DNA of 64,000 bases from Patiriisocius marinistellae (GTDB lineage: Bacteria > Bacteroidota > Bacteroidia > Flavobacteriales > Flavobacteriaceae): contig NZ_BKCF01000001.1 in NCBI RefSeq assembly GCF_009014635.1, positions 558,001 through 622,000 on the forward strand, in the 5' to 3' direction. How positions within the stretch are numbered: position 1 is the stretch's first letter; every line of letters begins with the position of its first letter. Shown in pieces: positions 1-64,000 of this stretch. Position numbers and translations under genes: made by a program. The notes under the pieces were generated by a model. The model was given only the letters and a program-made list of their open reading frames with translations, was not told the DNA's origin and did no database searches.

Positions 1-222
1 GCGTATTTAACTTTTGCTGATGTACAAAATAATAAACCAGCTATTGTTTTTGCTGAAAGTGTTGAAATTAAAACTGCGCCTAAAATGAATAGCGCCGCAG
101 CCTTTACACTTCATGAGGGAACTAAAGTGCAGGTTTTAGATAGTGATGGTGACTGGTTGCGTATCTCTCTTGCTGATGGTAAAGACGGGTGGATTCCTAA
201 AACAGATTTAAAGCTTTTATAA
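1..222 (+). CDS. C-terminal part of a BatE-like SH3-domain protein (5' truncated)
   Basis: The window opens inside a reading frame that runs from base 1 to a TAA at 220-222, giving 74 residues. They form a bacterial SH3-like fold: KPAIVFAESVEIKTAPK, then LHEGTKVQVLDSDGDWLRI and a GWIPKTDL ending. In Flavobacteriaceae this ending is typical of BatE (TPR plus SH3), the last gene of the aerotolerance bat operon, and a SulP gene often follows. The SH3 part is seen; the BatE identity is inferred because the TPR part lies outside the window. Confidence 0.6.
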   Translation, partial: AYLTFADVQNNKPAIVFAESVEIKTAPKMNSAAAFTLHEGTKVQVLDSDGDWLRISLADGKDGWIPKTDLKLL

Positions 223-311
223 TAGAATTACATGTATCTTTAATAGTTATTTAACACGTAAATGCGTTAGAAAAGCTATTTTTACAAGAAACCCATTACA
301 AAAGAAGTTAC

Positions 312-605
312 TTGAAGCACATTTCTCTTTTTTTTATATTCCTCTTTACTTTTTCCATTGTGGCACCAGCGGCGGCAAGGGTTTTTATTGATGATATAAA
401 TTCTGCTTTGTTTATGACTATTACTGAAGAAGAGTCAAATGACATACACAAAGTTGTCATTAAAGATACCTCAGAGAATTATACTACTTCATTACTTTAT
501 TCTTTTTTTGATGGGAAACAGAATCCCACACTGTTTTTTAATACTTCTTTTTGGAAAATTGTACATCCTGAAATTACACTTCCTCCTCCAGAGGTTGTAG
601 TCTAA
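312..605 (+). CDS. small secreted protein with C-terminal PPPEVVV, upstream of SulP
   Basis: This 97-residue protein starts at a TTG codon; no in-frame ATG precedes a good signal peptide, and the TTG gives one directly (KHISLFFIFLFTFSIVAPAAA). The mature part has an acidic stretch (ITEEESNDIH) and ends in ITLPPPEVVV. I do not recognise a family. The end closely resembles that of the 107-residue protein at 17163-17486 (FIPPPEVV), which also sits beside a SulP gene. The gene lies 77 bases before the SulP gene on the same strand, so a shared transcript is likely. A periplasmic or envelope accessory of the transporter is a guess from context only. Confidence 0.7.
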   Translation: MKHISLFFIFLFTFSIVAPAAARVFIDDINSALFMTITEEESNDIHKVVIKDTSENYTTSLLYSFFDGKQNPTLFFNTSFWKIVHPEITLPPPEVVV

Positions 606-682
606 CAACTTTTTTAATTTATTATCAAGGCTTACGGGAATAAAAATTTCCGAAGCCAAATCTAACTTTATATTATTTTACA

Positions 683-2533
683 ATGTTCAAGAATATTTTT
701 ACAAATTTTAGAGGAAACATTTTCGGCGGTATTACTGCAGGTATTGTCGCTTTACCCTTGGCACTTGCTTTTGGGGTTCAGTCTGGATTAGGACCTAGCG
801 CGGGTCTTTATGGAGCAATAATGATTGGGTTCTTTGCCTCATTATTTGGAGGTACTAACACTCAGATTTCTGGACCTACTGCACCTATGACTGCGGTATC
901 TATGGTGGTTATTGCAGGAATTATTGCTGCTAATAACGGGAGTGTTGAAGAAGCCTTACCGTATATTTTACTAGTATTCTTATTAGCAGGATTGTTTCAA
1001 ATTATATTAGGTATTTTAGGGTTAGGTAAATATATTAAATACATTCCTTATCCTGTAGTTTCAGGATTTATGACTGCTATTGGTGTAATTATATTAATTA
1101 CTCAGATTTTACCTATGCTAGGGTATTATACTGTAGATGACAAGGATTATATAAGTGAGTTCAAGCCACAAGCAGAAGAGGTTTTACTTGATAAAATTCT
1201 TCAAGAAGAAGCAGGAGAAGGTATTTTAGTCTTAGAGGATTTTGAAGAAACCGTAAGACGCGCAAAACGTATTAATGGTAATGATATTGATGCAGAAGCG
1301 TTGATACTTGCAAAAACAGCTGGCTCAGGAGTAATGGGGGCTGTAAAGTTAATACCAAGAGCTTTTCAAAATATTAATTTTCTAGAATTAGGGTTAGCGC
1401 TTGTCACTATTTTTATAATCTTTGGTTTTAAACGGATTACTACAAAAGTACCAAGTACCCTCGTAGCATTGTTAGTTGTAAGTGCGGCAGCTTACTTTTT
1501 AAAGTGGGATTATAAGCCTATTTCTGAAATCCCATCAGGATTTCCAGGTTTAAACCTAGACATGTTTGCTAATTTTAGCTTAGGGCAAATTTCTCCATAT
1601 ATTTTTACAGCATTGACCTTATCCTTTTTAGGAGCAATTGACTCGTTATTAACATCTGTTGTTGCAGATAATATGACTAAAACTAAGCACAACCCTAACC
1701 AAGAATTAATAGGGCAAGGAATAGGTAACTCTGTAGCATCACTTTTTGGTGGACTTCCAGGTGCAGGAGCTACAATTAGAACTGTTGTAAACATAAATAG
1801 TGGAGGAACTACAAAACTTTCGGGTATGATTGCTGCAGCTGTATTATTGATAATTACATTGGTTTTAGCACCTGTAGCATCACAAATTCCAGCAGCTGTA
1901 CTAGCGGGTATTTTAATTACAGTAGGTATTGGGGTTATGGATTATAAAGGTTTAAAAGCAATTCCAAAAATGCCAAGAAGTGAAGTTGTTGTAATGCTTG
2001 TGGTATTAGTACTTTCGGTATTTTGGAATTTAGTTTATGCTGTGGGTATTGGGCTAGTATTAGCGTCTTTAATTTTTATGAAAAAGATAGGTGATGTAAG
2101 CGCAAAGCGTTCAAAGATAGTCCCCTTGTCAAATGCAGATGAATTAGCATTGCCATGGAACGATGAAAACAACTTTCCACAAAAATTAAAAGAAGAGGTG
2201 TTTATTAAAAGGCTTGACGGTCCCCTTTTCTTCGGAAATACTAACGACTTTCAAGAGCTTGCTAAAGGCATCCCACACACTGCGACACACTTAATTATTA
2301 GAATGGGGAAAGTTCCATATATAGATCAATCTGGACTATATGCACTCGAAGAGCTAATGTTAAGGTTGTTTAAATCTAAGGTAAAAGTAATTCTAGTAAA
2401 CCTTCAAAAACAACCTAGAGTGATGATGGAAAATATTGATATTATTCCAGATTTAATTCCAGAAAAACGTCTATTTAAAAACTTTAAAGAAGCGATGGTT
2501 TACATTAATGCTAATGTTGAGGATGTTGTTTAA
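683..2533 (+). CDS. SulP family inorganic anion transporter with STAS domain
   Basis: A 616-residue inner-membrane transporter of the SulP (SLC26) family, which moves sulfate, bicarbonate or similar anions. The N-terminal core is clear (GGITAGIVALPLALAFGVQSGLGP is the family entry region), followed by about ten to twelve hydrophobic segments and a C-terminal cytoplasmic STAS domain from about residue 495 (KRLDGPLFFGNTNDF, YIDQSGLYALEEL). Between the segments near residues 140 and 230 lies a hydrophilic insert rich in Glu and Lys that is longer than usual. Substrate cannot be read from sequence; the second SulP of this window is paired with a carbonic anhydrase, so bicarbonate is one option. 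A strong terminator follows directly. Confidence 0.93.
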   Translation: MFKNIFTNFRGNIFGGITAGIVALPLALAFGVQSGLGPSAGLYGAIMIGFFASLFGGTNTQISGPTAPMTAVSMVVIAGIIAANNGSVEEALPYILLVFLLAGLFQIILGILGLGKYIKYIPYPVVSGFMTAIGVIILITQILPMLGYYTVDDKDYISEFKPQAEEVLLDKILQEEAGEGILVLEDFEETVRRAKRINGNDIDAEALILAKTAGSGVMGAVKLIPRAFQNINFLELGLALVTIFIIFGFKRITTKVPSTLVALLVVSAAAYFLKWDYKPISEIPSGFPGLNLDMFANFSLGQISPYIFTALTLSFLGAIDSLLTSVVADNMTKTKHNPNQELIGQGIGNSVASLFGGLPGAGATIRTVVNINSGGTTKLSGMIAAAVLLIITLVLAPVASQIPAAVLAGILITVGIGVMDYKGLKAIPKMPRSEVVVMLVVLVLSVFWNLVYAVGIGLVLASLIFMKKIGDVSAKRSKIVPLSNADELALPWNDENNFPQKLKEEVFIKRLDGPLFFGNTNDFQELAKGIPHTATHLIIRMGKVPYIDQSGLYALEELMLRLFKSKVKVILVNLQKQPRVMMENIDIIPDLIPEKRLFKNFKEAMVYINANVEDVV

Positions 2534-2556
2534 AAAATAAATTCTACAATATTAAT

Positions 2557-2584
2557 AAGGCCGAACTGTTATCAGTTCGGCCTT
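2557..2584 (+). terminator. intrinsic terminator after SulP
   Basis: A perfect 12-bp stem (AAGGCCGAACTG / CAGTTCGGCCTT) closes a TTAT loop and is followed by a T-rich run. It starts 24 bases after the SulP stop codon and ends that transcription unit. Confidence 0.93.
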
Positions 2585-2614
2585 TTATTTGATTTAATTT
2601 TTCAGTTATTCGGC

Positions 2615-2936
2615 TTATTTTATTTCTTTTTCAATTAATTTAAGAACAAAATCGATTCCTTTTAATAGTAGGTTCAAACCAATTAACTTTAGTTTGATAA
2701 TAATGCATAATAAATAGAATTATATACGTCTAAATTACTTTTATTAGTGGTGCTTTTTGGTAACCCCAAAAAATTTTTTGAAACACCAGCATTATCACTT
2801 TTTTTATACTACCATTATTTCTTGTAATGTTAATTAAATTATTCCATTCGTAATTAATTGAAGTATTATTGATTTCCATTTGTTCATCTAAATTAACCCA
2901 GTTAATTAGTTGCTCTCTTAATTTAAAAAAGTGCAA
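2615..2936 (-). pseudogene. possible degraded gene remnant (hypothetical)
   Basis: The 400 bases between SulP and the SMR gene hold no normal gene. On the minus strand a 68-codon frame (2730-2936, TTG start) touches the end of the SMR gene and reads like protein (LREQLINWVNLDEQ, then MLVFQKIFWGYQKAPL). Further down, another frame gives LKLIGLNLLLKGIDFVLKLI before a stop at 2615-2617. Two protein-like pieces in different frames suggest an eroded gene. No family was recognised, and chance reading frames in AT-rich DNA remain possible. Confidence 0.25.
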
Positions 2937-3263
2937 TTAATGCGATACTACTTTAAGCCCAATAACTGATGCAATTAATGTCATGATGAAAAATAGTCGC
3001 CAAAATGTCGCAGGTTCTCTAAAAACTAGAATTCCAATCAATACTGTTCCTATAGCACCAATACCTGTCCAAACGGCATAGGCAGTCCCTATGGGTAATT
3101 GCTGTGTGGCTTTGACAAGTAGAAACATACTTATACCTAAACAAATCAAGAATGCAACATACCAATATGTAGTTTCAACACCTGTTGATTCCTTAGCTTT
3201 TCCCAAACAGGCTGCAAAAGCTACTTCAAATAGTCCTGCAATAATTAATAATATCCAATTCAT
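2937..3263 (-). CDS. SMR family small multidrug/guanidinium exporter (Gdx/SugE-like)
   Basis: The 108 residues contain four hydrophobic helices, the normal size of the small multidrug resistance family. The essential membrane glutamate is at position 13 (LIIAGLFEVAFAA), and the signature GTAYAVWTGIGAIGTVL in helix 3 matches the SugE/Gdx branch, whose members export guanidinium and some quaternary ammonium compounds by proton antiport as dual-topology dimers. Position 16 is Phe, where Gdx proteins usually have Trp, so substrate is uncertain. The gene stands alone with no partner SMR subunit nearby, which fits a homodimer. Confidence 0.9.
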   Translation of the reverse strand: MNWILLIIAGLFEVAFAACLGKAKESTGVETTYWYVAFLICLGISMFLLVKATQQLPIGTAYAVWTGIGAIGTVLIGILVFREPATFWRLFFIMTLIASVIGLKVVSH

Positions 3264-3301
3264 TTATATGTGTTTTATATAATTAGACACCTGCATTTGT
3301 T

Positions 3302-3326
3302 ATAGTGTATTAAGCTCGTACACTAT
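3302..3326. repeat. inverted repeat upstream of SMR gene
   Basis: ATAGTGTA and TACACTAT form perfect 8-bp arms around a 9-base loop, 39 bases upstream of the SMR start and downstream of the lipoprotein gene at 3361. It could be an operator or a weak stem-loop; there is no T-run on the side needed for a strong terminator. Confidence 0.4.
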
Positions 3327-3360
3327 TATTTTAATATCTCGATAAGATTAAAAGGGTATT

Positions 3361-4344
3361 TTACCTTCTATATTTAATTTGCACGTATTTTTCTACATCA
3401 CTTTTAATATAAAAAGAGTTATAATTCTGAACGTTTAAAATATTTGAAACAGTTTTTTTCTTGTCTTTTGTTTTATCGTAATATGCTTTGCAAATTATAT
3501 ATCCTGTCCAATACCCTGCATTTTTAGGTCTATTGTTATTCCCTTTGCTCCAAGAACTCCAAGTATTCCAAATGCTTTTATTTTTATCGTTTTTAAAATC
3601 ATTCCATATTTCAATTTCTTTACCTTTAAATTTAGAATAATTTCCATCAGTTTCACCACTTATTATTTCAGCTATGAATTCTGCTGAACCTTCTCTCATG
3701 CTTTTTGCAAGTAAAGTATTGCTCTCATCTTCCATATTTGATTGATTAAAATGGACTAATTCGTGACATACTGTAATAGGAATATGCTTTCTCAACATAC
3801 TAACTCTTAAAATATTCTTATTCCATTTTTCTGTATTTGTATCTTTAGTTCGACAGAGAATTTCTGTCCCGATTAACAAACCTCGTTTTGAAATTGTTCC
3901 ATTTGAATTGAATTTTCCAATAACAAAATAAACATCGGGGAAAACTGCATTTGGATATATATTTTTAAAAGATTTAAAATTTAAATAAATCCTCTCTTTT
4001 AAGTCATCAATATTTGTAATGTTATTTCTAATAGTTTTGTAAAACTCTTTGTGTTTAATTACAAATTTTGTGAACTTATCTAGGTCTTTAATTTTAGTTT
4101 TATAAAAATCCTTAAGGCCTTTCGTTCCTTTCGAGAAATATTCTTTTTTAAAAATATTTTTAGCATTAATAGTGTCATTTATAGCTAAATCAAAAGCTTT
4201 GTAGAAGTTTTTTATATCAGAAGTGTAGATTTTTGATGAATTAGGCTCACTGTAAACTTTCAAATTTTGATCTAATACTGAACACGATTCAAACACAAAA
4301 ATTATAGCAATAAAGGCGACTATTTTATTAAGTACTATTTTCAA
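3361..4344 (-). CDS. putative zinc metalloprotease-like lipoprotein
   Basis: A 327-residue lipoprotein: the signal region ends in IIFVFESC with Cys21 as lipidation site. A zincin signature HELVH lies at 194-198 and is followed about 20 residues later by REGSAEFIAE, a plausible third ligand (Glu218 or Glu222), the arrangement seen in GldB-like and DUF2268-type proteins of Bacteroidota. The N-terminal half is a Lys-rich helical region (residues 45-130). The protein probably sits in the periplasm or outer membrane. Protease activity is inferred only from the motif. It is a single gene without operon partners. Confidence 0.75.
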   Translation of the reverse strand: MKIVLNKIVAFIAIIFVFESCSVLDQNLKVYSEPNSSKIYTSDIKNFYKAFDLAINDTINAKNIFKKEYFSKGTKGLKDFYKTKIKDLDKFTKFVIKHKEFYKTIRNNITNIDDLKERIYLNFKSFKNIYPNAVFPDVYFVIGKFNSNGTISKRGLLIGTEILCRTKDTNTEKWNKNILRVSMLRKHIPITVCHELVHFNQSNMEDESNTLLAKSMREGSAEFIAEIISGETDGNYSKFKGKEIEIWNDFKNDKNKSIWNTWSSWSKGNNNRPKNAGYWTGYIICKAYYDKTKDKKKTVSNILNVQNYNSFYIKSDVEKYVQIKYRR

Positions 4345-4508
4345 TTATAGTTTGGTTTTGTATGTTTTACAAATAATAATAAGTCTTTTATTATTATTCT
4401 GTATACGTTAATGTTATATACTCTCTTAAATATAAGCAATCAATTTTAATCAAACTAAAATTTCCGAAGCCTTTATAAAACCAATTACCATTTGGGCAAC
4501 AGGGTTAA

Positions 4509-5390
4509 TTATGCCTTACTTTTTTTAATTAACTTACTACATGCAACAACTTTAGTAATAGTCTTATTGTGTTCATTTTTTCGCCAATGCATGTACAAAT
4601 CTATGGTTTGTTTTAGATCGATAAAGCGCACATTATCAAACTTGGAATGTTTAAATGAATGAGGTAGAATGGAAATTCCAAGGCCTTTAGATACGAGATT
4701 TAAAATCATACCACCAAAATCTGATTCGATACTAATTCTAGGTTCAAAACCCAATTGATTAAATAGTTTTCTCAACAAAGACGAAAAGAACGTGGTTTGA
4801 TGTAATCCTGATATAATAAAGTTTTCGTGTTTAAGTTTTTCAATATTACTAATTGATTTTTTGTCTAACCAATGATTATTGGGAACCGCAATGCAAATAG
4901 GTTCGGTTGAGAGTTTTAGTGATTGAATATTGGCATGCTGAATGCTATCGCGACTAAAGGCTATATCTGTATTGTAATCAAGTAGTAGTTTTTGGTGGTT
5001 TTCGTCTGTAAGTTCGGCTAATTCTAATTTAAGATCTGGCAGATTGTTTTTTATAATTTCTAAAAAGCTAGGGAGCACACTAAATGTGATAGAACCAGGA
5101 TATGATATAGAAACATGTCCTGCATCACCTTGATCTATTTTTTTTGCTTGTCTATAAATTTGATCTAGTTCGTTTATAGTTTTAGTCCAATGTTTTTGTA
5201 AAAATTTTCCAGCATTCGTTAGCTTTACGTTTCTTTTATTTCTTTCGAAAAGAGAAAAACCTAATTCATCCTCCAATGCTTGTATTTGTCTGGTTAATGA
5301 CGATTGTGAGATGAAAACCTTTTCGGCTGTGTTCCAAAAATGAAGTTCTTCTGCTAATACCAAAAAATATTTTATTTGCTGGGTAGTCAT
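4509..5390 (-). CDS. LysR family transcriptional regulator
   Basis: The 293 residues have the standard LysR layout: an N-terminal winged helix-turn-helix (TTQQIKYFLVLAEELHFWNTAEKVFISQSSLTRQIQALEDELG, residues 2-45 region) and a periplasmic-binding-protein-like effector domain from about residue 90. It is transcribed away from the LysE-type exporter gene at 5498, with 107 bases between the starts. By the common rule for LysR pairs, it likely controls that exporter and itself from sites in this spacer. Confidence 0.93.
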   Translation of the reverse strand: MTTQQIKYFLVLAEELHFWNTAEKVFISQSSLTRQIQALEDELGFSLFERNKRNVKLTNAGKFLQKHWTKTINELDQIYRQAKKIDQGDAGHVSISYPGSITFSVLPSFLEIIKNNLPDLKLELAELTDENHQKLLLDYNTDIAFSRDSIQHANIQSLKLSTEPICIAVPNNHWLDKKSISNIEKLKHENFIISGLHQTTFFSSLLRKLFNQLGFEPRISIESDFGGMILNLVSKGLGISILPHSFKHSKFDNVRFIDLKQTIDLYMHWRKNEHNKTITKVVACSKLIKKSKA

Positions 5391-5497
5391 AATAAATGCA
5401 TTTTTTGCATTACTGAGTCAAAAATATGTATTTTTAAATATATGCCCTAATGGTTTCTTTGCCTAATATTTTGTTTCACTTTTAAATAAATTAAAAC

Positions 5498-6130
5498 ATG
5501 CTAGGCGTTGAAAACTTTATAACCTTTGCGATTACCGCTTTATTTTTTATAATGACTCCAGGAATGGATACCATATTTATATTAAATAAATCTATTGGTC
5601 AAGGACGCAAATCTGGAATTAATGCAGCAATAGGATTAAATGTGGGGGTTTTGACGCATACGTTTTTTTCTGCGTTAGGTTTAACGGTTATTATTGCAAA
5701 ATCTGCAATTGCCTTTACGTTGGTAAAATATATTGGTGCAGCTTTTATAGTCTATTTAGGTGTTATGAAGCTTGTTAATACTTCAGGATTATTAGAAGTA
5801 AATGATGAAAACAATCTAAAAAAAACGGCTAAAAACGATTTTTGGTCAGGATTTTTTACAAACTCATTAAATCCTAAAGTTGCATTATTCTTTTTAGCTT
5901 TATTTCCGAAATTTATTACACATTCAAAATTAGAAGATCCTATTCCTTTTATTTTACTAGGTATTACTTATGCTTTAATAGGTGTAATTTGGTATTTAAT
6001 TTTAACCTTATTTGCAAGTACGTTTTCTGAGAAAATAAAAAGTAACCCAAATGTTGGATTGTGGATTAATAGGTTTAGTGGATGTATATTTATTTTGCTA
6101 GGATTACAAATAGCATTTGGTAAAATGTAG
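5498..6130 (+). CDS. LysE/RhtB family amino-acid exporter
   Basis: A 210-residue inner-membrane protein with about six hydrophobic helices, the size of the LysE/RhtB family. Typical family features are the start (FITFAITALFFIMTPGMDTIFILNKSIGQGRKSGI), where TPGMD matches the conserved TPGP-type motif, and FTNSLNPKVALFFLALFPKF in the middle. Members export amino acids or small metabolites. The divergent LysR gene at 4509-5390 is its probable regulator. Its end lies 4 bases from the convergent AraC gene. Confidence 0.93.
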   Translation: MLGVENFITFAITALFFIMTPGMDTIFILNKSIGQGRKSGINAAIGLNVGVLTHTFFSALGLTVIIAKSAIAFTLVKYIGAAFIVYLGVMKLVNTSGLLEVNDENNLKKTAKNDFWSGFFTNSLNPKVALFFLALFPKFITHSKLEDPIPFILLGITYALIGVIWYLILTLFASTFSEKIKSNPNVGLWINRFSGCIFILLGLQIAFGKM

Positions 6131-6134
6131 TATT

Positions 6135-7049
6135 TTAATTTAAACTTTGCCTAAATGTATTAGGACTCATAGTAGTTTTCTTTTTAAATAATTTGCTAAA
6201 GTGCTGTGGATAGCCAAAACCTAAATCGTAAGCAATTTCGCTAGCGCTTTTTGTAGAGTTTAACAATCTAATTTTAGCTTTATCAATTATATATTTATGG
6301 ATGTGATCTTGCGTACTTTGACCAGTTTCTTTTTTTAATAAATCGCTTAAATATTTGGGAGACATATTAAGCGCTTCTCCACAGTATTTAACAGAAGGAA
6401 TGCCGAGATCTAATTGTCTGTTTTCTATGTAATAACTTTTTAGTAATTGCTCAAATTGGCTTGCTATATCTTGATTTAGGTTTGTTCTAGTATAAAACTG
6501 CCTATCATAGAAACGTACACAATAGTTTAATAACAATTCTAAATTAGAAATAATTAAAGTCTGACTATGTGCATCGATATTACTACTAAATTCTTTTTCT
6601 ATTTTTTCTGAAATTTCAGTGATTGTTTGTCGTTCTTGATCTGAAAGATGAAGAGCTTCGTTAGAGGCATATTCAAAAAAGGAAAATTTATCTATTTTTT
6701 TTCCTAATTCTGATTTTCTAATTAAGTCTTGATGAAATACAATGCTCCAACCAGTATCCTCTCTGTTTACATTTTGTCTTTCAAATTCCAATACTTGATT
6801 TGGAGCTGTAAAGACAATAGAACCTTCTTGGTAATCATAAGAGTTTCTACCGTAATTTGTAATTGTAAATTGGCAATTATCTTTTAAACCAATTTGGTAT
6901 AAGTTTAATGCATATTTAAAATTTTCAACTTCAATATCTTTTAAAGCATTAGACACACGAAGTATAGAAATTAAAGGATGTTTGGGCTTTTCTAAACCAA
7001 AATAATCATGGACTTCTGAAATGTTGTTTAACTTAACTATTTCTTTCAT
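6135..7049 (-). CDS. AraC family transcriptional regulator
   Basis: A 304-residue regulator. The last 100 residues form the double helix-turn-helix of the AraC/XylS family (SVKYCGEALNMSPKYLSDLL, then KSASEIAYDLGFGYPQHFSKLFKKKTTMSPNTFR); the first 170 residues are a cupin-like sensing region. It lies 16 bases downstream of the MBL-fold gene and on the same strand as it and the SDR gene, so it may share their transcript and regulate them. The ligand is unknown. Confidence 0.92.
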   Translation of the reverse strand: MKEIVKLNNISEVHDYFGLEKPKHPLISILRVSNALKDIEVENFKYALNLYQIGLKDNCQFTITNYGRNSYDYQEGSIVFTAPNQVLEFERQNVNREDTGWSIVFHQDLIRKSELGKKIDKFSFFEYASNEALHLSDQERQTITEISEKIEKEFSSNIDAHSQTLIISNLELLLNYCVRFYDRQFYTRTNLNQDIASQFEQLLKSYYIENRQLDLGIPSVKYCGEALNMSPKYLSDLLKKETGQSTQDHIHKYIIDKAKIRLLNSTKSASEIAYDLGFGYPQHFSKLFKKKTTMSPNTFRQSLN

Positions 7050-7065
7050 TGTACTAAAAATAAGA

Positions 7066-8199
7066 TTAAAGGTTTTTCCACCAATTTATGTAAGTGTTAG
7101 TTGAATCCTTGGCTACTATTTCTTGACCTATTGTTGGTGTAATTACGTCAATATTTAATTTTTTTGCTTTTTTGATAACGCGTTCAATGGGATCTGTCCA
7201 TTCATGTAAAGCTAATTTAAATCCTGCCCAATGTATGGGCATTATTTTTTTTGCTTGCACATCTATTCCTGCTTGTGCAGTTTCTTCTGGCATCATATGT
7301 ATATCAGACCATTGCTCGTTGTATTGTCCGCATTCCATTAAAGCTAAATCAAAAGGACCATATTTTTCGCCTATTTCTTTAAAATGAGCAGCATAACCAC
7401 TATCTCCACTAAAATAAATGTTTTCGGTTTTAGTTTGAATGACCCAAGAACTCCATAAAGTACTCTGTCCGTTATTTAATTTTCTGCCAGAAAAATGTTG
7501 AGCAGGAGTACAAACTAGGTTTAAATTATCCAATTTTACGTCTTGCCACCAATCTAATTCGGTTATTTTGCTCGACGGAATTTTCCAAGATTTTAAATGT
7601 GTGCCAACCCCAAGAGGTACGTAAAAATGATTAGTTTTATCTTTTAATTTTAAGATGGTTTTATAGTCTAAATGATCGTAATGATCATGCGAAAAAATAA
7701 CAGCATCAATTTTAGGAAGTTTTGCAATTTCTAAGGGCAACTCAGCATTAAAACGATTACCTCCAAGAATATCTAAAGGTGCTGCAACTTTGCCAAACAT
7801 AGGGTCCAGCAATATAGTTTTGCTATCAATTTGTAATAAAAAAGAAGAATGGCCAAACCATATCATTCGCGCTTCGCCATTATAATTTGCAATGTTTGTA
7901 GAATCTATTTTTGCCGAAATTAAGTTTGCTTTAGGTCTTCCATTAGGTACTTTTGTGGTGAAAAAAGTATATGCAAGTTTCATAGTTTCAGAAAAACTTA
8001 AATTTTTAGGAACAGGATTTGTGTTACTAAATTTTCCATTTTTAAACTGTTTAGAACTTTCGTAAACAATCATTTGTTCTTTTGAAATATCTCCACCAAA
8101 GCTAGGATAGAAATTGGTGAATGCAAGGTAGGTTATTACCAGAAAACCAATTAAAATAAGAGTTGTAATCATTATTCGTTTTAAAATATTTTTGATCAT
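7066..8199 (-). CDS. membrane-anchored MBL-fold metallo-hydrolase (UlaG/NAPE-PLD-like)
   Basis: The 377 residues begin with a membrane anchor (residues 8-28), then a metallo-beta-lactamase fold. Metal ligands are visible: HDHYDHLD at 171-178 (His171, His173, Asp175, His176), His235 in TPAQHFSGR, Asp266 in FSGDSGY, and His323 in PIHWAGF. This pattern is that of UlaG-like and NAPE-phospholipase-D-like hydrolases. The substrate is not known. The gene sits between an SDR gene upstream and an AraC gene downstream on the same strand. Confidence 0.9.
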   Translation of the reverse strand: MIKNILKRIMITTLILIGFLVITYLAFTNFYPSFGGDISKEQMIVYESSKQFKNGKFSNTNPVPKNLSFSETMKLAYTFFTTKVPNGRPKANLISAKIDSTNIANYNGEARMIWFGHSSFLLQIDSKTILLDPMFGKVAAPLDILGGNRFNAELPLEIAKLPKIDAVIFSHDHYDHLDYKTILKLKDKTNHFYVPLGVGTHLKSWKIPSSKITELDWWQDVKLDNLNLVCTPAQHFSGRKLNNGQSTLWSSWVIQTKTENIYFSGDSGYAAHFKEIGEKYGPFDLALMECGQYNEQWSDIHMMPEETAQAGIDVQAKKIMPIHWAGFKLALHEWTDPIERVIKKAKKLNIDVITPTIGQEIVAKDSTNTYINWWKNL

Positions 8200-8298
8200 T
8201 TTAAAAAACAGGTTATGTTATTATTTTTTCTGTTTTTCGTCAATTTATAAAGTAACATTTAGCTTACCCTAATAACTATAAAGTAAGCTAAATATTTA

Positions 8299-9117
8299 TT
8301 ATTGTAAGTTAAGCTGAGATTCCATCATACTTACAAACTCACCATCAGACATGTTTTTTCTAGCAGTTAATAGTTGTTCAGCATCAGCTCCAGCTCTATA
8401 TCTTAATGTGTTTGAATTATCTGTTGCAGCTGTAAAAATGACGTCTGCAATTTGTTCTGGAGAACTCATGCTATCAGGATCCATTAAGTCTTCAAAAGAT
8501 TTCATAGTGCCTTTAAAAAACTTATTGTATTCTTTAAGTTCTTTATCATGTTGTAAATCTAAAGAGCGTCCACCAAAATCTGTGTTTACAGTTCCAGGTT
8601 CTATTAATTTTACACCAATAGCTTTCATTTCATAATGAAGTGATTCTGAAAAACCTTCAACGGCAAATTTTGTTGCATGGTAAAGAGGCATTAATGGAAA
8701 TGTCATTTTTCCTCCTACTGAAGAAATATTAATAAACATTCCATTTTTATTTTTTCTAAAATGTGGTAACCTAGCTCTTGTAACATCAAAAAGCCCAAGT
8801 ACATTTACATCAAATTGTCTTGTTACACTTTCTCTTGTAGCAGATTCAAAAGTCCCCATTATCCCATAGCCAGCATTATTTAATACAACATCTATTTTTC
8901 CGAATTTAGAAACACCTTCCTCTATTGCTGCGTTAATAGTCTCTAAATTTTGCACATCTAATGTATTAACTAATACATTGTCCAGTTTATTTAATTCTGT
9001 TTCGTTTTCGGGTGTACGCATCGTTGCAATAACATTCCAGCCTTTAGCTTGAAATTTTTTAGCAGTTTCTTTTCCTATACCAGATGATGCTCCTGTAATT
9101 AATATTGTTTTGCTCAT
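8299..9117 (-). CDS. short-chain dehydrogenase/reductase (SDR)
   Basis: This 272-residue protein is a classical SDR oxidoreductase. The NAD(P)-binding TGASSGIG is at residues 8-15, NNAGYG at 80-85, the catalytic Ser at 132-133, and YHATK (Tyr146, Lys150) completes the active site. Arg near position 34 after the second beta strand hints at NADPH. The substrate cannot be told. It is the first gene of a minus-strand group with the MBL-fold and AraC genes (99 bases to the MBL gene). Confidence 0.93.
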   Translation of the reverse strand: MSKTILITGASSGIGKETAKKFQAKGWNVIATMRTPENETELNKLDNVLVNTLDVQNLETINAAIEEGVSKFGKIDVVLNNAGYGIMGTFESATRESVTRQFDVNVLGLFDVTRARLPHFRKNKNGMFINISSVGGKMTFPLMPLYHATKFAVEGFSESLHYEMKAIGVKLIEPGTVNTDFGGRSLDLQHDKELKEYNKFFKGTMKSFEDLMDPDSMSSPEQIADVIFTAATDNSNTLRYRAGADAEQLLTARKNMSDGEFVSMMESQLNLQ

Positions 9118-9218
9118 ATTATTTCTATTTTAATTATTAATAGAGCAAAATTATAGCAGGATCATTCTTTAGACGTATGCAAATTGCGGATAGTTGTATA
9201 CTTTTTTCTATATGTTTA

Positions 9219-10427
9219 CTATTCTACTAATTCATAAAAATCTCTTTTGCCAATTTTTATTTTAATGCCAGAATGTAATTTAATGTTACTATTGATGTCC
9301 TTATTTTTTTTCAAATTAATTTGAATGGCTCCACTTTCAATTAGCCTTCTAATTGCAGATTTAGATAATTCACTTTTTAATTGAACACATAAATCTATTA
9401 ACTTAATAGTTTTATTTACATGTTGGATAGTCTTTATTAGCACAGGCATGAATTCTTTATCTTCAAATTTTTTGTTTTGAAATTGTTTTACAAAATGCTC
9501 TTCTGCTTCTTGAGCTTTAGTAGCGTTATGGTATTGTGTAATAATGTTTTTAGCAATTATTTTTTTTATTTCCATTGGGTTTTCACCATTTGCTAATCTG
9601 TTATTTATGTTTTGTTTTTCGTTTAAAGAAAAATCTGTTGTTAGGTGTAAAAACTCTTCAATTAAATGATCTGGAATAGACATTGTTTTTCCAAACATAT
9701 CTTTAGCTTCATCTGTTAATCCAATGATATTGTTTAGTGATTTACTCATTTTTTCTTTTCCGTCAAGTCCTTTTAATAACGGCATACACATGACAATTTG
9801 GGGATTCATTTTAAAAGTTTCTTGTAATTTTCTACCCATAGTACAATTGAAAAGCTGGTCTGTTCCTCCCATTTCAATATCTGCTTTAATTTCTACAGAG
9901 TCAAAACCTTGAAGAATTGGGTACACTAATTCATGCATTGCAATTGGTGTGTTTTCTGTAAATCGTTTATTAAAATCGTTTCTGTGCATAAGTTGTGCAA
10001 CAGTGACATTAGATAAAATTTGAATGACTTCTGTAAAAGAAAGTTTGTCTAACCATGTAGAGTTAAATACTATTTTAACTTTATCAACGTCTATAATTTT
10101 AGATAATTGATTAATATAAGTTTCTGAATTGTGCTTTACAGCATCAACAGATAATGGTTTTCTACTTTTGTTTTTTCCTGTTGGGTCACCAATTCGTGCT
10201 GTAAAATCTCCAACTAAAATAATAACTTGATGTCCTAAATCTTGAAATTCCCTTAATTTTTTTAATACCACTGCATGTCCTAAATGTAAATCTGGAGCTG
10301 TTGGATCGAAACCTAGTTTTATAATTAGTTTTCGATTGTTTTTTTTAGCTTGTTTTAATTTGTCTTCCAATCCATTTTCTGGAAGAATAATTTCTACATT
10401 TTCTTTTAATTTCTTTATTGTTTCCAT
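9219..10427 (-). CDS. tyrS: tyrosyl-tRNA synthetase
   Basis: A 402-residue class I aminoacyl-tRNA synthetase that charges tRNA-Tyr. The HIGH-type motif HLGH is at residues 48-51 within LGFDPTAPDLHLGH, a form typical of the TyrZ branch, and KMSKS is at 226-230. An S4 RNA-binding domain occupies the last 70 residues (LSKSAIRRLIESGAI). The ATG at 10425-10427 follows only 14 bases after the T-run of an intrinsic terminator, and a Tyr-rich leader peptide lies before that, so expression is likely controlled by attenuation in response to tyrosine supply. Confidence 0.97.
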   Translation of the reverse strand: METIKKLKENVEIILPENGLEDKLKQAKKNNRKLIIKLGFDPTAPDLHLGHAVVLKKLREFQDLGHQVIILVGDFTARIGDPTGKNKSRKPLSVDAVKHNSETYINQLSKIIDVDKVKIVFNSTWLDKLSFTEVIQILSNVTVAQLMHRNDFNKRFTENTPIAMHELVYPILQGFDSVEIKADIEMGGTDQLFNCTMGRKLQETFKMNPQIVMCMPLLKGLDGKEKMSKSLNNIIGLTDEAKDMFGKTMSIPDHLIEEFLHLTTDFSLNEKQNINNRLANGENPMEIKKIIAKNIITQYHNATKAQEAEEHFVKQFQNKKFEDKEFMPVLIKTIQHVNKTIKLIDLCVQLKSELSKSAIRRLIESGAIQINLKKNKDINSNIKLHSGIKIKIGKRDFYELVE

Positions 10428-10442
10428 AATTTTTTAAATAAA

Positions 10443-10473
10443 AAAAAGCCCGAGCAAAATGCTCGGGCTTTTT
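10443..10473 (-). terminator. intrinsic terminator in the tyrS leader (attenuator)
   Basis: On the minus strand a GC-rich 9-bp stem (GCCCGAGCA / TGCTCGGGC) flanked by five A-T pairs closes a 3-base loop and is followed by at least seven T. It lies between the promoter and the tyrS start, with no other gene end nearby, so it must act on transcripts heading into tyrS. The 5' arm can also pair with TGCTCG inside the leader peptide codons (10531-10536), a possible antiterminator. Confidence 0.88.
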
Positions 10474-10496
10474 AGTTATGTTATAATTTATAATTA

Positions 10497-10601
10497 TCAA
10501 ATATTATTTGAAGTATACGCATAGCTATTTCGAGCAGATATTATTTTATAATAATAAGTGCTGAAATATGGAAGGCGTAATATATTGTTTAGTCTTTTCA
10601 T
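10497..10601 (-). CDS. tyrS leader peptide (34 residues, Tyr-rich)
   Basis: A short reading frame starts at ATG 10599-10601, about ten bases after a consensus promoter box, and stops at TGA 10497-10499. It encodes 34 residues beginning MKRLNNILRLP, with six tyrosines (positions 12, 16, 17, 18, 27, 29): PYFSTYYYKI and SYAYTSN. The Tyr triplet lies 75 bases before the terminator stem. This is the layout of trpL- or pheM-type leaders: ribosomes stalling on Tyr codons when charged tRNA-Tyr is low would prevent terminator formation and let RNA polymerase read into tyrS. The frame and its codons are seen; the mechanism is inferred. The transcript probably has almost no 5' untranslated region. Confidence 0.8.
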   Translation of the reverse strand: MKRLNNILRLPYFSTYYYKIISARNSYAYTSNNI

Positions 10602-10610
10602 TTTATACTG

Positions 10611-10640
10611 CAAATATAATTTTTAATGTTCTAAATACAA
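10611..10640 (-). promoter_or_regulatory. consensus Bacteroidota promoter of the tyrS leader
   Basis: On the minus strand TTG (10638-10640), 19 bases, then TATATTTG (10611-10618) match the Bacteroidota housekeeping sigma consensus TTG-N19-TAnnTTTG exactly. Transcription should begin a few bases before the leader-peptide ATG. Confidence 0.85.
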
Positions 10641-10841
10641 TCTTTTATTTGACATGATTTTTTATAACGGCAACTTACAAATATGCTTAAACTTTTGATT
10701 AAGCGACAACTTCCATATTGAGTATATGTTTCTTCAGTTTGATTTATATTAAAATACTTAGATTTAATGATTAATCAGAAAGAACAAAAGAGAGAATTAA
10801 GACTGTTCTTTATCTCAGCTCTTTGTTGTGCGTTCGTGCTT
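10641..10841. other. intergenic region with weak repeat-like ends
   Basis: No gene is seen between the tyrS promoter and the cyclase remnant. It holds a small hairpin (GCTTAA / TTAAGC near 10685-10704) and, next to the cyclase end, a segment CTTTGTTGTGCGTTCGTGC that resembles the ends of the structured repeats at 11524 and 13734. The resemblance is weak. Confidence 0.3.
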
Positions 10842-11474
10842 TTATATTTCTACTCTTGCAAACGCTCTAACTGGCGAACCATCTGATTTTTCGATTTTTA
10901 GAGGAATACAATTTAATTCAAACTTTTTAGAAATTAACTTATCCAAATTAGTCATATTTTCAATTATTAAAATTTCCTTTTTTAGAAGAACTTTATGATT
11001 AGGAAGTAATTCGGCAGTCATTTTATCTACAGATATAGAATCAAAACCTAGTGCCTTTAAATTCAATTTTGCTAACCATTCAACAGCCTCAGTTGTTAAA
11101 GTTGGAAATTCGTCAAAGTATCTTTCCGTATTCCATTTGTGTTGCCATCCTGAATAGAAAAGCACAAAATCTACATTTTTAATCTCATCCTCTTTCATTT
11201 TAAGAAAGTCTAAACTGATTTCTTTTATTTCAGAACAATCAATTACTATTGCCGGTCCAATAAATTTTTCCACACCAAATTGGTCAAGTGATTATGTGTT
11301 TGGAATTATATGTGCAGGTGCATCAATATGTGTTCCAGTATGCGTACACATTGTCATATTGATTTCTGCAAACCCATCTTTTTCTATTGTATTGCCTTGT
11401 TCAAAAATAGGTTCAAGTGTATTTGGGTAAACAGTAATTTTATTTTTTAGTGTATGTGTTAAATCTATTATCAT
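10842..11474 (-). pseudogene. cyclase family (kynurenine formamidase-like) gene with one in-frame stop
   Basis: The minus-strand frame from ATG 11474 reads as a cyclase/formamidase family protein (COG1878): MIIDLTHTLKNKITVYP and the metal-binding signature HTGTHIDAPAH, then a TAA at 11292-11294 directly after HIIPNT. Without any frame change the sequence continues SLDQFGVEKFIGPAIVIDC to a stop at 10842, so the total is 211 codons with one nonsense codon. The downstream part could only restart at a GTG (11271-11273). A single AAA-to-TAA change would explain it; a sequencing error is also possible. The gene lies in the accessory stretch of 10.6-14.6 kb. Confidence 0.85.
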
Positions 11475-11523
11475 TTTTTTATGATTTTAAAAACTATCTA
11501 GCCTTTTTTGGGATGGGTCAAAA

Positions 11524-11612
11524 TTACGGTTTTGTATGTGATACGTAGCGTATGTAAGTAACTAATTTCGTAAATAGACTAATACTAGCAATGGATTCAA
11601 TACTTTTTAAGT
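11524..11612. repeat. structured intergenic repeat, copy A
   Basis: This segment shares long blocks with copy B at 13734-13875: CGGTTTTGTAT, a GCGTAT-TAAG-AACTAATTT block and TACTAGCAAT in the same order and orientation. It lacks about 36 bases that copy B has before TACTAGCAAT. Copies A and B flank the MFS/AraC pair. The function is unknown; the look recalls attC-like or other mobile-cassette borders. Confidence 0.6.
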
Positions 11613-11731
11613 TTGGTTCTCTCTATACCTCAATTCTTTGTTGGTAATAAATTTTAATCAATTTCCATTTTTGCAAAGTATATTAGAAAATAGGTAAACA
11701 CATTAATTAAAATTAGTTTGAATTTTGCAGT

Positions 11732-12874
11732 ATGAATAAAATATCAAACTTCGGAATTTTTACCCTACTTTTTGTTAGCAGTTTAACCATAATGGTTGGG
11801 ACAGTTATTGCACCTTCATTATCAGAAATTGTAGAAAATAAAAGTTTAGGGTTTTCACCTAGTTGGTTAATTACCTTACCTTCTTTAGGTGTAGTTCTTT
11901 TTGCACCTATAATAGGAAGATTACTTAACAAATTAGGCACTATTAATTTGCTATGTTTAGGTCTTATACCTTATGCTATTCTAGGTTTTGTTGGCGCATT
12001 TATCACTAATGATTTTATATTAATTATTGATAGAATTTTACTTGGTGCAGCAACAGTAGCAATACAAGTATCTGTAACAGCTTATATAGCAGATTTTTTT
12101 ACAGGTGAAGCAAGAATGAAAATGATTGCTTGGCAAGGCATGTCTATAGAATTAGGCGGCGTTGTATTTTTAGCTATTGGTGGTCTTTTGGGAGAAATAA
12201 ACTGGCAATTCCCTTTTTATATTTATCTTTTGGCTTTACTGTGTTTAATTTTTATAGCACTGTCATTACCAAAATCTAAAACAAAGTCAATAGAAAAAAG
12301 CGATGCGCAACCAACAAATACTAAAAACACAAAAGTAAGACTCATTTTTATAGCTTCTCTTTTAGCAATGATGTTGTTTTTTGTTGGTTTTGTTACATTA
12401 CCATTATACTTGCCAAAAACTTTTGCTTTTACCGAATCTCAAACAGGTTATCTAATGGCATTTATTTCTGTAATCGCTATTATCACTGCTAGCCAGATGC
12501 CAAAAATGGTTAAATTTTTTGGAGATGGAAAAACTGTAGCTATCGGGTTTTTATTTTTTATGCTGGGTTATTTAGTTTTAGCAATAGCTGGGAGTTTGCT
12601 CTTTTTAATGCTAACAACTATTTTTATAGGTATAGGGTTTGGATTTACAATACCATTATTAAACCACATGATGCTTGAAGCAAGTACAATACAAAATCAA
12701 GGTAAAAATTTAGGTTTGTTTTCTATGGGGGTTTTTGGAGGACAATTTCTCTCAACATTTATCGAATACCTATCAAATAATTATACCATAATCTATACTA
12801 TATCATCAGGCTTGGCTTTAGTAATTGCAGGAATTATTTATGTTATGTTTCATAGAGAATTAAATAAAATTTAA
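11732..12874 (+). CDS. MFS transporter
   Basis: A 380-residue major facilitator protein with about twelve hydrophobic segments. The first half carries the family loop motif near residues 60-70 (PIIGRLLNKLGTINLL) and a drug-exporter-like LLGAATVAIQVSVTAYIADFF. The Lys-rich loop near residues 190-205 (SKTKSIEKSDAQPTNTKNTK) separates the two halves. It likely exports a small molecule or drug. An AraC-type regulator gene follows 42 bases downstream and probably controls it. The pair lies between two related intergenic repeats, which suggests it was acquired as a unit. Confidence 0.9.
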   Translation: MNKISNFGIFTLLFVSSLTIMVGTVIAPSLSEIVENKSLGFSPSWLITLPSLGVVLFAPIIGRLLNKLGTINLLCLGLIPYAILGFVGAFITNDFILIIDRILLGAATVAIQVSVTAYIADFFTGEARMKMIAWQGMSIELGGVVFLAIGGLLGEINWQFPFYIYLLALLCLIFIALSLPKSKTKSIEKSDAQPTNTKNTKVRLIFIASLLAMMLFFVGFVTLPLYLPKTFAFTESQTGYLMAFISVIAIITASQMPKMVKFFGDGKTVAIGFLFFMLGYLVLAIAGSLLFLMLTTIFIGIGFGFTIPLLNHMMLEASTIQNQGKNLGLFSMGVFGGQFLSTFIEYLSNNYTIIYTISSGLALVIAGIIYVMFHRELNKI

Positions 12875-12890
12875 TCAAACAAATTCTTCT

Positions 12891-12898
12891 TACTTTTG
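12891..12898 (+). promoter_or_regulatory. -7 box before the AraC gene
   Basis: TACTTTTG matches TAnnTTTG 19 bases before the AraC start at 12917; no TTG is found at the -33 position, so it may depend on an activator or be a weak promoter. Confidence 0.4.
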
Positions 12899-12916
12899 AG
12901 GTAGCCTTAAAAGTAA

Positions 12917-13678
12917 ATGAACAAAAAGTCCTTAAATAAAAAAATTCAAATCACTGAAAACTTTGAAAGTAACACCGTTTTATTTTCAGAAAATTCAATG
13001 GGTATTTATTTTGAATTTAAATCAGAAAGCAATCTAAAACTTCATTTTAAACCATTAAATGAAGTTTTTAATAAGGATGTATTTACAATTAATAAAGGCA
13101 TTTTATTAAATTTTGAACGCGAACTTATAGATGAAGATGATATTGAATATGCATTAGATGTCTTTTCACTTTTTAATAAGTATCCACAATTTGAAATTAA
13201 GGAAACATTAAAAATAGTACAGATAAAAAAAATAGTTCAACTACTTGAAAATGAATTTTATAGTGGTGGTATGTCTCACATAATGCTCAAAACTTTATTG
13301 AAAGTTTTGCTATTGCATTTAATTAGATATCAAAATAGTGGCTTTTTAGAACAAGATTTAAGTCAAAAAAGAGTCTTTCAGTTTTTAGAATTAATGGAAA
13401 CTCATTTTTTAGATAATACAAATGCTAGTTTTTATGCAAATGAAATAGGGATTAGTTTAAAGCGATTAAATCAAATTTTAAAAGAAAAATTGAATCTAAC
13501 AGCAAAACAGATTATACAACAAAGGCAAATAACTGAAGCTAAACGAAGACTTGTTAGAAGTAAAATAACAACTAAAGAATTGGCTTTTATATTAGGTTTT
13601 GATTCAATTAGTAGTTTCTCAAGGTTTTTTAAAAAACACATAGGTGTTAGTCCATCTGCTTTTAGACAACAATATTAA
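12917..13678 (+). CDS. AraC family transcriptional regulator
   Basis: A 253-residue regulator with the AraC/XylS double helix-turn-helix at the end (ASFYANEIGISLKRLNQILKE, then ITTKELAFILGFDSISSFSRFFKKHIGVSPSAFR). The N-terminal 150 residues form an unrecognised sensing part. It follows the MFS gene by 42 bases on the same strand, and a TAnnTTTG box in that gap could give it its own transcript. Control of the neighbouring exporter is likely but not shown. Confidence 0.92.
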   Translation: MNKKSLNKKIQITENFESNTVLFSENSMGIYFEFKSESNLKLHFKPLNEVFNKDVFTINKGILLNFERELIDEDDIEYALDVFSLFNKYPQFEIKETLKIVQIKKIVQLLENEFYSGGMSHIMLKTLLKVLLLHLIRYQNSGFLEQDLSQKRVFQFLELMETHFLDNTNASFYANEIGISLKRLNQILKEKLNLTAKQIIQQRQITEAKRRLVRSKITTKELAFILGFDSISSFSRFFKKHIGVSPSAFRQQY

Positions 13679-13733
13679 TCTAAAGTTATGATTTGTAGCG
13701 TTAAGTTATTGAATTCGGAATTTTTTTTTCTAA

Positions 13734-13875
13734 TTGCTGGCAACGGTTTTGTATAAGATTAGTTGCGTATTTTAAGCAACTAATTTAGCAAATACAAACC
13801 GAATAGAAAATCCGCGAGGATTTTCGTAAGTAGGCTCGTACTAGCAATTAATTTTATACGTTGTTATGTGCTGGC
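13734..13875. repeat. structured intergenic repeat, copy B
   Basis: An imperfect palindrome of about 140 bases. The outer arms GTATAAGATTAGTTGC (13751-13766) and GCAATTAATTTTATAC (13844-13859) pair at 14 of 16 positions. Inside is a perfect hairpin GAAAATCC-GCGA-GGATTTTC (13806-13825) and a GTATTT / AAATAC pair. It shares ordered blocks with copy A at 11524-11612. It lies between the AraC gene and the pentapeptide gene. The outer ends (GGCAACGG and CGTTGTTATGTGC) give it a recombination-site look, but strict attC core sites are not visible. Confidence 0.65.
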
Positions 13876-13944
13876 ATTACTTTATCAGAGTTCAAATTGT
13901 CCGTTTCTATATTTTCAGTAATTAGCACTATTCTCGATTGTATT

Positions 13945-14526
13945 CTAAAAGCCGGGTTCTATTTTGATATTATATTTTGTTAAAAGTCCAACTACCGTTT
14001 CTAAAGTAAATTTAGCTCCTTTAATTTGATTATTTTCTGGGTCAATTGAAAAATTGTAAGAACTTCTAAAATCAGTATTTTGCAAGTTTGTGTTTTTGAA
14101 TATTGCATTTTGTAAGTCACAATCATCAAAAACGGATAAACTCAAATCACACTCCGTAAAATCAACTTCTTGAAGTTTGGTTTTCTGAAATGAAAATTTT
14201 GAAAGTTTCCGTTTAAAAAATGACGAATGATTTAATTGGCATTTGTCAACTTTTATTAAAAATCCAAAGTCGTTACATTTATAGAATTGTAAACCTAACA
14301 TTTTACAATCTTTAAAAAGTACATTTTGAAATCCTGTTTGTAAAATATGAGCTGAACTTAAATTACAGTCATAAAATTCGCAGTCTATAAACCTAATTTT
14401 CGACAAATCAGAATTCGAGAAATTACAATTTAAAAAAGTACATAATTCATATTCGCCTTTTTCAAGTCCATTTTCCGAAAAGTCCTTTTTTTTAAATGTT
14501 TTTTCTTCTATAAACTGTTCATTCAT
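13945..14526 (-). CDS. pentapeptide-repeat protein (Qnr/McbG-like)
   Basis: Most of the 193 residues are pentapeptide repeats of the form A(D/N)LXX (FLNCNFSNSDLSKIRFIDCEF and similar up to FKNTNLQNTDFR), which fold into a right-handed quadrilateral beta helix. The end, GAKFTLETVVGLLTKYNIKIE, resembles the C-terminal helix of Qnr/McbG proteins, which mimic DNA and shield DNA gyrase from quinolones or microcin B17. That function is a family-level suggestion, not a resistance claim. The gene stands alone between repeat copy B and a GTTATGTGC-like segment at about 14550, as a cassette would. Confidence 0.88.
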   Translation of the reverse strand: MNEQFIEEKTFKKKDFSENGLEKGEYELCTFLNCNFSNSDLSKIRFIDCEFYDCNLSSAHILQTGFQNVLFKDCKMLGLQFYKCNDFGFLIKVDKCQLNHSSFFKRKLSKFSFQKTKLQEVDFTECDLSLSVFDDCDLQNAIFKNTNLQNTDFRSSYNFSIDPENNQIKGAKFTLETVVGLLTKYNIKIEPGF

Positions 14527-14674
14527 TTAATCTCGATGTTTCTTTCCGCTTGCACATAACTCATTATAAATTACATTATGTAGTTTTTATCCCGTAAATA
14601 CTTTGATTTTTATCCCTTTAAAAGTAAACAATCAATAGTAATCAAGCTAAAATTTCCGCGAAAGCGTAATCAAA

Positions 14675-14707
14675 AAAAGCGGTTACACTTAATATGTAAC
14701 CGCTTTT
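14675..14707 (-). terminator. terminator after the carbonic anhydrase gene
   Basis: A 13-bp perfect stem (AAAAGCGGTTACA / TGTAACCGCTTTT) with a 7-base loop lies 25 bases beyond the carbonic anhydrase stop. In the minus direction it runs into T residues and ends the carbon-uptake operon. Confidence 0.85.
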
Positions 14708-14731
14708 AGATGTTATAATAAAGTACTTATA

Positions 14732-15358
14732 CTAGTAGAAAGTTACTTTACCGTTAGCAATATCATACATTCCACCTACAATTTTAATTTCGCCATTGTC
14801 TTCCATTTCTTTTAAAACAGAACTTTTTGAACGAATATCTTCAATGGTCATGTGTACATTTTTCTCTGCTACAGTGTTTACAAAGTCTATATTTTTTGAG
14901 TTACGTAGGCTTTCATCTGTAGGTTCTTTCACTGCCTCTACTGCAGGTTCAATTTTATTAATTAAAGCGGTTAAGTTTCCTAAACGCGCGTGGTCACAAG
15001 CTCCCTTTACTGCACCACAGGCTGTATGGCCAAGCACTACAAGTACTTTTGTTCCTGCTAGTTTACATGCAAACTCCATGCTCCCTAGTATATCTTCGTT
15101 TACAAAATTACCTGCAATACGAATACTAAAAAGGTCTCCTATTCCTTGATCAAAAACCAGCTCTGCAGATACTCTTGAGTCAATGCAATGTAAAACGGTA
15201 GCAAATGGATATTGTCCTGTACTCGTTTGTACTACCTGCTCACTTAAGTCTCTATCTACTTGTTTGTTATTTACAAACCTCTTATTTCCATCTTTAAGTT
15301 CTTGTAATGAAGATGCAGGGGTCATTTTTAATTGTGTTTCTTTTGTATGTGCTTTCAT
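14732..15358 (-). CDS. beta-class carbonic anhydrase
   Basis: A 208-residue zinc enzyme that interconverts CO2 and bicarbonate. The zinc ligands and catalytic dyad are present: Cys58, Asp60 and Arg62 in HCIDSRV, and His111 and Cys114 in LGHTACGAV. It is the last gene of the TetR / small protein / SulP / carbonic anhydrase group and lies 77 bases downstream of SulP. Coupling of bicarbonate import to hydration chemistry is the obvious joint role, known for SulP-CA pairs in marine bacteria. Confidence 0.96.
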   Translation of the reverse strand: MKAHTKETQLKMTPASSLQELKDGNKRFVNNKQVDRDLSEQVVQTSTGQYPFATVLHCIDSRVSAELVFDQGIGDLFSIRIAGNFVNEDILGSMEFACKLAGTKVLVVLGHTACGAVKGACDHARLGNLTALINKIEPAVEAVKEPTDESLRNSKNIDFVNTVAEKNVHMTIEDIRSKSSVLKEMEDNGEIKIVGGMYDIANGKVTFY

Positions 15359-15435
15359 ATTCTGTTTTTATAATTATTACTAAAATATTTAATTTGATTA
15401 TTTAAATGTGTCAAAGAAGTGCTAAACTTCTTCAA

Positions 15436-17031
15436 TTATGCTGTTTTTGGTCGTAATTTAAAAAATTTGATAAAACTTTCTGGATTTTGAACGATTCCCC
15501 TTTCTGAAATGAGCTGAATATCAATATTTCTATTACGTGCTTTTTCTGAAAAATCTTCAAGAATCTCAACAATATCATTATCTAAAAATCTTGTTTTTCT
15601 TACATCTAGTTCTAAAAACGAATTACTTGGCAAGCTATCTAGCTCTTTAAGTATGGCACCTTTGTTAAAGAAGGTTACTTCTTCGGCAAGGGTCATTTTT
15701 ATTTTATGAACTCCGTTGCTGTTATCTTCGATATGCAAGAAGTGCGAATTTTGGAAACTTTTAATCAAGATTACTACAACTCCTACGGCAAGACCTAGGC
15801 CTATTCCAATCAATAAATCTGTGAAAACTATTCCTAAAACAGTAACAATAAACGGTACAAATTGCTTCCATCCCAATTTATACATTTGTTTAAATAAAGA
15901 TGGTTTTGCTAACTTATAACCTACTATTAAAAGAATTGCAGCTAAAACAGATAATGGGATCATGTTTAATATGGTAGGGATTAAAATTACCGAAATCAAC
16001 AAGAAAAATCCGTGTATAATCGCTGCCATTTTAGATTTACCACCAGATTGTATATTAGCAGAACTTCTAACAATTACTTGTGTAATAGGAAGTCCTCCTA
16101 TCATTCCAGAAAGCATATTTCCAGTTCCTTGTGCTAATAGCTCTCTGTTTGTGGGTGTTACTCTTTTCCGAGGGTCTAGTTTATCTGTTGCTTCAACACA
16201 TAATAACGTTTCAAGACTTGCTACAAGTGCAATTGTAAATGCCGTTATCCATATTTGAGGGTTGCCAATTTCGCTAAAATTAGGAAAGCTAAATTGCCCT
16301 AAAAAAGAATCAATACTATCTGGAATAGGTACGCTAACCAGATGTTCGCTAGATATGCCCCATGCTTCATTACCTTGTGTTACCATAAAATAGATTATAC
16401 CTATGGCTACAGCAACAAGTGGTCCTTGTATAAGTGTAAAAAGTTTGCCTTTTTTAGATAATACTTTGTCCCATAAAATTAAAATTAAAAGTCCAATGAT
16501 TGCTGCAATAGTGGCTCCAGGACTAATAAAATCTATGGTTTTAAAAATTTCGGAAAACGTATTTTCACCGTCTATTTGAAAAAAAGCAAAGTCACCTTCT
16601 GGGTTGGCATCATAACCAAAAAAGTGTGGAATTTGTTTTAAAATAATAATAATACCTATTCCTGTTAGCATTCCTTTAATAACAGATGATGGAAAATAAT
16701 ACCCTATAATACCAGCTTTTAAAAGACCAAAAACTAATTGAATGGCACCTCCAAGAACAACGGCTAACAGAAAGTTTTCAAAACCTCCTAATGTTCCAAT
16801 GGCAGTTAAAACTATTGCTGCTAATCCAGCAGCGGGACCACTAACTCCTAAGGGTGAGCCACTAAGTGACCCAACAACAATACCTCCTATTATTCCAGCA
16901 ATTAAGCCAGAAAACAATGGAGCGCCACTTGCAAGTGCAATACCTAAGCAAAGAGGAAGAGCAACAAAAAATACAACGATACTCGCTGGAATATCACTCT
17001 TTAAATTTTTAAATGGATTTGAATTATTCAT
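15436..17031 (-). CDS. SulP family transporter, probable bicarbonate importer
   Basis: A 531-residue SulP transporter. I place the start at ATG 17029-17031 (MNNSNPFKNLKSDIPASIVV), which matches the usual start in this family; the upstream in-frame Met residues give an atypical charged extension. About eleven membrane segments are followed by a STAS domain from about residue 435. The family entry motif IVVFFVALPLCLGIALASGAP is intact. Because a beta-carbonic anhydrase gene follows 77 bases downstream, bicarbonate is the likely substrate. It differs strongly from the SulP at 683-2533 and lacks that protein's long hydrophilic insert. Confidence 0.94.
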   Translation of the reverse strand: MNNSNPFKNLKSDIPASIVVFFVALPLCLGIALASGAPLFSGLIAGIIGGIVVGSLSGSPLGVSGPAAGLAAIVLTAIGTLGGFENFLLAVVLGGAIQLVFGLLKAGIIGYYFPSSVIKGMLTGIGIIIILKQIPHFFGYDANPEGDFAFFQIDGENTFSEIFKTIDFISPGATIAAIIGLLILILWDKVLSKKGKLFTLIQGPLVAVAIGIIYFMVTQGNEAWGISSEHLVSVPIPDSIDSFLGQFSFPNFSEIGNPQIWITAFTIALVASLETLLCVEATDKLDPRKRVTPTNRELLAQGTGNMLSGMIGGLPITQVIVRSSANIQSGGKSKMAAIIHGFFLLISVILIPTILNMIPLSVLAAILLIVGYKLAKPSLFKQMYKLGWKQFVPFIVTVLGIVFTDLLIGIGLGLAVGVVVILIKSFQNSHFLHIEDNSNGVHKIKMTLAEEVTFFNKGAILKELDSLPSNSFLELDVRKTRFLDNDIVEILEDFSEKARNRNIDIQLISERGIVQNPESFIKFFKLRPKTA

Positions 17032-17162
17032 TTTTAGAATATAATATATTGTAATACAGCGCATTATATTGCGTCTGTCGATTGTTTTATTAATTTGATT
17101 TGGGAGTAACAAAACACATAACCATGAAGGGAGTGTGTATTGTTAGAGAATGAGAAATACGT

Positions 17163-17486
17163 TTATACCACTTCTGGGGGTGGAATAAAAGTGTCAAGAA
17201 CTAATGAATGTTCTTTAAGTACAGGGATTTTTAACTTCTCGATAAATGAAGTTGCTAGTATTAAATATTGCAGCTTAGGTAAATGAAAATCAATAGAGTC
17301 TTCGGCTGTTTCTTCATCAGAATCCTCCTCGTTATTTTCTTCTTCAAGAACTGTATTAACAGATACTCCTGTGGTATTATTCGCTAAAATAAAACCATTC
17401 AATACCGGCTGTCCAATTAAAGCAGTTACAAAAAGCAGCACTATATAATGCATCGCAAATTTTTTAAGAAAGCTTAATCCTTTCAT
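17163..17486 (-). CDS. small membrane/secreted protein ending in FIPPPEVV, SulP operon
   Basis: The 107-residue product has one N-terminal hydrophobic segment (MHYIVLLFVTALIGQPVLNGFIL), a very acidic middle (LEEENNEEDSDEETAEDS), a hydrophobic amphipathic stretch and the end LDTFIPPPEVV. Its ATG overlaps the TetR stop by 4 bases (ATGA), which implies translational coupling. It sits upstream of SulP. The end motif recurs in the small protein before the other SulP gene (312-605). I do not recognise the family; an accessory or regulatory subunit of SulP is a context-based guess. Confidence 0.75.
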   Translation of the reverse strand: MKGLSFLKKFAMHYIVLLFVTALIGQPVLNGFILANNTTGVSVNTVLEEENNEEDSDEETAEDSIDFHLPKLQYLILATSFIEKLKIPVLKEHSLVLDTFIPPPEVV

Positions 17487-18154
17487 ATTGCAATGGTTTT
17501 TAAAACTAAGTCTGTATAAAAATTGACTATAGTATTTTTGTCATCTTCAGCATCTGTAAGCGCTGGTAAATGTTGACTAAAATAGCGCTGGTGGTGTGCT
17601 CCTTCTATAACTGTAGATATAAGCATATGAGGAAAAGCAAACGTAGGATTTACCTCAATGACCATATCACTTATACGCTGCACCACTCTTTTGTATGTTT
17701 TGTAATATCCCTTCTCATTTTCTTGATCAACATCTTTAGTATGATATGCCTTTGAGGATTCAGCGATAATAATTTTATTTAAAAGGATTTCATTGATGTA
17801 TGAAAACGAATTGTCCTCTTCTACCTTATTAGTTATAAGTGCTATTGCTTTTCTCAGTTTTTCTGTAGATGAAGGCACATTTAATGTTGAAAAAACTAAT
17901 TTATATTCAATCCAGCTCCAGTACCAGCTGGTTAAATAAACTAAAAGTGCATGCTTGCTTTCAAAGTAACGATATACCGAACTTTCATTAGAGCCTATTG
18001 CTGTACCAAGTTTTTTAAAAGTAAAGCTTTCAAAACCTAACGTGTCCATCATTAAAATACTATGAGACACAATCTTACGTCCAAGCTCAGAAGACTCTGG
18101 GTTCTTGGTGTAAAGTGCTGGATCAATTGTGATATTTACTTGTAGGTTTTTCAT
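17483..18154 (-). CDS. TetR-like transcriptional regulator of the carbon-uptake operon
   Basis: The 223 residues contain a TetR-type helix-turn-helix near residues 25-70 (MDTLGFESFTFKKLGTAIGSNESSVYRYFESKHALLVYL) and an all-helical ligand domain. It is the first gene of the minus-strand group leading to the small protein, SulP and carbonic anhydrase. A perfect 10-1-10 palindrome overlaps its -7 box, so it probably represses its own operon. The ligand is unknown; the Tyr/Phe-rich C-terminal domain does not match a known subfamily by eye. Confidence 0.88.
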   Translation of the reverse strand: MKNLQVNITIDPALYTKNPESSELGRKIVSHSILMMDTLGFESFTFKKLGTAIGSNESSVYRYFESKHALLVYLTSWYWSWIEYKLVFSTLNVPSSTEKLRKAIALITNKVEEDNSFSYINEILLNKIIIAESSKAYHTKDVDQENEKGYYKTYKRVVQRISDMVIEVNPTFAFPHMLISTVIEGAHHQRYFSQHLPALTDAEDDKNTIVNFYTDLVLKTIAI

Positions 18155-18164
18155 TTTACGAAGG

Positions 18165-18189
18165 CAAATATAATAGTAATACTATTATA
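18165..18189 (-). promoter_or_regulatory. promoter and palindromic operator of the TetR/SulP/CA operon
   Basis: The arms TATAATAGTA and TACTATTATA form a perfect palindrome around one central A (18169-18189). On the minus strand it overlaps the -7 box TATATTTG (18165-18172), 11 bases before the TetR ATG. A repressor bound here would block the promoter. Confidence 0.75.
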
Positions 18190-18266
18190 AATTAAATGTT
18201 TAACATTTTTTTAAAATAAACTTTTTTTTCGCTTCGGAAATGTGACTACAATTTTACAATCGTTAT

Positions 18267-18836
18267 TTAATTTGCAGTCTCTTCTTCAATTGTAGGAGTT
18301 GTCTCAATTGGCTCGTCTTCATCCTCTTCATTTTCCTCTTTATAGGTCTCCACTTCCTTTAAAATATGTGGAAGCATAAGAGGTGCGATTGAAGCAACAG
18401 GCTCATATAAAATAGAATCTGCTTTTTTCTCTTCTGAAATAACAAACCCACTTGCTGCCGTCGATGCATTTATAAACATAAACAACACCGAAATTATAAA
18501 TGCAAACTTTATAGCATTAAACAATCCACCTAAAAGCTTGTTTAAAAAACCTAAAGCAGCAAAATCTGCGACTTTTGTTAAAAGCTTTCCTGCTATACTT
18601 ATTGCAACTAGAATAACAAGAAATGTAATAGCAAAAGCAGCTAACTGAATTGTTTGTTCATTCCAGTCTACATTATTAGCTAAATAATCAGCCGCATATC
18701 CCGAAAAATACATTGCCCCATAAACACCCAGAATTAATCCTAATAAAGATGCCAAGGTGGAGAAAAGCCCTTGCGATAGCCCTCTGTAAAAAGCGTAGAT
18801 TAAAATAATTCCTAGAATAATATCTATTATACTCAT
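18267..18836 (-). CDS. CvpA family membrane protein
   Basis: The 189 residues begin with the CvpA pattern (IIDIILGIILIYAFYRGLSQGLFSTLASLLGLILGVYGAMYFSG) and have four hydrophobic helices, then an acidic tail (ETYKEENEEDEDEPIETTPTIEEE). CvpA proteins are inner-membrane proteins first tied to colicin V production and later to envelope and bile-salt stress; the molecular role is not settled. The gene is transcribed away from the conserved small gene and pheS. Confidence 0.9.
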   Translation of the reverse strand: MSIIDIILGIILIYAFYRGLSQGLFSTLASLLGLILGVYGAMYFSGYAADYLANNVDWNEQTIQLAAFAITFLVILVAISIAGKLLTKVADFAALGFLNKLLGGLFNAIKFAFIISVLFMFINASTAASGFVISEEKKADSILYEPVASIAPLMLPHILKEVETYKEENEEDEDEPIETTPTIEEETAN

Positions 18837-18922
18837 GCTGAAAGTCTAAGGTTGAGCTGTAAATATACAATAATCGTGTTTTGTTAACACTGCTAAAGTT
18901 TCCACGTGCTATTAAAGTTTGC

Positions 18923-18930
18923 TAACTTTG
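18923..18930 (+). promoter_or_regulatory. -7 box before the small gene at 18935
   Basis: TAACTTTG matches TAnnTTTG and lies only 4 bases before the ATG at 18935, so the transcript would be nearly leaderless. No TTG is seen at the -33 position. Confidence 0.5.
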
Positions 18931-18934
18931 CGCC

Positions 18935-19291
18935 ATGGCAAGAGATGAACAATTAAAGCAGCGTTGGGAGGCAGTAGTCACTACTTTGAGCAATAAATTT
19001 GCTGACGGTGACAAACTGGACCTAGATGCAATTATTTATTTAGTTGGTGTGCAGGAATTAGGACAACTTCATAAAAAGTTTAAAAAGGATGAAAAGCTCA
19101 ATTTAATGCATATTGCTATTTGCAGGTTGCTAGAGCCTTTTGGATATTACGAATTTGAATATTTTGACGATGCGGGTTGGCCTCATTACAAAATACTTGA
19201 GCAACTGCCATCATTAAAAGCAGGAGAACAAAGCATATTGATGAAAGATGCAATTGTAAATTATTTTTTAGAGAAAAAAGTGATTGACTAA
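18935..19291 (+). CDS. conserved flavobacterial protein of unknown function
   Basis: A 118-residue soluble protein, mostly helical by appearance (RDEQLKQRWEAVVTTLSNKFADG, ELGQLHKKFKKDEKLNLMHIAICRLLEPFGYYEFEYFDDAGWPHY). No signal peptide or membrane segment is present. I do not recognise a characterised domain. Similar small proteins are found beside pheS in related bacteria as far as I recall, but a functional link is unproven. It lies 111 bases upstream of the PheS start on the same strand. Confidence 0.85.
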   Translation: MARDEQLKQRWEAVVTTLSNKFADGDKLDLDAIIYLVGVQELGQLHKKFKKDEKLNLMHIAICRLLEPFGYYEFEYFDDAGWPHYKILEQLPSLKAGEQSILMKDAIVNYFLEKKVID

Positions 19292-19346
19292 TATTTCAGA
19301 AGAGAAATTCTAAATTTTAAAGTGGGCAGATGTTACTGAGTTTCTG

Positions 19347-19402
19347 TAATTTTGCCACCTCAACTAAAATACTGCGTCACTCATAGTGAGCGTAGCCGTA
19401 CC
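19347..19402 (+). promoter_or_regulatory. pheS promoter box and hairpin leader
   Basis: TAATTTTG (19347-19354) fits TAnnTTTG. Between it and the ATG lies TCACT-CAT-AGTGA (19377-19389), a small hairpin, in a GC-richer stretch (GCGTCACTCATAGTGAGCGT) that resembles dispersed repeats common in flavobacterial genomes. No Phe-rich leader peptide was found. Confidence 0.4.
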
Positions 19403-20422
19403 ATGATAGACAAGATTAAAGAACATATTGCACAAGTTGAAGCTTTTACCGCAGCGACAAAAGAAGAAGTTGAAGATTTCCGAATCAAATATTTAGGAAG
19501 TAAAGGACTTTTAAAAGAGTTTTTTAGCGAATTTAAAAATGTTGCAAATGACCAGAAAAAAGAGTTTGGTCAAGTAGTTAATACACTAAAGAACGCTGCG
19601 CAGGAAAAGGTAGATATTTTAAAAGATACCCTTGAAAACAAAGAAGAAAGTAAAGGTGTTTATGGAGATTTATCGCGCCCAGGGGCATCTATTGAGTTGG
19701 GTTCTCGTCACCCTATTTCAATTGTAAAAAATAAGATTACTGAGGTATTTTCAAACATAGGTTTTAATGTGAGTGAAGGTCCAGAAATTGAAGATGACTG
19801 GCATAATTTTACAGCATTAAATTTACCAGAATATCACCCAGCACGTGATATGCAGGATACGTTTTTTATTCAAACAGACCCAGATGTTTTATTGCGCACG
19901 CACACCTCGTCTGTCCAAGTACGGTACATGGAAAATAACCAACCACCTATACGTACAATTTCGCCAGGACGTGTGTATCGTAATGAAGCTATTAGCGCAA
20001 GAGCACATTGCTTTTTCCATCAAGTAGAAGGATTATACGTTGATAAAGGAGTGAGTTTTGCAGATTTAAAGCAAACACTACAGTATTTTACTACTGAAAT
20101 GTTTGGCAAATCAAAAATACGCCTGCGTCCATCATATTTTCCATTTACCGAACCTAGTGCAGAAGTAGATGTATATTGGGGGTTAGAAACTGAAATAGAC
20201 CATAAAATAACCAAAGGTACAGGCTGGTTAGAAATCATGGGCTGTGGTATGGTTGACCCTAATGTATTAAAAAATTGTGGTATCGACCCAGAGATTTATA
20301 GCGGCTTCGCTTTTGGGATGGGTATAGATCGTATTGCAATGTTATTAAATCAGATTCCAGATATTAGAATGATGAGTGAAAATGATGTACGTTTCTTAGA
20401 GCAATTTAAGAGTACTTACTAA
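19403..20422 (+). CDS. pheS: phenylalanyl-tRNA synthetase alpha subunit
   Basis: A class II synthetase subunit of 339 residues, the normal size, starting at ATG 19403 (MIDKIKEHIAQVEAFTAATKEEVEDFRIKYLGSKG); an in-frame TTG at 19352 would add 17 residues encoded by repeat-like DNA and is rejected. The N-terminal coiled coil (residues 1-90) binds tRNA-Phe. Class II motifs are clear: HPISIVKNKI, PVY-type motif 2 (SPGRVYRNEAISARAH), FPFTEPSAEVDV and motif 3 (GFAFGMGIDRIAML). It forms an alpha2-beta2 enzyme with PheT, which is not in this window. Confidence 0.97.
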   Translation: MIDKIKEHIAQVEAFTAATKEEVEDFRIKYLGSKGLLKEFFSEFKNVANDQKKEFGQVVNTLKNAAQEKVDILKDTLENKEESKGVYGDLSRPGASIELGSRHPISIVKNKITEVFSNIGFNVSEGPEIEDDWHNFTALNLPEYHPARDMQDTFFIQTDPDVLLRTHTSSVQVRYMENNQPPIRTISPGRVYRNEAISARAHCFFHQVEGLYVDKGVSFADLKQTLQYFTTEMFGKSKIRLRPSYFPFTEPSAEVDVYWGLETEIDHKITKGTGWLEIMGCGMVDPNVLKNCGIDPEIYSGFAFGMGIDRIAMLLNQIPDIRMMSENDVRFLEQFKSTY

Positions 20423-20469
20423 TACAATCACTTTAATTTTATCATATTTCCAAAGCAGTTGTTAGTGTT

Positions 20470-20865
20470 ATGAGAAAAGATATTGAAATTCCAGAGGTGA
20501 AAGATGTTTACATCGCCGCAGTATATGAATTTAACGATGATTATAATGTGCATGATTGGAATATTTATATGATTAACGATGGTAGTACCCCTATTGAGAC
20601 AGTGCTTATTGTTGCTCAGGGTTATAATGAAAAGAAAATGACCTCGCCTATGCGTAAGACAATTAAAATTGTTCCCGCAAAAGGATTTGCAAAAATTGAG
20701 TTTATTGATGAAAGTGTTTTTGTGCTAGATAACTTCTTTACAATTACCTTTTTTAGGGAAGATAAAATGTATGATAAGCGGTATGAAATTCCGCGTAATT
20801 CTATTATGCAAGACAATACTGTTGATCTTCCAGTGATGCCTAACAAAGGTGTACTCGCCAGATAA
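20470..20865 (+). CDS. conserved flavobacterial protein of unknown function
   Basis: A 131-residue protein without signal peptide, rich in beta strands (DVYIAAVYEFNDDYNVHDWNIYMIND, ETVLIVAQGYNEKKMTSPMRKTIKIVPAKGFAKIEF). I do not recognise a characterised domain. It follows pheS by 47 bases on the same strand and may share its transcript. The gene uses good codons and a normal start, and the protein looks folded, so it is a real gene of unknown role. Confidence 0.85.
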   Translation: MRKDIEIPEVKDVYIAAVYEFNDDYNVHDWNIYMINDGSTPIETVLIVAQGYNEKKMTSPMRKTIKIVPAKGFAKIEFIDESVFVLDNFFTITFFREDKMYDKRYEIPRNSIMQDNTVDLPVMPNKGVLAR

Positions 20866-21054
20866 TACCCGTTCATTTATAAATACCGCGTTGTTTTTTT
20901 AGTTATAAGTAACTGAAAAACAGATATGTACTATGTTTTATTCCTAGAATATGGTTTTCTCATCTTTTGAGGTGGTAAAGAATGGCTACCTTTATAATGT
21001 ATGAAATAGCAAGTCAAACTATTTAATATATTTTAACAACTAACCTACCATTAT

Positions 21055-22722
21055 TTGAGACTGTTCTACACCATTCTTTTGTCTATTAGCTGCACATTTA
21101 TCTATGCGCAAGAATATAGTGATGCATATTTGGCATCTAAAAGTGATGACTATTTAGGACTTCTTTTTGACATAAAAGCAAAAGATACAATTACTGCAAT
21201 TCAAATTGCACGTGTAACAATCGAACGCTCAAAAAAGAAAAATGATTTTACTCAAATTGCAATTGGGTATGAGCAAATGGCACGAGTTTCTGAGATTCCC
21301 AAGGCGCTTCAATATTTAGATAGTGTTACCCATTATGCTATTAATAGTGATCATATAGATTTTCCTGCAATAGGGTATTTATATAAGTCTTACTTTCAGT
21401 ACATTAATCAAGATTATGATGCGAGTTTAAAAAATGGGATTTTAGGATATCAATCTGCCAAAAAGAAAGGTAACACTGAGCAAAAAATTGCGGCTCTAAA
21501 TATTATATCTGGGATTAATAGGCTTTGGGGAAATTTTCAAAAAAGTCTTGATACAGATTTCTTGGCCTTAAAATTATCTGAACAGTTGCCAATTACAGAA
21601 GTTTCAAACTCAAACTACTTAAATACTTTAAAAGGAATAGGGTCAAGCTATTCAAAACTATTTGAACCTGAAGAGGCATTACATTACTATCAATTAGGGA
21701 TTAAAAAATCACTTGCTGTTGGGGATAGCATTATGTACTATGACTTTGTTTCAAAAACTGCGGGACCACTTATTTTACAGCAACGAATGCGCTCTGCTAA
21801 AGATAGTTTGCTAAAAGGAGATAGTTATAGAGAGTACTTTGATAGCAATTATATTTATAATTATCATTATGAGTTGGCACAAATTTACTTTGGACAAAGT
21901 GCAGATGACTATGGCGTTAGAGCGCTAGAGAAAATAGATAAGCTATATGAAGAAAATAATAAGTTATTTCCAGAATTACCCAAGGTTTATACACTACTAA
22001 TTTCTCATTCTGAAAAACAGGGAAATAAAGAAAAACAATTAGATTACCTCTACAAACTTAATAACGTTACAAAACAAATAAATACTAGACAGGCAAAAAT
22101 AAAAAGCCGAACCAATGAAGAATATATTATTCCACAATTAGTAGAGGATAAGGAAGATATGATAGATTTGTTAGAGAATGAGAATAAAAGTTCGGCTAAT
22201 AAAACTCTTTTAGTAATTGGGTTATTAATAGTTAGCTTGTTATTAATGGGTTATTATTTTAATAGACAATGGGTTTATAAAAAGAGATTTCAAAAATTAA
22301 TTGTAGTTAATGAAAAAAAGAAAACTATTAGAGCTACAACATCATCAAAGCAAGAAATTTCTGCCGAAACTATTGAGGATATTTTGATGCATCTTAAAAC
22401 CTTTGAAACCAAGAAAAACTTTACATCATCAAGCCTTACATTAAATAAAGTTGCAAAATCGTTTGGCACAAACTCTACCTACCTCTCTAAAGTAATTAAC
22501 TTAAAAAAAGACAAGAATTTTTCTCAATATTTAAACGATTTGCGTGTAGAATATGCAATGGAAGAATTAAATGACAACCCAAAATTTAGAAAATATACAA
22601 TTAAAGCAATCGCTCAAGAAAGCGGTTTTAAAAGCGGAGAGTCATTTTCAAAAGCCTTCTATAAAAAATATAAAATTTATCCAAGTTATTATTTAAAACA
22701 ACTAATGGCAAAAGAGTCTTAG
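21055..22722 (+). CDS. membrane-bound TPR regulator with AraC-type DNA-binding domain
   Basis: The 555-residue protein starts at TTG (no upstream ATG), giving the signal peptide RLFYTILLSISCTFIYAQ. Residues 25-370 are tetratricopeptide repeats in the periplasm, one membrane helix lies near 384-403 (LLVIGLLIVSLLLMGYYF), and the end is an AraC-type helix-turn-helix (LTLNKVAKSFGTNSTYLSKVI, YTIKAIAQESGFKSGESFSKAFYKK). Such one-component regulators are common in Flavobacteriia and sense extracytoplasmic signals. Targets are unknown. The stop overlaps that of the convergent gpsA by 4 bases. Confidence 0.88.
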   Translation: MRLFYTILLSISCTFIYAQEYSDAYLASKSDDYLGLLFDIKAKDTITAIQIARVTIERSKKKNDFTQIAIGYEQMARVSEIPKALQYLDSVTHYAINSDHIDFPAIGYLYKSYFQYINQDYDASLKNGILGYQSAKKKGNTEQKIAALNIISGINRLWGNFQKSLDTDFLALKLSEQLPITEVSNSNYLNTLKGIGSSYSKLFEPEEALHYYQLGIKKSLAVGDSIMYYDFVSKTAGPLILQQRMRSAKDSLLKGDSYREYFDSNYIYNYHYELAQIYFGQSADDYGVRALEKIDKLYEENNKLFPELPKVYTLLISHSEKQGNKEKQLDYLYKLNNVTKQINTRQAKIKSRTNEEYIIPQLVEDKEDMIDLLENENKSSANKTLLVIGLLIVSLLLMGYYFNRQWVYKKRFQKLIVVNEKKKTIRATTSSKQEISAETIEDILMHLKTFETKKNFTSSSLTLNKVAKSFGTNSTYLSKVINLKKDKNFSQYLNDLRVEYAMEELNDNPKFRKYTIKAIAQESGFKSGESFSKAFYKKYKIYPSYYLKQLMAKES

Positions 22723-23723
22723 TTCAACTTCTCTGTTAACTTCGCCATCACTTTTTTAGGATTCTTATCCTCGTAAAGGATTTCATAAATAGCATTAATT
22801 ATTGGTGTTTTTGCTTTCTTTTTACCTTTGTCCTGGTTGAGTTTATATGCGCTTTTTGTTGCATAATAGCCTTCTGCAACCATGCTCATTTCCATTTGTG
22901 CACTCTTAACAGTATAACCTTTGCCTATCATATTTCCAAACATTCTATTACGGCTAAAAACAGAATATCCCGTCACTAATAAATCGCCCAAGTAAGCAGA
23001 GTCATTAATATCCCTTTTCATTTTATGCACTTTTTTTACGTAACGTTTCATCTCTCTAATGGCATTGCTCATTAATACACTTTGAAAGTTATCACCATAG
23101 CCCAATCCATGTGCAATACCAGCTGCAATAGCATAAATATTTTTAAGCATAGCAGCATATTCAGTCCCCATTACATCATCACTAGTTGTACATTTTATAT
23201 AGTCGCAGCTTAAATTATTGCCAACTAACATTGCTTTTTCATTATCCGCACAGGCAATTGTCAAGTATGAAAGTCGCTCTAAGGCAACCTCTTCTGCGTG
23301 GCAAGGGCCAGAAATTACCCCTATATCATTAAAAGGCACATCATAATGTGTGAAAAAATGGTCACCAACAATGAGACTAGTTTCTGGGACAATCCCTTTA
23401 ATAGCTGAAAACACTGTCTTGCCTTTTAGAGGCTCAGTTAAATTTTTTAACTCGGTATATAGAAAAGCAGATGGGATTACAAATATTAAAACATCTGCAT
23501 AGCGTACTATTTCATTAATATCATTGCTGAGCATTAATTGAGAAGGTTTAAACTCTACAGAGCTTAGATAATTAGGGTTATGTTCCTCCTTTTTTAAGTG
23601 CTCAATAGCATACACACTGCGCATGTACCAACCCACAGTATCAAGATTTTCACAGAGCATTTTAACAATTGCAGTAGCCCAGCTTCCGCCACCAAGGACG
23701 GCAAATTTTGGTGTTTCTTTCAT
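22719..23723 (-). CDS. gpsA: NAD(P)-dependent glycerol-3-phosphate dehydrogenase
   Basis: The 334-residue enzyme reduces dihydroxyacetone phosphate to sn-glycerol 3-phosphate for phospholipid synthesis. The dinucleotide-binding GGGSWATA (residues 8-15) and the catalytic region (GTEYAAMLKNIYAIAAGIAHGLGYGDN, with active-site Lys) are clear. YLGDLLVTGYSVFSRNRMFG and EGYYATKSAYKL match the C-terminal helical domain. It is a single minus-strand gene, convergent with the TPR regulator. Confidence 0.96.
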   Translation of the reverse strand: MKETPKFAVLGGGSWATAIVKMLCENLDTVGWYMRSVYAIEHLKKEEHNPNYLSSVEFKPSQLMLSNDINEIVRYADVLIFVIPSAFLYTELKNLTEPLKGKTVFSAIKGIVPETSLIVGDHFFTHYDVPFNDIGVISGPCHAEEVALERLSYLTIACADNEKAMLVGNNLSCDYIKCTTSDDVMGTEYAAMLKNIYAIAAGIAHGLGYGDNFQSVLMSNAIREMKRYVKKVHKMKRDINDSAYLGDLLVTGYSVFSRNRMFGNMIGKGYTVKSAQMEMSMVAEGYYATKSAYKLNQDKGKKKAKTPIINAIYEILYEDKNPKKVMAKLTEKLN

Positions 23724-23955
23724 ATATAATAGCCCGCAAATGCGGTGAGATTTAGCTTAGATTATTTTAATAACCTAAAAGTAAAAATAGGGAAAAGATT
23801 TCAAATGAATTTAATGATTAAACAGTGGTTGTGTCTTCTAAATAAATAATATTTCCGAAGTTATAAAACATTTTTTTCTTCGGAAATGTTAGCCATTATT
23901 AAAATTTCCGAAGCAAATAAGTTACATATCTTGTTGTAAATAAGAGGTTTAAAAC

Positions 23956-23975
23956 TTTGGCACGCTTTATGGAAT
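23956..23975 (+). promoter_or_regulatory. possible sigma-54 promoter before the lipoprotein gene
   Basis: TTTGGCACG (23956-23964) matches the sigma-54 -24 element TTGGCACG, and ATGGAA (23969-23974) sits near the -12 position, where TTGCA or TTGAA is expected. It lies about 35 bases before the ATG at 24007. The -12 part is imperfect and no TAnnTTTG box is seen nearby. Confidence 0.4.
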
Positions 23976-24006
23976 TTAGAAATCAATAACTTTAAAAGGC
24001 TAAGTT

Positions 24007-24951
24007 ATGAAAACGACAAAACTATTTTTAATGATGAGTATGGTAGCCCTGTTTTTTACCTCTTGTTATACCGAAACCGTGATTGTAGAAGATACAATAG
24101 TTGACCCTGTACCTCAAGTAACTTTAGCTCATTTATTATCAGACTATGAATTGTGGTATGTGGATGTAAATAAAAGTAATAGTAATGGAGAAATTCCATT
24201 TATGCAAATTGCGTTTACATTATCGTTTGAAAATGGCACACTTTACGCGAATAATAATTTAGTGGGCATTGGAGACCAAGGATATGGGTTAGGAATTGAT
24301 GTAGGTTATTACCATACTAGTGGCTTTGATTTAAATATTACGCACGATCTTGATGGATTTAATCGCTTTGAGGTAACGCAATTAGCATATAATAAGTTAG
24401 AACTTTACAATAGAACTACAGGTGTGTATTTTACACTTATAGGCGCTCAAAGAGACACTTTTGACTACAACGCATTGTTCTATGATAACATACATTATTT
24501 TGTGCAAGAATATGTAACGTGGGAAAAGACATTTACAAGCCAACAAGGAGCAATTAATGAGTTTGACAATGAAAACTTTGTAGCTTTCTTACCAGGCGGT
24601 GGTGACGGAAATTTTCAAAGTAGCCAAGATAATAATGGTACAAACCCAAATAACATTTATTATGACTATACGGGCATATATAATGTGGATGATGTTAACA
24701 ATAATCGTTACTTGAAATTCTTAACATTAGATTATGATTTCTTAGGCAATGAATATTTTGAAATGAGCGTTATCGATGACAGAACTATTTCTTTGTACCA
24801 TCCAAATAGTCGCACGACTTATGAGTTTACAGGAAGAGGATACATACAGTTTAAGAATCAAGATGGTTTTGAAAAAGGAGAAGAAAGAGGAAAGCTGCGT
24901 TTATCTAAAGAGCAAATAGAGAAGCAAATGGTGAAAATTAGCACCTTATAA
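24007..24951 (+). CDS. lipoprotein of unknown function
   Basis: A 314-residue lipoprotein: the signal sequence ends VALFFTSC with Cys20. The mature part has repeated beta-rich segments with many Tyr, Asn and Asp residues (GDQGYGLGIDVGYYHTSGFDLNITHD, YYDYTGIYNVDDVNNNRYL) and a charged tail (GFEKGEERGKLRLSKEQIEKQ). I recognise the general type as a flavobacterial nonpolymorphic lipoprotein but no named family. A possible sigma-54 promoter precedes it and a strong terminator follows. Confidence 0.85.
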   Translation: MKTTKLFLMMSMVALFFTSCYTETVIVEDTIVDPVPQVTLAHLLSDYELWYVDVNKSNSNGEIPFMQIAFTLSFENGTLYANNNLVGIGDQGYGLGIDVGYYHTSGFDLNITHDLDGFNRFEVTQLAYNKLELYNRTTGVYFTLIGAQRDTFDYNALFYDNIHYFVQEYVTWEKTFTSQQGAINEFDNENFVAFLPGGGDGNFQSSQDNNGTNPNNIYYDYTGIYNVDDVNNNRYLKFLTLDYDFLGNEYFEMSVIDDRTISLYHPNSRTTYEFTGRGYIQFKNQDGFEKGEERGKLRLSKEQIEKQMVKISTL

Positions 24952-24979
24952 AATACAACGATTTTTGGTTGGTTAGTAG

Positions 24980-25019
24980 CCGCCTCAATTACTCAACTGA
25001 GTAATTGGGGCGGTGTTTT
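24980..25019 (+). terminator. terminator after the lipoprotein gene
   Basis: A 16-bp stem with one wobble pair (CCGCCTCAATTACTCA / TGAGTAATTGGGGCGG) is followed by TGTTTTTTT. It lies 28 bases after the stop at 24951, and its T-run touches the convergent gene at 25028. Confidence 0.88.
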
Positions 25020-25027
25020 TTTATAGT

Positions 25028-25924
25028 CTATTCTCCTGCATTTTTTATAAACCAATTTTTAATGTCATCGAGGTTAAAGATTAAACCTATTCTAAAACTG
25101 GTATAATCATTATATGCTATTCCTTGTTGAAAACGACCTTCAAAATTTATTAGTCCATTAAAGTTTGTGCGAATTGTAGTTCTAAATGCATTATAACGAT
25201 CGCCATTATTTATATAACCTCGATAGCCTGCAAGCTCATTGTTAAAAATCCATTTGTTTACTTGGTATTGCATTCCTACTCCATAAGAAAAAGCATCATT
25301 TTGTCTGTAAACAGTTGTTCGGTTTGTTTGAAAAACGAAGAGTCCGGTTTGGGCATATAGCTTAATTAATGATTTGTTCTTTTTCAAAATTGTTTTTCCA
25401 AGGGACAAATCAAAAAGATAGCCCGGAGAATCTGTGTATCTAGCAAATTCTAGATTAGTTCCAGATGCAGTTTTAATACCAATATTTAATAGTACATCTG
25501 GCAAGTATACTTTGTCCTTGAGTATCTGTATTTGTGTCTCTATATAAATATCTCCTCCAGCAGTACCCTTTAATCCATCTTCTTTGATATTACGTTCTTC
25601 TTTGACTTCTTGGGATAGTTTAAAACGTTCATAGGGTACAACAAACATTCTAAAACCTACTCTATCTTTAATAATAGGAACATCAAGTTGTAAGTATGCG
25701 TTGTGAGTTTTATCACCTTCAGACGTTTGGCTTTCATAAGCTGTTCTTAAAAGAATATGATTATTAACCCCTCCCATTCTTAATTCTGGAATGGGGAGTG
25801 CATTAGGCCCTAACCTCGCTGGGGAAATATCAATGTTTTGTTGTCCAGAAGATATGGTAATTGAAACTAAAAATATAATTAGCGAAAAAAAGAAGTTATA
25901 GGTTTTTAGCTTATTAAATTTCAT
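25028..25924 (-). CDS. putative outer-membrane beta-barrel protein
   Basis: A 298-residue exported protein (signal peptide ending SSGQ) whose mature part shows alternating hydrophobic strands typical of outer-membrane barrels (HNAYLQLDVPIIKDRVGFRMFVVPYERF, SFRIGLIFNLDDIKNWFIK). It begins with QNIDISPARLGPNALPIPEL. No specific family recognised. It lies 8 bases after nadD on the same strand and may be the last gene of the yicC-gmk-nadD operon. Confidence 0.8.
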   Translation of the reverse strand: MKFNKLKTYNFFFSLIIFLVSITISSGQQNIDISPARLGPNALPIPELRMGGVNNHILLRTAYESQTSEGDKTHNAYLQLDVPIIKDRVGFRMFVVPYERFKLSQEVKEERNIKEDGLKGTAGGDIYIETQIQILKDKVYLPDVLLNIGIKTASGTNLEFARYTDSPGYLFDLSLGKTILKKNKSLIKLYAQTGLFVFQTNRTTVYRQNDAFSYGVGMQYQVNKWIFNNELAGYRGYINNGDRYNAFRTTIRTNFNGLINFEGRFQQGIAYNDYTSFRIGLIFNLDDIKNWFIKNAGE

Positions 25925-25932
25925 ACGGTAAA

Positions 25933-26523
25933 TTACCTATAAAAATTCATCTCGTCAAGATACTCCCATACATTTTCCGGCAGCATAGGTTTTATATTTT
26001 TTTTATCCTTAATGGCTTTGCGAATAAATGTAGATGAAAGCTCCATTATGGGTGCAGGTACTTTAATAATCTTAGGGTGGTTGTGAAATTGTGTTTCAAT
26101 AGCCCCACTAGAAATGCGCGGATATACATAAATGGAATAACGGTCTAAAATAACCTCATAATTTTTCCATTTATGCAAGCTCTTCAAATTATCTTCTCCC
26201 ATAATTAAACAAAAGTTTTGCTCGGGATATTTTTCTTCTAATACAGCTAAAGTATTCACTGTATAATTGGGTTGTGGAAGATCAAATTCAACTTTGCTTG
26301 ATTTTAACTTTGGATATTCTTCAATTGCGATGTCCACCATGGCAATGCGATGATTATTATCAAGAAGAGAGCTTTTCTTTTTATGGGGATTGTGAGGAGT
26401 AACGACCATCCATACTTCGTCAAGATCACTATACTCTGTCATATAATTAGCAATAGTTAAATGGCCAATGTGAATGGGATTAAATGTTCCAAAATAAAGC
26501 CCTATTTTTTTTGAAGTCTTCAT
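25933..26523 (-). CDS. nadD: nicotinate-nucleotide adenylyltransferase
   Basis: The 196-residue enzyme joins nicotinate mononucleotide and ATP to make deamido-NAD in NAD synthesis. The nucleotidyltransferase motif GTFNPIHIGH lies at residues 12-21 and the second motif SSTFIRKAIKD near 163-173. MGEDNLKSLHKWKNYE is typical for NadD. It overlaps gmk by 4 bases and belongs to a yicC-gmk-nadD operon, a usual order in Bacteroidota. Confidence 0.96.
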   Translation of the reverse strand: MKTSKKIGLYFGTFNPIHIGHLTIANYMTEYSDLDEVWMVVTPHNPHKKKSSLLDNNHRIAMVDIAIEEYPKLKSSKVEFDLPQPNYTVNTLAVLEEKYPEQNFCLIMGEDNLKSLHKWKNYEVILDRYSIYVYPRISSGAIETQFHNHPKIIKVPAPIMELSSTFIRKAIKDKKNIKPMLPENVWEYLDEMNFYR

Positions 26524-27149
26524 TCTTCTTCGTTTGAGAATGTCTCTTTTTTAACCTTCACATCATCAAAAATAGGTTTTGAAATATGTTCTTTCACTAA
26601 CCTTTCTGCCTCTTCTAGAGCATGTTCTAGCGTGTCATTGAGAATGATGTGATCAAAACGAGGCGCTGTTGCCATTTCAACACTTGCTTTTGCAATGCGC
26701 ATATTTATTTTTTCCTCGCTTTCGGTTTTACGCTTTTTAAGTCTTATTTTTAGTTCTTCTACACTGGGTGGTTTTACAAATACTGCAAGTGTGCGTTCTG
26801 GAAATTTTCTCTTTATGCGTAATCCTCCTACGACATCAATATCAAAAATTACATTTTTACCCATTGCCCAGATGCGTTCAATTTCGCTATTTAAAGTGCC
26901 ATAAAAGTTATCACGATATACCTCTTCCCATTCTAGAAAGTCATCATTTTTCATATGTTGCTTAAAGTCTTTTAAGCTTAAAAAATAATAGTCTTTCCCA
27001 TGTTTTTCTTCACCACGAGGTTCTCTCGATGTTGCTGAAACCGAAAACTCTAGATTTAAATCATCGTTCCTTAATAAATGTTTTACGATGGTTGTTTTTC
27101 CACTGCCAGATGGTGCAGAAAAAACAATTAACTTGCCTCCTTTATTCAT
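26520..27149 (-). CDS. gmk: guanylate kinase
   Basis: This 209-residue enzyme phosphorylates GMP to GDP. The P-loop SAPSGSGKTT is at residues 11-20, followed by the GMP-binding region (SVSATSREPRGEEKHGKDYYFL) and the lid (RLKKRKTESEEKINMRIAKA). It overlaps nadD by 4 bases and yicC by 1 base, so the three genes are translated from one transcript. Confidence 0.97.
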   Translation of the reverse strand: MNKGGKLIVFSAPSGSGKTTIVKHLLRNDDLNLEFSVSATSREPRGEEKHGKDYYFLSLKDFKQHMKNDDFLEWEEVYRDNFYGTLNSEIERIWAMGKNVIFDIDVVGGLRIKRKFPERTLAVFVKPPSVEELKIRLKKRKTESEEKINMRIAKASVEMATAPRFDHIILNDTLEHALEEAERLVKEHISKPIFDDVKVKKETFSNEEE

Positions 27150-28006
27150 TATAAAACATTTAATGCTTGCTCTTTAATTTTCTCTAACTCATCTTTCATC
27201 TGTACAACTAATTGTTGCATAGGTGCAAAATTTGATTTACTCCCAATAGTGTTAATTTCACGACCTATTTCTTGAGTAATAAATCCTAGTTTTTTACCAT
27301 TACTATCATCACTATTAATAGCCTCTCTAAAATAGTTGAGGTGATTTTGCAAGCGCACTTTTTCTTCAGTAATGTCATACTTTTCTAGATAATAAATAAG
27401 CTCTTGCTCAAAACGGTTTTCGTCAACTTTTTCTTTCAGATCTGAAACAGCACCGCGCAAACGCTCCTTTACATTATCAATACGCTGTGAGTCTATCTCT
27501 AAAACTTTATTAAGCCGATTTTCAATAGTGTCAACACGCTCTAAAAAATCATTTTTTAAAACTTCACCTTCATCACTACGGTAAGCGTTTATTTGAATTA
27601 ATGCTTCCTTTACTGCTTTTAAAATTTCAGCAAACTCAGACTCATCTACTTCTTCTCTTTCTGTTTTTAATGCGTCTGGCATGCGCATTGCCATTTTAAG
27701 TAATTCGGTTTTGTCACCATCTACAACTTTTTCTAATTGTGACATATATTGTTTTACAACAGTTTCGTTAAGCTGAGTAGAAGTTTCTTCACCAGTACTT
27801 TCAACATATAAACTAAAATCAACTTTTCCTCTAGTTAATGAGTTCGCTACCATTTTTCGCATATCCAGTTCTTTTTCACGATATGCAGAAGGCACTCGAG
27901 AACTCAAGTCTAATCCTTTGCTATTAAGAGATTTAATCTCAACACTAATTTTTTTTGAAGGTAATTGAATTACGGCCTTACCGTAACCCGTCATTGATTG
28001 AATCAT
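27149..28006 (-). CDS. YicC family endoribonuclease-like protein
   Basis: A 285-residue member of the YicC family: the start MIQSMTGYGKAVIQLPSKKISVEIKSLNSKGLDLSSRVP is the family signature, and the end carries the DUF1732 helical part (ELIYYLEKYDITEEKVRLQNHLNYFREAINSDDSNGKKLGFITQEIGREINTIGSK; shortened here in meaning). E. coli YicC is an endoribonuclease acting on small RNAs. The gene opens the gmk-nadD operon, the usual place in Bacteroidota and Firmicutes. Confidence 0.93.
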   Translation of the reverse strand: MIQSMTGYGKAVIQLPSKKISVEIKSLNSKGLDLSSRVPSAYREKELDMRKMVANSLTRGKVDFSLYVESTGEETSTQLNETVVKQYMSQLEKVVDGDKTELLKMAMRMPDALKTEREEVDESEFAEILKAVKEALIQINAYRSDEGEVLKNDFLERVDTIENRLNKVLEIDSQRIDNVKERLRGAVSDLKEKVDENRFEQELIYYLEKYDITEEKVRLQNHLNYFREAINSDDSNGKKLGFITQEIGREINTIGSKSNFAPMQQLVVQMKDELEKIKEQALNVL

Positions 28007-28070
28007 AGTCTTGCATTATAAGAGTGCAAATGTAACTAATTCAAATTTCAGAATTAAGGATTCAGAATCG

Positions 28071-28438
28071 CTAATTACTAAAGGGTTTTCCATTATTATC
28101 AAAGTGCTTTTTGATAAAACGTTCTGTCATTGGGTATGTTGCAAGTAGTAAAATGGTATTTCCTGCAATTGTTATAAAGATGACATATTTCGGTAAAAAT
28201 GAATATGAAAACACTGGAAGTAATAAACTCCACAATGAAATTTTAACCAAAGCGCGTGCTGCAAATTTATTAGCAGCGACCCAGGCCTTTTGGCTTTTCA
28301 TTGATCGATAGTACGATATCCATACAAATAATTTATTTTTTTCGGCGGAAATTTCAGCAAAAAACACCCTATGCCAAGCATTATTAAACAGTAGCCTACT
28401 GCCATTAAAAACTCTTGGAATAAAGTTAAACTATTCAT
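28071..28438 (-). pseudogene. SdpI/YhfL family membrane protein gene with a frameshift
   Basis: From ATG 28436-28438 the minus strand reads MNSLTLFQEFLMAVGYCLIM, then LLKFPPKKINYLYGYRT and a stop after TIDQ. The family continues GYRTxRSMKSQxAW, and exactly that (YRSMKSQKAWVAANKFAARAL) appears in another frame right after, up to the stop at 28071. One missing base at about 28307-28309 explains the break. SdpI-family proteins are small multi-helix membrane proteins linked to immunity against the SDP toxin. The repaired protein would have about 122 residues. Its start overlaps the end of the hydrolase gene by 8 bases. Confidence 0.82.
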
Positions 28439-29402
28439 GTTTTGTGATAAAACTGAAGGCTCTTTTTTCTGAATAGTACACTTTATTCGATTGATGAAAA
28501 CCTACGTGGCCACCTGTGTTAGGCACTTCAAGGTAAATATTTTTATGCCTTTTAGCAATCTCAAAAGGGTAACATTCAGACGAGAGGAAGCTATCATTTT
28601 CAGCGTTTAAAATGAGAATGGGGATTTTAATATTTGGTAAATATTGTAATGCACTAGATTTTTCATAATAGTCATAAGCATCTTTAAATCCATGAGCTTT
28701 TGCTGTATACCTATTGTCAAATTCTAGGAGGTTTTTAATTTGTTTTAACTCTTCAGCATTCATAGCATCTGGGAAATATGGCATTTTCCGTTTGTATTTT
28801 TTACGAAGGTCATTGATAAAGGTTTGGCTATAAACTACATTTTCTGGTTTAATTAGTTGCTCGAGGGCACCACGCAAATATAATGGCACCGATACACCAA
28901 CGGCACTTTTAATTTCTTTTGGAGCATCTTCTCGTTCGCCTAAATATTTTAAAATCACATTACCACCTAGGCTAAATCCTATGAGTGCTATTTCATCATA
29001 TTTATGATTTGCAAGTATATGCTGTATAAGTTCATCGAGATCCTCCGTGCGACCGCTATTGTATGATAAGTACAATCTGTTTTCCTCACCACTACAACCA
29101 CGGTGGTTCATTGCGGCAACATCCCATCCATTTTCAACGAGAATTTTTCCTTGTCCCTTTATATACGTACGTTGTGCATTGCCCTCAAGGCCGTGTAGTA
29201 AAATTGCAAGTTTTGTGGTTTTTTCTTCGGAAACTTTAGCTAAAGACCAATCAATATCTATAAAGTCCCCATCTTTTAATTCAAGACGTTGGCGTTTTTG
29301 TTCAAGAAAAGGAAACGGGCGTAATTTTGCCGAATATATAGTTGCAAAATGGCCATTTTTAAAAAGAGCCTTTGCTTTATAAGGTGATTTGATGACTGGC
29401 AA
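28431..29402 (-). CDS. YheT-like alpha/beta hydrolase
   Basis: The 323 residues form an alpha/beta hydrolase of the YheT/ABHD1-3 type: opening LFKNGHFATIYSAKLRPFPF, oxyanion region LLHGLEGNAQRTYIKG, NHRGCSGEENRLYLSYNSG, nucleophile Ser144 in GFSLGGN, an Asp in LNAENDSFLS and the final His in GGHVGFH. The family is conserved, with carboxylesterase or phospholipase activity reported for some members; the physiological substrate is unclear. It is transcribed away from the T9SS cargo gene. Confidence 0.93.
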   Translation of the reverse strand: MPVIKSPYKAKALFKNGHFATIYSAKLRPFPFLEQKRQRLELKDGDFIDIDWSLAKVSEEKTTKLAILLHGLEGNAQRTYIKGQGKILVENGWDVAAMNHRGCSGEENRLYLSYNSGRTEDLDELIQHILANHKYDEIALIGFSLGGNVILKYLGEREDAPKEIKSAVGVSVPLYLRGALEQLIKPENVVYSQTFINDLRKKYKRKMPYFPDAMNAEELKQIKNLLEFDNRYTAKAHGFKDAYDYYEKSSALQYLPNIKIPILILNAENDSFLSSECYPFEIAKRHKNIYLEVPNTGGHVGFHQSNKVYYSEKRAFSFITKHE

Positions 29403-29552
29403 TTTGATAGTTTTTTTATTAAAAAAATAAAATTACAAACTATATGGATTGATACCCACTATTATTGTTATCGTTTTCTATTTTTTATTGATTTCTTTTC
29501 TACAGAGACTATAAGCTTTATTTTTGTATCACTAAACTTATAATAAAAAACT

Positions 29553-31022
29553 ATGAATAAATTTGCACTTGTTATTTGCACCTCTGTCTTTTTTGGACTT
29601 CAAATAATCGCTCAAACATATACAACTCCTAATACAGGTGTTACGTTGACATTAAATGATATTGCTGCAGCAAGCCCTTCAACTATTACTTTTTCTGGGA
29701 CGGATTATACATTATTAGAAAACTTAATTATAGCAGAAAACGATACTGTCATTATTGATTCAAACCTTGATTTAGGTGTTGAAGACGGTTTATTGATAAC
29801 TGTTTTTGGAGGTTTTAATATTTCAGCAGATGAAGTCGCTATTTTTGGGATTGATGATGTGCTTTTTGAAGGGTTTCGTTTTGAGGAATCATCCTTAATA
29901 AATATTCAAAATACTTCAATCGAATATAGCGGTGGATTGCGCGTTTTGACTGAAAGTTTTTCAATTGACAATTGCGCATTAACGAATAATGCTGGAGGAG
30001 CTACTAGCAGTGCGGTAATTCAATTGTCTAGAGGTTTGCCTCAAATTACAAATAATACGATTACATTTAATCAATTTGCAGCAATAGGTTCCGCAGCAAA
30101 TTCAGATGTTTCGGCTTATATTTTCAACAATTATTTAGAAGGAAATAACCAATCAAACTCAAATAGACCTCAAATTAATTTAGGTACTACGAGAACTGAT
30201 GCGCCATTAGTGATTTCTCAAAACACCATTGTTGGTGATGTATCTTTAGACATGGTAGGAGGAATTGCCGTGGCAAATTTTACAGGAGGTTCAATTAATG
30301 CCGAAATAGATGATAATATTATTCGTAATAACCGCTATGGAATTACAATTTTAGGAAACAATGCTGTCGCTGTAGTTAGAAATAATGTTATAGAAGATAA
30401 TAATACTCAAGGAGACCCATTGTTGGGGGGAAGCGGAATATCTTTAAACGCCTCATCACCTGGAATGAATGTTATTGCAACGGGTAATGAATTTAGAAGA
30501 AACTTATGGGGAATCACGGTTATAGGGGAAGCCTCTATAAATTTGGGAGATGATTCTACTACTTCATTAGGCGGAAATGTATTTTCAGAAAACGCTAATG
30601 GCGGTGAAGTATTTGCACTTTATAACAACACTAGTAATACTATACAGGCTAAAAATAATTGCTGGGTGGAAGGAGTAACGAATGACTTAAGCCTCGCGGA
30701 GTCTGTTATTTTTCATCAAGTTGATGATGCATCTTTAGGAGAAGTGATTTTCGATCCAGTAAATTGTGATATTTTAAACATAACTAATCCAATATTAGAA
30801 ACATTTGTTTTTTATCCAAACCCGGCACAAAACAAAATTAATTTTTCTAATACACCAGCGTTTAACAATGTATCTATATTTAGTCTTCAAGGAAGATTAG
30901 TGTTAAATCAAGAGGTTTCTACAACAACAAAAGATATTAATTTTAATGTACCATCAGGAGTATATTTTGTTCATTTTAATAGTGACACGGCTAGTATTGT
31001 TAGAAAGCTTATTGTTAAATAA
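29553..31022 (+). CDS. secreted beta-helix protein with T9SS C-terminal sorting domain
   Basis: A 489-residue secreted protein: signal peptide (ALVICTSVFFGLQIIAQ), a right-handed beta-helix built from repeated short strands with many Asn and Ile (residues 60-380, for example IDDNIIRNNRYGITILGNNAVAVVRNN), and a type A T9SS sorting domain of about 70 residues at the end (FVFYPNPAQNKINFSN, then SGVYFVHF and RKLIVK). It is exported by type IX secretion to the cell surface or medium. Such helices are found in pectate-lyase-like and other polysaccharide-binding proteins, but I see no clear catalytic residues. Confidence 0.9.
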   Translation: MNKFALVICTSVFFGLQIIAQTYTTPNTGVTLTLNDIAAASPSTITFSGTDYTLLENLIIAENDTVIIDSNLDLGVEDGLLITVFGGFNISADEVAIFGIDDVLFEGFRFEESSLINIQNTSIEYSGGLRVLTESFSIDNCALTNNAGGATSSAVIQLSRGLPQITNNTITFNQFAAIGSAANSDVSAYIFNNYLEGNNQSNSNRPQINLGTTRTDAPLVISQNTIVGDVSLDMVGGIAVANFTGGSINAEIDDNIIRNNRYGITILGNNAVAVVRNNVIEDNNTQGDPLLGGSGISLNASSPGMNVIATGNEFRRNLWGITVIGEASINLGDDSTTSLGGNVFSENANGGEVFALYNNTSNTIQAKNNCWVEGVTNDLSLAESVIFHQVDDASLGEVIFDPVNCDILNITNPILETFVFYPNPAQNKINFSNTPAFNNVSIFSLQGRLVLNQEVSTTTKDINFNVPSGVYFVHFNSDTASIVRKLIVK

Positions 31023-31083
31023 GTATACACCTACTTTTTATTCTACACCTATTTTCTAAGTAGAAGATTATAATCTCTCTAAA

Positions 31084-31132
31084 CCTTCCTATAAACATAT
31101 GTAGTGATAAGCTTCTTTTATTTATAGGAAGG
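31084..31132 (+). repeat. long inverted repeat after the T9SS gene
   Basis: CCTTCCTATAAA (31084-31095) and TTTATAGGAAGG (31121-31132) are perfect 12-bp arms separated by 25 bases. A second small palindrome, GTATGT-AA-ACATAC, lies at 31172-31185. No T-run follows the large stem, so it may be a stem protecting the mRNA end or part of regulation of the tetR region. Confidence 0.5.
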
Positions 31133-31251
31133 ATGGGATGTAATTGTTAAATTTTATTCTTTAATTAAATAGTATGTAAACATACATTTGAAATAGCTTA
31201 ATAATTAAGCTTGGAGAAAAATTGTTAAATATTTTTTAAAACGGCTTTATT

Positions 31252-31273
31252 AAGATACCAATCGGTATCTTTG
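31252..31273 (+). promoter_or_regulatory. TetR operator overlapping the tetR -7 box
   Basis: AAGATACC-AATC-GGTATCTT (31252-31271) is an 8-4-8 inverted repeat. It overlaps TATCTTTG (31266-31273), a TAnnTTTG box just before the tetR ATG at 31277. A second copy of the same palindrome lies after the gene, before the hydrolase start. Confidence 0.8.
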
Positions 31274-31276
31274 TGC

Positions 31277-31867
31277 ATGCGAAATGCCGAAGCCACAAGA
31301 AATAGAATTATTAGAGAAAGTGCAAACCTCTTTAATATCCAGGGGTATAAGTTGACTTCAATAAGTGATATTACTAAGGCTACTGGCTTAACTAAAGGTG
31401 CTATTTATAGACATTTTGAAAGTAAAAGTGACTTAGAACAACATGCCTTTAGAAGTCTTGGTAAGCTTATGTTTGATGAACTTGGAACATCAATTCGAGA
31501 GGCAGATTCATTTGAAATTAAGATGGAGGCAATGTTTGAGTTTTTTGAAACTTATATGCATAAGCCCTTGTATAAAGGGGGATGTCCTTTGTTAAATGCT
31601 GCTGTAGAAAGTGATGACACGAATACAGCTTTACGTCAACAAACTTTTAATATGTTAGCTCAATTAAAATCGTCTGTTGAAAAAATTATTACCAACGGTA
31701 TTCAAAATAATCAAGTGAAACCACATATAGATGTGCCATTTTATAGCACAATAATCATAGCTACACTTGAAGGTGGTATAATGATGAGCAAATTAGAACG
31801 TACACCAGATGCTATTTTAAAAACCATCAAACATTTGCGCCAATTGATGCAAGATATCTCTATTTAA
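31277..31867 (+). CDS. TetR family transcriptional regulator
   Basis: A 196-residue TetR regulator starting at ATG 31277 (MRNAEATRNRIIRESANLFN); a TTG six bases earlier lies inside the promoter box and is rejected. The helix-turn-helix is near residues 25-50 (SISDITKATGLTKGAIYRHFESK), and GGCPLLNAAVESDD is a YcdC/TetR_C-type feature seen in regulators of small hydrophobic or electrophilic ligands. GATACC/GGTATC palindromes before and after the gene suggest control of itself and of the hydrolase/thioesterase genes downstream. Confidence 0.93.
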   Translation: MRNAEATRNRIIRESANLFNIQGYKLTSISDITKATGLTKGAIYRHFESKSDLEQHAFRSLGKLMFDELGTSIREADSFEIKMEAMFEFFETYMHKPLYKGGCPLLNAAVESDDTNTALRQQTFNMLAQLKSSVEKIITNGIQNNQVKPHIDVPFYSTIIIATLEGGIMMSKLERTPDAILKTIKHLRQLMQDISI

Positions 31868-31884
31868 AAAAATTTAAAATTCTT

Positions 31885-31900
31885 GATACCAATTGGTATC
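31885..31900 (+). promoter_or_regulatory. second TetR operator, before the hydrolase gene
   Basis: GATACCAATTGGTATC is a perfect 16-base palindrome, nearly identical to the site before tetR. It lies between the tetR stop (31867) and the hydrolase ATG (31909), so the hydrolase/thioesterase pair probably has its own repressed promoter. Confidence 0.82.
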
Positions 31901-31908
31901 TAATTTAT

Positions 31909-32748
31909 ATGAAGAATATAATTATAAAATCTATAGGAGCTTGGATTAATTTTTTAGCCATTGTAGCACCTAAAAAAGCAGCAGATGTAGCTTTTAATTT
32001 ATTAATAAAAGTTAGACGGGCTCCAATTTCAGAAAAAGGTAAAGAATTTTTAGCAAAAGGAGAACAACACTATTTTGAAGTTAATGGGCAATCTGCGGTG
32101 TTACACCACTGGGGAAATGGGCCTATAAAACTACTATTTTTGCATGGATGGGAAAGTAATAGCCAGCGATGGTTACCATATTTTGAGAAATTAGATATGT
32201 CAAAATTTACAATGTATGCTTTAGATGCGCCAGGTCACGGCATGGCCAAAGGAAAAACTTTAAATATTGAAGTTTTTAGGCAATCTATCGTTTATTCATT
32301 AGATAGAATGAATGGAGCAGATGCAATTATAGGTCATTCTCTGAGTAATACTGCTATAAGTTATATGTATAGTCTAAATCCAGAAATTAATGTTCAAAAA
32401 TATGTTGTTATGGGAGCAGCCTCTGGGATGGATGCAATTTTTGTTTATTTTAAAAACATGCTCGGTTTATCAAATAAAACTGAAGCTGCTCTTAGTGCGA
32501 AAATTAATACAATTTTAAAAATACCAAACAATGATATTAAGTTGAAAAATTTTCTTGACACAGTTAAACAACCACTATTATTAGTTCATGACGAAGAGGA
32601 TAATATTACTCCTTATGCTCCTATTAAAAGCGCATTAAAAAATCATCCCGAAATTAAAACATATATTACCACTGGTCTAAAGCATGATTTAAAAAGAGAG
32701 GATGTTTATAATACAGTGATTGATTTTATTAAAAGAGATGTTGCTTAA
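31909..32748 (+). CDS. alpha/beta hydrolase
   Basis: The 279 residues have the alpha/beta hydrolase fold: oxyanion region LFLHGWESNSQRW, nucleophile Ser144 in IGHSLSNTA, an Asp in VHDEEDNITP and a terminal His in GLKHDLKRE. The elbow is GHSLS rather than GxSxG, so the last Gly is Ser. The gene follows tetR and its operator and lies 28 bases before a thioesterase gene. The pair probably processes an ester or thioester compound sensed by the TetR protein. Confidence 0.9.
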   Translation: MKNIIIKSIGAWINFLAIVAPKKAADVAFNLLIKVRRAPISEKGKEFLAKGEQHYFEVNGQSAVLHHWGNGPIKLLFLHGWESNSQRWLPYFEKLDMSKFTMYALDAPGHGMAKGKTLNIEVFRQSIVYSLDRMNGADAIIGHSLSNTAISYMYSLNPEINVQKYVVMGAASGMDAIFVYFKNMLGLSNKTEAALSAKINTILKIPNNDIKLKNFLDTVKQPLLLVHDEEDNITPYAPIKSALKNHPEIKTYITTGLKHDLKREDVYNTVIDFIKRDVA

Positions 32749-32776
32749 AATATAAACCTGCAAAAACACACACATT

Positions 32777-33253
32777 ATGTACTTAAAAGATTTTGAAGTT
32801 AGATGGAATGATATAGATGCTAATCGTCATTTGGCGAATAGTGCTTATATTAATTATATGAGTCACACACGACTTAGTTTTATGCTAGAAAATGGTTTTG
32901 GACAAGCTAAAATGGTATCGCATGATATAGGTCCTGTGGTTTTTTATGAACATATGTTTTATTTTAAAGAAGTATTTCCTGGTAAACCTATAAGGGTAAG
33001 TTTACAATTAAAAGGAATTAGTGAAGATGGAACCTATTTTTCATTTCAGCATAACTTTTATGATCATAAAGGAAAAAATATAGCACGTTGTGAGATGATG
33101 GGAGGATGGATTGATTTATCAAGTCGTAAGTTAAGAGCATTGCCTAAGGAACTTTTCAATAACCTAAACAAACTTGAAAAGACTGATGATTTTTATACTA
33201 TTACGAAAGAGCATACAAGACGGCATGGGCAAGTGCCTCAAGACTTAGTTTAA
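32777..33253 (+). CDS. acyl-CoA thioesterase (hotdog fold, 4HBT-like)
   Basis: A 158-residue hotdog-fold protein. The opening FEVRWNDIDANRHLANSAYINYMSHTR is the 4-hydroxybenzoyl-CoA thioesterase signature (Asp near 14 as catalytic acid, with Asn and His), and PGKPIRVSLQLKGISEDGTYFSFQHNFYDHKGKNIAR is the following sheet. It cleaves an acyl-CoA or related thioester. Second gene of the TetR-controlled operon; a strong terminator follows. Confidence 0.92.
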   Translation: MYLKDFEVRWNDIDANRHLANSAYINYMSHTRLSFMLENGFGQAKMVSHDIGPVVFYEHMFYFKEVFPGKPIRVSLQLKGISEDGTYFSFQHNFYDHKGKNIARCEMMGGWIDLSSRKLRALPKELFNNLNKLEKTDDFYTITKEHTRRHGQVPQDLV

Positions 33254-33294
33254 CAATAAAGGGATTAGTTTAATAAGCTAATCCCTTTATTGTT
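33252..33294 (+). terminator. bidirectional terminator
   Basis: A perfect 17-bp stem (AACAATAAAGGGATTAG / CTAATCCCTTTATTGTT) with a 9-base loop lies between the convergent thioesterase (stop 33253) and SnoaL-like (stop 33308) genes and serves both. Confidence 0.85.
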
Positions 33295-33307
33295 CCTAAA
33301 GGAAAGA

Positions 33308-33673
33308 TTATTCTTCTGTATTATAGAAAAATTGCTCTTTGATAATTTTGCCATCTTTTACTTCATAAACCCCAAGCTCTTCCATAGTGCTTCTTTGACC
33401 GCTAGGCTTGTGAGTTATATCCATAGTGTGACGCACACTAAACCAATTATCTGCAATGGTAGGTTCGCTCGTTTTGGCACTATGTACCTCAAAATTTTCT
33501 TGCCACCATTCACCTTTTTTTGCGATGGCATCCATACCTTTTGACACTTGGTGTTCGCTACCTTCCATTTCTATACTTACAATATCTGGACTATATAATT
33601 GCTCATAACATTTTTGCTCTTCGCCTTCATTGCACCATTGCACTAAATTATTTGCTATTTCTTGTGTTTTCAT
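33308..33673 (-). CDS. SnoaL-like / NTF2-fold protein
   Basis: A 121-residue single-domain protein of the NTF2-like fold (MKTQEIANNLVQWCNEGEEQKCYEQLYSPDIVSIE, then HTMDITHKPSGQRSTMEELGVYEVKDGKIIKEQFFY), the pattern of SnoaL-like domains that bind small hydrophobic ligands. No catalytic role can be assigned. Stands alone, convergent with the thioesterase gene. Confidence 0.88.
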   Translation of the reverse strand: MKTQEIANNLVQWCNEGEEQKCYEQLYSPDIVSIEMEGSEHQVSKGMDAIAKKGEWWQENFEVHSAKTSEPTIADNWFSVRHTMDITHKPSGQRSTMEELGVYEVKDGKIIKEQFFYNTEE

Positions 33674-33753
33674 AATTAGGATGTTTTTTAGTTAGAAAAG
33701 AAAGATACAAAAGAAAACACTTATTTCTTTATAACTTATTTATTATCAAAAAG

Positions 33754-34647
33754 TTAAGCTGGCATCTTCTTTTTTCGAGTTGCTAGGTATACACCTAAGA
33801 AAATAATTGACGCAGCAAAAATTCTTAATGTTGTTATTTGGTCAGCACCAGTTATCACTGCAAAAATTGCTGCAATTAACGGTTGTAAATATATAAAAAC
33901 ACCTATAACGGCAGGACTTAATTGTTTTAGGGCATATATATTAAATAAGTAGGTCAAAACTGTTGTGCCTATAACAACAAAAATTAACTTCCAAATGGAG
34001 TCAAAACTCAATCCTAACCAATCAACTTGACTAAATTCTTGAAAACCAATTGGAATATTGATAATGAAAGCAAAAAGGAATAAAAATTTCATTAGAGTAA
34101 TACTACTGTACTTTGCTGCAAGTGGTTTAACTATTATAAGATAGACAGAATAAGAGGCCGCGTTCACTAAAAAGAGCATATTTCCTAAAGGAATATTTGG
34201 TGCGTTCTCTTGTGTTTTTAAACCAAAGAGAATTAACATTAAAGCACCGGCGAGTCCTAATCCTATACCTACTCCTTTACGCCAAGTAATTCGCTCTTTT
34301 AAAAATAATGCAGAAAGAATTAAAAGTAAAACGGGCGCAATAGTAATTACAACACTACTATTTATAGGTGTAGATAAACTTAATCCTTTAAAGAACATAG
34401 TCATGTTTAAAACCATCCCAAAAAACGCACAAGCAATAATACGTAGCCAATCTTTTTTGTCAATTTTTTCACTTTTGTAAAAAAAACTGATTACCCAAAA
34501 AACAATCGCCGCGCCACTTACACGCAACAGTATAAAACCAAAGGGTTGAATAACCGTTGGCATTAATCCCTTAGCTATAGTGTGATTAATACCGTAAATA
34601 AAACTTGCTGAAAATGCAGCTATTAATGCGAGAATTCTTGGATTCAT
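33754..34647 (-). CDS. EamA/DMT family transporter
   Basis: A 297-residue membrane protein with ten hydrophobic helices in two EamA repeats (first half from LALIAAFSASFIYGINHTIAKGLMP, second from LGNMLFLVNAASYSVYLIIVKPL). The drug/metabolite transporter superfamily exports metabolites such as amino acids or nucleosides; the substrate cannot be told. The C-terminal tail is short and basic (ATRKKKMPA), as usual for cytoplasmic ends. Confidence 0.93.
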   Translation of the reverse strand: MNPRILALIAAFSASFIYGINHTIAKGLMPTVIQPFGFILLRVSGAAIVFWVISFFYKSEKIDKKDWLRIIACAFFGMVLNMTMFFKGLSLSTPINSSVVITIAPVLLLILSALFLKERITWRKGVGIGLGLAGALMLILFGLKTQENAPNIPLGNMLFLVNAASYSVYLIIVKPLAAKYSSITLMKFLFLFAFIINIPIGFQEFSQVDWLGLSFDSIWKLIFVVIGTTVLTYLFNIYALKQLSPAVIGVFIYLQPLIAAIFAVITGADQITTLRIFAASIIFLGVYLATRKKKMPA

Positions 34648-34720
34648 AAAAAAATCGCAAAGTTAACGGTTTATATAGTTTGAAATATTAACCGGTAAGA
34701 GAATATAGAATAAATAAGCA

Positions 34721-35479
34721 TTAAGATTTAGTTGCCCATTTTCTGGCAGCATCTATCTCATCTATGGAGAAAAATTTCATGTCTAATCCAGGAACTAAAA
34801 AATCTCCTAACTTTGTGAATGATTCAATCCATTTAGCATCAGACACCACAGCATATTTTTCTACAATGCCAATAGCTTTAATATCTATTTTTATTCCTTG
34901 AATGATAGTTTTAAGATCTTCAAAAGTTGGGAATGATTTAAAAACAGCAATTAAATTGAGTTTATCATCATGTTTTTTGTCATTCATTAAATTATAAAGT
35001 GCAGTCATTGCTGCATGATTTATTTTATCATGAGTTAAATTTACCTCGTAGGTTTTTTTATTAATCTCTTTAATATCAATATTTGAAAAGTAGTCATCAA
35101 CTTTATAGGTTTTAACTTCCTTTTGTTTTAACCAAGCAATCGCTTCATCTCTGCTATTTGTGTCAAATGATTTCATAGGAATTCCAGGAGTGAAAAAATT
35201 TCCTATTGACATAAAATTATTTAGCCATTTTTTATCACAAACAATTGCATATTTTTCAATAACATTAATAGAATTCTTTTTCAATTTAAATAACTCATCA
35301 AATGCTGGAAAGTCCTGAGGCATGGGTAATTTTTCAATCGTACCAAGTAGGTTTATTTTCTCTCCGTTTTCTTCAAATTCTTTAAAAGCCTTATTTAATC
35401 TCTCGGCATCTTCTTCGTTTAATTTTTCAGATGATTTGAATTCATAAATATTGGTATTCTCAATTTTTTTAAGTTGCAT
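34721..35479 (-). CDS. tandem SpoIIAA-like (STAS-related) domain protein
   Basis: The 252 residues contain two similar halves: each has a start of the type YEFKSSEKLNEEDAERLNKAF or YEVNLTHDKINHAAMTALYN, then a hydrophobic strand, and ends EKYAIVCDKKWLNNFMSIGNFFTPGIPMKSF or EKYAVVSDAKWIESFTKLGDF with IPMK/LDMK. This is the SpoIIAA-like domain (PF11964 type), found singly in small cytoplasmic or membrane-associated proteins; two copies in one chain look like an internal duplication. Function unknown. Confidence 0.82.
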   Translation of the reverse strand: MQLKKIENTNIYEFKSSEKLNEEDAERLNKAFKEFEENGEKINLLGTIEKLPMPQDFPAFDELFKLKKNSINVIEKYAIVCDKKWLNNFMSIGNFFTPGIPMKSFDTNSRDEAIAWLKQKEVKTYKVDDYFSNIDIKEINKKTYEVNLTHDKINHAAMTALYNLMNDKKHDDKLNLIAVFKSFPTFEDLKTIIQGIKIDIKAIGIVEKYAVVSDAKWIESFTKLGDFLVPGLDMKFFSIDEIDAARKWATKS

Positions 35480-35571
35480 CGTTTTGGTTTTACGTTAGTT
35501 TAATTTTATTGATTAGAATAGAAAATTGTTTCTCTTCGGAAATTTTAATTGTTTTAAAATTTCCGAAGTAC

Positions 35572-35931
35572 TTATTTAGCACCTTTTATTGCTTCTTTTG
35601 CAGCTTCCACAGTTTTTTTAGAATTGCCTATAAATATTTTGTCATTGTCAATAATAACAGGTCGTTTTAAAAAAGTATAATGTTCAAGAATGAGATTTCT
35701 ATAATCTTCTTCGGTTAGCATTGTGTCTTTCAAATTTCGCTCTTTATAAAGGCGTGCTCTTTTACTAAAAAGAGATTCATAATTACCAGTTATGTTAAAC
35801 ATTTCTTCTACATTTTCCTCAGTTAAAGGTTGTGTTTTAATATCTTGTTTAATAAAAGCTGATGGTAATTCTAGCTCTTCCATAATCCTTTTACAAGTAT
35901 CACAAGTGCTTAAAAAATATACTTTTCTCAT
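35572..35931 (-). CDS. ArsC/Spx-family thioredoxin-fold protein
   Basis: A 119-residue protein of the ArsC/Spx/YffB group. The redox motif CDTCKR has Cys10 and Cys13, and FLKRPVIIDNDKIFIGNSKKT is the C-terminal family signature (RPVI). It might reduce arsenate or bind a partner protein, as Spx does. No arsenite exporter lies near, so a stress or regulatory role is as likely as arsenate reduction. Confidence 0.9.
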   Translation of the reverse strand: MRKVYFLSTCDTCKRIMEELELPSAFIKQDIKTQPLTEENVEEMFNITGNYESLFSKRARLYKERNLKDTMLTEEDYRNLILEHYTFLKRPVIIDNDKIFIGNSKKTVEAAKEAIKGAK

Positions 35932-36038
35932 TGCGTTCCTATTTTAATGTTATTACTTTTAAAACAATTAATTTTTATACATGCAAATTAGTAGCTTCTT
36001 AAACAAAAGAGCGTTAATTAATTGCAAAAGTCACAGTT

Positions 36039-36500
36039 ATGAATCATGCATTTGACATTACTATTAAAAATAGAGACCTATTTTATCACTTTTTAAATAC
36101 AATTCCTTTAGAGCTTTTAAACAAAGTGCCCGAAGGTTTTAACAATAATATTTTTTGGAATATTAAACATACCGTAGTTACGCAACAAGCACTTGTTTAT
36201 GGATTGAGTGGCTTGCCGCTAAAAGTTTCGAACGAAGATGTTCAAGATTATAAAAAAGGCACAAAGCCAGAAAGAGATGTTACTAAAGAGGATGTTGATT
36301 TATGTAAAAATCAACTTCATGCATTAGTAAAAAAGACAGAGGAAGACTGGAATAGCGGCTTGTTTACTAATTATAAAGAATATACAGTGACAACAAAAAC
36401 AACATTAAGCTCAGCTAAAGATGCTATTGAATTCAATAATTTTCATGAAGGTATTCACCTAGGATACGTACTCGCATTAAAGCGTGCACTAGGAATTTAA
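36039..36500 (+). CDS. DinB family protein
   Basis: A 153-residue four-helix-bundle protein of the DinB/YfiT-like family: His in WNIKHTVVTQQALVYGLSGLP and His residues in NFHEGIHLGYVLALKRALG are the usual metal ligands. Members include metal-dependent transferases that use thiol cofactors such as bacillithiol; the specific role is unknown. Confidence 0.88.
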   Translation: MNHAFDITIKNRDLFYHFLNTIPLELLNKVPEGFNNNIFWNIKHTVVTQQALVYGLSGLPLKVSNEDVQDYKKGTKPERDVTKEDVDLCKNQLHALVKKTEEDWNSGLFTNYKEYTVTTKTTLSSAKDAIEFNNFHEGIHLGYVLALKRALGI

Positions 36501-36504
36501 AAAA

Positions 36505-37272
36505 TTATTTTTTTAAAGAAACGTTGAGATATTGCGCTACATCTTTTAATGGAATTTCCACTTCAATAGGTCCCTCAGCATATGATGCAATTTCATACTG
36601 GTTGTAATGTAACACAAAACTTTTTTTATTAAAACCTATACTTTCGGGCAGGTAAAATTTATTATCATCAAACCAAAAGCCAGTAGAGTTTATTTCTTTA
36701 TTCTCTTGAATATTATGCTGACTTCTAAAATAAGTTTCGGCAAATTTGGTAAAAATATTTAAATCTTTAAACAGTTTATTTGCTGGAATTTTTTGTCCTG
36801 TTTTAATGCTAAAATTTCCGTAGGAAAGAGAACGATATCCATGTGCACCACCAGTATATTTTTCTTGATATAACTCTATAGAAATAATTTCTTCACTTCG
36901 GAAACTTTCTTCGATTTCAATCTCTGAGTAATAATCGATAGCTAAATCTGGAAACTCTGCGTTGTGCATCCTGTACATATCAATAAATTGCTGTGCAGCT
37001 TCTTGTATATTTTTAGCCGTAGGCTTTTGCTCTGGATCATCAAGATAAAGTGATTCGATTATAAACTGCTCAACTGAAGCATTAATAGCTTTTGTCACTT
37101 CTACTTCACCAGAAAATTTTGGATAATTGACAAAAATTTCGGGACATTCAACAGTGTTACATGAGGCTAAATCTTTATGAGTGAAAGAAATTTCAGAAGC
37201 CACAAGAGGAGTGTCATTACAACTTATAATTAATAAAAAAAGTAAAAAAAGGGAGGCAATTTTGTTAATCAT
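36505..37272 (-). CDS. DUF3298/DUF4163-domain lipoprotein
   Basis: A 255-residue lipoprotein (signal ending LLIISC, Cys18). The mature part has the DUF4163 plus DUF3298 arrangement of RsiV-like proteins: YYSEIEIEESFRSEEIISIELYQEKYTGGAHGYRSLSYGNFS, then KLFKDLNIFTKFAETYFR and FVLHYNQYEIASYAEGPIEVEIPLKDV. In Bacillus such a domain binds lysozyme. The role here is unknown; it is probably anchored in the envelope. Confidence 0.85.
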   Translation of the reverse strand: MINKIASLFLLFLLIISCNDTPLVASEISFTHKDLASCNTVECPEIFVNYPKFSGEVEVTKAINASVEQFIIESLYLDDPEQKPTAKNIQEAAQQFIDMYRMHNAEFPDLAIDYYSEIEIEESFRSEEIISIELYQEKYTGGAHGYRSLSYGNFSIKTGQKIPANKLFKDLNIFTKFAETYFRSQHNIQENKEINSTGFWFDDNKFYLPESIGFNKKSFVLHYNQYEIASYAEGPIEVEIPLKDVAQYLNVSLKK

Positions 37273-37442
37273 AAAACAAAAATACGACAGTTTTTTTTAT
37301 GCACAGAGAAACCTGTATTTTTAATCAAAACTATTAAATAGATATTTTTAATTATGATTTCAATCCAATAATAAATACTGTTAAAATAAGAGTATTTGAT
37401 AATAATAATTATAAAAGGAACTAGACTAAGCGAACTTTGAAT

Positions 37443-38585
37443 ATGAAATTTAACACAAAAACTATACATGGAGGACAGCATAATGTAGACCCAGCATTTG
37501 GGTCTGTAATGCCGCCTATTTATCAAACAAGCACCTATTCGCAGACTACTCCAGGAGGACATAAAGGGTTTCAATATTCTAGAAGTGGAAACCCTACACG
37601 CGCAGCTCTTGAACGTTCATTGGCAAGTATAGAAAATGGAAATTATGGAATGGCCTTTGGTAGTGGTCTTGCTGCAATTGATGCAGTTTTGAAATTATTA
37701 AAGCCAGGTGATGAGGTAATTTCTACAAACGATTTATATGGTGGGAGTTATCGTCTTTTCACAAATATTTTTGAAGGTTTTGGTATCAAATTTCATTTTG
37801 TAAATATGAGTGATGCATCAAACATAGCAAATTTTATAAATGATAATACAAAAATGATATGGGTTGAGACACCCACAAACCCAATGATGAACATCATTGA
37901 TATTAAAGCAAGTGCTGCGATTGCGCAAAAGCACAATTTATTATTAGTTGTTGATAATACTTTTGCAACACCTTATTTACAAAACCCAATGGATCTTGGA
38001 GCAGATATAGTAATGCATAGCGCTACAAAATATCTGGGTGGTCACAGTGATGTTGTAATGGGAGCACTTGTGGTAAAGGACAAAGAACTTGCTGATAAGC
38101 TTTATTTTATTCAAAACGCAAGTGGTGCAATATCTGGACCGCAGGATTGTTTTTTAGTTTTACGAGGTATAAAAACATTACATTTAAGAGTACAACGGCA
38201 CTGCGAAAATGGTAAAGCCGTTGCACACTATTTGAAAAATCATCCTAAAATAGAGAAAGTATATTGGCCAGGTTTTGAGGATCACCCCAATTATAAAGTT
38301 GCAAAATCTCAAATGAGTGACTTTGGCGGAATGATAAGTTTTGTAACTAAAGGAAATAACTACGATGATGCTATTAAAATTGTAGAAAATTTTAAAGTAT
38401 TTACGCTAGCCGAAAGTTTAGGAGGAGTAGAAAGTCTTGCAGGACATCCAGCAAGCATGACACATGCAAGCATCCCCAAAGAAGAACGTGAAAAAACAGG
38501 AGTTGTCGATGCGTTAATTAGATTGAGTGTGGGTGTTGAAGATATTGATGATTTGATAAGTGACCTTAAGCAGGCTATAGGATAA
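37443..38585 (+). CDS. cystathionine gamma-synthase / trans-sulfuration enzyme
   Basis: A PLP-dependent enzyme of the Cys/Met metabolism family with 380 residues from ATG 37443 (a TTG six bases earlier is less likely). The PLP lysine is Lys196 in MHSATKYLGGHSD, and the region FQYSRSGNPTRAALE is intact. It is closest in look to MetB-type cystathionine gamma-synthases, but cystathionine gamma-lyase (MetC/CTH-like) cannot be excluded. A terminator follows. Confidence 0.93.
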   Translation: MKFNTKTIHGGQHNVDPAFGSVMPPIYQTSTYSQTTPGGHKGFQYSRSGNPTRAALERSLASIENGNYGMAFGSGLAAIDAVLKLLKPGDEVISTNDLYGGSYRLFTNIFEGFGIKFHFVNMSDASNIANFINDNTKMIWVETPTNPMMNIIDIKASAAIAQKHNLLLVVDNTFATPYLQNPMDLGADIVMHSATKYLGGHSDVVMGALVVKDKELADKLYFIQNASGAISGPQDCFLVLRGIKTLHLRVQRHCENGKAVAHYLKNHPKIEKVYWPGFEDHPNYKVAKSQMSDFGGMISFVTKGNNYDDAIKIVENFKVFTLAESLGGVESLAGHPASMTHASIPKEEREKTGVVDALIRLSVGVEDIDDLISDLKQAIG

Positions 38586-38610
38586 AATTTATTGCCACTT
38601 TGAAAACAAA

Positions 38611-38640
38611 AAAGCCGATACCTATGTAGATAGCGGCTTT
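38611..38640. terminator. terminator between the trans-sulfuration gene and the membrane-protein gene
   Basis: AAAGCCG and CGGCTTT arms with partly paired inner bases form a stem of 7 strong pairs plus inner pairs. In the minus direction six T follow, so it best serves the gene ending at 38665; it is weaker in the plus direction. Confidence 0.7.
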
Positions 38641-38664
38641 GTACATTATTTAAATATTTAGAAA

Positions 38665-39474
38665 TTAATCTAGGTAATGAATATACCCTATGTTTAACCA
38701 GTAAATCCAATCATTAGCTTTGTTTTCTGGTACGGGTAATATTCCATTTTGCTCAAGACCAGGGTTTAGGCCATCCACCCAATCACTAAAATAATACGTC
38801 CAGCGACTGTCTAACATAATATCTGCATAGTCATTTAATTTATATCGTACACCTATACTTCCTACCACACTCCATGTCGATCCTCCTTCTTGTTGGTAGG
38901 CATTTCTATATTTATCTCCAGTTGCAACCGGACTATTAATATCTCCACCAGGAGCCAAAGATGACTCAGCTTCAGGATCAAAATTAACATAGTGAACTCC
39001 AAAAGAAATAAAAGGCGCTAAACGGTATTGCATTGAAGCAAAATCACGTATACTTAATGGAAAGTATTCTAACTGTGATCCTATTTCTATAACTCTTGTA
39101 CTAGCAGTTACAGCACGTAATTGATCTGAAAACACACTTGTTTCATCATCAGCCACTAAAGGACCATAATGTTGTAAATTTGTTTTGTGATAATCTAGTT
39201 CGTTACGAACTTTAAAGTGGTCGTTGAAAAATTTATCACGTGTATAACAATTACAATCTGCGCGATAAGAAAAATTAAGATAATGGATGATACCAAAACC
39301 AAAACCTACGTTTCCTGTATTGGTTTCATTATTTCCACGAATTCCATAATCTGAGTAGAATGCAACAGGACCAGTGATAACACCTATTTCATGAGAGAAA
39401 CCGGCTTGGCTATGAACTTCCTGTTTGCAGAAAGCAAAAAGGATCAATACCAATAGCAAAATTCTGGTATTCAT
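38665..39474 (-). CDS. putative outer-membrane beta-barrel protein (THC0290_0291-like)
   Basis: A 269-residue exported protein (signal ending KQEVHSQ) with barrel-like strands (GFSHEIGVITGPVAFYSDYGIRGN, GVRYKLNDYADIMLDSRWTYYFSDWVDGL). It resembles the flavobacterial THC0290_0291 family, members of which lie beside glutamate dehydrogenase genes and are sometimes mislabelled as such; here gdhA indeed follows in the divergent direction. The role is unknown. Confidence 0.82.
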   Translation of the reverse strand: MNTRILLLVLILFAFCKQEVHSQAGFSHEIGVITGPVAFYSDYGIRGNNETNTGNVGFGFGIIHYLNFSYRADCNCYTRDKFFNDHFKVRNELDYHKTNLQHYGPLVADDETSVFSDQLRAVTASTRVIEIGSQLEYFPLSIRDFASMQYRLAPFISFGVHYVNFDPEAESSLAPGGDINSPVATGDKYRNAYQQEGGSTWSVVGSIGVRYKLNDYADIMLDSRWTYYFSDWVDGLNPGLEQNGILPVPENKANDWIYWLNIGYIHYLD

Positions 39475-39795
39475 TAGTAGTTTAGGTTTAGTTTGAGACG
39501 TAACAAATATATAAAAATACTATGAACGGCGAAATTTATCGATGACTTTTAGGGTAAGACTAAAATTTATTCGTATTAATAATTACATAAATATTATATT
39601 TGTAGTGTTATAACGAATTAGTTTTCACTGAAATATTTTTAATTCCTTAAAGCCTTTATATTAAGGACTTAATTATTATACACTAATTTTTTCGTTGTTA
39701 TGCTGAAATTTTAAACGCTGGAAATTTCCGAAGAAATCAAAAAAGGAGTTCCAGTTTTATCAATTTATAAGTCTTAAAGACAAAAAAAACATACT
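39475..39795 (+). promoter_or_regulatory. intergenic region with likely gdhA promoter
   Basis: The 321 bases between divergent genes hold TATATTTG (39595-39602), a TAnnTTTG box on the plus strand about 190 bases before gdhA, without a TTG at -33. One ATTTCCGAAG motif lies at 39724-39733. No reading frame of note was found. Confidence 0.45.
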
Positions 39796-41139
39796 ATGAA
39801 GCAAAGCATTAAGGATTTTATTGCGACTGTTGAAAAATCTAACCCTAACGAACCTGAATTTTTACAGGCAGTAACAGAAGTTGCCGAGACGGTAATCCCA
39901 TTTATCGAAGCAAACGAAAAATACCAGGGTAAAAAACTTTTAGAAAGAATGGTTGAGCCAGAGCGCACCATTTTGTTTAGAGTACCTTGGACTGATGATG
40001 ATGGAGAAATTCATGTAAATAAAGGATACCGCGTTGAATTTAATTCTGCTATTGGACCATATAAAGGGGGGCTTCGATTTCATCCGTCTGTAAATTTGAG
40101 TATCCTTAAATTCTTAGGGTTTGAACAAGTTTTCAAAAATAGTTTGACAACACTACCCATGGGTGGTGGAAAAGGAGGTAGTAACTTTGACCCAAAGGGA
40201 AAAAGTGATGCCGAAGTAATGCGTTTTTGTCAAAGTTTTATGACTGAGCTTTCTCGCCATATTGGTCCAGATACAGATGTTCCAGCAGGAGATATAGGCG
40301 TTGGTGGTCGTGAGATAGGATATATGTTTGGTCAATACAAGAGATTACGTAATGAATTTACAGGAGTGCTTACTGGAAAAGGACGTTCATTTGGAGGTTC
40401 ATTAATTAGACCAGAAGCTACAGGTTATGGTAATGTTTACTTCGCAAAAAACATGCTTGAAACAAGAGGCGAAAGCTTTAAAGGAAAGACTGTTGTAATT
40501 TCAGGTTCAGGAAACGTAGCACAATACGCTGCAGAAAAAGCAATGGAGTTTGGCGGTAAGGTAGTTACAGTTTCAGATTCTGGAGGATATATTTATGATT
40601 CAGAAGGTTTAAACACAGATAAGCTTGCATTTGTAATGGAGCTTAAAAATGAAAAGCGTGGTCGTATAAGTGAGTATGCAAAAAAATACCCTTCTGCAAA
40701 GTACCACGAAGGAAAACGCCCTTGGGGTGAAAAATGTGATATTGCATTACCATGTGCTACTCAAAACGAGCTTGATGCAAGCGAAGCAAAAACACTTGTA
40801 AAAAATGGATGTATGTGTGTGAGTGAGGGAGCAAACATGCCTTCTACACCAGATGCAATTGAGGTATTTACCAAAGCAAAAATTTTATTTGCTCCAGGAA
40901 AAGCATCAAATGCTGGAGGTGTTGCAACCTCAGGGTTGGAGATGTCTCAAAACTCATTGCGTTTAAGTTGGCCAGCGCAAGAGGTTGATGAAAAACTACA
41001 CACAATTATGAATGACATTCATGCAGCTTGTGTGCAATACGGTAAGGATGGTGACGGTTATGTTGATTATGTAAAAGGAGCAAATGTAGCAGGTTTCGTA
41101 AAAGTTGCTGAGGCTATGATGGCACAAGGTGTAGTATAA
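39796..41139 (+). CDS. gdhA: NADP-specific glutamate dehydrogenase
   Basis: A 447-residue enzyme of the hexameric bacterial type that makes glutamate from 2-oxoglutarate and ammonia. Glutamate-binding and catalytic lysines lie in GPYKGGLRFHPSVNLSILKFLGFEQVFKN and PMGGGKGGSNFDPKGKSD; the catalytic Asp is in DVPAGDIGVGGREIGYM; the Rossmann signature VVISGSGNVAQYAAE binds the cofactor. Length and motifs are standard. A terminator with a 13-bp stem follows. Confidence 0.97.
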   Translation: MKQSIKDFIATVEKSNPNEPEFLQAVTEVAETVIPFIEANEKYQGKKLLERMVEPERTILFRVPWTDDDGEIHVNKGYRVEFNSAIGPYKGGLRFHPSVNLSILKFLGFEQVFKNSLTTLPMGGGKGGSNFDPKGKSDAEVMRFCQSFMTELSRHIGPDTDVPAGDIGVGGREIGYMFGQYKRLRNEFTGVLTGKGRSFGGSLIRPEATGYGNVYFAKNMLETRGESFKGKTVVISGSGNVAQYAAEKAMEFGGKVVTVSDSGGYIYDSEGLNTDKLAFVMELKNEKRGRISEYAKKYPSAKYHEGKRPWGEKCDIALPCATQNELDASEAKTLVKNGCMCVSEGANMPSTPDAIEVFTKAKILFAPGKASNAGGVATSGLEMSQNSLRLSWPAQEVDEKLHTIMNDIHAACVQYGKDGDGYVDYVKGANVAGFVKVAEAMMAQGVV

Positions 41140-41161
41140 ATATACTGTCTAATTAAAAATT

Positions 41162-41197
41162 AAAATCGCAACAGGTAACTGTTGCGATTTTCTTTTT
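41162..41197 (+). terminator. gdhA terminator
   Basis: A 13-bp perfect stem (AAAATCGCAACAG / CTGTTGCGATTTT) with GTAA loop and a trailing TCTTTTT, 22 bases after the gdhA stop. Confidence 0.93.
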
Positions 41198-41374
41198 ATA
41201 ATATTTTTACTAATATCGCTTTCGCGGAAATTTTAGACAATTGAATATTTTAAAGTAACATTAACATTTTTAGAGTTCATAACTTCTAAACACATTGTAG
41301 TATCAAGTATACAACCTCGTATAAAATCGCAATATTTGTACTCGCAAATAGTTATAGTAGTTTAACACATACAC

Positions 41375-43693
41375 ATGAAACGTTTTTTACTGGTTTTTTT
41401 TACCATTATCGTAACATCATTACAAGCTCAGAATTTTGAAGAGCTCTGGACAGATTATTTTTCTTATGTTTCTATACAAGACATTTCTCAAGGAAACCAA
41501 AAAGTATATGTTGCGGCTGAAAATGCAATATTTATTTACGATCTAGATACACAAGAAATAGAAACAATTTCAAGTGTTCAAGGACTTTCTGGAGAGTCAA
41601 TTTCAGCAATTCATTTCAGTGAGGCAAGAAACCTCTTACTTATTGGGTATCAAAATGGATTAATTGAAGTTGTAAATTTACGCCAAGATAATGACGTTTT
41701 GAAGGTGGTTGATATTTTAGACAAACAGTCCATACCACCCAATGAAAAAACGATTAATCATTTTACAGAATATGAAGGAATTATCTATATTTCTGCAGAT
41801 TTTGGTATTTCAGAATATAATCTTGAGAGGTTAGAATTTGGCGACTCATTTATTATAGGAGATTTTGGGTCTCGTATTCCTATTTCTCAAACAACTATTC
41901 AAGAGCCATATATTTACGCATCCTCTTCTGAGGGAGGAATACGCAGAGCACTCTTAGCAGATGATGATATTATTGACTTTGAGGCATGGGAAACACTTGT
42001 TTCAGGAAATTACATAGGAGTACAAAGATTTGGCGCAACAGTGTATATCGCAAATTCAAATAACACAGTATCTAGGTTTAATGCAGGTAATACTATAGAG
42101 CAAGTTGCAAGCTATACTTCAAACATTGTAGATTTTAAGGTTAATAACGCTGTGCTTACAGTTACAAATAGTAATGCCATTAGAGCTTATGAGCAAGGTT
42201 TTTTATTGAGGTCAGAAGTCACATCTCTACAAAATGAAAATTACAAGTTGCAGGCTGGGTATAGTTTTGGTGATTTCTTCTATATGGGGACAGAGGAGCA
42301 AGGTGTTTTTAGAGTTCCATTTGGTCTTAATACTGGAGAGCAAATTTTACCAGATGGGCCATTATTTAATAATCCCTTTGCGATAGATGCATCTCCAGGC
42401 CAATTATGGGTTTCATTTGGAGCAGTAACAGTTTCATTTAATCCTAGTCCAACGGTTCGAAGAGGGGTTAGTAATTTAAAGGATAATACATGGTTTAATA
42501 TTCCGCATGATCAATTGGTAAGTGACTTAGGGGTTTCTTCTGTGAATAATATAGTTAATGTTAAAATAGATCCAAATGATTTAAACTCGGTTTATTTTTC
42601 ATCTTTTGGAAGTGGGTTGCTCAATATAAAAAACCAAATACCAAGCATGCTTTTTAATGAAAGAAACACACCTTTAGAAAATCCTACTTTTGTTATAAAC
42701 AATCAAACCGTAATGGCTGGTGTTAGAATTTATGGAGTAGATTTTGACAGAGAGGGAAATTTATGGGGAGTTCAATCGCTCACAGACGACGCACTTTTTA
42801 GAAAAACCCCCAATGATCAATTTAACCTTACTGACGTTAGTGATATTTCTGGAGGTAGAGATGAATTGGCATACAGTGATGTTGCAATTAGTAGAGAAGG
42901 GTTCATATATTTTGGTGCCGTACAAACTGGGCTCGTAGGCTACAACCCTACAAGTGGACAGTTTAATAAAATTTCAGAAGGAGTAGGTCAAGGTAATTTA
43001 CCTAATAATGACGTTAGATCTCTCGTCTTTGATAGTCAAAATAGATTGTGGATAGGCACACGTGCAGGTTTAAGAGTGGTGTTTAATGCATCAAGCTTTT
43101 TTGATGAAGGAGAACAGGTAGAATCACAGCCTATTATTTTTGCAGATGAAGAAGGTGTGGGTCAAGAATTGCTTTTTGAACAAACAATAACTGATATTGA
43201 AGTAGACGGGTCTAATAATAAATGGATAGGAACTGCAACCTCTGGAGTTTTTTATGTGTCTGCAAATGGGCAAGAAACATTGTTACGCTTCAATGATGAA
43301 AACTCACCACTTCCATCAAATAATATACAAGATATAGCCATTGATGAATTTACGGGGGTAGTTTATTTTGCTACATTAAAAGGACTTGTTGCTTATAATG
43401 GAACCGCTACTGCTCCTAGGGATAACTTAGAAGAAGTTTTTGTCTTTCCTAATCCAGTTCGACCCCAATATGCGGGATTTGTAACTATTGATGGCCTTAC
43501 TGAAAATGCCAATGTAAAAATTACCGATATTGAAGGGAACTTAGTGTATCAGCAAACTAGTGAAGGAGGAAGTGTTCAATGGGATACAATGGCTTTTGGA
43601 AGGTACAAGGTTGCATCAGGAGTATATCTTGTTTTGATTACTAGTGAAGATGCTTTAGAAACTAAAATAAAAAAGATAATGATTGTTAGGTAA
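41375..43693 (+). CDS. porZ: PorZ-like T9SS beta-propeller protein
   Basis: A 772-residue exported protein (signal ending SLQAQ). Two beta-propellers built of short repeats (for example NNDVRSLVFDSQNRLWIGTRAGLRV) fill residues 30-680, and the end is a T9SS sorting-type domain (VFPNPVRPQYAGFVTIDGL and IMIVR). This layout and its place directly before recO match PorZ, an essential type IX secretion component that delivers anionic LPS to the sortase PorU. The stop overlaps the recO start by 1 base. The assignment rests on architecture and neighbourhood. Confidence 0.85.
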   Translation: MKRFLLVFFTIIVTSLQAQNFEELWTDYFSYVSIQDISQGNQKVYVAAENAIFIYDLDTQEIETISSVQGLSGESISAIHFSEARNLLLIGYQNGLIEVVNLRQDNDVLKVVDILDKQSIPPNEKTINHFTEYEGIIYISADFGISEYNLERLEFGDSFIIGDFGSRIPISQTTIQEPYIYASSSEGGIRRALLADDDIIDFEAWETLVSGNYIGVQRFGATVYIANSNNTVSRFNAGNTIEQVASYTSNIVDFKVNNAVLTVTNSNAIRAYEQGFLLRSEVTSLQNENYKLQAGYSFGDFFYMGTEEQGVFRVPFGLNTGEQILPDGPLFNNPFAIDASPGQLWVSFGAVTVSFNPSPTVRRGVSNLKDNTWFNIPHDQLVSDLGVSSVNNIVNVKIDPNDLNSVYFSSFGSGLLNIKNQIPSMLFNERNTPLENPTFVINNQTVMAGVRIYGVDFDREGNLWGVQSLTDDALFRKTPNDQFNLTDVSDISGGRDELAYSDVAISREGFIYFGAVQTGLVGYNPTSGQFNKISEGVGQGNLPNNDVRSLVFDSQNRLWIGTRAGLRVVFNASSFFDEGEQVESQPIIFADEEGVGQELLFEQTITDIEVDGSNNKWIGTATSGVFYVSANGQETLLRFNDENSPLPSNNIQDIAIDEFTGVVYFATLKGLVAYNGTATAPRDNLEEVFVFPNPVRPQYAGFVTIDGLTENANVKITDIEGNLVYQQTSEGGSVQWDTMAFGRYKVASGVYLVLITSEDALETKIKKIMIVR

Positions 43694-44415
43694 TGATTGA
43701 AACTACTAGAGCAATTGTGTTTTCGTCACTTAAGTATGCCGAAGCAGATTTAATTGTAACCTGTTTTACAAGAAAAAGTGGACTTAAAACATATCTTCTT
43801 CGAGGCGTTCTAAAATCTAGAAAAGGAAAACTGAAAGCATCCTATTTTCTCCCATTGACCCAATTAGAAATTGTTGCAAGCCATAAAAATAAAGGTACGC
43901 TAGAAAGCATAAGAGAGGCAAAAGTCTATAATACGTATCAATCATTACACACTAATATTGTAAAATCCTCTTTAGCTCTTTTTTTAGCCGAAATGTTAAA
44001 AAACTCAATTCAAGAGGAAGAAATGAATCCTCGTTTATTTGATTTTATCGAAGCGTCTTTACAGTGGCTCGACCACCATGAGGCTATTGCAAATTTTCAC
44101 ATTCTATTTTTACTAAAATTAACAGAGCATTTAGGTTGTTACCCAGATACTTCTGAAATAGAGTTGCCATATTTTAATCTTGCAGAAGGACAATTTCAAA
44201 ATGAGGACATATCTATTTATTCAGAAATGAGCGAACGTGTGGATAATTTTAAGCGTTTTATTGGCATAAATTTTGATAATAGTTTGGCTTTAAAATTGAC
44301 CAAAAAAGCACGGTTAGACGTGCTTAATTTAGTATTAGAATATTATCAACTACATCTGCACGGTTATAAAAAACCAAAATCGCTTGCCGTGCTGAACCAA
44401 CTATTTAACCAATGA
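43693..44415 (+). CDS. recO: DNA repair protein RecO
   Basis: The 240-residue protein has the RecO layout: an N-terminal OB fold (TTRAIVFSSLKYAEADLIVTCFTRKSGLKTYLLRGVLKSRKGKL) and an all-helical C-terminal domain (residues 85-240). RecO works with RecF and RecR to load RecA on gapped DNA. It overlaps porZ by 1 base and the TonB receptor by 4 bases, so the three are one operon. No zinc finger is seen in the C-terminal part, as usual for Bacteroidota. Confidence 0.95.
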   Translation: MIETTRAIVFSSLKYAEADLIVTCFTRKSGLKTYLLRGVLKSRKGKLKASYFLPLTQLEIVASHKNKGTLESIREAKVYNTYQSLHTNIVKSSLALFLAEMLKNSIQEEEMNPRLFDFIEASLQWLDHHEAIANFHILFLLKLTEHLGCYPDTSEIELPYFNLAEGQFQNEDISIYSEMSERVDNFKRFIGINFDNSLALKLTKKARLDVLNLVLEYYQLHLHGYKKPKSLAVLNQLFNQ

Positions 44416-46823
44416 AAAAAACAGTACTCTACCTTAGTATTTTGCTCATCTCAGTTACAACAGCATTCTCTCAAGAAATTCAAATTTTAGATAACGACTC
44501 AAGCGACCCCATACCTGGGGTCGCAGTTTTTAATCCAGATAAAACTAAAAGTGCTGTTTCTGATTTTGATGGGTTTGTAAATATTTCGGGATTTAGAGAT
44601 AATGAAGTTTTAATATTTCAGCACATATCTCATGCAGCATTACAATTAAAAAAATCGCAGATCATTTCAGCAGGAAATAAAGTAATGATGTCTCAAAATG
44701 CTAGTAGTCTTGATGAAGTAGTGCTTTCAGTATCAAAATTTGGTCAAAACAAACGTGACATCCCACAACAAATTGTAAGTGTAAATAGTGAAGATGTTTT
44801 ATTTTCAAATCCACAAACTGCTGCAGATTTGTTAGAAAGGAGTGGGCAAGTATATGTTCAAAAAAGCCAATTGGGTGGTGGAAGCCCTTTAATTAGAGGT
44901 TTCTCTACAAATAGATTATTAATTGCAGTAGATGGAGTACGTTTTAACACAGCAATTTTTAGAGCTGGAAATGTACAAAATGTAATTTCTATAGATCCAT
45001 TTGCAGTTGAACGTACCGAAGTTATTTTAGGACCAGGCTCTGTAGCTTATGGTAGTGATGCAATAGGAGGAGTAATGAGTTTTTACACAAAAAAGCCGAA
45101 ATTTTCATTTGAAGATGGACTTGCAATTTCGGGAAACGCTACCGTACGCTATGCAACTGCAAACAATGAAAAAACAGGTCACTTTGATTTTAACATTGGA
45201 GCAAAAGAATGGGCTTTTTTAACAAGTGTTACCTATAGTGATTTTGATGATTTAGAAATGGGTAGCAAAGGACCAGATGACTATTTAAGACCAGATTATG
45301 TGGAAACTATTAATGGTATTGATACAATCATTGAAAATGAGAATCCAGAATTACAAAAATTTACGGGGTACAGTCAAATAAATGCAATGCAAAAAATACG
45401 CTACCGCCCATCTGATAAATGGAATTTTGATCTAGGACTGTTTTATACTACCACTAGCGATTATCCAAGATACGACAGGTTAATTAGACGAAGAAATGGC
45501 GAATTACGCTCAGCTGAGTGGTATTATGGTCCTCAAGAATGGCTTTCGGGTAATTTACAAGCTAGAAATACAGCTTATAACAATAGCTTTTTTGATGAGA
45601 GTGTTGCTACTATTTCTTTTCAACAATTTAAAGAAAGCCGTAATGATAGAGATTTTGGCGATAACATTTTATTTCAAACAGAGGAGAAAGTTAGTGCATA
45701 TACTGTAGCTTGGGATTTTGAAAAAGACTGGAACGAAACAAAATTTAATTATGGAGTTGAATATGTATATAACAAAATAGGCTCAACAGGTCAACAAACA
45801 GATGTTACAACAAATATAGCTACCCGAGATGTTTCTCGTTATCCAGATGGCTCTACTTGGCAATCTATTGCTGCATATGCAAGCACAACCTTAAAGTTTA
45901 CTGATGATCTTTCTTTTCAAGGAGGAATGCGATACAATCAAGTAATTGTAGATGCTACTTTTGATCCTACATTGTATGATCTTCCTTTTGAAGAGGCAAA
46001 TATTAATACAGGTGCATTTACGGGAAGTGCAGGATTGTCCTTTAACCCTAATGAAACCTTAGGATTAAGAATGAATTTTGGTACTGCTTTTAGAGCACCA
46101 AACATAGACGACGTAGGTAAAGTTTTTGATAGTGAACCAGGAAGTGTTGTTGTGCCTAATCCAGATCTAGAAGCAGAATATGCGTACACTGGTGAAATAG
46201 GAACTACCCTAAACTTTGAGAACGTAGTAAAACTTGATGTTGCAACATTTTATACTGTGCTAGAAGATGCATTAGTACGAAGAGATTTTGAGCTAGGTGG
46301 TGAAACCGAAATTTTATATCAAGGAGAATTAAGCAATGTTCAAGCGATACAAAACTCAGGAAAAGCAGAGGTTTATGGTTTTGAAGCGGGTCTAGAAATT
46401 AACTTTTCAAAAGCATTACAACTTACAAGTCAATATAATATTACTGACGGTTACACAGATGAGGATGATGGCAGCAGAGCGCCTATTAGACATGCCGCAC
46501 CACAATTTGGGAACACTCATTTTATCTACAATAAAGGAAAACTAAAAGTGGATGCTTATGTTGTTTATAATGGGCAATTTGATTTCCAAGATTTAGCCCC
46601 AAGTCAACAAAACAATGCATATATATACGCCGAGGATGAAAACGGTGATCCATTTTCTCCAAGTTGGGAAACACTCAACGTTGCTGCGCAGTACAAACTA
46701 ACAGATGCCCTTCAATTAAATGCAACTTTAGAGAATATTACTGATCAACGATATAGAACTTATTCCTCTGGAATCACTGCTGCTGGACGTAACTTAATTG
46801 TTGCTGCAACATACGTGTTTTAA
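44412..46823 (+). CDS. TonB-dependent outer-membrane receptor
   Basis: An 803-residue receptor: signal peptide ending TTAFSQ, a carboxypeptidase-regulatory-like domain (residues 20-95), a plug domain (RDIPQQIVSVNSEDVLFSNPQTAADLLERSGQVYVQKS) and a 22-strand barrel ending in VAATYVF with the usual terminal Phe. It imports iron chelates, cobalamin, or another nutrient using TonB energy. LGGGSPLIRGFSTNRLLIAVDGVRFN resembles haem/haemoglobin receptors, but the FRAP/NPNL signature is not visible, so the substrate is open. It overlaps recO by 4 bases. Confidence 0.92.
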   Translation: MKKTVLYLSILLISVTTAFSQEIQILDNDSSDPIPGVAVFNPDKTKSAVSDFDGFVNISGFRDNEVLIFQHISHAALQLKKSQIISAGNKVMMSQNASSLDEVVLSVSKFGQNKRDIPQQIVSVNSEDVLFSNPQTAADLLERSGQVYVQKSQLGGGSPLIRGFSTNRLLIAVDGVRFNTAIFRAGNVQNVISIDPFAVERTEVILGPGSVAYGSDAIGGVMSFYTKKPKFSFEDGLAISGNATVRYATANNEKTGHFDFNIGAKEWAFLTSVTYSDFDDLEMGSKGPDDYLRPDYVETINGIDTIIENENPELQKFTGYSQINAMQKIRYRPSDKWNFDLGLFYTTTSDYPRYDRLIRRRNGELRSAEWYYGPQEWLSGNLQARNTAYNNSFFDESVATISFQQFKESRNDRDFGDNILFQTEEKVSAYTVAWDFEKDWNETKFNYGVEYVYNKIGSTGQQTDVTTNIATRDVSRYPDGSTWQSIAAYASTTLKFTDDLSFQGGMRYNQVIVDATFDPTLYDLPFEEANINTGAFTGSAGLSFNPNETLGLRMNFGTAFRAPNIDDVGKVFDSEPGSVVVPNPDLEAEYAYTGEIGTTLNFENVVKLDVATFYTVLEDALVRRDFELGGETEILYQGELSNVQAIQNSGKAEVYGFEAGLEINFSKALQLTSQYNITDGYTDEDDGSRAPIRHAAPQFGNTHFIYNKGKLKVDAYVVYNGQFDFQDLAPSQQNNAYIYAEDENGDPFSPSWETLNVAAQYKLTDALQLNATLENITDQRYRTYSSGITAAGRNLIVAATYVF

Positions 46824-46887
46824 AAGGGGTTAATTACCCCTGCACAATTCAGGTGTTTTCACGGGTATATAAAGTAAAGTTGGTATA

Positions 46888-46996
46888 TATCTTTGTAGTG
46901 CAACAACTAACCAAATATTGTTGTGTTACATAGTAAGTTTTGGCTTACATAAGTTTGTTTTTAAAATGAGAGGTTTGAGGAGGCTTCTCATTTTTT
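46888..46996 (+). ncRNA. candidate small structured RNA with own promoter and terminator
   Basis: TATCTTTG (46888-46895) fits the Bacteroidota -7 box. About 100 bases later a terminator stem AAAATGAGA / TCTCATTTT (46963-46994) with trailing T ends the unit. The DNA between has no reading frame but two further stems, CAACAA / TTGTTG (46904-46926 region) and GTAAG-TTTTGG-CTTAC (46934-46949). The size recalls 6S-type RNAs of Flavobacteria, which I cannot verify. A -33 TTG is missing. The terminator also serves the convergent LytTR gene. Confidence 0.45.
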
Positions 46997-47021
46997 AGTT
47001 TTATGCTTTATGCAAATTATA

Positions 47022-47789
47022 TTACTTATGCATACTATCAAGCACTTCAATAACCTCAGATTTTTTTCTTACAGATACCGGTACTGTTTCTTTATTTTTT
47101 AATAATAAATAGCCCCCGTCTGTTTTAATAAATGCGCTAATACAATCTAAATTTACAAGGTGACTTTGATGCACCCTTAAAAAGCGATATGACTTAAGCA
47201 TATCTGCAAAATATTTCAAGGTTTTGGTTACAAATATTTTTTTTCTATCATTGAGATAAAAGATAGTGTTGTTACTATCTGCCTCACAGCGTACAATATC
47301 ATCAAGGCTCACAATTATTATTTTATCAAGGGTATGTAATGATATTTTATTTGGTTTTGCCTCTGGCGCAGCTAGGGTATCTTTTAAGATAGTGAGTCGT
47401 TCTTGATTGGGTTTTAAATGTTCTTTTGCTCTATTAATTGCTTTTGCCAAATCCTCACTCGCATAAGGCTTTAATACATAATCTATAGCAGCAAATTTAA
47501 AAGCCCTAATAGCATATTCATCACTCGCAGTAACAAAGATGATTTTACTTTCTAAATCTGGACAAATTTCAAGTACATCAAACCCAGTCCCATCGCCAAG
47601 CATAATATCTAAAAAAAGTATGTCTGGCTGTACTTTGCGTAATACTTTTGCCGCCTCAACCACACTTCCAGCAGTTGCTATGACTTCAATGTCTTTGTGG
47701 TTTTTTGACAACTCTTCCATTAATACATGAAGTGCGTCTGGCATGTCTTCTATAATTACTGCTGTTAGCATAACTTTATTTTTATTCAC
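47022..47789 (-). CDS. LytTR-type response regulator
   Basis: A 255-residue response regulator: receiver domain (residues 7-125) with phosphoacceptor Asp61 (ILFLDIMLGDG) and Lys107 (YVLKPYA), and a LytTR DNA-binding domain from about residue 150 (ISLHTLDKIIIVSLDDIVRCEADSNNTIFYL, then SYRFLRVHQSHLVNLDCI). LytTR domains bind short direct repeats about 21-22 bases apart. The start could also be ATG at 47771 (MLTAVIIED). Lies 41 bases after the histidine kinase gene. Confidence 0.95.
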   Translation of the reverse strand: MNKNKVMLTAVIIEDMPDALHVLMEELSKNHKDIEVIATAGSVVEAAKVLRKVQPDILFLDIMLGDGTGFDVLEICPDLESKIIFVTASDEYAIRAFKFAAIDYVLKPYASEDLAKAINRAKEHLKPNQERLTILKDTLAAPEAKPNKISLHTLDKIIIVSLDDIVRCEADSNNTIFYLNDRKKIFVTKTLKYFADMLKSYRFLRVHQSHLVNLDCISAFIKTDGGYLLLKNKETVPVSVRKKSEVIEVLDSMHK

Positions 47790-47830
47790 TTTAGTTTCTT
47801 CGGTTTTAAAAGAGAAAGTTAGGGTGTTTT

Positions 47831-50800
47831 TTAAAAATCTGTTTCTAAGGGAATTGAAAAAGTGATTTCAGTTCCTATAATTTTACCGTTATTTTCTAAT
47901 TCTTTTAATTGTAACGTATCTCTTTTGCTTAGCGAAGCAATACGTTCTTTTGTTACATCTAAGGCAACACTTTGATGGTCTGTTGCTTTTTTGTTTTTCT
48001 GTGATTCAAAAATGCCAGGGCCATTGTCAGTAATGCTACAATGTAAAAAATCATCTTGGGTTTTAAAGGTAATTTTTAAAATTCCTTCTTGAGTTTGTTT
48101 CGAAATTCCATGTCTAATTGCATTTTCAACAAATGGCTGAATCAACATGGGAGGTATCAATATTTCTTCTGCGGAAATTTCAGAAAAGAAATCAATACTA
48201 TAAATGAAAGGTTTTTGAGACATTAATAATTCAACATCAATATAATTTTTAAGTGTTTTTATTTCGGTCTCTAAATTAATAGTCTCCTTCCTTGAATTAT
48301 TTAAAATCCCCCTAAGCAACGTTGCAAAACTATTGATGGTATTATTCATCTTCAGCATATCTGTACTGCCCATTGCTTTTATACCGTTAAGGACGTTGAA
48401 AATAAAATGCGGATTCATTTGTAATCTAAGCGCTTTTTGTTCTAGTGAAAGCAAATGATTTTCTAATTGTAAGCGATTAGTTTCGGCAGCATTTTTACGT
48501 TTTATACGTTTTAAATACCAATACCCCACGAAGAAAATTAGTAATAATAAAAGTCCAATAAGTAACCATTGAAACCACGCTTTTGCGTACAAAGGACTAT
48601 CAATAGTAAAAGTAAATGATATAGGATTGCTTTCCTGCCATCTAAAATCCCGCGATTGCGCAGTAAATATGTGACTTCCATAAGCAAGCCCCAAGAGATT
48701 TTGTTCATTATTTTTATGCCATGGACTCCACTCAGTATTATCTAATTTATAACGATATTGTATCGCTTTTGGATGGTCTAAATCTACCGTACGGTAAGAG
48801 AATGAAATTTGATTTTGTTCTGGTTTTAACTGTAAACTATTATTTTGATACTCCCATTTTCCTAAAGTATTTATCGAGCTATAATCCACTTTAATATCCT
48901 CAAAACGGAGTACGGGTTTTAAGTTATTTTGATTGGTAGTTTGGTTAGTATTGTATTTTGTTAAGCCATAAATAGCACCAAACCATAAATTATTTTGCGC
49001 ATCCCTCGTAGCTGCATTTAAGCATGTTTCAATTCCTAAAAAACCATCGTTTCGTCCATAATGAAATACATCGACAATTTCATTTTCATTGTTAATAATA
49101 ATGTTGTCAATACCACGCTCACTTCCCGTCCACAGATTTCCTTGAGCATCAAAAATGAGTTGAAAGCTATTTTGAGAGGTTATATTTTTTGCTCCTTTTA
49201 ATTTCTGAAATTTGCTGTAATCAAAACCAGTAGATGCCCATATTCCATTTCCTGCAGTTCCTAAAAACAAAGTATCTTCATTAAATAAAAGACTATTGAT
49301 TGAAGTATTAGAGTTCAAAACATCACCTAAATGTGTAACAGTATTTTCTTCAATATAACCCAGATGACCTTTTTGAGTACTGTACCAAATGCGGCTTTGA
49401 TTATCAGGTTTTAAATCAACAATTAACAAATCTTCAATGCCCTCCTCTTTTCCAAAAACATTTAAAATGGTAAGTGTTTCATCAATATTGTTATATTTAA
49501 ATTTTACGATACCATCAGCATATGTAGCTACCCAAATGTTATTACTTTCGACATAAATTTGTCTAATCCAATTTGAAGGAAACCCATTACTTTCATTAAT
49601 AAGATGATTCACAGTTTTAACCGTCACTAGCGTATCAACTTTTATATCTGAAATATCTGCACCAGAAACAACGATGTTCTGTTCTTTAATTGTCTCTCTA
49701 TATAATAATCCTTTCCCGTCGCTTCCCGCCCAAATATTTCCGAAGTTATCACTCGCAAGCGTTTTGATTTTTACATTTTCAAAACCTTGAATTGATTCTA
49801 TATTTTTAATTCCTAATGAGTCTATTACAGAAAGTCCTCGCTCCGCCACTGAAAACCACAAGGCGTTTTCAACGGCATGCGTAGCATAAACCCGATTGCC
49901 ATTTAATCCTGTGTCTTTGTCAAAGTGGGTAAATTGATTGGGGAAATATTTGTAAAACCCACCACCGCTAGTTGCAATCCAGATTACGCCATTTCTATCC
50001 TCAAAACTTTTTCTAATGTGAGATACCGAAAGACCATTTGCCTTACCCAACTTTTTTTCAAATTGTAAGGTTTCAATATTAATTGCAGTCAATCCATCAT
50101 TATCCGTGGACACCCATAATTGATTTTCAATAATTGCAATATCATTGATTCTTTGAGGTTTTTTAATAGTCTCAATCTTCTCTTCTGAAATATTAATTAA
50201 TGAAATTCCTTCATTAAATGATGCAGCAAATAGTGTTTTTTTATAAAGTGCTAAAGAAGTAAAATCTCCAAATTGCACCTGAGAAATAGGGCTCCGTTTG
50301 TAGAGAAATTCTGTTCTAAACAATCCTTCTTTTGAGGCTATCCAATAATTTTTCCCATCAAAAAGGAAATCGTTTATTTTTCCGTCATTAAGTGTTTTAC
50401 TAAGTGTTAATTGCGATAGAGTAGCATCTTTTTTGAGCTGATAAATTCCTGTATTAGTACCAAAATATGTTTGTTCACCATCATTAAAAATACAATGAAC
50501 TTGAGGGCCTTTAAATGATGTGATAGTCTCATTTACAAGAATTGACACCCCTTTTTTAGTCCCAATAAATAGCGAATCTTTTACCACTAAAAGTGACTGG
50601 ATGTAATTTGAAGTCAGGCCGTCATTTTCATTGAAAATTTTGAAATCCTCACCGTCAAACCTAGCCAGTCCACCACCTTGTGTTCCCAACCATAAGTAAC
50701 CTACGCTGTCCTGTACAACATCATATACCTGTGATTGTGGCAATCCATCTGCAAGAGTATAAGGACGCAACTCGTTGTTTTGAGAAACACTAATCGTGCA

Positions 50801-50833
50801 GATTAATAGTAAAAGATAGAGTAGATGCTTCAT
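47831..50833 (-). CDS. LytS-type sensor histidine kinase with periplasmic beta-propeller
   Basis: A 1000-residue membrane sensor starting at ATG 50833 (MKHLLYLLLLICTISVSQ, signal peptide); an upstream in-frame start would add seven residues. Residues 20-620 are two-component-regulator propeller repeats (GDFTSLALYKKTLFAASFNEG and similar), then a Y_Y_Y domain, one membrane helix (WLLIGLLLLLIFFVGYWYL) and a His_kinase/HATPase core: phosphoacceptor His in QMNPHFIFNVLNG and the N-box FVENAIRHGI, then DNGPG. With the LytTR regulator downstream it forms a full two-component system, common in Bacteroidota. The signal sensed is unknown. Confidence 0.94.
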   Translation of the reverse strand: MKHLLYLLLLICTISVSQNNELRPYTLADGLPQSQVYDVVQDSVGYLWLGTQGGGLARFDGEDFKIFNENDGLTSNYIQSLLVVKDSLFIGTKKGVSILVNETITSFKGPQVHCIFNDGEQTYFGTNTGIYQLKKDATLSQLTLSKTLNDGKINDFLFDGKNYWIASKEGLFRTEFLYKRSPISQVQFGDFTSLALYKKTLFAASFNEGISLINISEEKIETIKKPQRINDIAIIENQLWVSTDNDGLTAINIETLQFEKKLGKANGLSVSHIRKSFEDRNGVIWIATSGGGFYKYFPNQFTHFDKDTGLNGNRVYATHAVENALWFSVAERGLSVIDSLGIKNIESIQGFENVKIKTLASDNFGNIWAGSDGKGLLYRETIKEQNIVVSGADISDIKVDTLVTVKTVNHLINESNGFPSNWIRQIYVESNNIWVATYADGIVKFKYNNIDETLTILNVFGKEEGIEDLLIVDLKPDNQSRIWYSTQKGHLGYIEENTVTHLGDVLNSNTSINSLLFNEDTLFLGTAGNGIWASTGFDYSKFQKLKGAKNITSQNSFQLIFDAQGNLWTGSERGIDNIIINNENEIVDVFHYGRNDGFLGIETCLNAATRDAQNNLWFGAIYGLTKYNTNQTTNQNNLKPVLRFEDIKVDYSSINTLGKWEYQNNSLQLKPEQNQISFSYRTVDLDHPKAIQYRYKLDNTEWSPWHKNNEQNLLGLAYGSHIFTAQSRDFRWQESNPISFTFTIDSPLYAKAWFQWLLIGLLLLLIFFVGYWYLKRIKRKNAAETNRLQLENHLLSLEQKALRLQMNPHFIFNVLNGIKAMGSTDMLKMNNTINSFATLLRGILNNSRKETINLETEIKTLKNYIDVELLMSQKPFIYSIDFFSEISAEEILIPPMLIQPFVENAIRHGISKQTQEGILKITFKTQDDFLHCSITDNGPGIFESQKNKKATDHQSVALDVTKERIASLSKRDTLQLKELENNGKIIGTEITFSIPLETDF

Positions 50834-50911
50834 TATTAGTACATGTGCTTTCAAATATAGTCAACCTTCGGTTAGGTTAAAATTTTAAAAAAGTGTTTAT
50901 TAACTTTTGTC

Positions 50912-50940
50912 ATACTATTGCTGTCAAAGTGCTATAGTAT
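50912..50940. promoter_or_regulatory. inverted ATACTAT / ATAGTAT pair upstream of the kinase gene
   Basis: ATACTAT (50912-50918) and ATAGTAT (50934-50940) lie with 22-base period about 80 bases before the kinase start. The half-site resembles the TAGTAT units found as direct repeats at four other promoters, though here inverted. A link to the same regulator is speculative. Confidence 0.25.
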
Positions 50941-50955
50941 TATTTCATAAATTTT

Positions 50956-52044
50956 TTATAACGTAGTATAAACAGCCGTATTCTCAACAATTGGAAAAAC
51001 ATAATTCCCCTTGTCTTCAACATCCATAACAGGCTTTAACACACAAAGCACTGTCGACTTCCCGTAAATTTTTAAGGTGTTTTCTGAAATTTTAGATGTC
51101 CATCTAAATTTTTCTAAAGGCACATTTAGTTCATACATTGCCAGTGCCATTTCATCATTGTCGCTCACGAAATCCAAAATAGCATCTTTAGAGTTTAATT
51201 GTGGAATATCATCTGTTGACTCATATTCAAATTCCCATTCTACGGGAATATTAAAACGATAAGAATAAGGCGTTCCTAATGTTGTTTCTTCTCTAGTTTT
51301 TAAAGCTGTGAACCAATCAATAGTTTCGTGAGGATATGTTTTTTCAATTTCTTGAGCTAATTGCATAGGTCCAGGAGATTGTGCTGTGGGGTGAAAAACG
51401 TAGAATGGTTGTGCTAAATAATGCGCCGCATATTTTCCTCCAAAAATATTAAAATAGGGTGAAGCGGTGACTTTGGGATTTGCATCCATTGAGAAAATAT
51501 TTTTGAGTTCTTTTAATAATTTTGGATTGTTTCCAAGTCCGCAAGAGTGAAAAACGATGGAAGTTTCATCAGTAACACCAAGGGTTGATTGTAGTAACAT
51601 TTCTGAAGTTTTTCCAATGTTTTTTAAAGTAATGCGCTCCCCACCTTTTAAACCTCGCAATGACATTCCTCGCCAAGCATTGCTATGAGTTACTATATGA
51701 ATTTTTTTATAATTAATGTCATTTGCATTAGTATTTAACCAATTAATAATTTCTTCTAGCGAGTATAATCCTTCTACAACATGGTTGTTTTTACTTTTAA
51801 AATACGCCGTAGCATTTGTATAATAGGTATTGTCATCTTCATCAAATCCAGCAACAAATACAATTGATTGAGCAGTATTTTTGTAGGCAGATTTACTGGT
51901 ATTGAATGCAAGTTTATTTTCTTGTTTTGAAGGAATTTTTGATAACCCAATTGTCATTTCGGCTTCAAGGTTTTTGTATAGTGAGGCTTTCTCACAAGCT
52001 AGAAACAGGGTGAACAGAACTAAGAGTGTGGTGAAGAATTTCAT
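50956..52044 (-). CDS. lipoprotein with possible cysteine- or serine-hydrolase domain
   Basis: A 362-residue lipoprotein (Cys17 after LFLA). I do not recognise the family. A hydrophobic strand leads into IHIVTHSNAWRGMSLRG (His120, Ser121), and a second into SIVFHSCGLGNN (His166, Cys168). A His after one strand and a Cys after the next is the layout of caspase-fold (clan CD) peptidases; the THSNA segment alternatively resembles an alpha/beta-hydrolase elbow. No structure or activity can be proved by reading. The lipobox predicts anchoring in the periplasm or outer membrane. Confidence 0.75.
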   Translation of the reverse strand: MKFFTTLLVLFTLFLACEKASLYKNLEAEMTIGLSKIPSKQENKLAFNTSKSAYKNTAQSIVFVAGFDEDDNTYYTNATAYFKSKNNHVVEGLYSLEEIINWLNTNANDINYKKIHIVTHSNAWRGMSLRGLKGGERITLKNIGKTSEMLLQSTLGVTDETSIVFHSCGLGNNPKLLKELKNIFSMDANPKVTASPYFNIFGGKYAAHYLAQPFYVFHPTAQSPGPMQLAQEIEKTYPHETIDWFTALKTREETTLGTPYSYRFNIPVEWEFEYESTDDIPQLNSKDAILDFVSDNDEMALAMYELNVPLEKFRWTSKISENTLKIYGKSTVLCVLKPVMDVEDKGNYVFPIVENTAVYTTL

Positions 52045-52135
52045 AACTTTAATTATTTAAATTGAGGTTTAGATTGTGCTCAACATCACATATTTATTGT
52101 CATCTTAAGCTTGTTGGGGTAATATTGTTATAGGG

Positions 52136-52675
52136 TTATAATCTAATGGAGGCATCATCATTCCATGCAAAACTATTTGTTGCGGTAACTCCATGTATTT
52201 CATTGTAATTTGTATAAAATACCTGTGAAGTCACAATTTTACTATGTTCGCCATATACTTGTGACGGAAAATGATATACTGTTTCTTCTACTTCTTTTTC
52301 ACAAACTGAATTTGATAATTTAGGTAAAGAGATGATCTCATTTTTAGTAGTAAGCATAAAGTAATGCGATATTGTGTATTTGCAGAATTCTACATAAATA
52401 ACATCTACTTTAATTACTTGTGAGATACTTTCAAGTCCAGTTTTTTCTAAAACTTTAATTTTAATTGAGTCTATGTTTGAAGCTGCGTCCACTTCAAATG
52501 CAGCGAGGATATCATTTCCAGAATCAATAGTTGAGAGATGTGCTGGTACACTAGCAAGATTTTCTTTATCTGTTTTTGTAATTGTTACTTGGTAGTCATT
52601 TGAATTACCAAAGTCTTGTGCAATGCCTATTTGTGAGATTAAGCATAAAGCAAAAATTTTAAATACATGTTTCAT
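52136..52675 (-). CDS. exported protein of unknown function
   Basis: A 179-residue protein with signal peptide (FKIFALCLISQIGIAQ). The rest is beta-rich, with two Cys (EFCKYTISHYFML, SNSVCEKEVEETVYHF), perhaps one disulfide in the periplasm. No family recognised. The gene lies downstream of the VIT/vWA gene; a terminator and a pair of TAGTAT repeats lie between them. It may belong to the same regulon. Confidence 0.8.
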   Translation of the reverse strand: MKHVFKIFALCLISQIGIAQDFGNSNDYQVTITKTDKENLASVPAHLSTIDSGNDILAAFEVDAASNIDSIKIKVLEKTGLESISQVIKVDVIYVEFCKYTISHYFMLTTKNEIISLPKLSNSVCEKEVEETVYHFPSQVYGEHSKIVTSQVFYTNYNEIHGVTATNSFAWNDDASIRL

Positions 52676-52720
52676 AATACTATTGTTTTAAGAGTTGTTT
52701 CTATTTGATAGTATAAAAAT

Positions 52721-52751
52721 AAGCCCCCAAACTGGAGTTGTTTGAGGGCTT
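52721..52751 (-). terminator. terminator after the VIT/vWA gene
   Basis: AAGCCC-CAAAC pairs with GTTTG-GGGCTT with one mismatch (52721-52732 and 52740-52751), and in the minus direction a TTATTTTT run follows. It lies 45 bases beyond the VIT/vWA stop and before the exported-protein gene. Confidence 0.78.
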
Positions 52752-52752
52752 T

Positions 52753-52782
52753 TAGTATTCGTAGAAGATAGTCTAGTATCCG
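52753..52782 (-). promoter_or_regulatory. TAGTAT direct repeat pair, site 1
   Basis: TAGTATTCG (52753-52761) and TAGTATCCG (52774-52782) are direct repeats with a 21-base period, read on the plus strand. They lie just after the VIT/vWA stop codon, upstream of the exported-protein gene. The same pair occurs at 55060-55089. Confidence 0.6.
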
Positions 52783-52795
52783 TTTTTAATTTGGA

Positions 52796-54985
52796 TTAAA
52801 TTACTGTTGTTGCCTTTATTGTAACCTGTTTAGCTACTTTATTTTTATTTATTTGTTGGGTTTGAAAAGCCTGTAACATTTCAGCAGAAGTTATCCATTT
52901 TCCATCTTTTAAATATGAAACCGAAAGTAACTCACCATCTTTCCCAAATTTAAACTCCAAGTCTCCATACATAGAGACATAAGTGCTAGTAAGTTTTCCA
53001 AAGGTTGCTTTAAACCAAACTTTAATTTCTCGAAGCTCATTTTTAGGTAATGCAATTTTATCAAATGTTAAGGTATACGATTTTTTGATAATTGATTTAC
53101 CTGTAACTTTAGCCGCTGCTCCCACGGCACTATTTTCAACATGCATAGGCATAGGTAGTAGTTGATTTACTTTTTTTGCATTTCCGCTGGGGTTCACAAT
53201 CAGTTCATCGACGGCAACAAAACTGGTGTATTTTGTAGCAAGGTTGTATTCTAAACCTAGAGCAATCACTTCTGGTTTCACATCTGTGTAAAAATTAGTA
53301 TTGAGGTCATCAAGACGTTCAATTTTTTTGCGTGCCCAAAGGTAACGGAGTGCCTTGTTCTCTTTGGATAAGTTACCATCCGCGACTTTATAGGTTTGTT
53401 TTACACGCTTTCTTCCTTGGTAGCCTGTCAACATAATTTTACCGTTAGCCTCACCTTTGTACTTCCCATAAATAACTACCGGTCGTGCCGAAAATACATC
53501 TGGAATAGACTTGGGCTCTACATCATAAACCTCAAAACCTTTCGTCTCAAATTTTACTTGCGTCAATAATGGAGAGGCAATATATTCTTTAAATTTTAAA
53601 GCCATATCACTAGCTTCTTCTTGAGACGTTGCAATAAAACTCTGGCTGTTTGACACCTTTGCCATTCCTTCAATTAAATGCCGATTGACACTAGACCCAA
53701 TCCCAAACGTAAACACACTCGCTTCATCTAAGTGCTCTTCTATCATTTTAAAAGCTTCCTTTTCAACCGTCACATAACCATCTGTAATTACAACCATTGA
53801 ACGAGCGCTTCCAGCATCTGCTCTTGGTAATTTGTACGCAACATTTAATGCACTTAAAAGCTCAGTTCCACCACCGCCTTGGCCATTGCTTAAAAATTTT
53901 ATGGCGTCTTCAATATTATTTTCGGTAGCCGTAACTGGTAGGCTACTGTAAACCGTTGAACTCGATGCAAAAAGTTGCACGTTGAATGTATCATCTGGGT
54001 GCAGATTACACAACAAATTACGCATCAGGTTTTTTGAAACCTCTAATGGATATCCATTCATAGAACCCGAAACATCTACAATGAAAAGATACTCACGCGC
54101 CGTGATATTTTTTTCTTGAACTTGCGCAGGTGGTTCCATCATGTAGGCAAAGTAGTTTACATTATCGTGCTCGTATAATAGGAGTCCGCTGGAGATTGCG
54201 TTTCCTCTTAGACTGTAATTGAGAATAAAATCTCTGTTGGCTGGGTTTATATTGCTTTTAGAAAGAAAGACAGTTGCTTGGTCTTTTTTAGGGTAAGTCA
54301 CATTAATTTTATGTGACGAACTTGCTACATTTTGAATCGTAACACCCGCATTAATACTCATATTCATGTCAAAATCAAATGTGTCTGCAATCCCCTTTTT
54401 AGTATACGGCTGGTTAAATGTTTCTTCTCCGCTAGTATTTTCGCCAGTAAACCTTGGGCCAACAACTCCTGGAGCTACAAATTGATATTCGCCGTTTATA
54501 GGCGTTAACATCTCTGTATAATATATGTCAATCGCAATGCGGTCACTGGGCATTATGTTGCCCACTTTCATTTGGAATACATTGGGGCGAGATTGGTCTA
54601 ATTTTGCTGCACGCTTTCCTTCTTTTACCGCATCGTTATATACTTTTTCGGCTTTTTGCTTTTCGAAGATTTTTGCATTTACTACACGGTCTCCAATTTT
54701 CATTTTCATGTCGTGAATTGCAGCTTGGGTTGACATGGGAAATACATATTTTGCTTCGATAGGAATAGTGCCCTCGTTATGGTATACCTGTGTTAATTTT
54801 ACGTGGGCGATTGTCCCTGTGATATGTACATCTGCCTTTGAAGAAAGTAAAGGAATAATGGCATTTGCTTCGGAAATTTCTAGGTAGGGAGCTTCGGTTT
54901 TTTGATTGTTATTTTGAGCTGTTTTGTATTGACCAAAACTAGCTGCTGATACTAAAAGTGCGAATAGGAGAACAAGATTTTTCAT
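52796..54985 (-). CDS. VIT and von Willebrand factor A domain protein
   Basis: A 729-residue exported protein (signal ending AASFGQ). The VIT domain spans about residues 30-165 (EISEANAIIPLLSSKADVHITGTIAHVKLTQVY, then IFEKQKAEKVYNDAVKEGKRA), followed by a vWA domain with MIDAS residues Asp304, Ser306 and Ser308 in FIVDVSGSMNGYP and Asp in ITDGYVT. The pair is the layout of inter-alpha-trypsin-inhibitor heavy-chain-like proteins, thought to act in surface binding. No sorting signal such as LPXTG or a T9SS domain is seen. Upstream lie TAGTAT direct repeats and a TACTTTTG box. Confidence 0.92.
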   Translation of the reverse strand: MKNLVLLFALLVSAASFGQYKTAQNNNQKTEAPYLEISEANAIIPLLSSKADVHITGTIAHVKLTQVYHNEGTIPIEAKYVFPMSTQAAIHDMKMKIGDRVVNAKIFEKQKAEKVYNDAVKEGKRAAKLDQSRPNVFQMKVGNIMPSDRIAIDIYYTEMLTPINGEYQFVAPGVVGPRFTGENTSGEETFNQPYTKKGIADTFDFDMNMSINAGVTIQNVASSSHKINVTYPKKDQATVFLSKSNINPANRDFILNYSLRGNAISSGLLLYEHDNVNYFAYMMEPPAQVQEKNITAREYLFIVDVSGSMNGYPLEVSKNLMRNLLCNLHPDDTFNVQLFASSSTVYSSLPVTATENNIEDAIKFLSNGQGGGGTELLSALNVAYKLPRADAGSARSMVVITDGYVTVEKEAFKMIEEHLDEASVFTFGIGSSVNRHLIEGMAKVSNSQSFIATSQEEASDMALKFKEYIASPLLTQVKFETKGFEVYDVEPKSIPDVFSARPVVIYGKYKGEANGKIMLTGYQGRKRVKQTYKVADGNLSKENKALRYLWARKKIERLDDLNTNFYTDVKPEVIALGLEYNLATKYTSFVAVDELIVNPSGNAKKVNQLLPMPMHVENSAVGAAAKVTGKSIIKKSYTLTFDKIALPKNELREIKVWFKATFGKLTSTYVSMYGDLEFKFGKDGELLSVSYLKDGKWITSAEMLQAFQTQQINKNKVAKQVTIKATTVI

Positions 54986-55020
54986 GGGTTTGATTTTTTG
55001 AGATTACTATTTGTTTTGAC

Positions 55021-55028
55021 CAAAAGTA
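55021..55028 (-). promoter_or_regulatory. -7 box of the VIT/vWA gene
   Basis: On the minus strand TACTTTTG fits TAnnTTTG, 35 bases before the ATG. No TTG is present at -33, and a direct repeat pair ends 32 bases upstream, as expected of a promoter that needs an activator. Confidence 0.5.
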
Positions 55029-55059
55029 ATTTCAAACCCAAGTGTAATTAATGGTGTTT

Positions 55060-55089
55060 TAGTATTCGTAGGGAGTTGTTTAGTATGCG
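55060..55089 (-). promoter_or_regulatory. TAGTAT direct repeat pair, site 2
   Basis: TAGTATTCG (55060-55068) and TAGTATGCG (55081-55089) are direct repeats with 21-base period, between the TerB-like gene's stop and the VIT/vWA promoter. Together with site 1 they share a longer block, TTTTAGTATTCGTAG. Confidence 0.65.
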
Positions 55090-55091
55090 TA

Positions 55092-55424
55092 TTAAGTAAT
55101 TATTCTTTTTAAAGCCATGTATACACTTTGCTCTGCGGCGTCATATTCACCATCTGCAGTAAGAAGTTTTTTTACGTCTTCAATGAGTTGTTCTTTTTCA
55201 TCATCTGTGTATCCTAAACGCGATATTGCATCTTGTATTTTTGTGATGCTTTCATAGTCGTTATCCTTGGCAAATTCGCGATGTAATTTTGCTGAAGTTT
55301 CGGCATCTATTTTGTCACTAATTAGTTGGCGTTCTTCGTAGCTTTCCTTAAAATCTACATTTGCTACATAGATAAATATATAGCCTTCAAGAACTTCTCT
55401 AGTCCATTCATTTGATGTATTCAT
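55092..55424 (-). CDS. TerB-like helical protein
   Basis: A 110-residue, all-helical protein similar in look to the TerB domain: VLEGYIFIYVANVDFKESYEERQLISDKI, then DNDYESITKIQDAISRLGYTDDEKEQLIEDVKKLLTADGEYDAAEQSVY with acidic residues in the place of the family's metal-binding groups. TerB proteins are tied to tellurite resistance and stress in some bacteria. Assignment is by pattern only. Confidence 0.7.
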   Translation of the reverse strand: MNTSNEWTREVLEGYIFIYVANVDFKESYEERQLISDKIDAETSAKLHREFAKDNDYESITKIQDAISRLGYTDDEKEQLIEDVKKLLTADGEYDAAEQSVYMALKRIIT

Positions 55425-55773
55425 GGGAGTTAATTTTAATGTACTTAAAGGTAGTAAAAAATTATAGGTTTTAGGATTTTTTATGGAGTAGTTGTCTCTG
55501 TTGAAGTGTAATATGGGGATACTTATAACTTCGGAAATATAAAACGTTTAATATTTCCGAAGTTATAAAAATTACATAAGCCACTGATTTAAAGTGTTAA
55601 AAAAGACAACAAATGATTACAATTACTTGCAAACGATAGTAAATGCGTATTTACCGAATGTTACTTTGATGTCATTATATGTTTGCAGTGTCGAATGATA
55701 ATCATTTGATATAATTTAAGCCTTACAGGTATAACGGGTCTCACAAAACGGAGACATTTAAAATTTATGTATT
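55425..55773 (+). promoter_or_regulatory. intergenic region with ssb promoter and inverted ATTTCCGAAG pair
   Basis: The 349 bases between divergent genes contain CTTCGGAAAT (55529-55538) and ATTTCCGAAG (55553-55562) facing each other over 14 bases, and TATGTTTG (55678-55685), a TAnnTTTG box about 90 bases before the ssb ATG. No convincing small gene was found. Confidence 0.45.
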
Positions 55774-56109
55774 ATGAATGCACTAAGAAACAAAGTACAG
55801 TTAATTGGAAGATTAGGTCAAGAACCAGAAATTGTAACCTTAAAAGATGGGAATAAAATGGCCAAGTTTAGCATGGCTACAGATGATAGTTACAAAGACA
55901 AAAATGGGCAAAAAGTAGAACGTGCATATTGGCATAATATAGTAGTTTGGGGTGGTCTTGTAAATGTTGTTGAAAATTATGTAAAAAAAGGACAAGAAAT
56001 TGCAATTGAGGGAAAATTGACCAACCGTTCTTGGGATGATAAAGATGGAAATAAAAGATATATGACTGAGGTTATTTGTAATGAGCTGTTAATGTTGAGT
56101 AAGTCATAA
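55774..56109 (+). CDS. single-stranded DNA-binding protein (short form)
   Basis: A 111-residue SSB: OB-fold residues NKVQLIGRLGQEPEIVTLKDGNKMAKFSMATDD, RAYWHNIVVWGGLVNVVENYVKKGQEIAIEGKL are standard. It stops after LLMLSKS, so the flexible linker and the acidic DDDIPF-type tail that recruits replication proteins are missing. A second, full-length Ssb probably exists elsewhere; this form may serve in repair with the RecQ encoded 90 bases downstream. Confidence 0.92.
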   Translation: MNALRNKVQLIGRLGQEPEIVTLKDGNKMAKFSMATDDSYKDKNGQKVERAYWHNIVVWGGLVNVVENYVKKGQEIAIEGKLTNRSWDDKDGNKRYMTEVICNELLMLSKS

Positions 56110-56198
56110 TTGATTTTCGGCAGCAATTTTAAAATAGGCGCGAAAGCGCCTATTTTTGATTAATTATGCCCAAAAATATTCTGTAATTTTGCAGTACA

Positions 56199-58295
56199 AT
56201 GGCACTACAAAAAGAAACCACTCCCACTCATATACATACGTTACTCAAACAGCACTTTGGCTACGATACTTTTCGGCCCAATCAGCAGGCGATAATTGAA
56301 AATGTCCTTAAAGGAAAAGACACTTTAGCAATTATGCCCACGGGCGGTGGAAAATCACTTTGTTTTCAATTGCCATCTTTAGCAATGGAAGGCACAACCA
56401 TTGTAATTTCGCCTCTAATTGCTTTAATGAAAGACCAAGTGGATGCCTTAAAAAGTAATGGTATTGCTGCTGCGTACTTTAATAGCTCACAACCACAAGA
56501 GGAGCAAAGTTTAATTTTAGAACAGTTAATTGCTAACCAGCTCAAACTTATTTATGTAGCGCCCGAAAGCCTCTGGGGGCTTACAAACCACCTTTCAAAA
56601 ATACAGATCAATCTAGTTGCTATTGATGAGGCACATTGTATCTCTTCTTGGGGTCACGATTTTAGACCTGCTTACACACAACTGAGCAGATTAAAAGCAG
56701 AATTTCTTGGAACACCTATAATTGCTTTAACTGCAACCGCAGATAAAGCAACGCAGGATGATATAACAAAACAATTAGGGATTTCTCATGCAACACGATA
56801 CATTTCATCATTCGACAGACCTAATATTTATCTTGATGTAAGACCAGGACAACAACGTATCCAACAAATTTTTAAGTTTCTTGGGAGCAGAGGGAAACAA
56901 AGTGGTATCATCTATTGTTTGAGTAGAAAAAGTACAGATATGCTTGCTTCAAAATTAAAAGAAAAAGGATATGATGCCAAAGCATATCATGCAGGACTAG
57001 ACGCAGAAGAACGAAGTAAGGTACAAGAGGATTTTATTAATGATCGTGTTCCTATTATTGTTGCTACGATTGCTTTTGGTATGGGTATTGACAAAAGCAA
57101 TGTACGCTGGGTTATTCACTACAATATGCCTAAAAACATTGAAGGTTACTATCAAGAAATTGGGCGTGGCGGTCGTGACGGTTTAAAATCACACGCACTC
57201 ATGTTTTATAGTTTTGCAGATGTTGTGATGCTTCGGAAATTTGCTGCGGGAACACCCACAGAGGAATTTCAATTAGCAAAACTGGAAAGAATGCAACAAT
57301 TTGCCGAAGCATTAAGCTGTCGCCGTAAAGCGCTTTTAAATTATTTTGGCGAATATATAACCGAAGATTGTGGTAATTGCGATATCTGTAAAAGACCACC
57401 TAAATATTTTGATGGAACATTAATTGCCCAAAAAGTATGTTCTGCAGTAGCTCGTTTAAAAGAGCAAGAAGCATTAGGAACAGTGATAGATGTATTACGT
57501 GGTGCTCAAAACCAGCAAGTACTTGAAAAAGGATATCAAAATATTAAAACATATGGCGCAGCAAAAGATATCTCTTGGAAAGATTTACAACAATATGTCA
57601 TCCAACTTTTAAATCAAGGTGTTCTTGAAATCTGGTTTCATGAAAAAGGCCGCTTATTGCTTACGCCTTTTGCAAAGCAAATTTTATTTGAAGGTAAAAC
57701 CGTACGATTAGCAAATGTAATTCAAGAAACAGTAGAGGCTGAAAAACCAAAACGTTTACCCACAAGAGGTAAAGATCTATTTGAAAAATTACGCACAGTA
57801 AGGGCAAAAGTTGCTAAAGAAATGGGCGTGCCTGCATATGTAGTATTTAGTGACGCTAGCTTACAAGACATGGAAGATAAGATGCCTAGCACCGTTCAAG
57901 AATTTTCTGAGGTAAGTGGAGTAGGACGCGCTAAGCTCGAAAAATATGCAGATATATTTCTACAAGTTATAGCTAAGCATAAAGATAAGAAAACTTCAAA
58001 AGTGGCCACACATGAGCGTAGTTTTCAGTTATTTGAAAAAGGCATGAGTATTTCAGATATTGCAATTAAGCGTGGGATTATGGAAAATAGTGTGTATGGT
58101 CATTTACAAAAGATACATGAATTGGGCACTAAGGTTGATTTAAAACAATTTATATCAGACGCTGAAATTTCCGAAGTTCAAAAAGCTAAATCAGATTTAA
58201 ATAATCCCGACGGTCTTAAAACATACTTTGAACATTTTGAAGAAAAAATGCCTTATTATAAAATTAAACTAGGGTTGTATTTAATTAAGCTTTAA
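56199..58295 (+). CDS. recQ: ATP-dependent DNA helicase RecQ
   Basis: A 698-residue helicase with all RecQ parts: Walker A PTGGGKS (47-53), DEAH at 143-146, motif VI-type HYNMPKNIEGYYQEIGRGGRDG, the zinc cluster near residues 370-405 (ALSCRRKALLNYFG, then EDCGNCDICKRPP), a winged helix, and an HRDC domain near 535-600 (RLPTRGKDLFEKLRTVRAKVAKEMGVPAY). The last 100 residues carry a further helix-turn-helix-like part. It unwinds recombination and repair intermediates 3' to 5'. It follows ssb by 90 bases on the same strand. Confidence 0.96.
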   Translation: MALQKETTPTHIHTLLKQHFGYDTFRPNQQAIIENVLKGKDTLAIMPTGGGKSLCFQLPSLAMEGTTIVISPLIALMKDQVDALKSNGIAAAYFNSSQPQEEQSLILEQLIANQLKLIYVAPESLWGLTNHLSKIQINLVAIDEAHCISSWGHDFRPAYTQLSRLKAEFLGTPIIALTATADKATQDDITKQLGISHATRYISSFDRPNIYLDVRPGQQRIQQIFKFLGSRGKQSGIIYCLSRKSTDMLASKLKEKGYDAKAYHAGLDAEERSKVQEDFINDRVPIIVATIAFGMGIDKSNVRWVIHYNMPKNIEGYYQEIGRGGRDGLKSHALMFYSFADVVMLRKFAAGTPTEEFQLAKLERMQQFAEALSCRRKALLNYFGEYITEDCGNCDICKRPPKYFDGTLIAQKVCSAVARLKEQEALGTVIDVLRGAQNQQVLEKGYQNIKTYGAAKDISWKDLQQYVIQLLNQGVLEIWFHEKGRLLLTPFAKQILFEGKTVRLANVIQETVEAEKPKRLPTRGKDLFEKLRTVRAKVAKEMGVPAYVVFSDASLQDMEDKMPSTVQEFSEVSGVGRAKLEKYADIFLQVIAKHKDKKTSKVATHERSFQLFEKGMSISDIAIKRGIMENSVYGHLQKIHELGTKVDLKQFISDAEISEVQKAKSDLNNPDGLKTYFEHFEEKMPYYKIKLGLYLIKL

Positions 58296-58317
58296 TTTTT
58301 TATAGGAAAACAAAAAA

Positions 58318-58345
58318 CCACCAAGAACTTTCTTGGTGGCTTTTC
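58318..58345 (+). terminator. recQ terminator
   Basis: CCACCAAGA-ACTT-TCTTGGTGG is a 9-bp stem followed by CTTTTCTCTTT, 23 bases after the recQ stop. Confidence 0.85.
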
Positions 58346-58371
58346 TCTTTCATAGCATTGAAAGTAAGTAA

Positions 58372-58447
58372 GTGTAAATTTATTAACCTTATTATAAACA
58401 AAACTTTCATCTCTCGACGTAAGCCTTAATTTATTGTAAATTTACAC
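58372..58447. repeat. widely spaced inverted repeat before the TPR/LuxR gene
   Basis: GTGTAAATTTA (58372-58382) and TAAATTTACAC (58437-58447) are perfect 11-bp arms 54 bases apart. They lie 73 bases before the regulator gene and could be operator halves for it or for a neighbour. Confidence 0.4.
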
Positions 58448-58519
58448 CTCATTTAAATCTCACAATGAATATGTGAGAAAATTATGAGCAATTAAATGGG
58501 TTATAATCAATAAAAGGCA

Positions 58520-60466
58520 ATGTTTTGTGATATGTATATTAGAAAACTTATAATATTTATAGTGTTTGTATGTGGAGTTGTTTTCCAAGTTTATACTCAA
58601 GAAGAGGATATTGAAGCAAAATTACAAAGCTTTAAATATGCCTTAAAAAATAAAAATTTACCAAAGAAAGAAAGAATTGATAATCTTATAGCTTTGGGTG
58701 ATTATTACATGGGGAATCCTGGTGATACTGCTTTTAACTATTTAAGAAATGCTAAAGAATTAAGTCTTTCATTAAAGGATAGTTTTAATTTAATGAGGTC
58801 ATATAATCGATTGGCATTATTAGAAATTTATGATGAGAATGATAATGTAGCGTTAAAGTTTACAGATAGTGCTTTAATGTATGCAGATTATTTTGAAGAA
58901 TCACATTTTGCAGGAATAGGCTATAGTTATCGTATTAAAGGGATGGCTTTTCGTTTTTTAGAAAGAAATAATAAAGCATTAGAAAGTTTTCTTCAAGCAA
59001 ATAGATATTTATTAAAACCCCAACAAGATGAGGAGCTGAAGACATATTTAGCTGAAAATTATTCAGATCTAGCTTCAATTTACCTTTCTACAGACAATAA
59101 AGAGATAGCGTTAGAATGTATTGAGAAATCCTTATCTATTGCAAAACCTATTGAAGCTTGGTGGGAAATAGCGGGAGCGTATGAGTTTTTATCAAATTAT
59201 TTTTTAAAAGAAAACGACTATGCAATTTCAAAAAAATATCTTGATAGCGCTACTATAATGTATCAAAAAATTTCAAGCGATGTTGGTTTATCCAATGTTA
59301 ACAAATTAAGAGCAGATGTGTTTTTACAAGAAGAGAAATTTGATGAGGCGATTAAAGTTATTGTAAAAGAGATTGATATTGATAAAAAGGATGGTTTATC
59401 ATATACACTTACTGAGGATTATTTGTTTTTGAGTAATGCATATGCTAAAAATAAACGCTTAGATGTTGCAAATAAATATTTAGATAGTGCTAAAGTTTCT
59501 GCATTAGAGAGTGATAATCCAGCTCATACCATCAAAATTGGACAACAGAAAGCGAGATTGTTTAAAGAAATAGAACAATATGAGAATGCTATTTTAGAAC
59601 TTAGAGCAATATTAAAATCTAATTCTATTTCAACGTATAGGGAAAGTAGGAAAGAAATTTACGAAGAGTTGTATAACCTTTATGAATTAAAGAATGACCC
59701 TAATAATGCTTTAATTTTTTTTAAAAAACATCAAGAATTAAACGATAGCTTAAAAGAAGTACTTCAACAAAATAAATATAGTGTACTTCAATCGGAATTT
59801 AATTATAATGAATTAGAGGCTAAATTAGAAACAAGAAATGCACAACTCAAGTTAACTAAAGAAGAGAAAAAAAGGCAAAATGAAAGAGGGATGTTTTTTA
59901 TAGGTCTCTTAGGCCTAATTGCTGTTTTCTTTATATTCTCTTTTTTTAGACAACGTAGTTTAAGTAAAATTAAGAGAGAAACATTACTGGCAAAACAAGA
60001 AGTTTTAAAAATAAAAAAACAGGCATTAGATACTGAAGTTCAATTTAAAAATAAACAGATAACAGATTTTGCAATACATATAGCAGAGAAAAATGAGCTT
60101 CTTGAAAATATAAAGAAAAAGCTTAAAAGTGTTAAGGTAATTAATGATTCGCATAAAGGAATTTTAATGAATACAATGCAGTTTATAAATAACGACATTG
60201 AGCACAACAAAGAAAAAATCCAACTTTATAAACAAGTAGAAGAAACAAATGATTCTTTTAGAGCAAAGCTAGAGCAAAAATATAATAACCTAAATGAGAA
60301 GGAGCAAAAAGTAGCTATCATGCTTCGTTTAGGACAGACATCAAAACAAATTGCATTACAGTTGGGTATCAGTGCTGCGAGTGTAGATAATTATCGCTAT
60401 AATCTACGAAAGAAAATGGGAGTAACAAAAGGAGAATCTCTCAAAATATTTATAAAAAATATATAA
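58520..60466 (+). CDS. membrane-bound TPR regulator with LuxR-type HTH
   Basis: A 648-residue protein: hydrophobic start (YIRKLIIFIVFVCGVVFQVYTQ), tetratricopeptide repeats across residues 30-420, one membrane helix near 453-475 (GMFFIGLLGLIAVFFIFSFF), a coiled coil, and a LuxR-type HTH at the end (LNEKEQKVAIMLRLGQTSKQIALQLGISAASVDNYRYNLRKKMGV). The TPR part faces the periplasm or outside. An alternative start is ATG at 58532. It is the same type of one-component regulator as the one at 21055 but with another HTH family. Targets unknown. Confidence 0.9.
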   Translation: MFCDMYIRKLIIFIVFVCGVVFQVYTQEEDIEAKLQSFKYALKNKNLPKKERIDNLIALGDYYMGNPGDTAFNYLRNAKELSLSLKDSFNLMRSYNRLALLEIYDENDNVALKFTDSALMYADYFEESHFAGIGYSYRIKGMAFRFLERNNKALESFLQANRYLLKPQQDEELKTYLAENYSDLASIYLSTDNKEIALECIEKSLSIAKPIEAWWEIAGAYEFLSNYFLKENDYAISKKYLDSATIMYQKISSDVGLSNVNKLRADVFLQEEKFDEAIKVIVKEIDIDKKDGLSYTLTEDYLFLSNAYAKNKRLDVANKYLDSAKVSALESDNPAHTIKIGQQKARLFKEIEQYENAILELRAILKSNSISTYRESRKEIYEELYNLYELKNDPNNALIFFKKHQELNDSLKEVLQQNKYSVLQSEFNYNELEAKLETRNAQLKLTKEEKKRQNERGMFFIGLLGLIAVFFIFSFFRQRSLSKIKRETLLAKQEVLKIKKQALDTEVQFKNKQITDFAIHIAEKNELLENIKKKLKSVKVINDSHKGILMNTMQFINNDIEHNKEKIQLYKQVEETNDSFRAKLEQKYNNLNEKEQKVAIMLRLGQTSKQIALQLGISAASVDNYRYNLRKKMGVTKGESLKIFIKNI

Positions 60467-60494
60467 GAAAAAGCGCCTTTTTAGGCGCTTTTTC
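60467..60494. terminator. bidirectional terminator
   Basis: GAAAAAGCGCCT-TTTT-AGGCGCTTTTTC is a 12-bp perfect stem, directly after the TPR/LuxR stop and 17 bases before the end of the convergent cupredoxin-like gene. Confidence 0.93.
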
Positions 60495-60510
60495 TTTAAT
60501 CTAAACACTA

Positions 60511-60900
60511 TTAATTAACAGTTAGCGTGTATAATGGTGTCTCGTTCAGGGGACAAAAATAATTATACGTTCCCTTTTTAAGGATTACTTCTTTTGAGGT
60601 TTGTTTCGTGTTATTTTTAACAACACTAGTAACGTATGCTTCTTTAATATGGTTTTCAGCGTTTGTTGCATCTGTACCTTGAGCAATAAGGACAAAACCT
60701 ACATCTTTCCCTACATTATTATTTGCAACTTCAAATATATACGTACCAGCATTGACAGTAATTTGTTTTTGAGTAAATGCTCTAGGAGTTTGCTCTACTG
60801 AAATAATAGTAACATCATTCATTGATTTTTTTATTTCTTGAGCGTTAATCATTGATGTAAAACCAAGAATAATTGTGATGACTGTGATTATATTTTTCAT
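60511..60900 (-). CDS. cupredoxin-fold protein, copper ligands incomplete
   Basis: A 129-residue exported protein (signal ending SMINAQ) with a cupredoxin-like fold: VNAGTYIFEVANNNVGKDVGFVLIAQG and YNYFCPLNETPLYTLTV. One Cys remains (CPLNETP), but the first His position of the usual copper site (HxVGF) reads K-D-V-G-F and no His or Met follows the Cys. So it probably does not hold type 1 copper in the normal way. It ends a minus-strand group with the AhpD-like gene (33 bases). Confidence 0.82.
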   Translation of the reverse strand: MKNIITVITIILGFTSMINAQEIKKSMNDVTIISVEQTPRAFTQKQITVNAGTYIFEVANNNVGKDVGFVLIAQGTDATNAENHIKEAYVTSVVKNNTKQTSKEVILKKGTYNYFCPLNETPLYTLTVN

Positions 60901-60933
60901 ATTTTTAAGTCTATTTATATTTAATTGATAAAA

Positions 60934-61482
60934 TTAATTTGCGGCTATTTCTAGTGGCTGAGCAATTGGAAAATCTACTGGTACTTGAGTTGTATTATGG
61001 ATATAATTAGAAATTGTTTTTTCACCAACTAATACAATTGTGTCCACTAAATTCCCCTTAGAAAATCCAGCATTCAAAAACTCTTGAACAATAGTTTCAT
61101 TCGTACGACCTCTATTTTCTGTAATATTTTTTGCTAGTTTAGCTAAGGCATCAAACTTTGCATTAAAAGGAGCTTCTCCAGCGCGTAAACTTAAAATTTC
61201 ATCTCTAGAAAAGCCATTCATTCCTGCAATAGCAGTATGTGCTGCTAAGCAATAGCTACATTCGTTTACTTGACTTACAGCAAGATTTACAACTTCTTTT
61301 TCTTTAGAAGAAAGAGAGGTTTTAGCGTTAGCAAAAGTTAAGTAGTTCTCTAGTGCTGTGTCACTATGTGCATAGGTTGCATATAAATTGGGGACAAAAC
61401 CTAGTTTTTCTTTTAGATTGTCAAAAATTGTTTGATTTGCTTTATTTACTTCTGCTCTGGTGGGTACATTGATTATGTTCAT
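60934..61482 (-). CDS. carboxymuconolactone decarboxylase / AhpD-like protein
   Basis: The 182-residue protein has the CMD fold with the AhpD redox motif: VSQVNECSYCLAAHTAIA, with Cys75, Cys78 and His82. Such proteins act as thiol peroxidase reductants (AhpD) or remain uncharacterised. The upstream and downstream genes on the same strand are a small basic peptide gene and a cupredoxin-like gene, so a peroxide or redox function in the envelope context is likely; the specific role is not shown. Confidence 0.92.
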   Translation of the reverse strand: MNIINVPTRAEVNKANQTIFDNLKEKLGFVPNLYATYAHSDTALENYLTFANAKTSLSSKEKEVVNLAVSQVNECSYCLAAHTAIAGMNGFSRDEILSLRAGEAPFNAKFDALAKLAKNITENRGRTNETIVQEFLNAGFSKGNLVDTIVLVGEKTISNYIHNTTQVPVDFPIAQPLEIAAN

Positions 61483-61528
61483 AATTTTATTTTTTATTAG
61501 TTTTTATTCTGAAATATTAATTAAATGA

Positions 61529-61696
61529 TTACTCGTTGATTGATACTAAATTTTGTTTTTCAGCGTCACAATAATAATCATGGATACTTTTGTTTTTACA
61601 ATGAGTCACTGCGTTTATTCTAGTTACCATAGTTTTTTTTCTTTTTCTAAAAATTTCAATTAAGTTGAAAATTGATTTATGTTTTGTGTTTTTCAT
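61529..61696 (-). CDS. small basic protein of unknown function
   Basis: A possible 55-residue protein from ATG 61694-61696: MKNTKHKSIFNLIEIFRKRKKT, then RINAVTHCKNKSIHDYYCDAEKQNLVSINE. It is basic at the start and has two Cys. A longer frame begins further upstream at 61735. No family recognised. It lies 46 bases before the AhpD-like gene and behind a direct-repeat regulatory site, so it may open that operon. Confidence 0.45.
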   Translation of the reverse strand: MKNTKHKSIFNLIEIFRKRKKTMVTRINAVTHCKNKSIHDYYCDAEKQNLVSINE

Positions 61697-61772
61697 AATA
61701 TGTGTTATTAAAATTAGTAAAGTTTTATGCAGCAAAGATGTATTGATATACAGCGTTAAGAAATGGATAAAA

Positions 61773-61806
61773 CTCCCTAGTATTAGTCAATTTTTCCTTT
61801 AATGTT
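61773..61806 (-). promoter_or_regulatory. direct repeat pair, site 3
   Basis: CTCCCTAGTATT (61773-61784) and TCCTTTAATGTT (61795-61806) are related units with a 22-base period; 7 of 12 positions agree and the others are transitions. They lie upstream of the small-protein/AhpD-like operon. The relation to sites 1 and 2 is through the TAGTAT core. Confidence 0.5.
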
Positions 61807-61816
61807 ATATTCGTTG

Positions 61817-62293
61817 TTATAGCCAGCTTAAATCTGCAGATATATTGTTTAGCTTTCCATTTGTGGTATTTTTTTTAGCTACTTCAAACAATTTAAAAAG
61901 ATCATTATCATTAATTGTAGTAGCATTAAAACCAGGAATACTATTAGAAAGATAATTGTAAAACTCTTCAACATTATCGCTTCTATTTGCAGCTTTTCGA
62001 AGTGCTTTAAGATAATTTGCTTTTTCTAGCGAAACTGCATTTTCATTTCCATTAAGGATCAAAAGCTCATTATTATTGTGAGCTTGTCTAATTTCTCTAC
62101 TAAAAACAAATGTGCTTTTCTTAATAAGTTCTTGGTTTAATTGCTCATAACTTGACAACTCAATAAAAGATTGATTTTCTTTTGTAAGATATATAGGATC
62201 AAGAACCTCAAGATAGTTCGTCTCTTGAGCAATAGTATTTTGAACAGTAGCAGTGACAAAAAGTGCCACTAAAATTGATTTTAGCGTTTTCAT
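61817..62293 (-). CDS. exported protein of unknown function
   Basis: A 158-residue protein with signal peptide (SILVALFVTATVQNTIAQ). The rest is helical and polar (FIELSSYEQLNQELIKKSTFVFSREIRQAHNNNELL, EKANYLKALRKAANRSDNVEEFYNYLSN). No family recognised. It is transcribed on its own behind direct-repeat site 4. Confidence 0.78.
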   Translation of the reverse strand: MKTLKSILVALFVTATVQNTIAQETNYLEVLDPIYLTKENQSFIELSSYEQLNQELIKKSTFVFSREIRQAHNNNELLILNGNENAVSLEKANYLKALRKAANRSDNVEEFYNYLSNSIPGFNATTINDNDLFKLFEVAKKNTTNGKLNNISADLSWL

Positions 62294-62388
62294 ATTATTT
62301 AAGTTTTATATCGAAGTATCTCCGTATGTTAGTATTTTTATTACACTACAAAGATGCGAGGATATACTACTTAAAAGAAGGGAGCTAT

Positions 62389-62423
62389 TTCCCTAATGTA
62401 TGTCAATAATTCCTTAGTATTTG
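62389..62423 (-). promoter_or_regulatory. direct repeat pair, site 4
   Basis: TTCCCTAATGTATG (62389-62402) and TTCCTTAGTATTTG (62410-62423) are direct repeats with 21-base period between the AraC stop (62433) and the exported-protein gene at 61817-62293. Confidence 0.6.
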
Positions 62424-62432
62424 TTTTGCCAA

Positions 62433-63269
62433 TTATACAGCAGCTATACTTTTCTTGTACATTGTAGGAGAGGTTCCGGTTTGTTTTTTAAACATGCGGC
62501 TCAAATGAGATGCATCCTCAAACCCTATATCATAAGCAATTTGCTTGGTTGTTTTATCAGTGTAATTTAGTTGTCTTTTTGCTTCAAGAATTATACGTTC
62601 GTGAATAATTTGTAATGGACTTACTTTAAATTTTGAAAACGTATTAGACAACGTTTTAGGAGATTTAAATAACTTATTTGCGTAAAAAGATACATTGTGT
62701 GCTTCTTTAAAATGAGTTTCAACTAGAATATTGAATGCCCGTATAGTATCAAGTGTTTTATCTTTTGCTTCGGTTGTTGTTAAGTCTTTTTTTAATAAAC
62801 GGGTTGTTTTAATTATAAATCGAGCTAACAGTATTCGTAACATTTCGGCTTGGATGGTATCTTCGGTGTCTAATTCTTCAAGAATCATTTCGTGCAATAG
62901 ATTAAACTTAACTTGCTCATCTTTATTTAACGAAATTATAGGGATCGTCTCATTTCCGAAGAAAAGTAAACCATAACAACTTACTTCTTTATCGTGATCT
63001 TTAATGCAGTAAAACTCTTTGTTAAACTGATATACAATTGCATCTTGGATTTCACAAATTTGCAAATGTTGAATAGGTGTAAGCGAAATAATTTGGTGTG
63101 GTTGTAGTAGTACCGGCACACCATCTACTCGCAAAGGGATTGAGTTTTCTAATGCCCTTATAAAAGTATAATAGCCTATAATTTTTTCTTTTTTTTGTTG
63201 ATCTAAAAGAGAAAGGTTTCCAGTTCTGAGTGTAGCATTTGTTGAAAAGTGGTTGAAGATACGTGTCAT
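62433..63269 (-). CDS. AraC family transcriptional regulator
   Basis: A 278-residue AraC/XylS regulator: N-terminal sensing domain (GNLSLLDQQKKEKIIGYYTFIRALENSIPLRVDGVPVLLQPHQIISLTPI) and C-terminal double HTH (VSFYANKLFKSPKTLSNTFSKF, then KTTKQIAYDIGFEDASHLSRMFKKQTGTSPTMYKK). AraC proteins often bind direct repeats with about 21-base period, as at sites 3 and 4 just downstream; regulation of the exported-protein and AhpD-like genes is therefore a reasonable guess. Confidence 0.93.
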   Translation of the reverse strand: MTRIFNHFSTNATLRTGNLSLLDQQKKEKIIGYYTFIRALENSIPLRVDGVPVLLQPHQIISLTPIQHLQICEIQDAIVYQFNKEFYCIKDHDKEVSCYGLLFFGNETIPIISLNKDEQVKFNLLHEMILEELDTEDTIQAEMLRILLARFIIKTTRLLKKDLTTTEAKDKTLDTIRAFNILVETHFKEAHNVSFYANKLFKSPKTLSNTFSKFKVSPLQIIHERIILEAKRQLNYTDKTTKQIAYDIGFEDASHLSRMFKKQTGTSPTMYKKSIAAV

Positions 63270-63386
63270 TAAATAATAGTCTCTTTTTTTTACTCTGAAT
63301 TACATTTTTTTAAAATGTTGTTTTTAGAATACTGATTAATAACGTGTTACATATTTAAATTAATTATGCTAATTTCAAAACTTTTG

Positions 63387-63394
63387 TAAATTTG
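63387..63394 (+). promoter_or_regulatory. -7 box before the secreted-protein gene
   Basis: TAAATTTG fits TAnnTTTG, 85 bases before the ATG at 63479. No TTG was found at -33. Confidence 0.4.
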
Positions 63395-63478
63395 TCAACT
63401 CCCCATATTTATTAATTTACATCCTAATTTCACCAATATTTAAAATCGTTTATTAATCTCACGGTGAAAACAATATTT

Positions 63479-64000
63479 ATGCATTTATACCTACGATTCC
63501 TAACGTTAATTTTTACATTTTTTATCACTTTTTGCACCTTTGCTCAAGGTGAAGCTAATATTTGGTATTTTGGAGAAAATGCCGGTCTTGATTTTAATTC
63601 TGGAACTCCTGTCCCATTACTTGACGGAGAATTATTTACGCAAGAAGGTTGTTCGACAATATCAAATGCTAATGGACAATTATTATTTTATACAGATGGT
63701 ATCACAGTCTGGGATAAACAACATAATATTATGCCTAATGGTAATGGGTTGCTTGGTAACCCTTCCAGCACGCAGTCTGGAATTATTGTTCCTAAACCTG
63801 GGTTCTCAAATATCTATTATATTTTTTCAGTCGATTTTCAGGCTAATATAAATGGTCTTACTTATTCAGAAGTAGATTTGTCGTTAAATGGCGGAAATGG
63901 AGACGTTACAAGCATTAAAAATGTATCACTCTCTAGTCCAACAACCGAAAAGATTACTGCAATTGAGCATGATAATGGAACAGATTATTGGGTGGTAGCT
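63479..64000 (+). CDS. secreted protein, probably T9SS/gliding-associated (3' truncated)
   Basis: A frame opens at ATG 63479 and runs unbroken to the window end (174 codons). It has a signal peptide (YLRFLTLIFTFFITFCTFAQ) and continues EANIWYFGENAGLDFNSGTPVPLLDGELFTQEGC, a start typical of large flavobacterial surface proteins with PKD or gliding-motility C-terminal (T9SS type B) domains. The C-terminus lies outside the window, so size and domains are unknown. Confidence 0.82.
   Translation, partial: MHLYLRFLTLIFTFFITFCTFAQGEANIWYFGENAGLDFNSGTPVPLLDGELFTQEGCSTISNANGQLLFYTDGITVWDKQHNIMPNGNGLLGNPSSTQSGIIVPKPGFSNIYYIFSVDFQANINGLTYSEVDLSLNGGNGDVTSIKNVSLSSPTTEKITAIEHDNGTDYWVVA

Follow-up and report, generated by a model that had tools for sequence, protein, structure and literature searches.

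A classical ribosome-mediated attenuator needs to preserve no more than its control codons, and the counting of codons requires no conservation of the encoded peptide. The pheM–pheST system of Escherichia coli shares with the locus described here a leader peptide that contains cognate codons, together with alternative stems and a terminator ahead of an aminoacyl-tRNA synthetase (aaRS) operon; unlike this locus, it controls the housekeeping pheST genes and has an ordinary 5′UTR. In Streptomyces coelicolor, failure of the main aaRS induces, by ribosome-mediated attenuation, the gene of an auxiliary tryptophanyl-tRNA synthetase (TrpRS), a logic that the arrangement proposed below would share. The arrest peptides TnaC and ErmCL are constrained at the amino acid level, and known arrest peptides usually fix the residues adjoining the peptidyl-transferase centre. 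The tyrS genes of Firmicutes are under T-box control, and a T-box has reportedly been described for Bacillus subtilis tyrZ.

The nearest design that we found is uORFC-8-2 upstream of cysS in Rhodobacterales, which is likewise a predicted ribosome-mediated attenuator of an aaRS gene and has a 3′ U run consistent with a terminator, as here (PMC8632094). In the accessible part of its description, it is set apart by amino acid, gene and host (Cys, cysS and alphaproteobacteria, versus Tyr and a second tyrS here) and by the tandem cognate codons, which are usually codons 14–15 inside the first stem and are codons 16–17 here; the same part gives no peptide-level conservation beyond the two codons, unlike what is found here (PMC8632094). 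Two auxiliary synthetases are closer in function. Resistance to indolmycin has been shown for S. coelicolor TrpRS1, a Trp enzyme of the Actinobacteria, according to the accessible part of PMC9437257, whereas the link of the present synthetase to an inhibitor is suggested by analogy with it. In the same part of that source, B. subtilis tyrZ appears as a second tyrosyl-tRNA synthetase (TyrRS) under conditional control, as here, exerted by a MarR regulator and a T-box instead of a leader peptide (PMC9437257). For a flavobacterium, clues for leader-peptide attenuation upstream of amino acid biosynthesis operons are mentioned in PMC9723704, whose main text lacks the words tyrS and tRNA synthetase. 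Our searches of the open-access literature, whose scope does not extend to a 2010 comparative survey of attenuators of amino acid and aminoacyl-tRNA operons, gave no match to the core string ILRLPFFSTYY and no account of leader-peptide control of a tRNA synthetase in Bacteroidota; an earlier mention may exist.

The locus lies in a window of 64,000 nucleotides from Patiriisocius marinistellae (contig NZ_BKCF01000001.1). From 10640 to 10427 the minus strand carries, in this order, a Bacteroidota-type promoter, a leader of 34 codons, an intrinsic terminator and the start of a tyrS gene, here called tyrS2 (Table 1). A preliminary description had read this stretch as a ribosome-mediated attenuator, and the computed parts, conservation, covariation and geometry support that reading. 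The leader is very probably a ribosome-mediated transcription attenuator through which the charging state of tRNA-Tyr governs an accessory TyrRS gene. It accompanies this synthetase and would be a tyrosine attenuator of wide distribution among Bacteroidota. We call it, on sequence grounds, a novel form of ribosome-mediated attenuation because its conserved peptide and its near-leaderless start differ from the known ones. Just upstream, a cyclase-like frame (10842–11474 of the window, minus strand) contains one in-frame stop after residue 60 and may be a decayed gene; its HTGTHIDAPAH motif presumably makes it kynurenine-formamidase-like.

Table 1. Elements of the tyrS2 leader locus, in window coordinates.
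Feature	Position	Strand	Basis and remarks
-33 TTG, predicted Bacteroidota-type promoter	10638..10640	-	sequence
-7 element TATATTTG	10611..10618	-	sequence; 19 bases after TTG; its G 9 nt before leader ATG
Leader ORF, 34 codons, MKRLNNILRLPYFSTYYYKIISARNSYAYTSNNI	10497..10601	-	ATG 10601 to TGA 10497; core MK.LN.ILRLP[FY]FS.YY conserved
Hairpin 1:2 (protector)	10516..10579	-	Tyr codons in 5′ arm; AGCA 10562-10559 pairs TGCT 10536-10533, holding segment 2
Tyr codons 16-18	10548..10556	-	control codons 16 and 17 conserved
Segment 2, TGCTCG	10531..10536	-	sequence; pairing with segment 3
Segment 3, CGAGCA	10460..10465	-	loop-proximal in terminator 5′ arm; pairs segment 2 (antiterminator) or segment 4
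Intrinsic terminator (segments 3:4)	10443..10473	-	14 pairs, loop 3; T-run to 10440
Accessory tyrosyl-tRNA synthetase tyrS2, 402 aa	9219..10427	-	TIGR00234 1.3e-104; HLGH and KMSKS motifs visible

A sigma-70 scan called no promoter (shuffles, 4.0). The promoter of the preliminary description was nevertheless borne out, TTG and 19-base spacing included, since its TATATTTG fits the Bacteroidota −7 consensus TAnnTTTG (PMC9723704) and not a sigma-70 element. An exact match to the consensus ends 5–9 nt ahead of the leader's start codon in 92 of the 129 distinct leaders, and 15 nt ahead of it in one more, against a background rate of 1.6% of 40-nt windows; TAnnTTTA occurs within 20 nt in 24 of the 36 leaders that lack the exact form. 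The start codon itself is ATG in 127 of the 129. Given this position and the −12 to −5 register of the −7 element in flavobacteria, taken from the accessible part of PMC9723704, a 5′UTR of 1–5 nt is predicted; at the window's locus, transcription is predicted to start at about 10606, leaving about 5 nt. The leader ORF would therefore begin nearly at the 5′ end of the transcript, on a predicted (nearly) leaderless mRNA, a class put at 5.5% of mRNAs in that source (PMC9723704).

The gene behind the leader is a tyrS, as had been described, yet it is an accessory second copy and not the housekeeping gene. A second TyrRS gene of the same genome (G000:C1:86153-87259) encodes a protein 29% identical to tyrS2, and each of the 14 named leader-bearing genomes tested has two TyrRS genes, one 67–88% and one 26–32% identical to the query. 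Close relatives of tyrS2 occur in 1 of 11 genomes of its own genus, namely the window's own, and in 6 of 397 of its own family, this one included; they occur in 8 of 9 genomes of genus g14, 2 of 3 of g112, 8 of 249 of g146 and 75 of 246 of family f5, to which Empedobacter tilapiae (L073) belongs according to contig coordinates. Such a patchy spread suggests horizontal movement or repeated loss. Carriage by plasmids was considered and dropped: the only PLSDB matches at E up to 1e-100 were five records, all below 60% identity. In a draw across the phylum, 272 of 395 genomes match the tyrS2 TyrRS at E <= 1e-80, and among the matches listed, the window and two genomes at 73% identity excepted, all stand at 48% or less; the housekeeping-type TyrRS of the window's order is 26–33% identical to it. 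Judged by these sequences, the phylum seems to use two TyrRS lineages. One tyrS2 (L034 in genome G327 of g112) is a pseudogene with nine stop codons, behind a leader whose frame, Tyr codons and terminator are intact and which has no exact −7 element.

tyrS2 looks like an inducible backup. As to the insult that it may meet, the Streptomyces TrpRS precedent suggests, by analogy, natural synthetase inhibitors, and B. subtilis TyrZ, in the accessible part of PMC9437257, similarly points to D-tyrosine.

The leader travels with this gene. Loci found through the synthetase protein, merged with those found through a leader pattern, gave 151 loci upstream of an accessory tyrS, with 129 distinct leader regions. 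Of the 94 protein-found loci 93 were read, and 92 of these keep the leader core; the remaining one, G1147, corresponds by contig coordinates to the genome of L073, where the leader is present. Among the 93, the single exception, L155, keeps ATG-Lys, Tyr codons 16–17 and the terminator. The pattern scan of genome contigs, with the Tyr codons excluded from the pattern, returned 77 matches: 57 have the leader form and tyrS2 within 700 nt downstream, two have the leader form at the very end of the fetched stretch (L086, L096), and 18 lack both tyrS2 and a Tyr after FST. The scan added leaders in, for example, Flavobacterium, Chryseobacterium, Empedobacter (E. tilapiae, L073), Arenibacter, Gelidibacter, Aequorivita, Winogradskyella, Tenacibaculum, Bizionia, Runella, Rufibacter and Sphingobacterium. 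The idea of a general cassette placed before other genes was rejected, as the 18 remaining matches have no tyrS2 or Tyr pair, and the sole match on a viral contig is not a leader.

Upstream regions of other tyrS genes served as controls (437–526 bases each). The core is absent from those of 28 housekeeping-type genes and of the 27 distant homologues read from the phylum draw (42–48% identity), where the best scores are 25 and 16, whereas 128 of the 129 distinct leaders score 55–91. These controls also bear on the reading of the locus as a plain intergenic terminator with a chance ORF and no regulation. Short ORFs with a YY pair do arise by chance, upstream of 4 of the 28 and 1 of the 27 genes, and the terminator stem is near-symmetric and is called on both strands; but the same ORF position and control codons recur in 129 distinct leaders, the same segment-2 pairing recurs in 125 and none of the 55 other tyrS upstreams contains the core. 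This reading, to which we give hardly any credence, is already refuted by the comparative sequence data. Likewise, the case that would have counted against attenuation, promoter and terminator kept with the Tyr frame lost, is not found among the 129 distinct leaders.

The Tyr-rich frame of 34 codons noted earlier is confirmed by the sequence, with six Tyr codons at positions 12, 16, 17, 18, 27 and 29. The comparison of relatives that the preliminary description called for singles out two of them. Tyr is found at codon 16 in all 129 distinct leaders and at codon 17 in 128, while codons 27 and 29 are not conserved (43 and 41 leaders; codon 18, 51), and 14 leaders have no Tyr after codon 17.

Downstream of the frame, the terminator scan found two terminators, the same stem once per strand, against a mean of 0.2 in shuffles; the inner 27 bases fold at −19.9 kcal/mol. 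The script finds the stem in 128 of the 129 leaders, and L205 has a stem with an interrupted T-run. The positions given for the elements in the preliminary description, TGCTCG among them, hold on the minus strand (10536–10531 for the latter) except at this point: 12 bases, and not 14, separate the end of the T-run at 10440 from the tyrS2 ATG at 10427. This short distance would suit a translational control, in which the leader acts on tyrS2 by reinitiation or occlusion of the start site and not through termination. We hold that to be highly improbable in view of the nearly universal terminator stem, and also because 66–75 nt separate the leader stop from the tyrS2 ATG in 10 of the first 11 loci (89 nt in the other), which is far for reinitiation. 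A T-box riboswitch, as carried by the same type of gene in Firmicutes, has virtually no chance of being the answer and is refuted by the Rfam covariance models, which gave no T-box match at gathering in the window or at E up to 10 in 10400–10700. The Rfam leader families scored below gathering (Leu 34.7/50, Phe 21.8/55, His 21.1/49 and Trp 20.2/41 bits).

Three mutually exclusive pairings recur among the leaders: hairpin 1:2, which includes the Tyr codons, the antiterminator 2:3 and the terminator 3:4. At the window's locus hairpin 1:2 folds at −19.2 kcal/mol (z −5.95) and the whole leader RNA has a z of −7.88, with none of 200 shuffles equally stable in either case. The pairing tests cover 125 of the 129 leaders; L205 was left out, as were the two Bizionia leaders (L033, L034) and L155, which are without the usual segment 2 and would need a different pairing of 4–5 bp. 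For L034, this alternative 2:3 pairing did not appear in the stalled-state fold. Across the 125, the hairpin 1:2 region lies below its shuffles with a mean z of −1.92, under −1 in 96 and weak in the other 29; in the rows shown it takes two main forms, AGCA:TGCT around the stem with the Tyr codons and, in Chryseobacterium-like leaders, CCCGA:TCGGG.

Segment 2 sits at codons 22–24 and mostly reads TGCTCGG or GTTCGG, and the terminator 5′ arm includes the types CCGAGCA, CCGGGCA, CCGAACA and CCGGACA. In each of the 125 leaders, segments 2 and 3 form 6 or 7 of 7 standard pairs, and a register slid by 1–3 bases lowers the pairing from 92.8% to 12.5–53.8%. The third base of segment 2 and the fifth base of segment 3 are T-A in 65 leaders, C-G in 59 and T-G in one. 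Over the 36 distinct combinations, Watson–Crick pairs average 6.03 versus 5.54 with swapped partners (0 of 5000 swaps reach the observed value), and standard pairs 6.56 versus 6.33 (3 of 5000); this covariation is probably mostly one split between clades, with fewer independent changes than the counts. An outer stem between codons 9–11 and the bases after segment 2 was tried as a further case of covariation and rejected: it forms 6.5 of 7 pairs in 74 GGG-type leaders, a score reached by 211 of 5000 swaps.

A mask test assumed the established ribosome footprint, which reaches about 13 nt past the first base of the A-site codon. With the A site at codon 16, 17 or 18, segment 2 is free and 2:3 forms in all 125 leaders; at codon 20 it forms in 1, and at codons 22 and 27 in none. 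Segment 2 begins 11–17 nt after codon 17 in the 125 leaders, and 12 or 14 nt after it in 105. Under this mask, a ribosome waiting at codons 16–17 covers segment 1 and spares TGCTCG, and these are the working codons of the model. Codons 27 and 29, by lack of conservation and because a stall there would mask segment 2, are not control codons, which bears out the doubt voiced in the preliminary description that a stall at codons 27–29 would cover TGCTCG. Without a ribosome, segment 2 is held upstream in 120 of 125 transcripts ending 20 nt past it; once the transcript extends to the end of segment 3, it is upstream in 74 and bound to segment 3 in 46, which may make basal termination leaky. At equilibrium with the full segment 4, folding favours the terminator over the antiterminator in 122 of 125 leaders even under a stalled ribosome, whereas the antiterminator prevails in 123 when no more than 5 nt of segment 4 has been transcribed. 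The switch must therefore be kinetic.

In the attenuator so predicted from sequence, transcription, translation, stalling and read-through would be coupled as follows. When Tyr-tRNA is plentiful, the leading ribosome would pass Tyr codons 16–17 and cover segment 2, or hairpin 1:2 would form behind it; segment 3 would then be free for segment 4, and transcription would terminate. When Tyr-tRNA is short, with tyrosine limiting or the main TyrRS blocked, the ribosome would wait at codon 16 or 17, masking segment 1 but not segment 2; the latter would pair with segment 3 ahead of the synthesis of segment 4, and the polymerase would read into tyrS2. In the kinetic step, the first bases of segment 4 would compete for bases already held by segment 2. 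Like attenuators of the trpL/pheM type, the leader joins a predicted promoter, with its −7 element 5–9 nt upstream in 92 of 129, and a short ORF under selection at the protein level to cognate codons at a fixed control position and to exclusive 1:2, 2:3 and 3:4 pairings with a terminator, L033, L034, L155 and L205 being exceptions to the last.

The comparison adds what a single sequence could not have shown to the preliminary description, the conservation of the peptide, which breaks the textbook expectation that only control codons matter. In 91 of 92 distinct leaders (L155 was excluded, its core score of 25 equalling the best control upstream), codons 2–17 have a dN/dS of 0.059 (pS 0.71, pN 0.12), a rough value because the sequences averaged pair by pair are related and their synonymous sites nearly saturated. 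The other two frames give 0.99 and 1.72 over the same stretch. Codons 2–8 reach 0.035, though they lie almost entirely outside hairpin 1:2, and the spacer codons 18–21 give 0.47. Since synonymous sites vary freely and amino acids little, selection acts on the amino acids MK-x-L-N-x-I-L-R-L-P-F-F-S-x-Y-Y. Such codon periodicity is not expected from RNA pairing alone, and the conserved peptide is not explained by the plain attenuation mechanism. Because a classical attenuator needs its control codons only, the nascent chain probably matters here; our guess is that ILRLPFFS probably helps the stall or its timing.

This conservation, which the leader shares with arrest peptides, gives some ground for arrest by the nascent chain as the main trigger, with MK-x-L-N-x-ILRLPFFS-x-YY stalling the ribosome via the exit tunnel, in response to a small molecule (free tyrosine, D-tyrosine or an antibiotic), and the Tyr codons setting only the place. 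A ribosome with codon 16 or 17 in its A site would have the conserved residues in its upper tunnel. We nevertheless consider it quite unlikely: residues 14–15, which adjoin the peptidyl-transferase centre, vary (S/N/T and T/E/N/D/A), L155 has lost the core and kept the leader position, TYY and terminator, and a TyrRS as the regulated gene fits charging directly. In contrast to TnaC and ErmCL, the codons that match the downstream enzyme's amino acid rank among the best-conserved elements here.

With its strong conservation, the leader peptide makes it directly testable whether a nascent chain takes part in classical attenuation. Possibly, although we regard it with doubt, the leader is a dual sensor, in which Tyr codons 16–17 report charging while ILRLPFFS in the tunnel gates or lengthens the stall on a (nearly) leaderless mRNA. 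If this were true, the spare TyrRS would be produced in response to one specific insult alone (a TyrRS inhibitor or D-tyrosine, for instance), and the leader would represent a new class, intermediate between attenuators that count codons and arrest peptides. Whether the core can be dispensed with is put to a natural test by L155 (genome G1045), with a wholly different core (MKKIQNISFILSNTTYYCLI...) whose score of 25 is no better than chance. Two further observations concern codon choice. At codon 9, Arg is encoded by CGT or CGC in 86 of the 91 distinct leaders and by CGA in 4, a His codon stands in 1, and AGA or AGG never occurs; the Tyr codon at position 16 is TAT without exception (129 of 129), although synonymous codons vary elsewhere.
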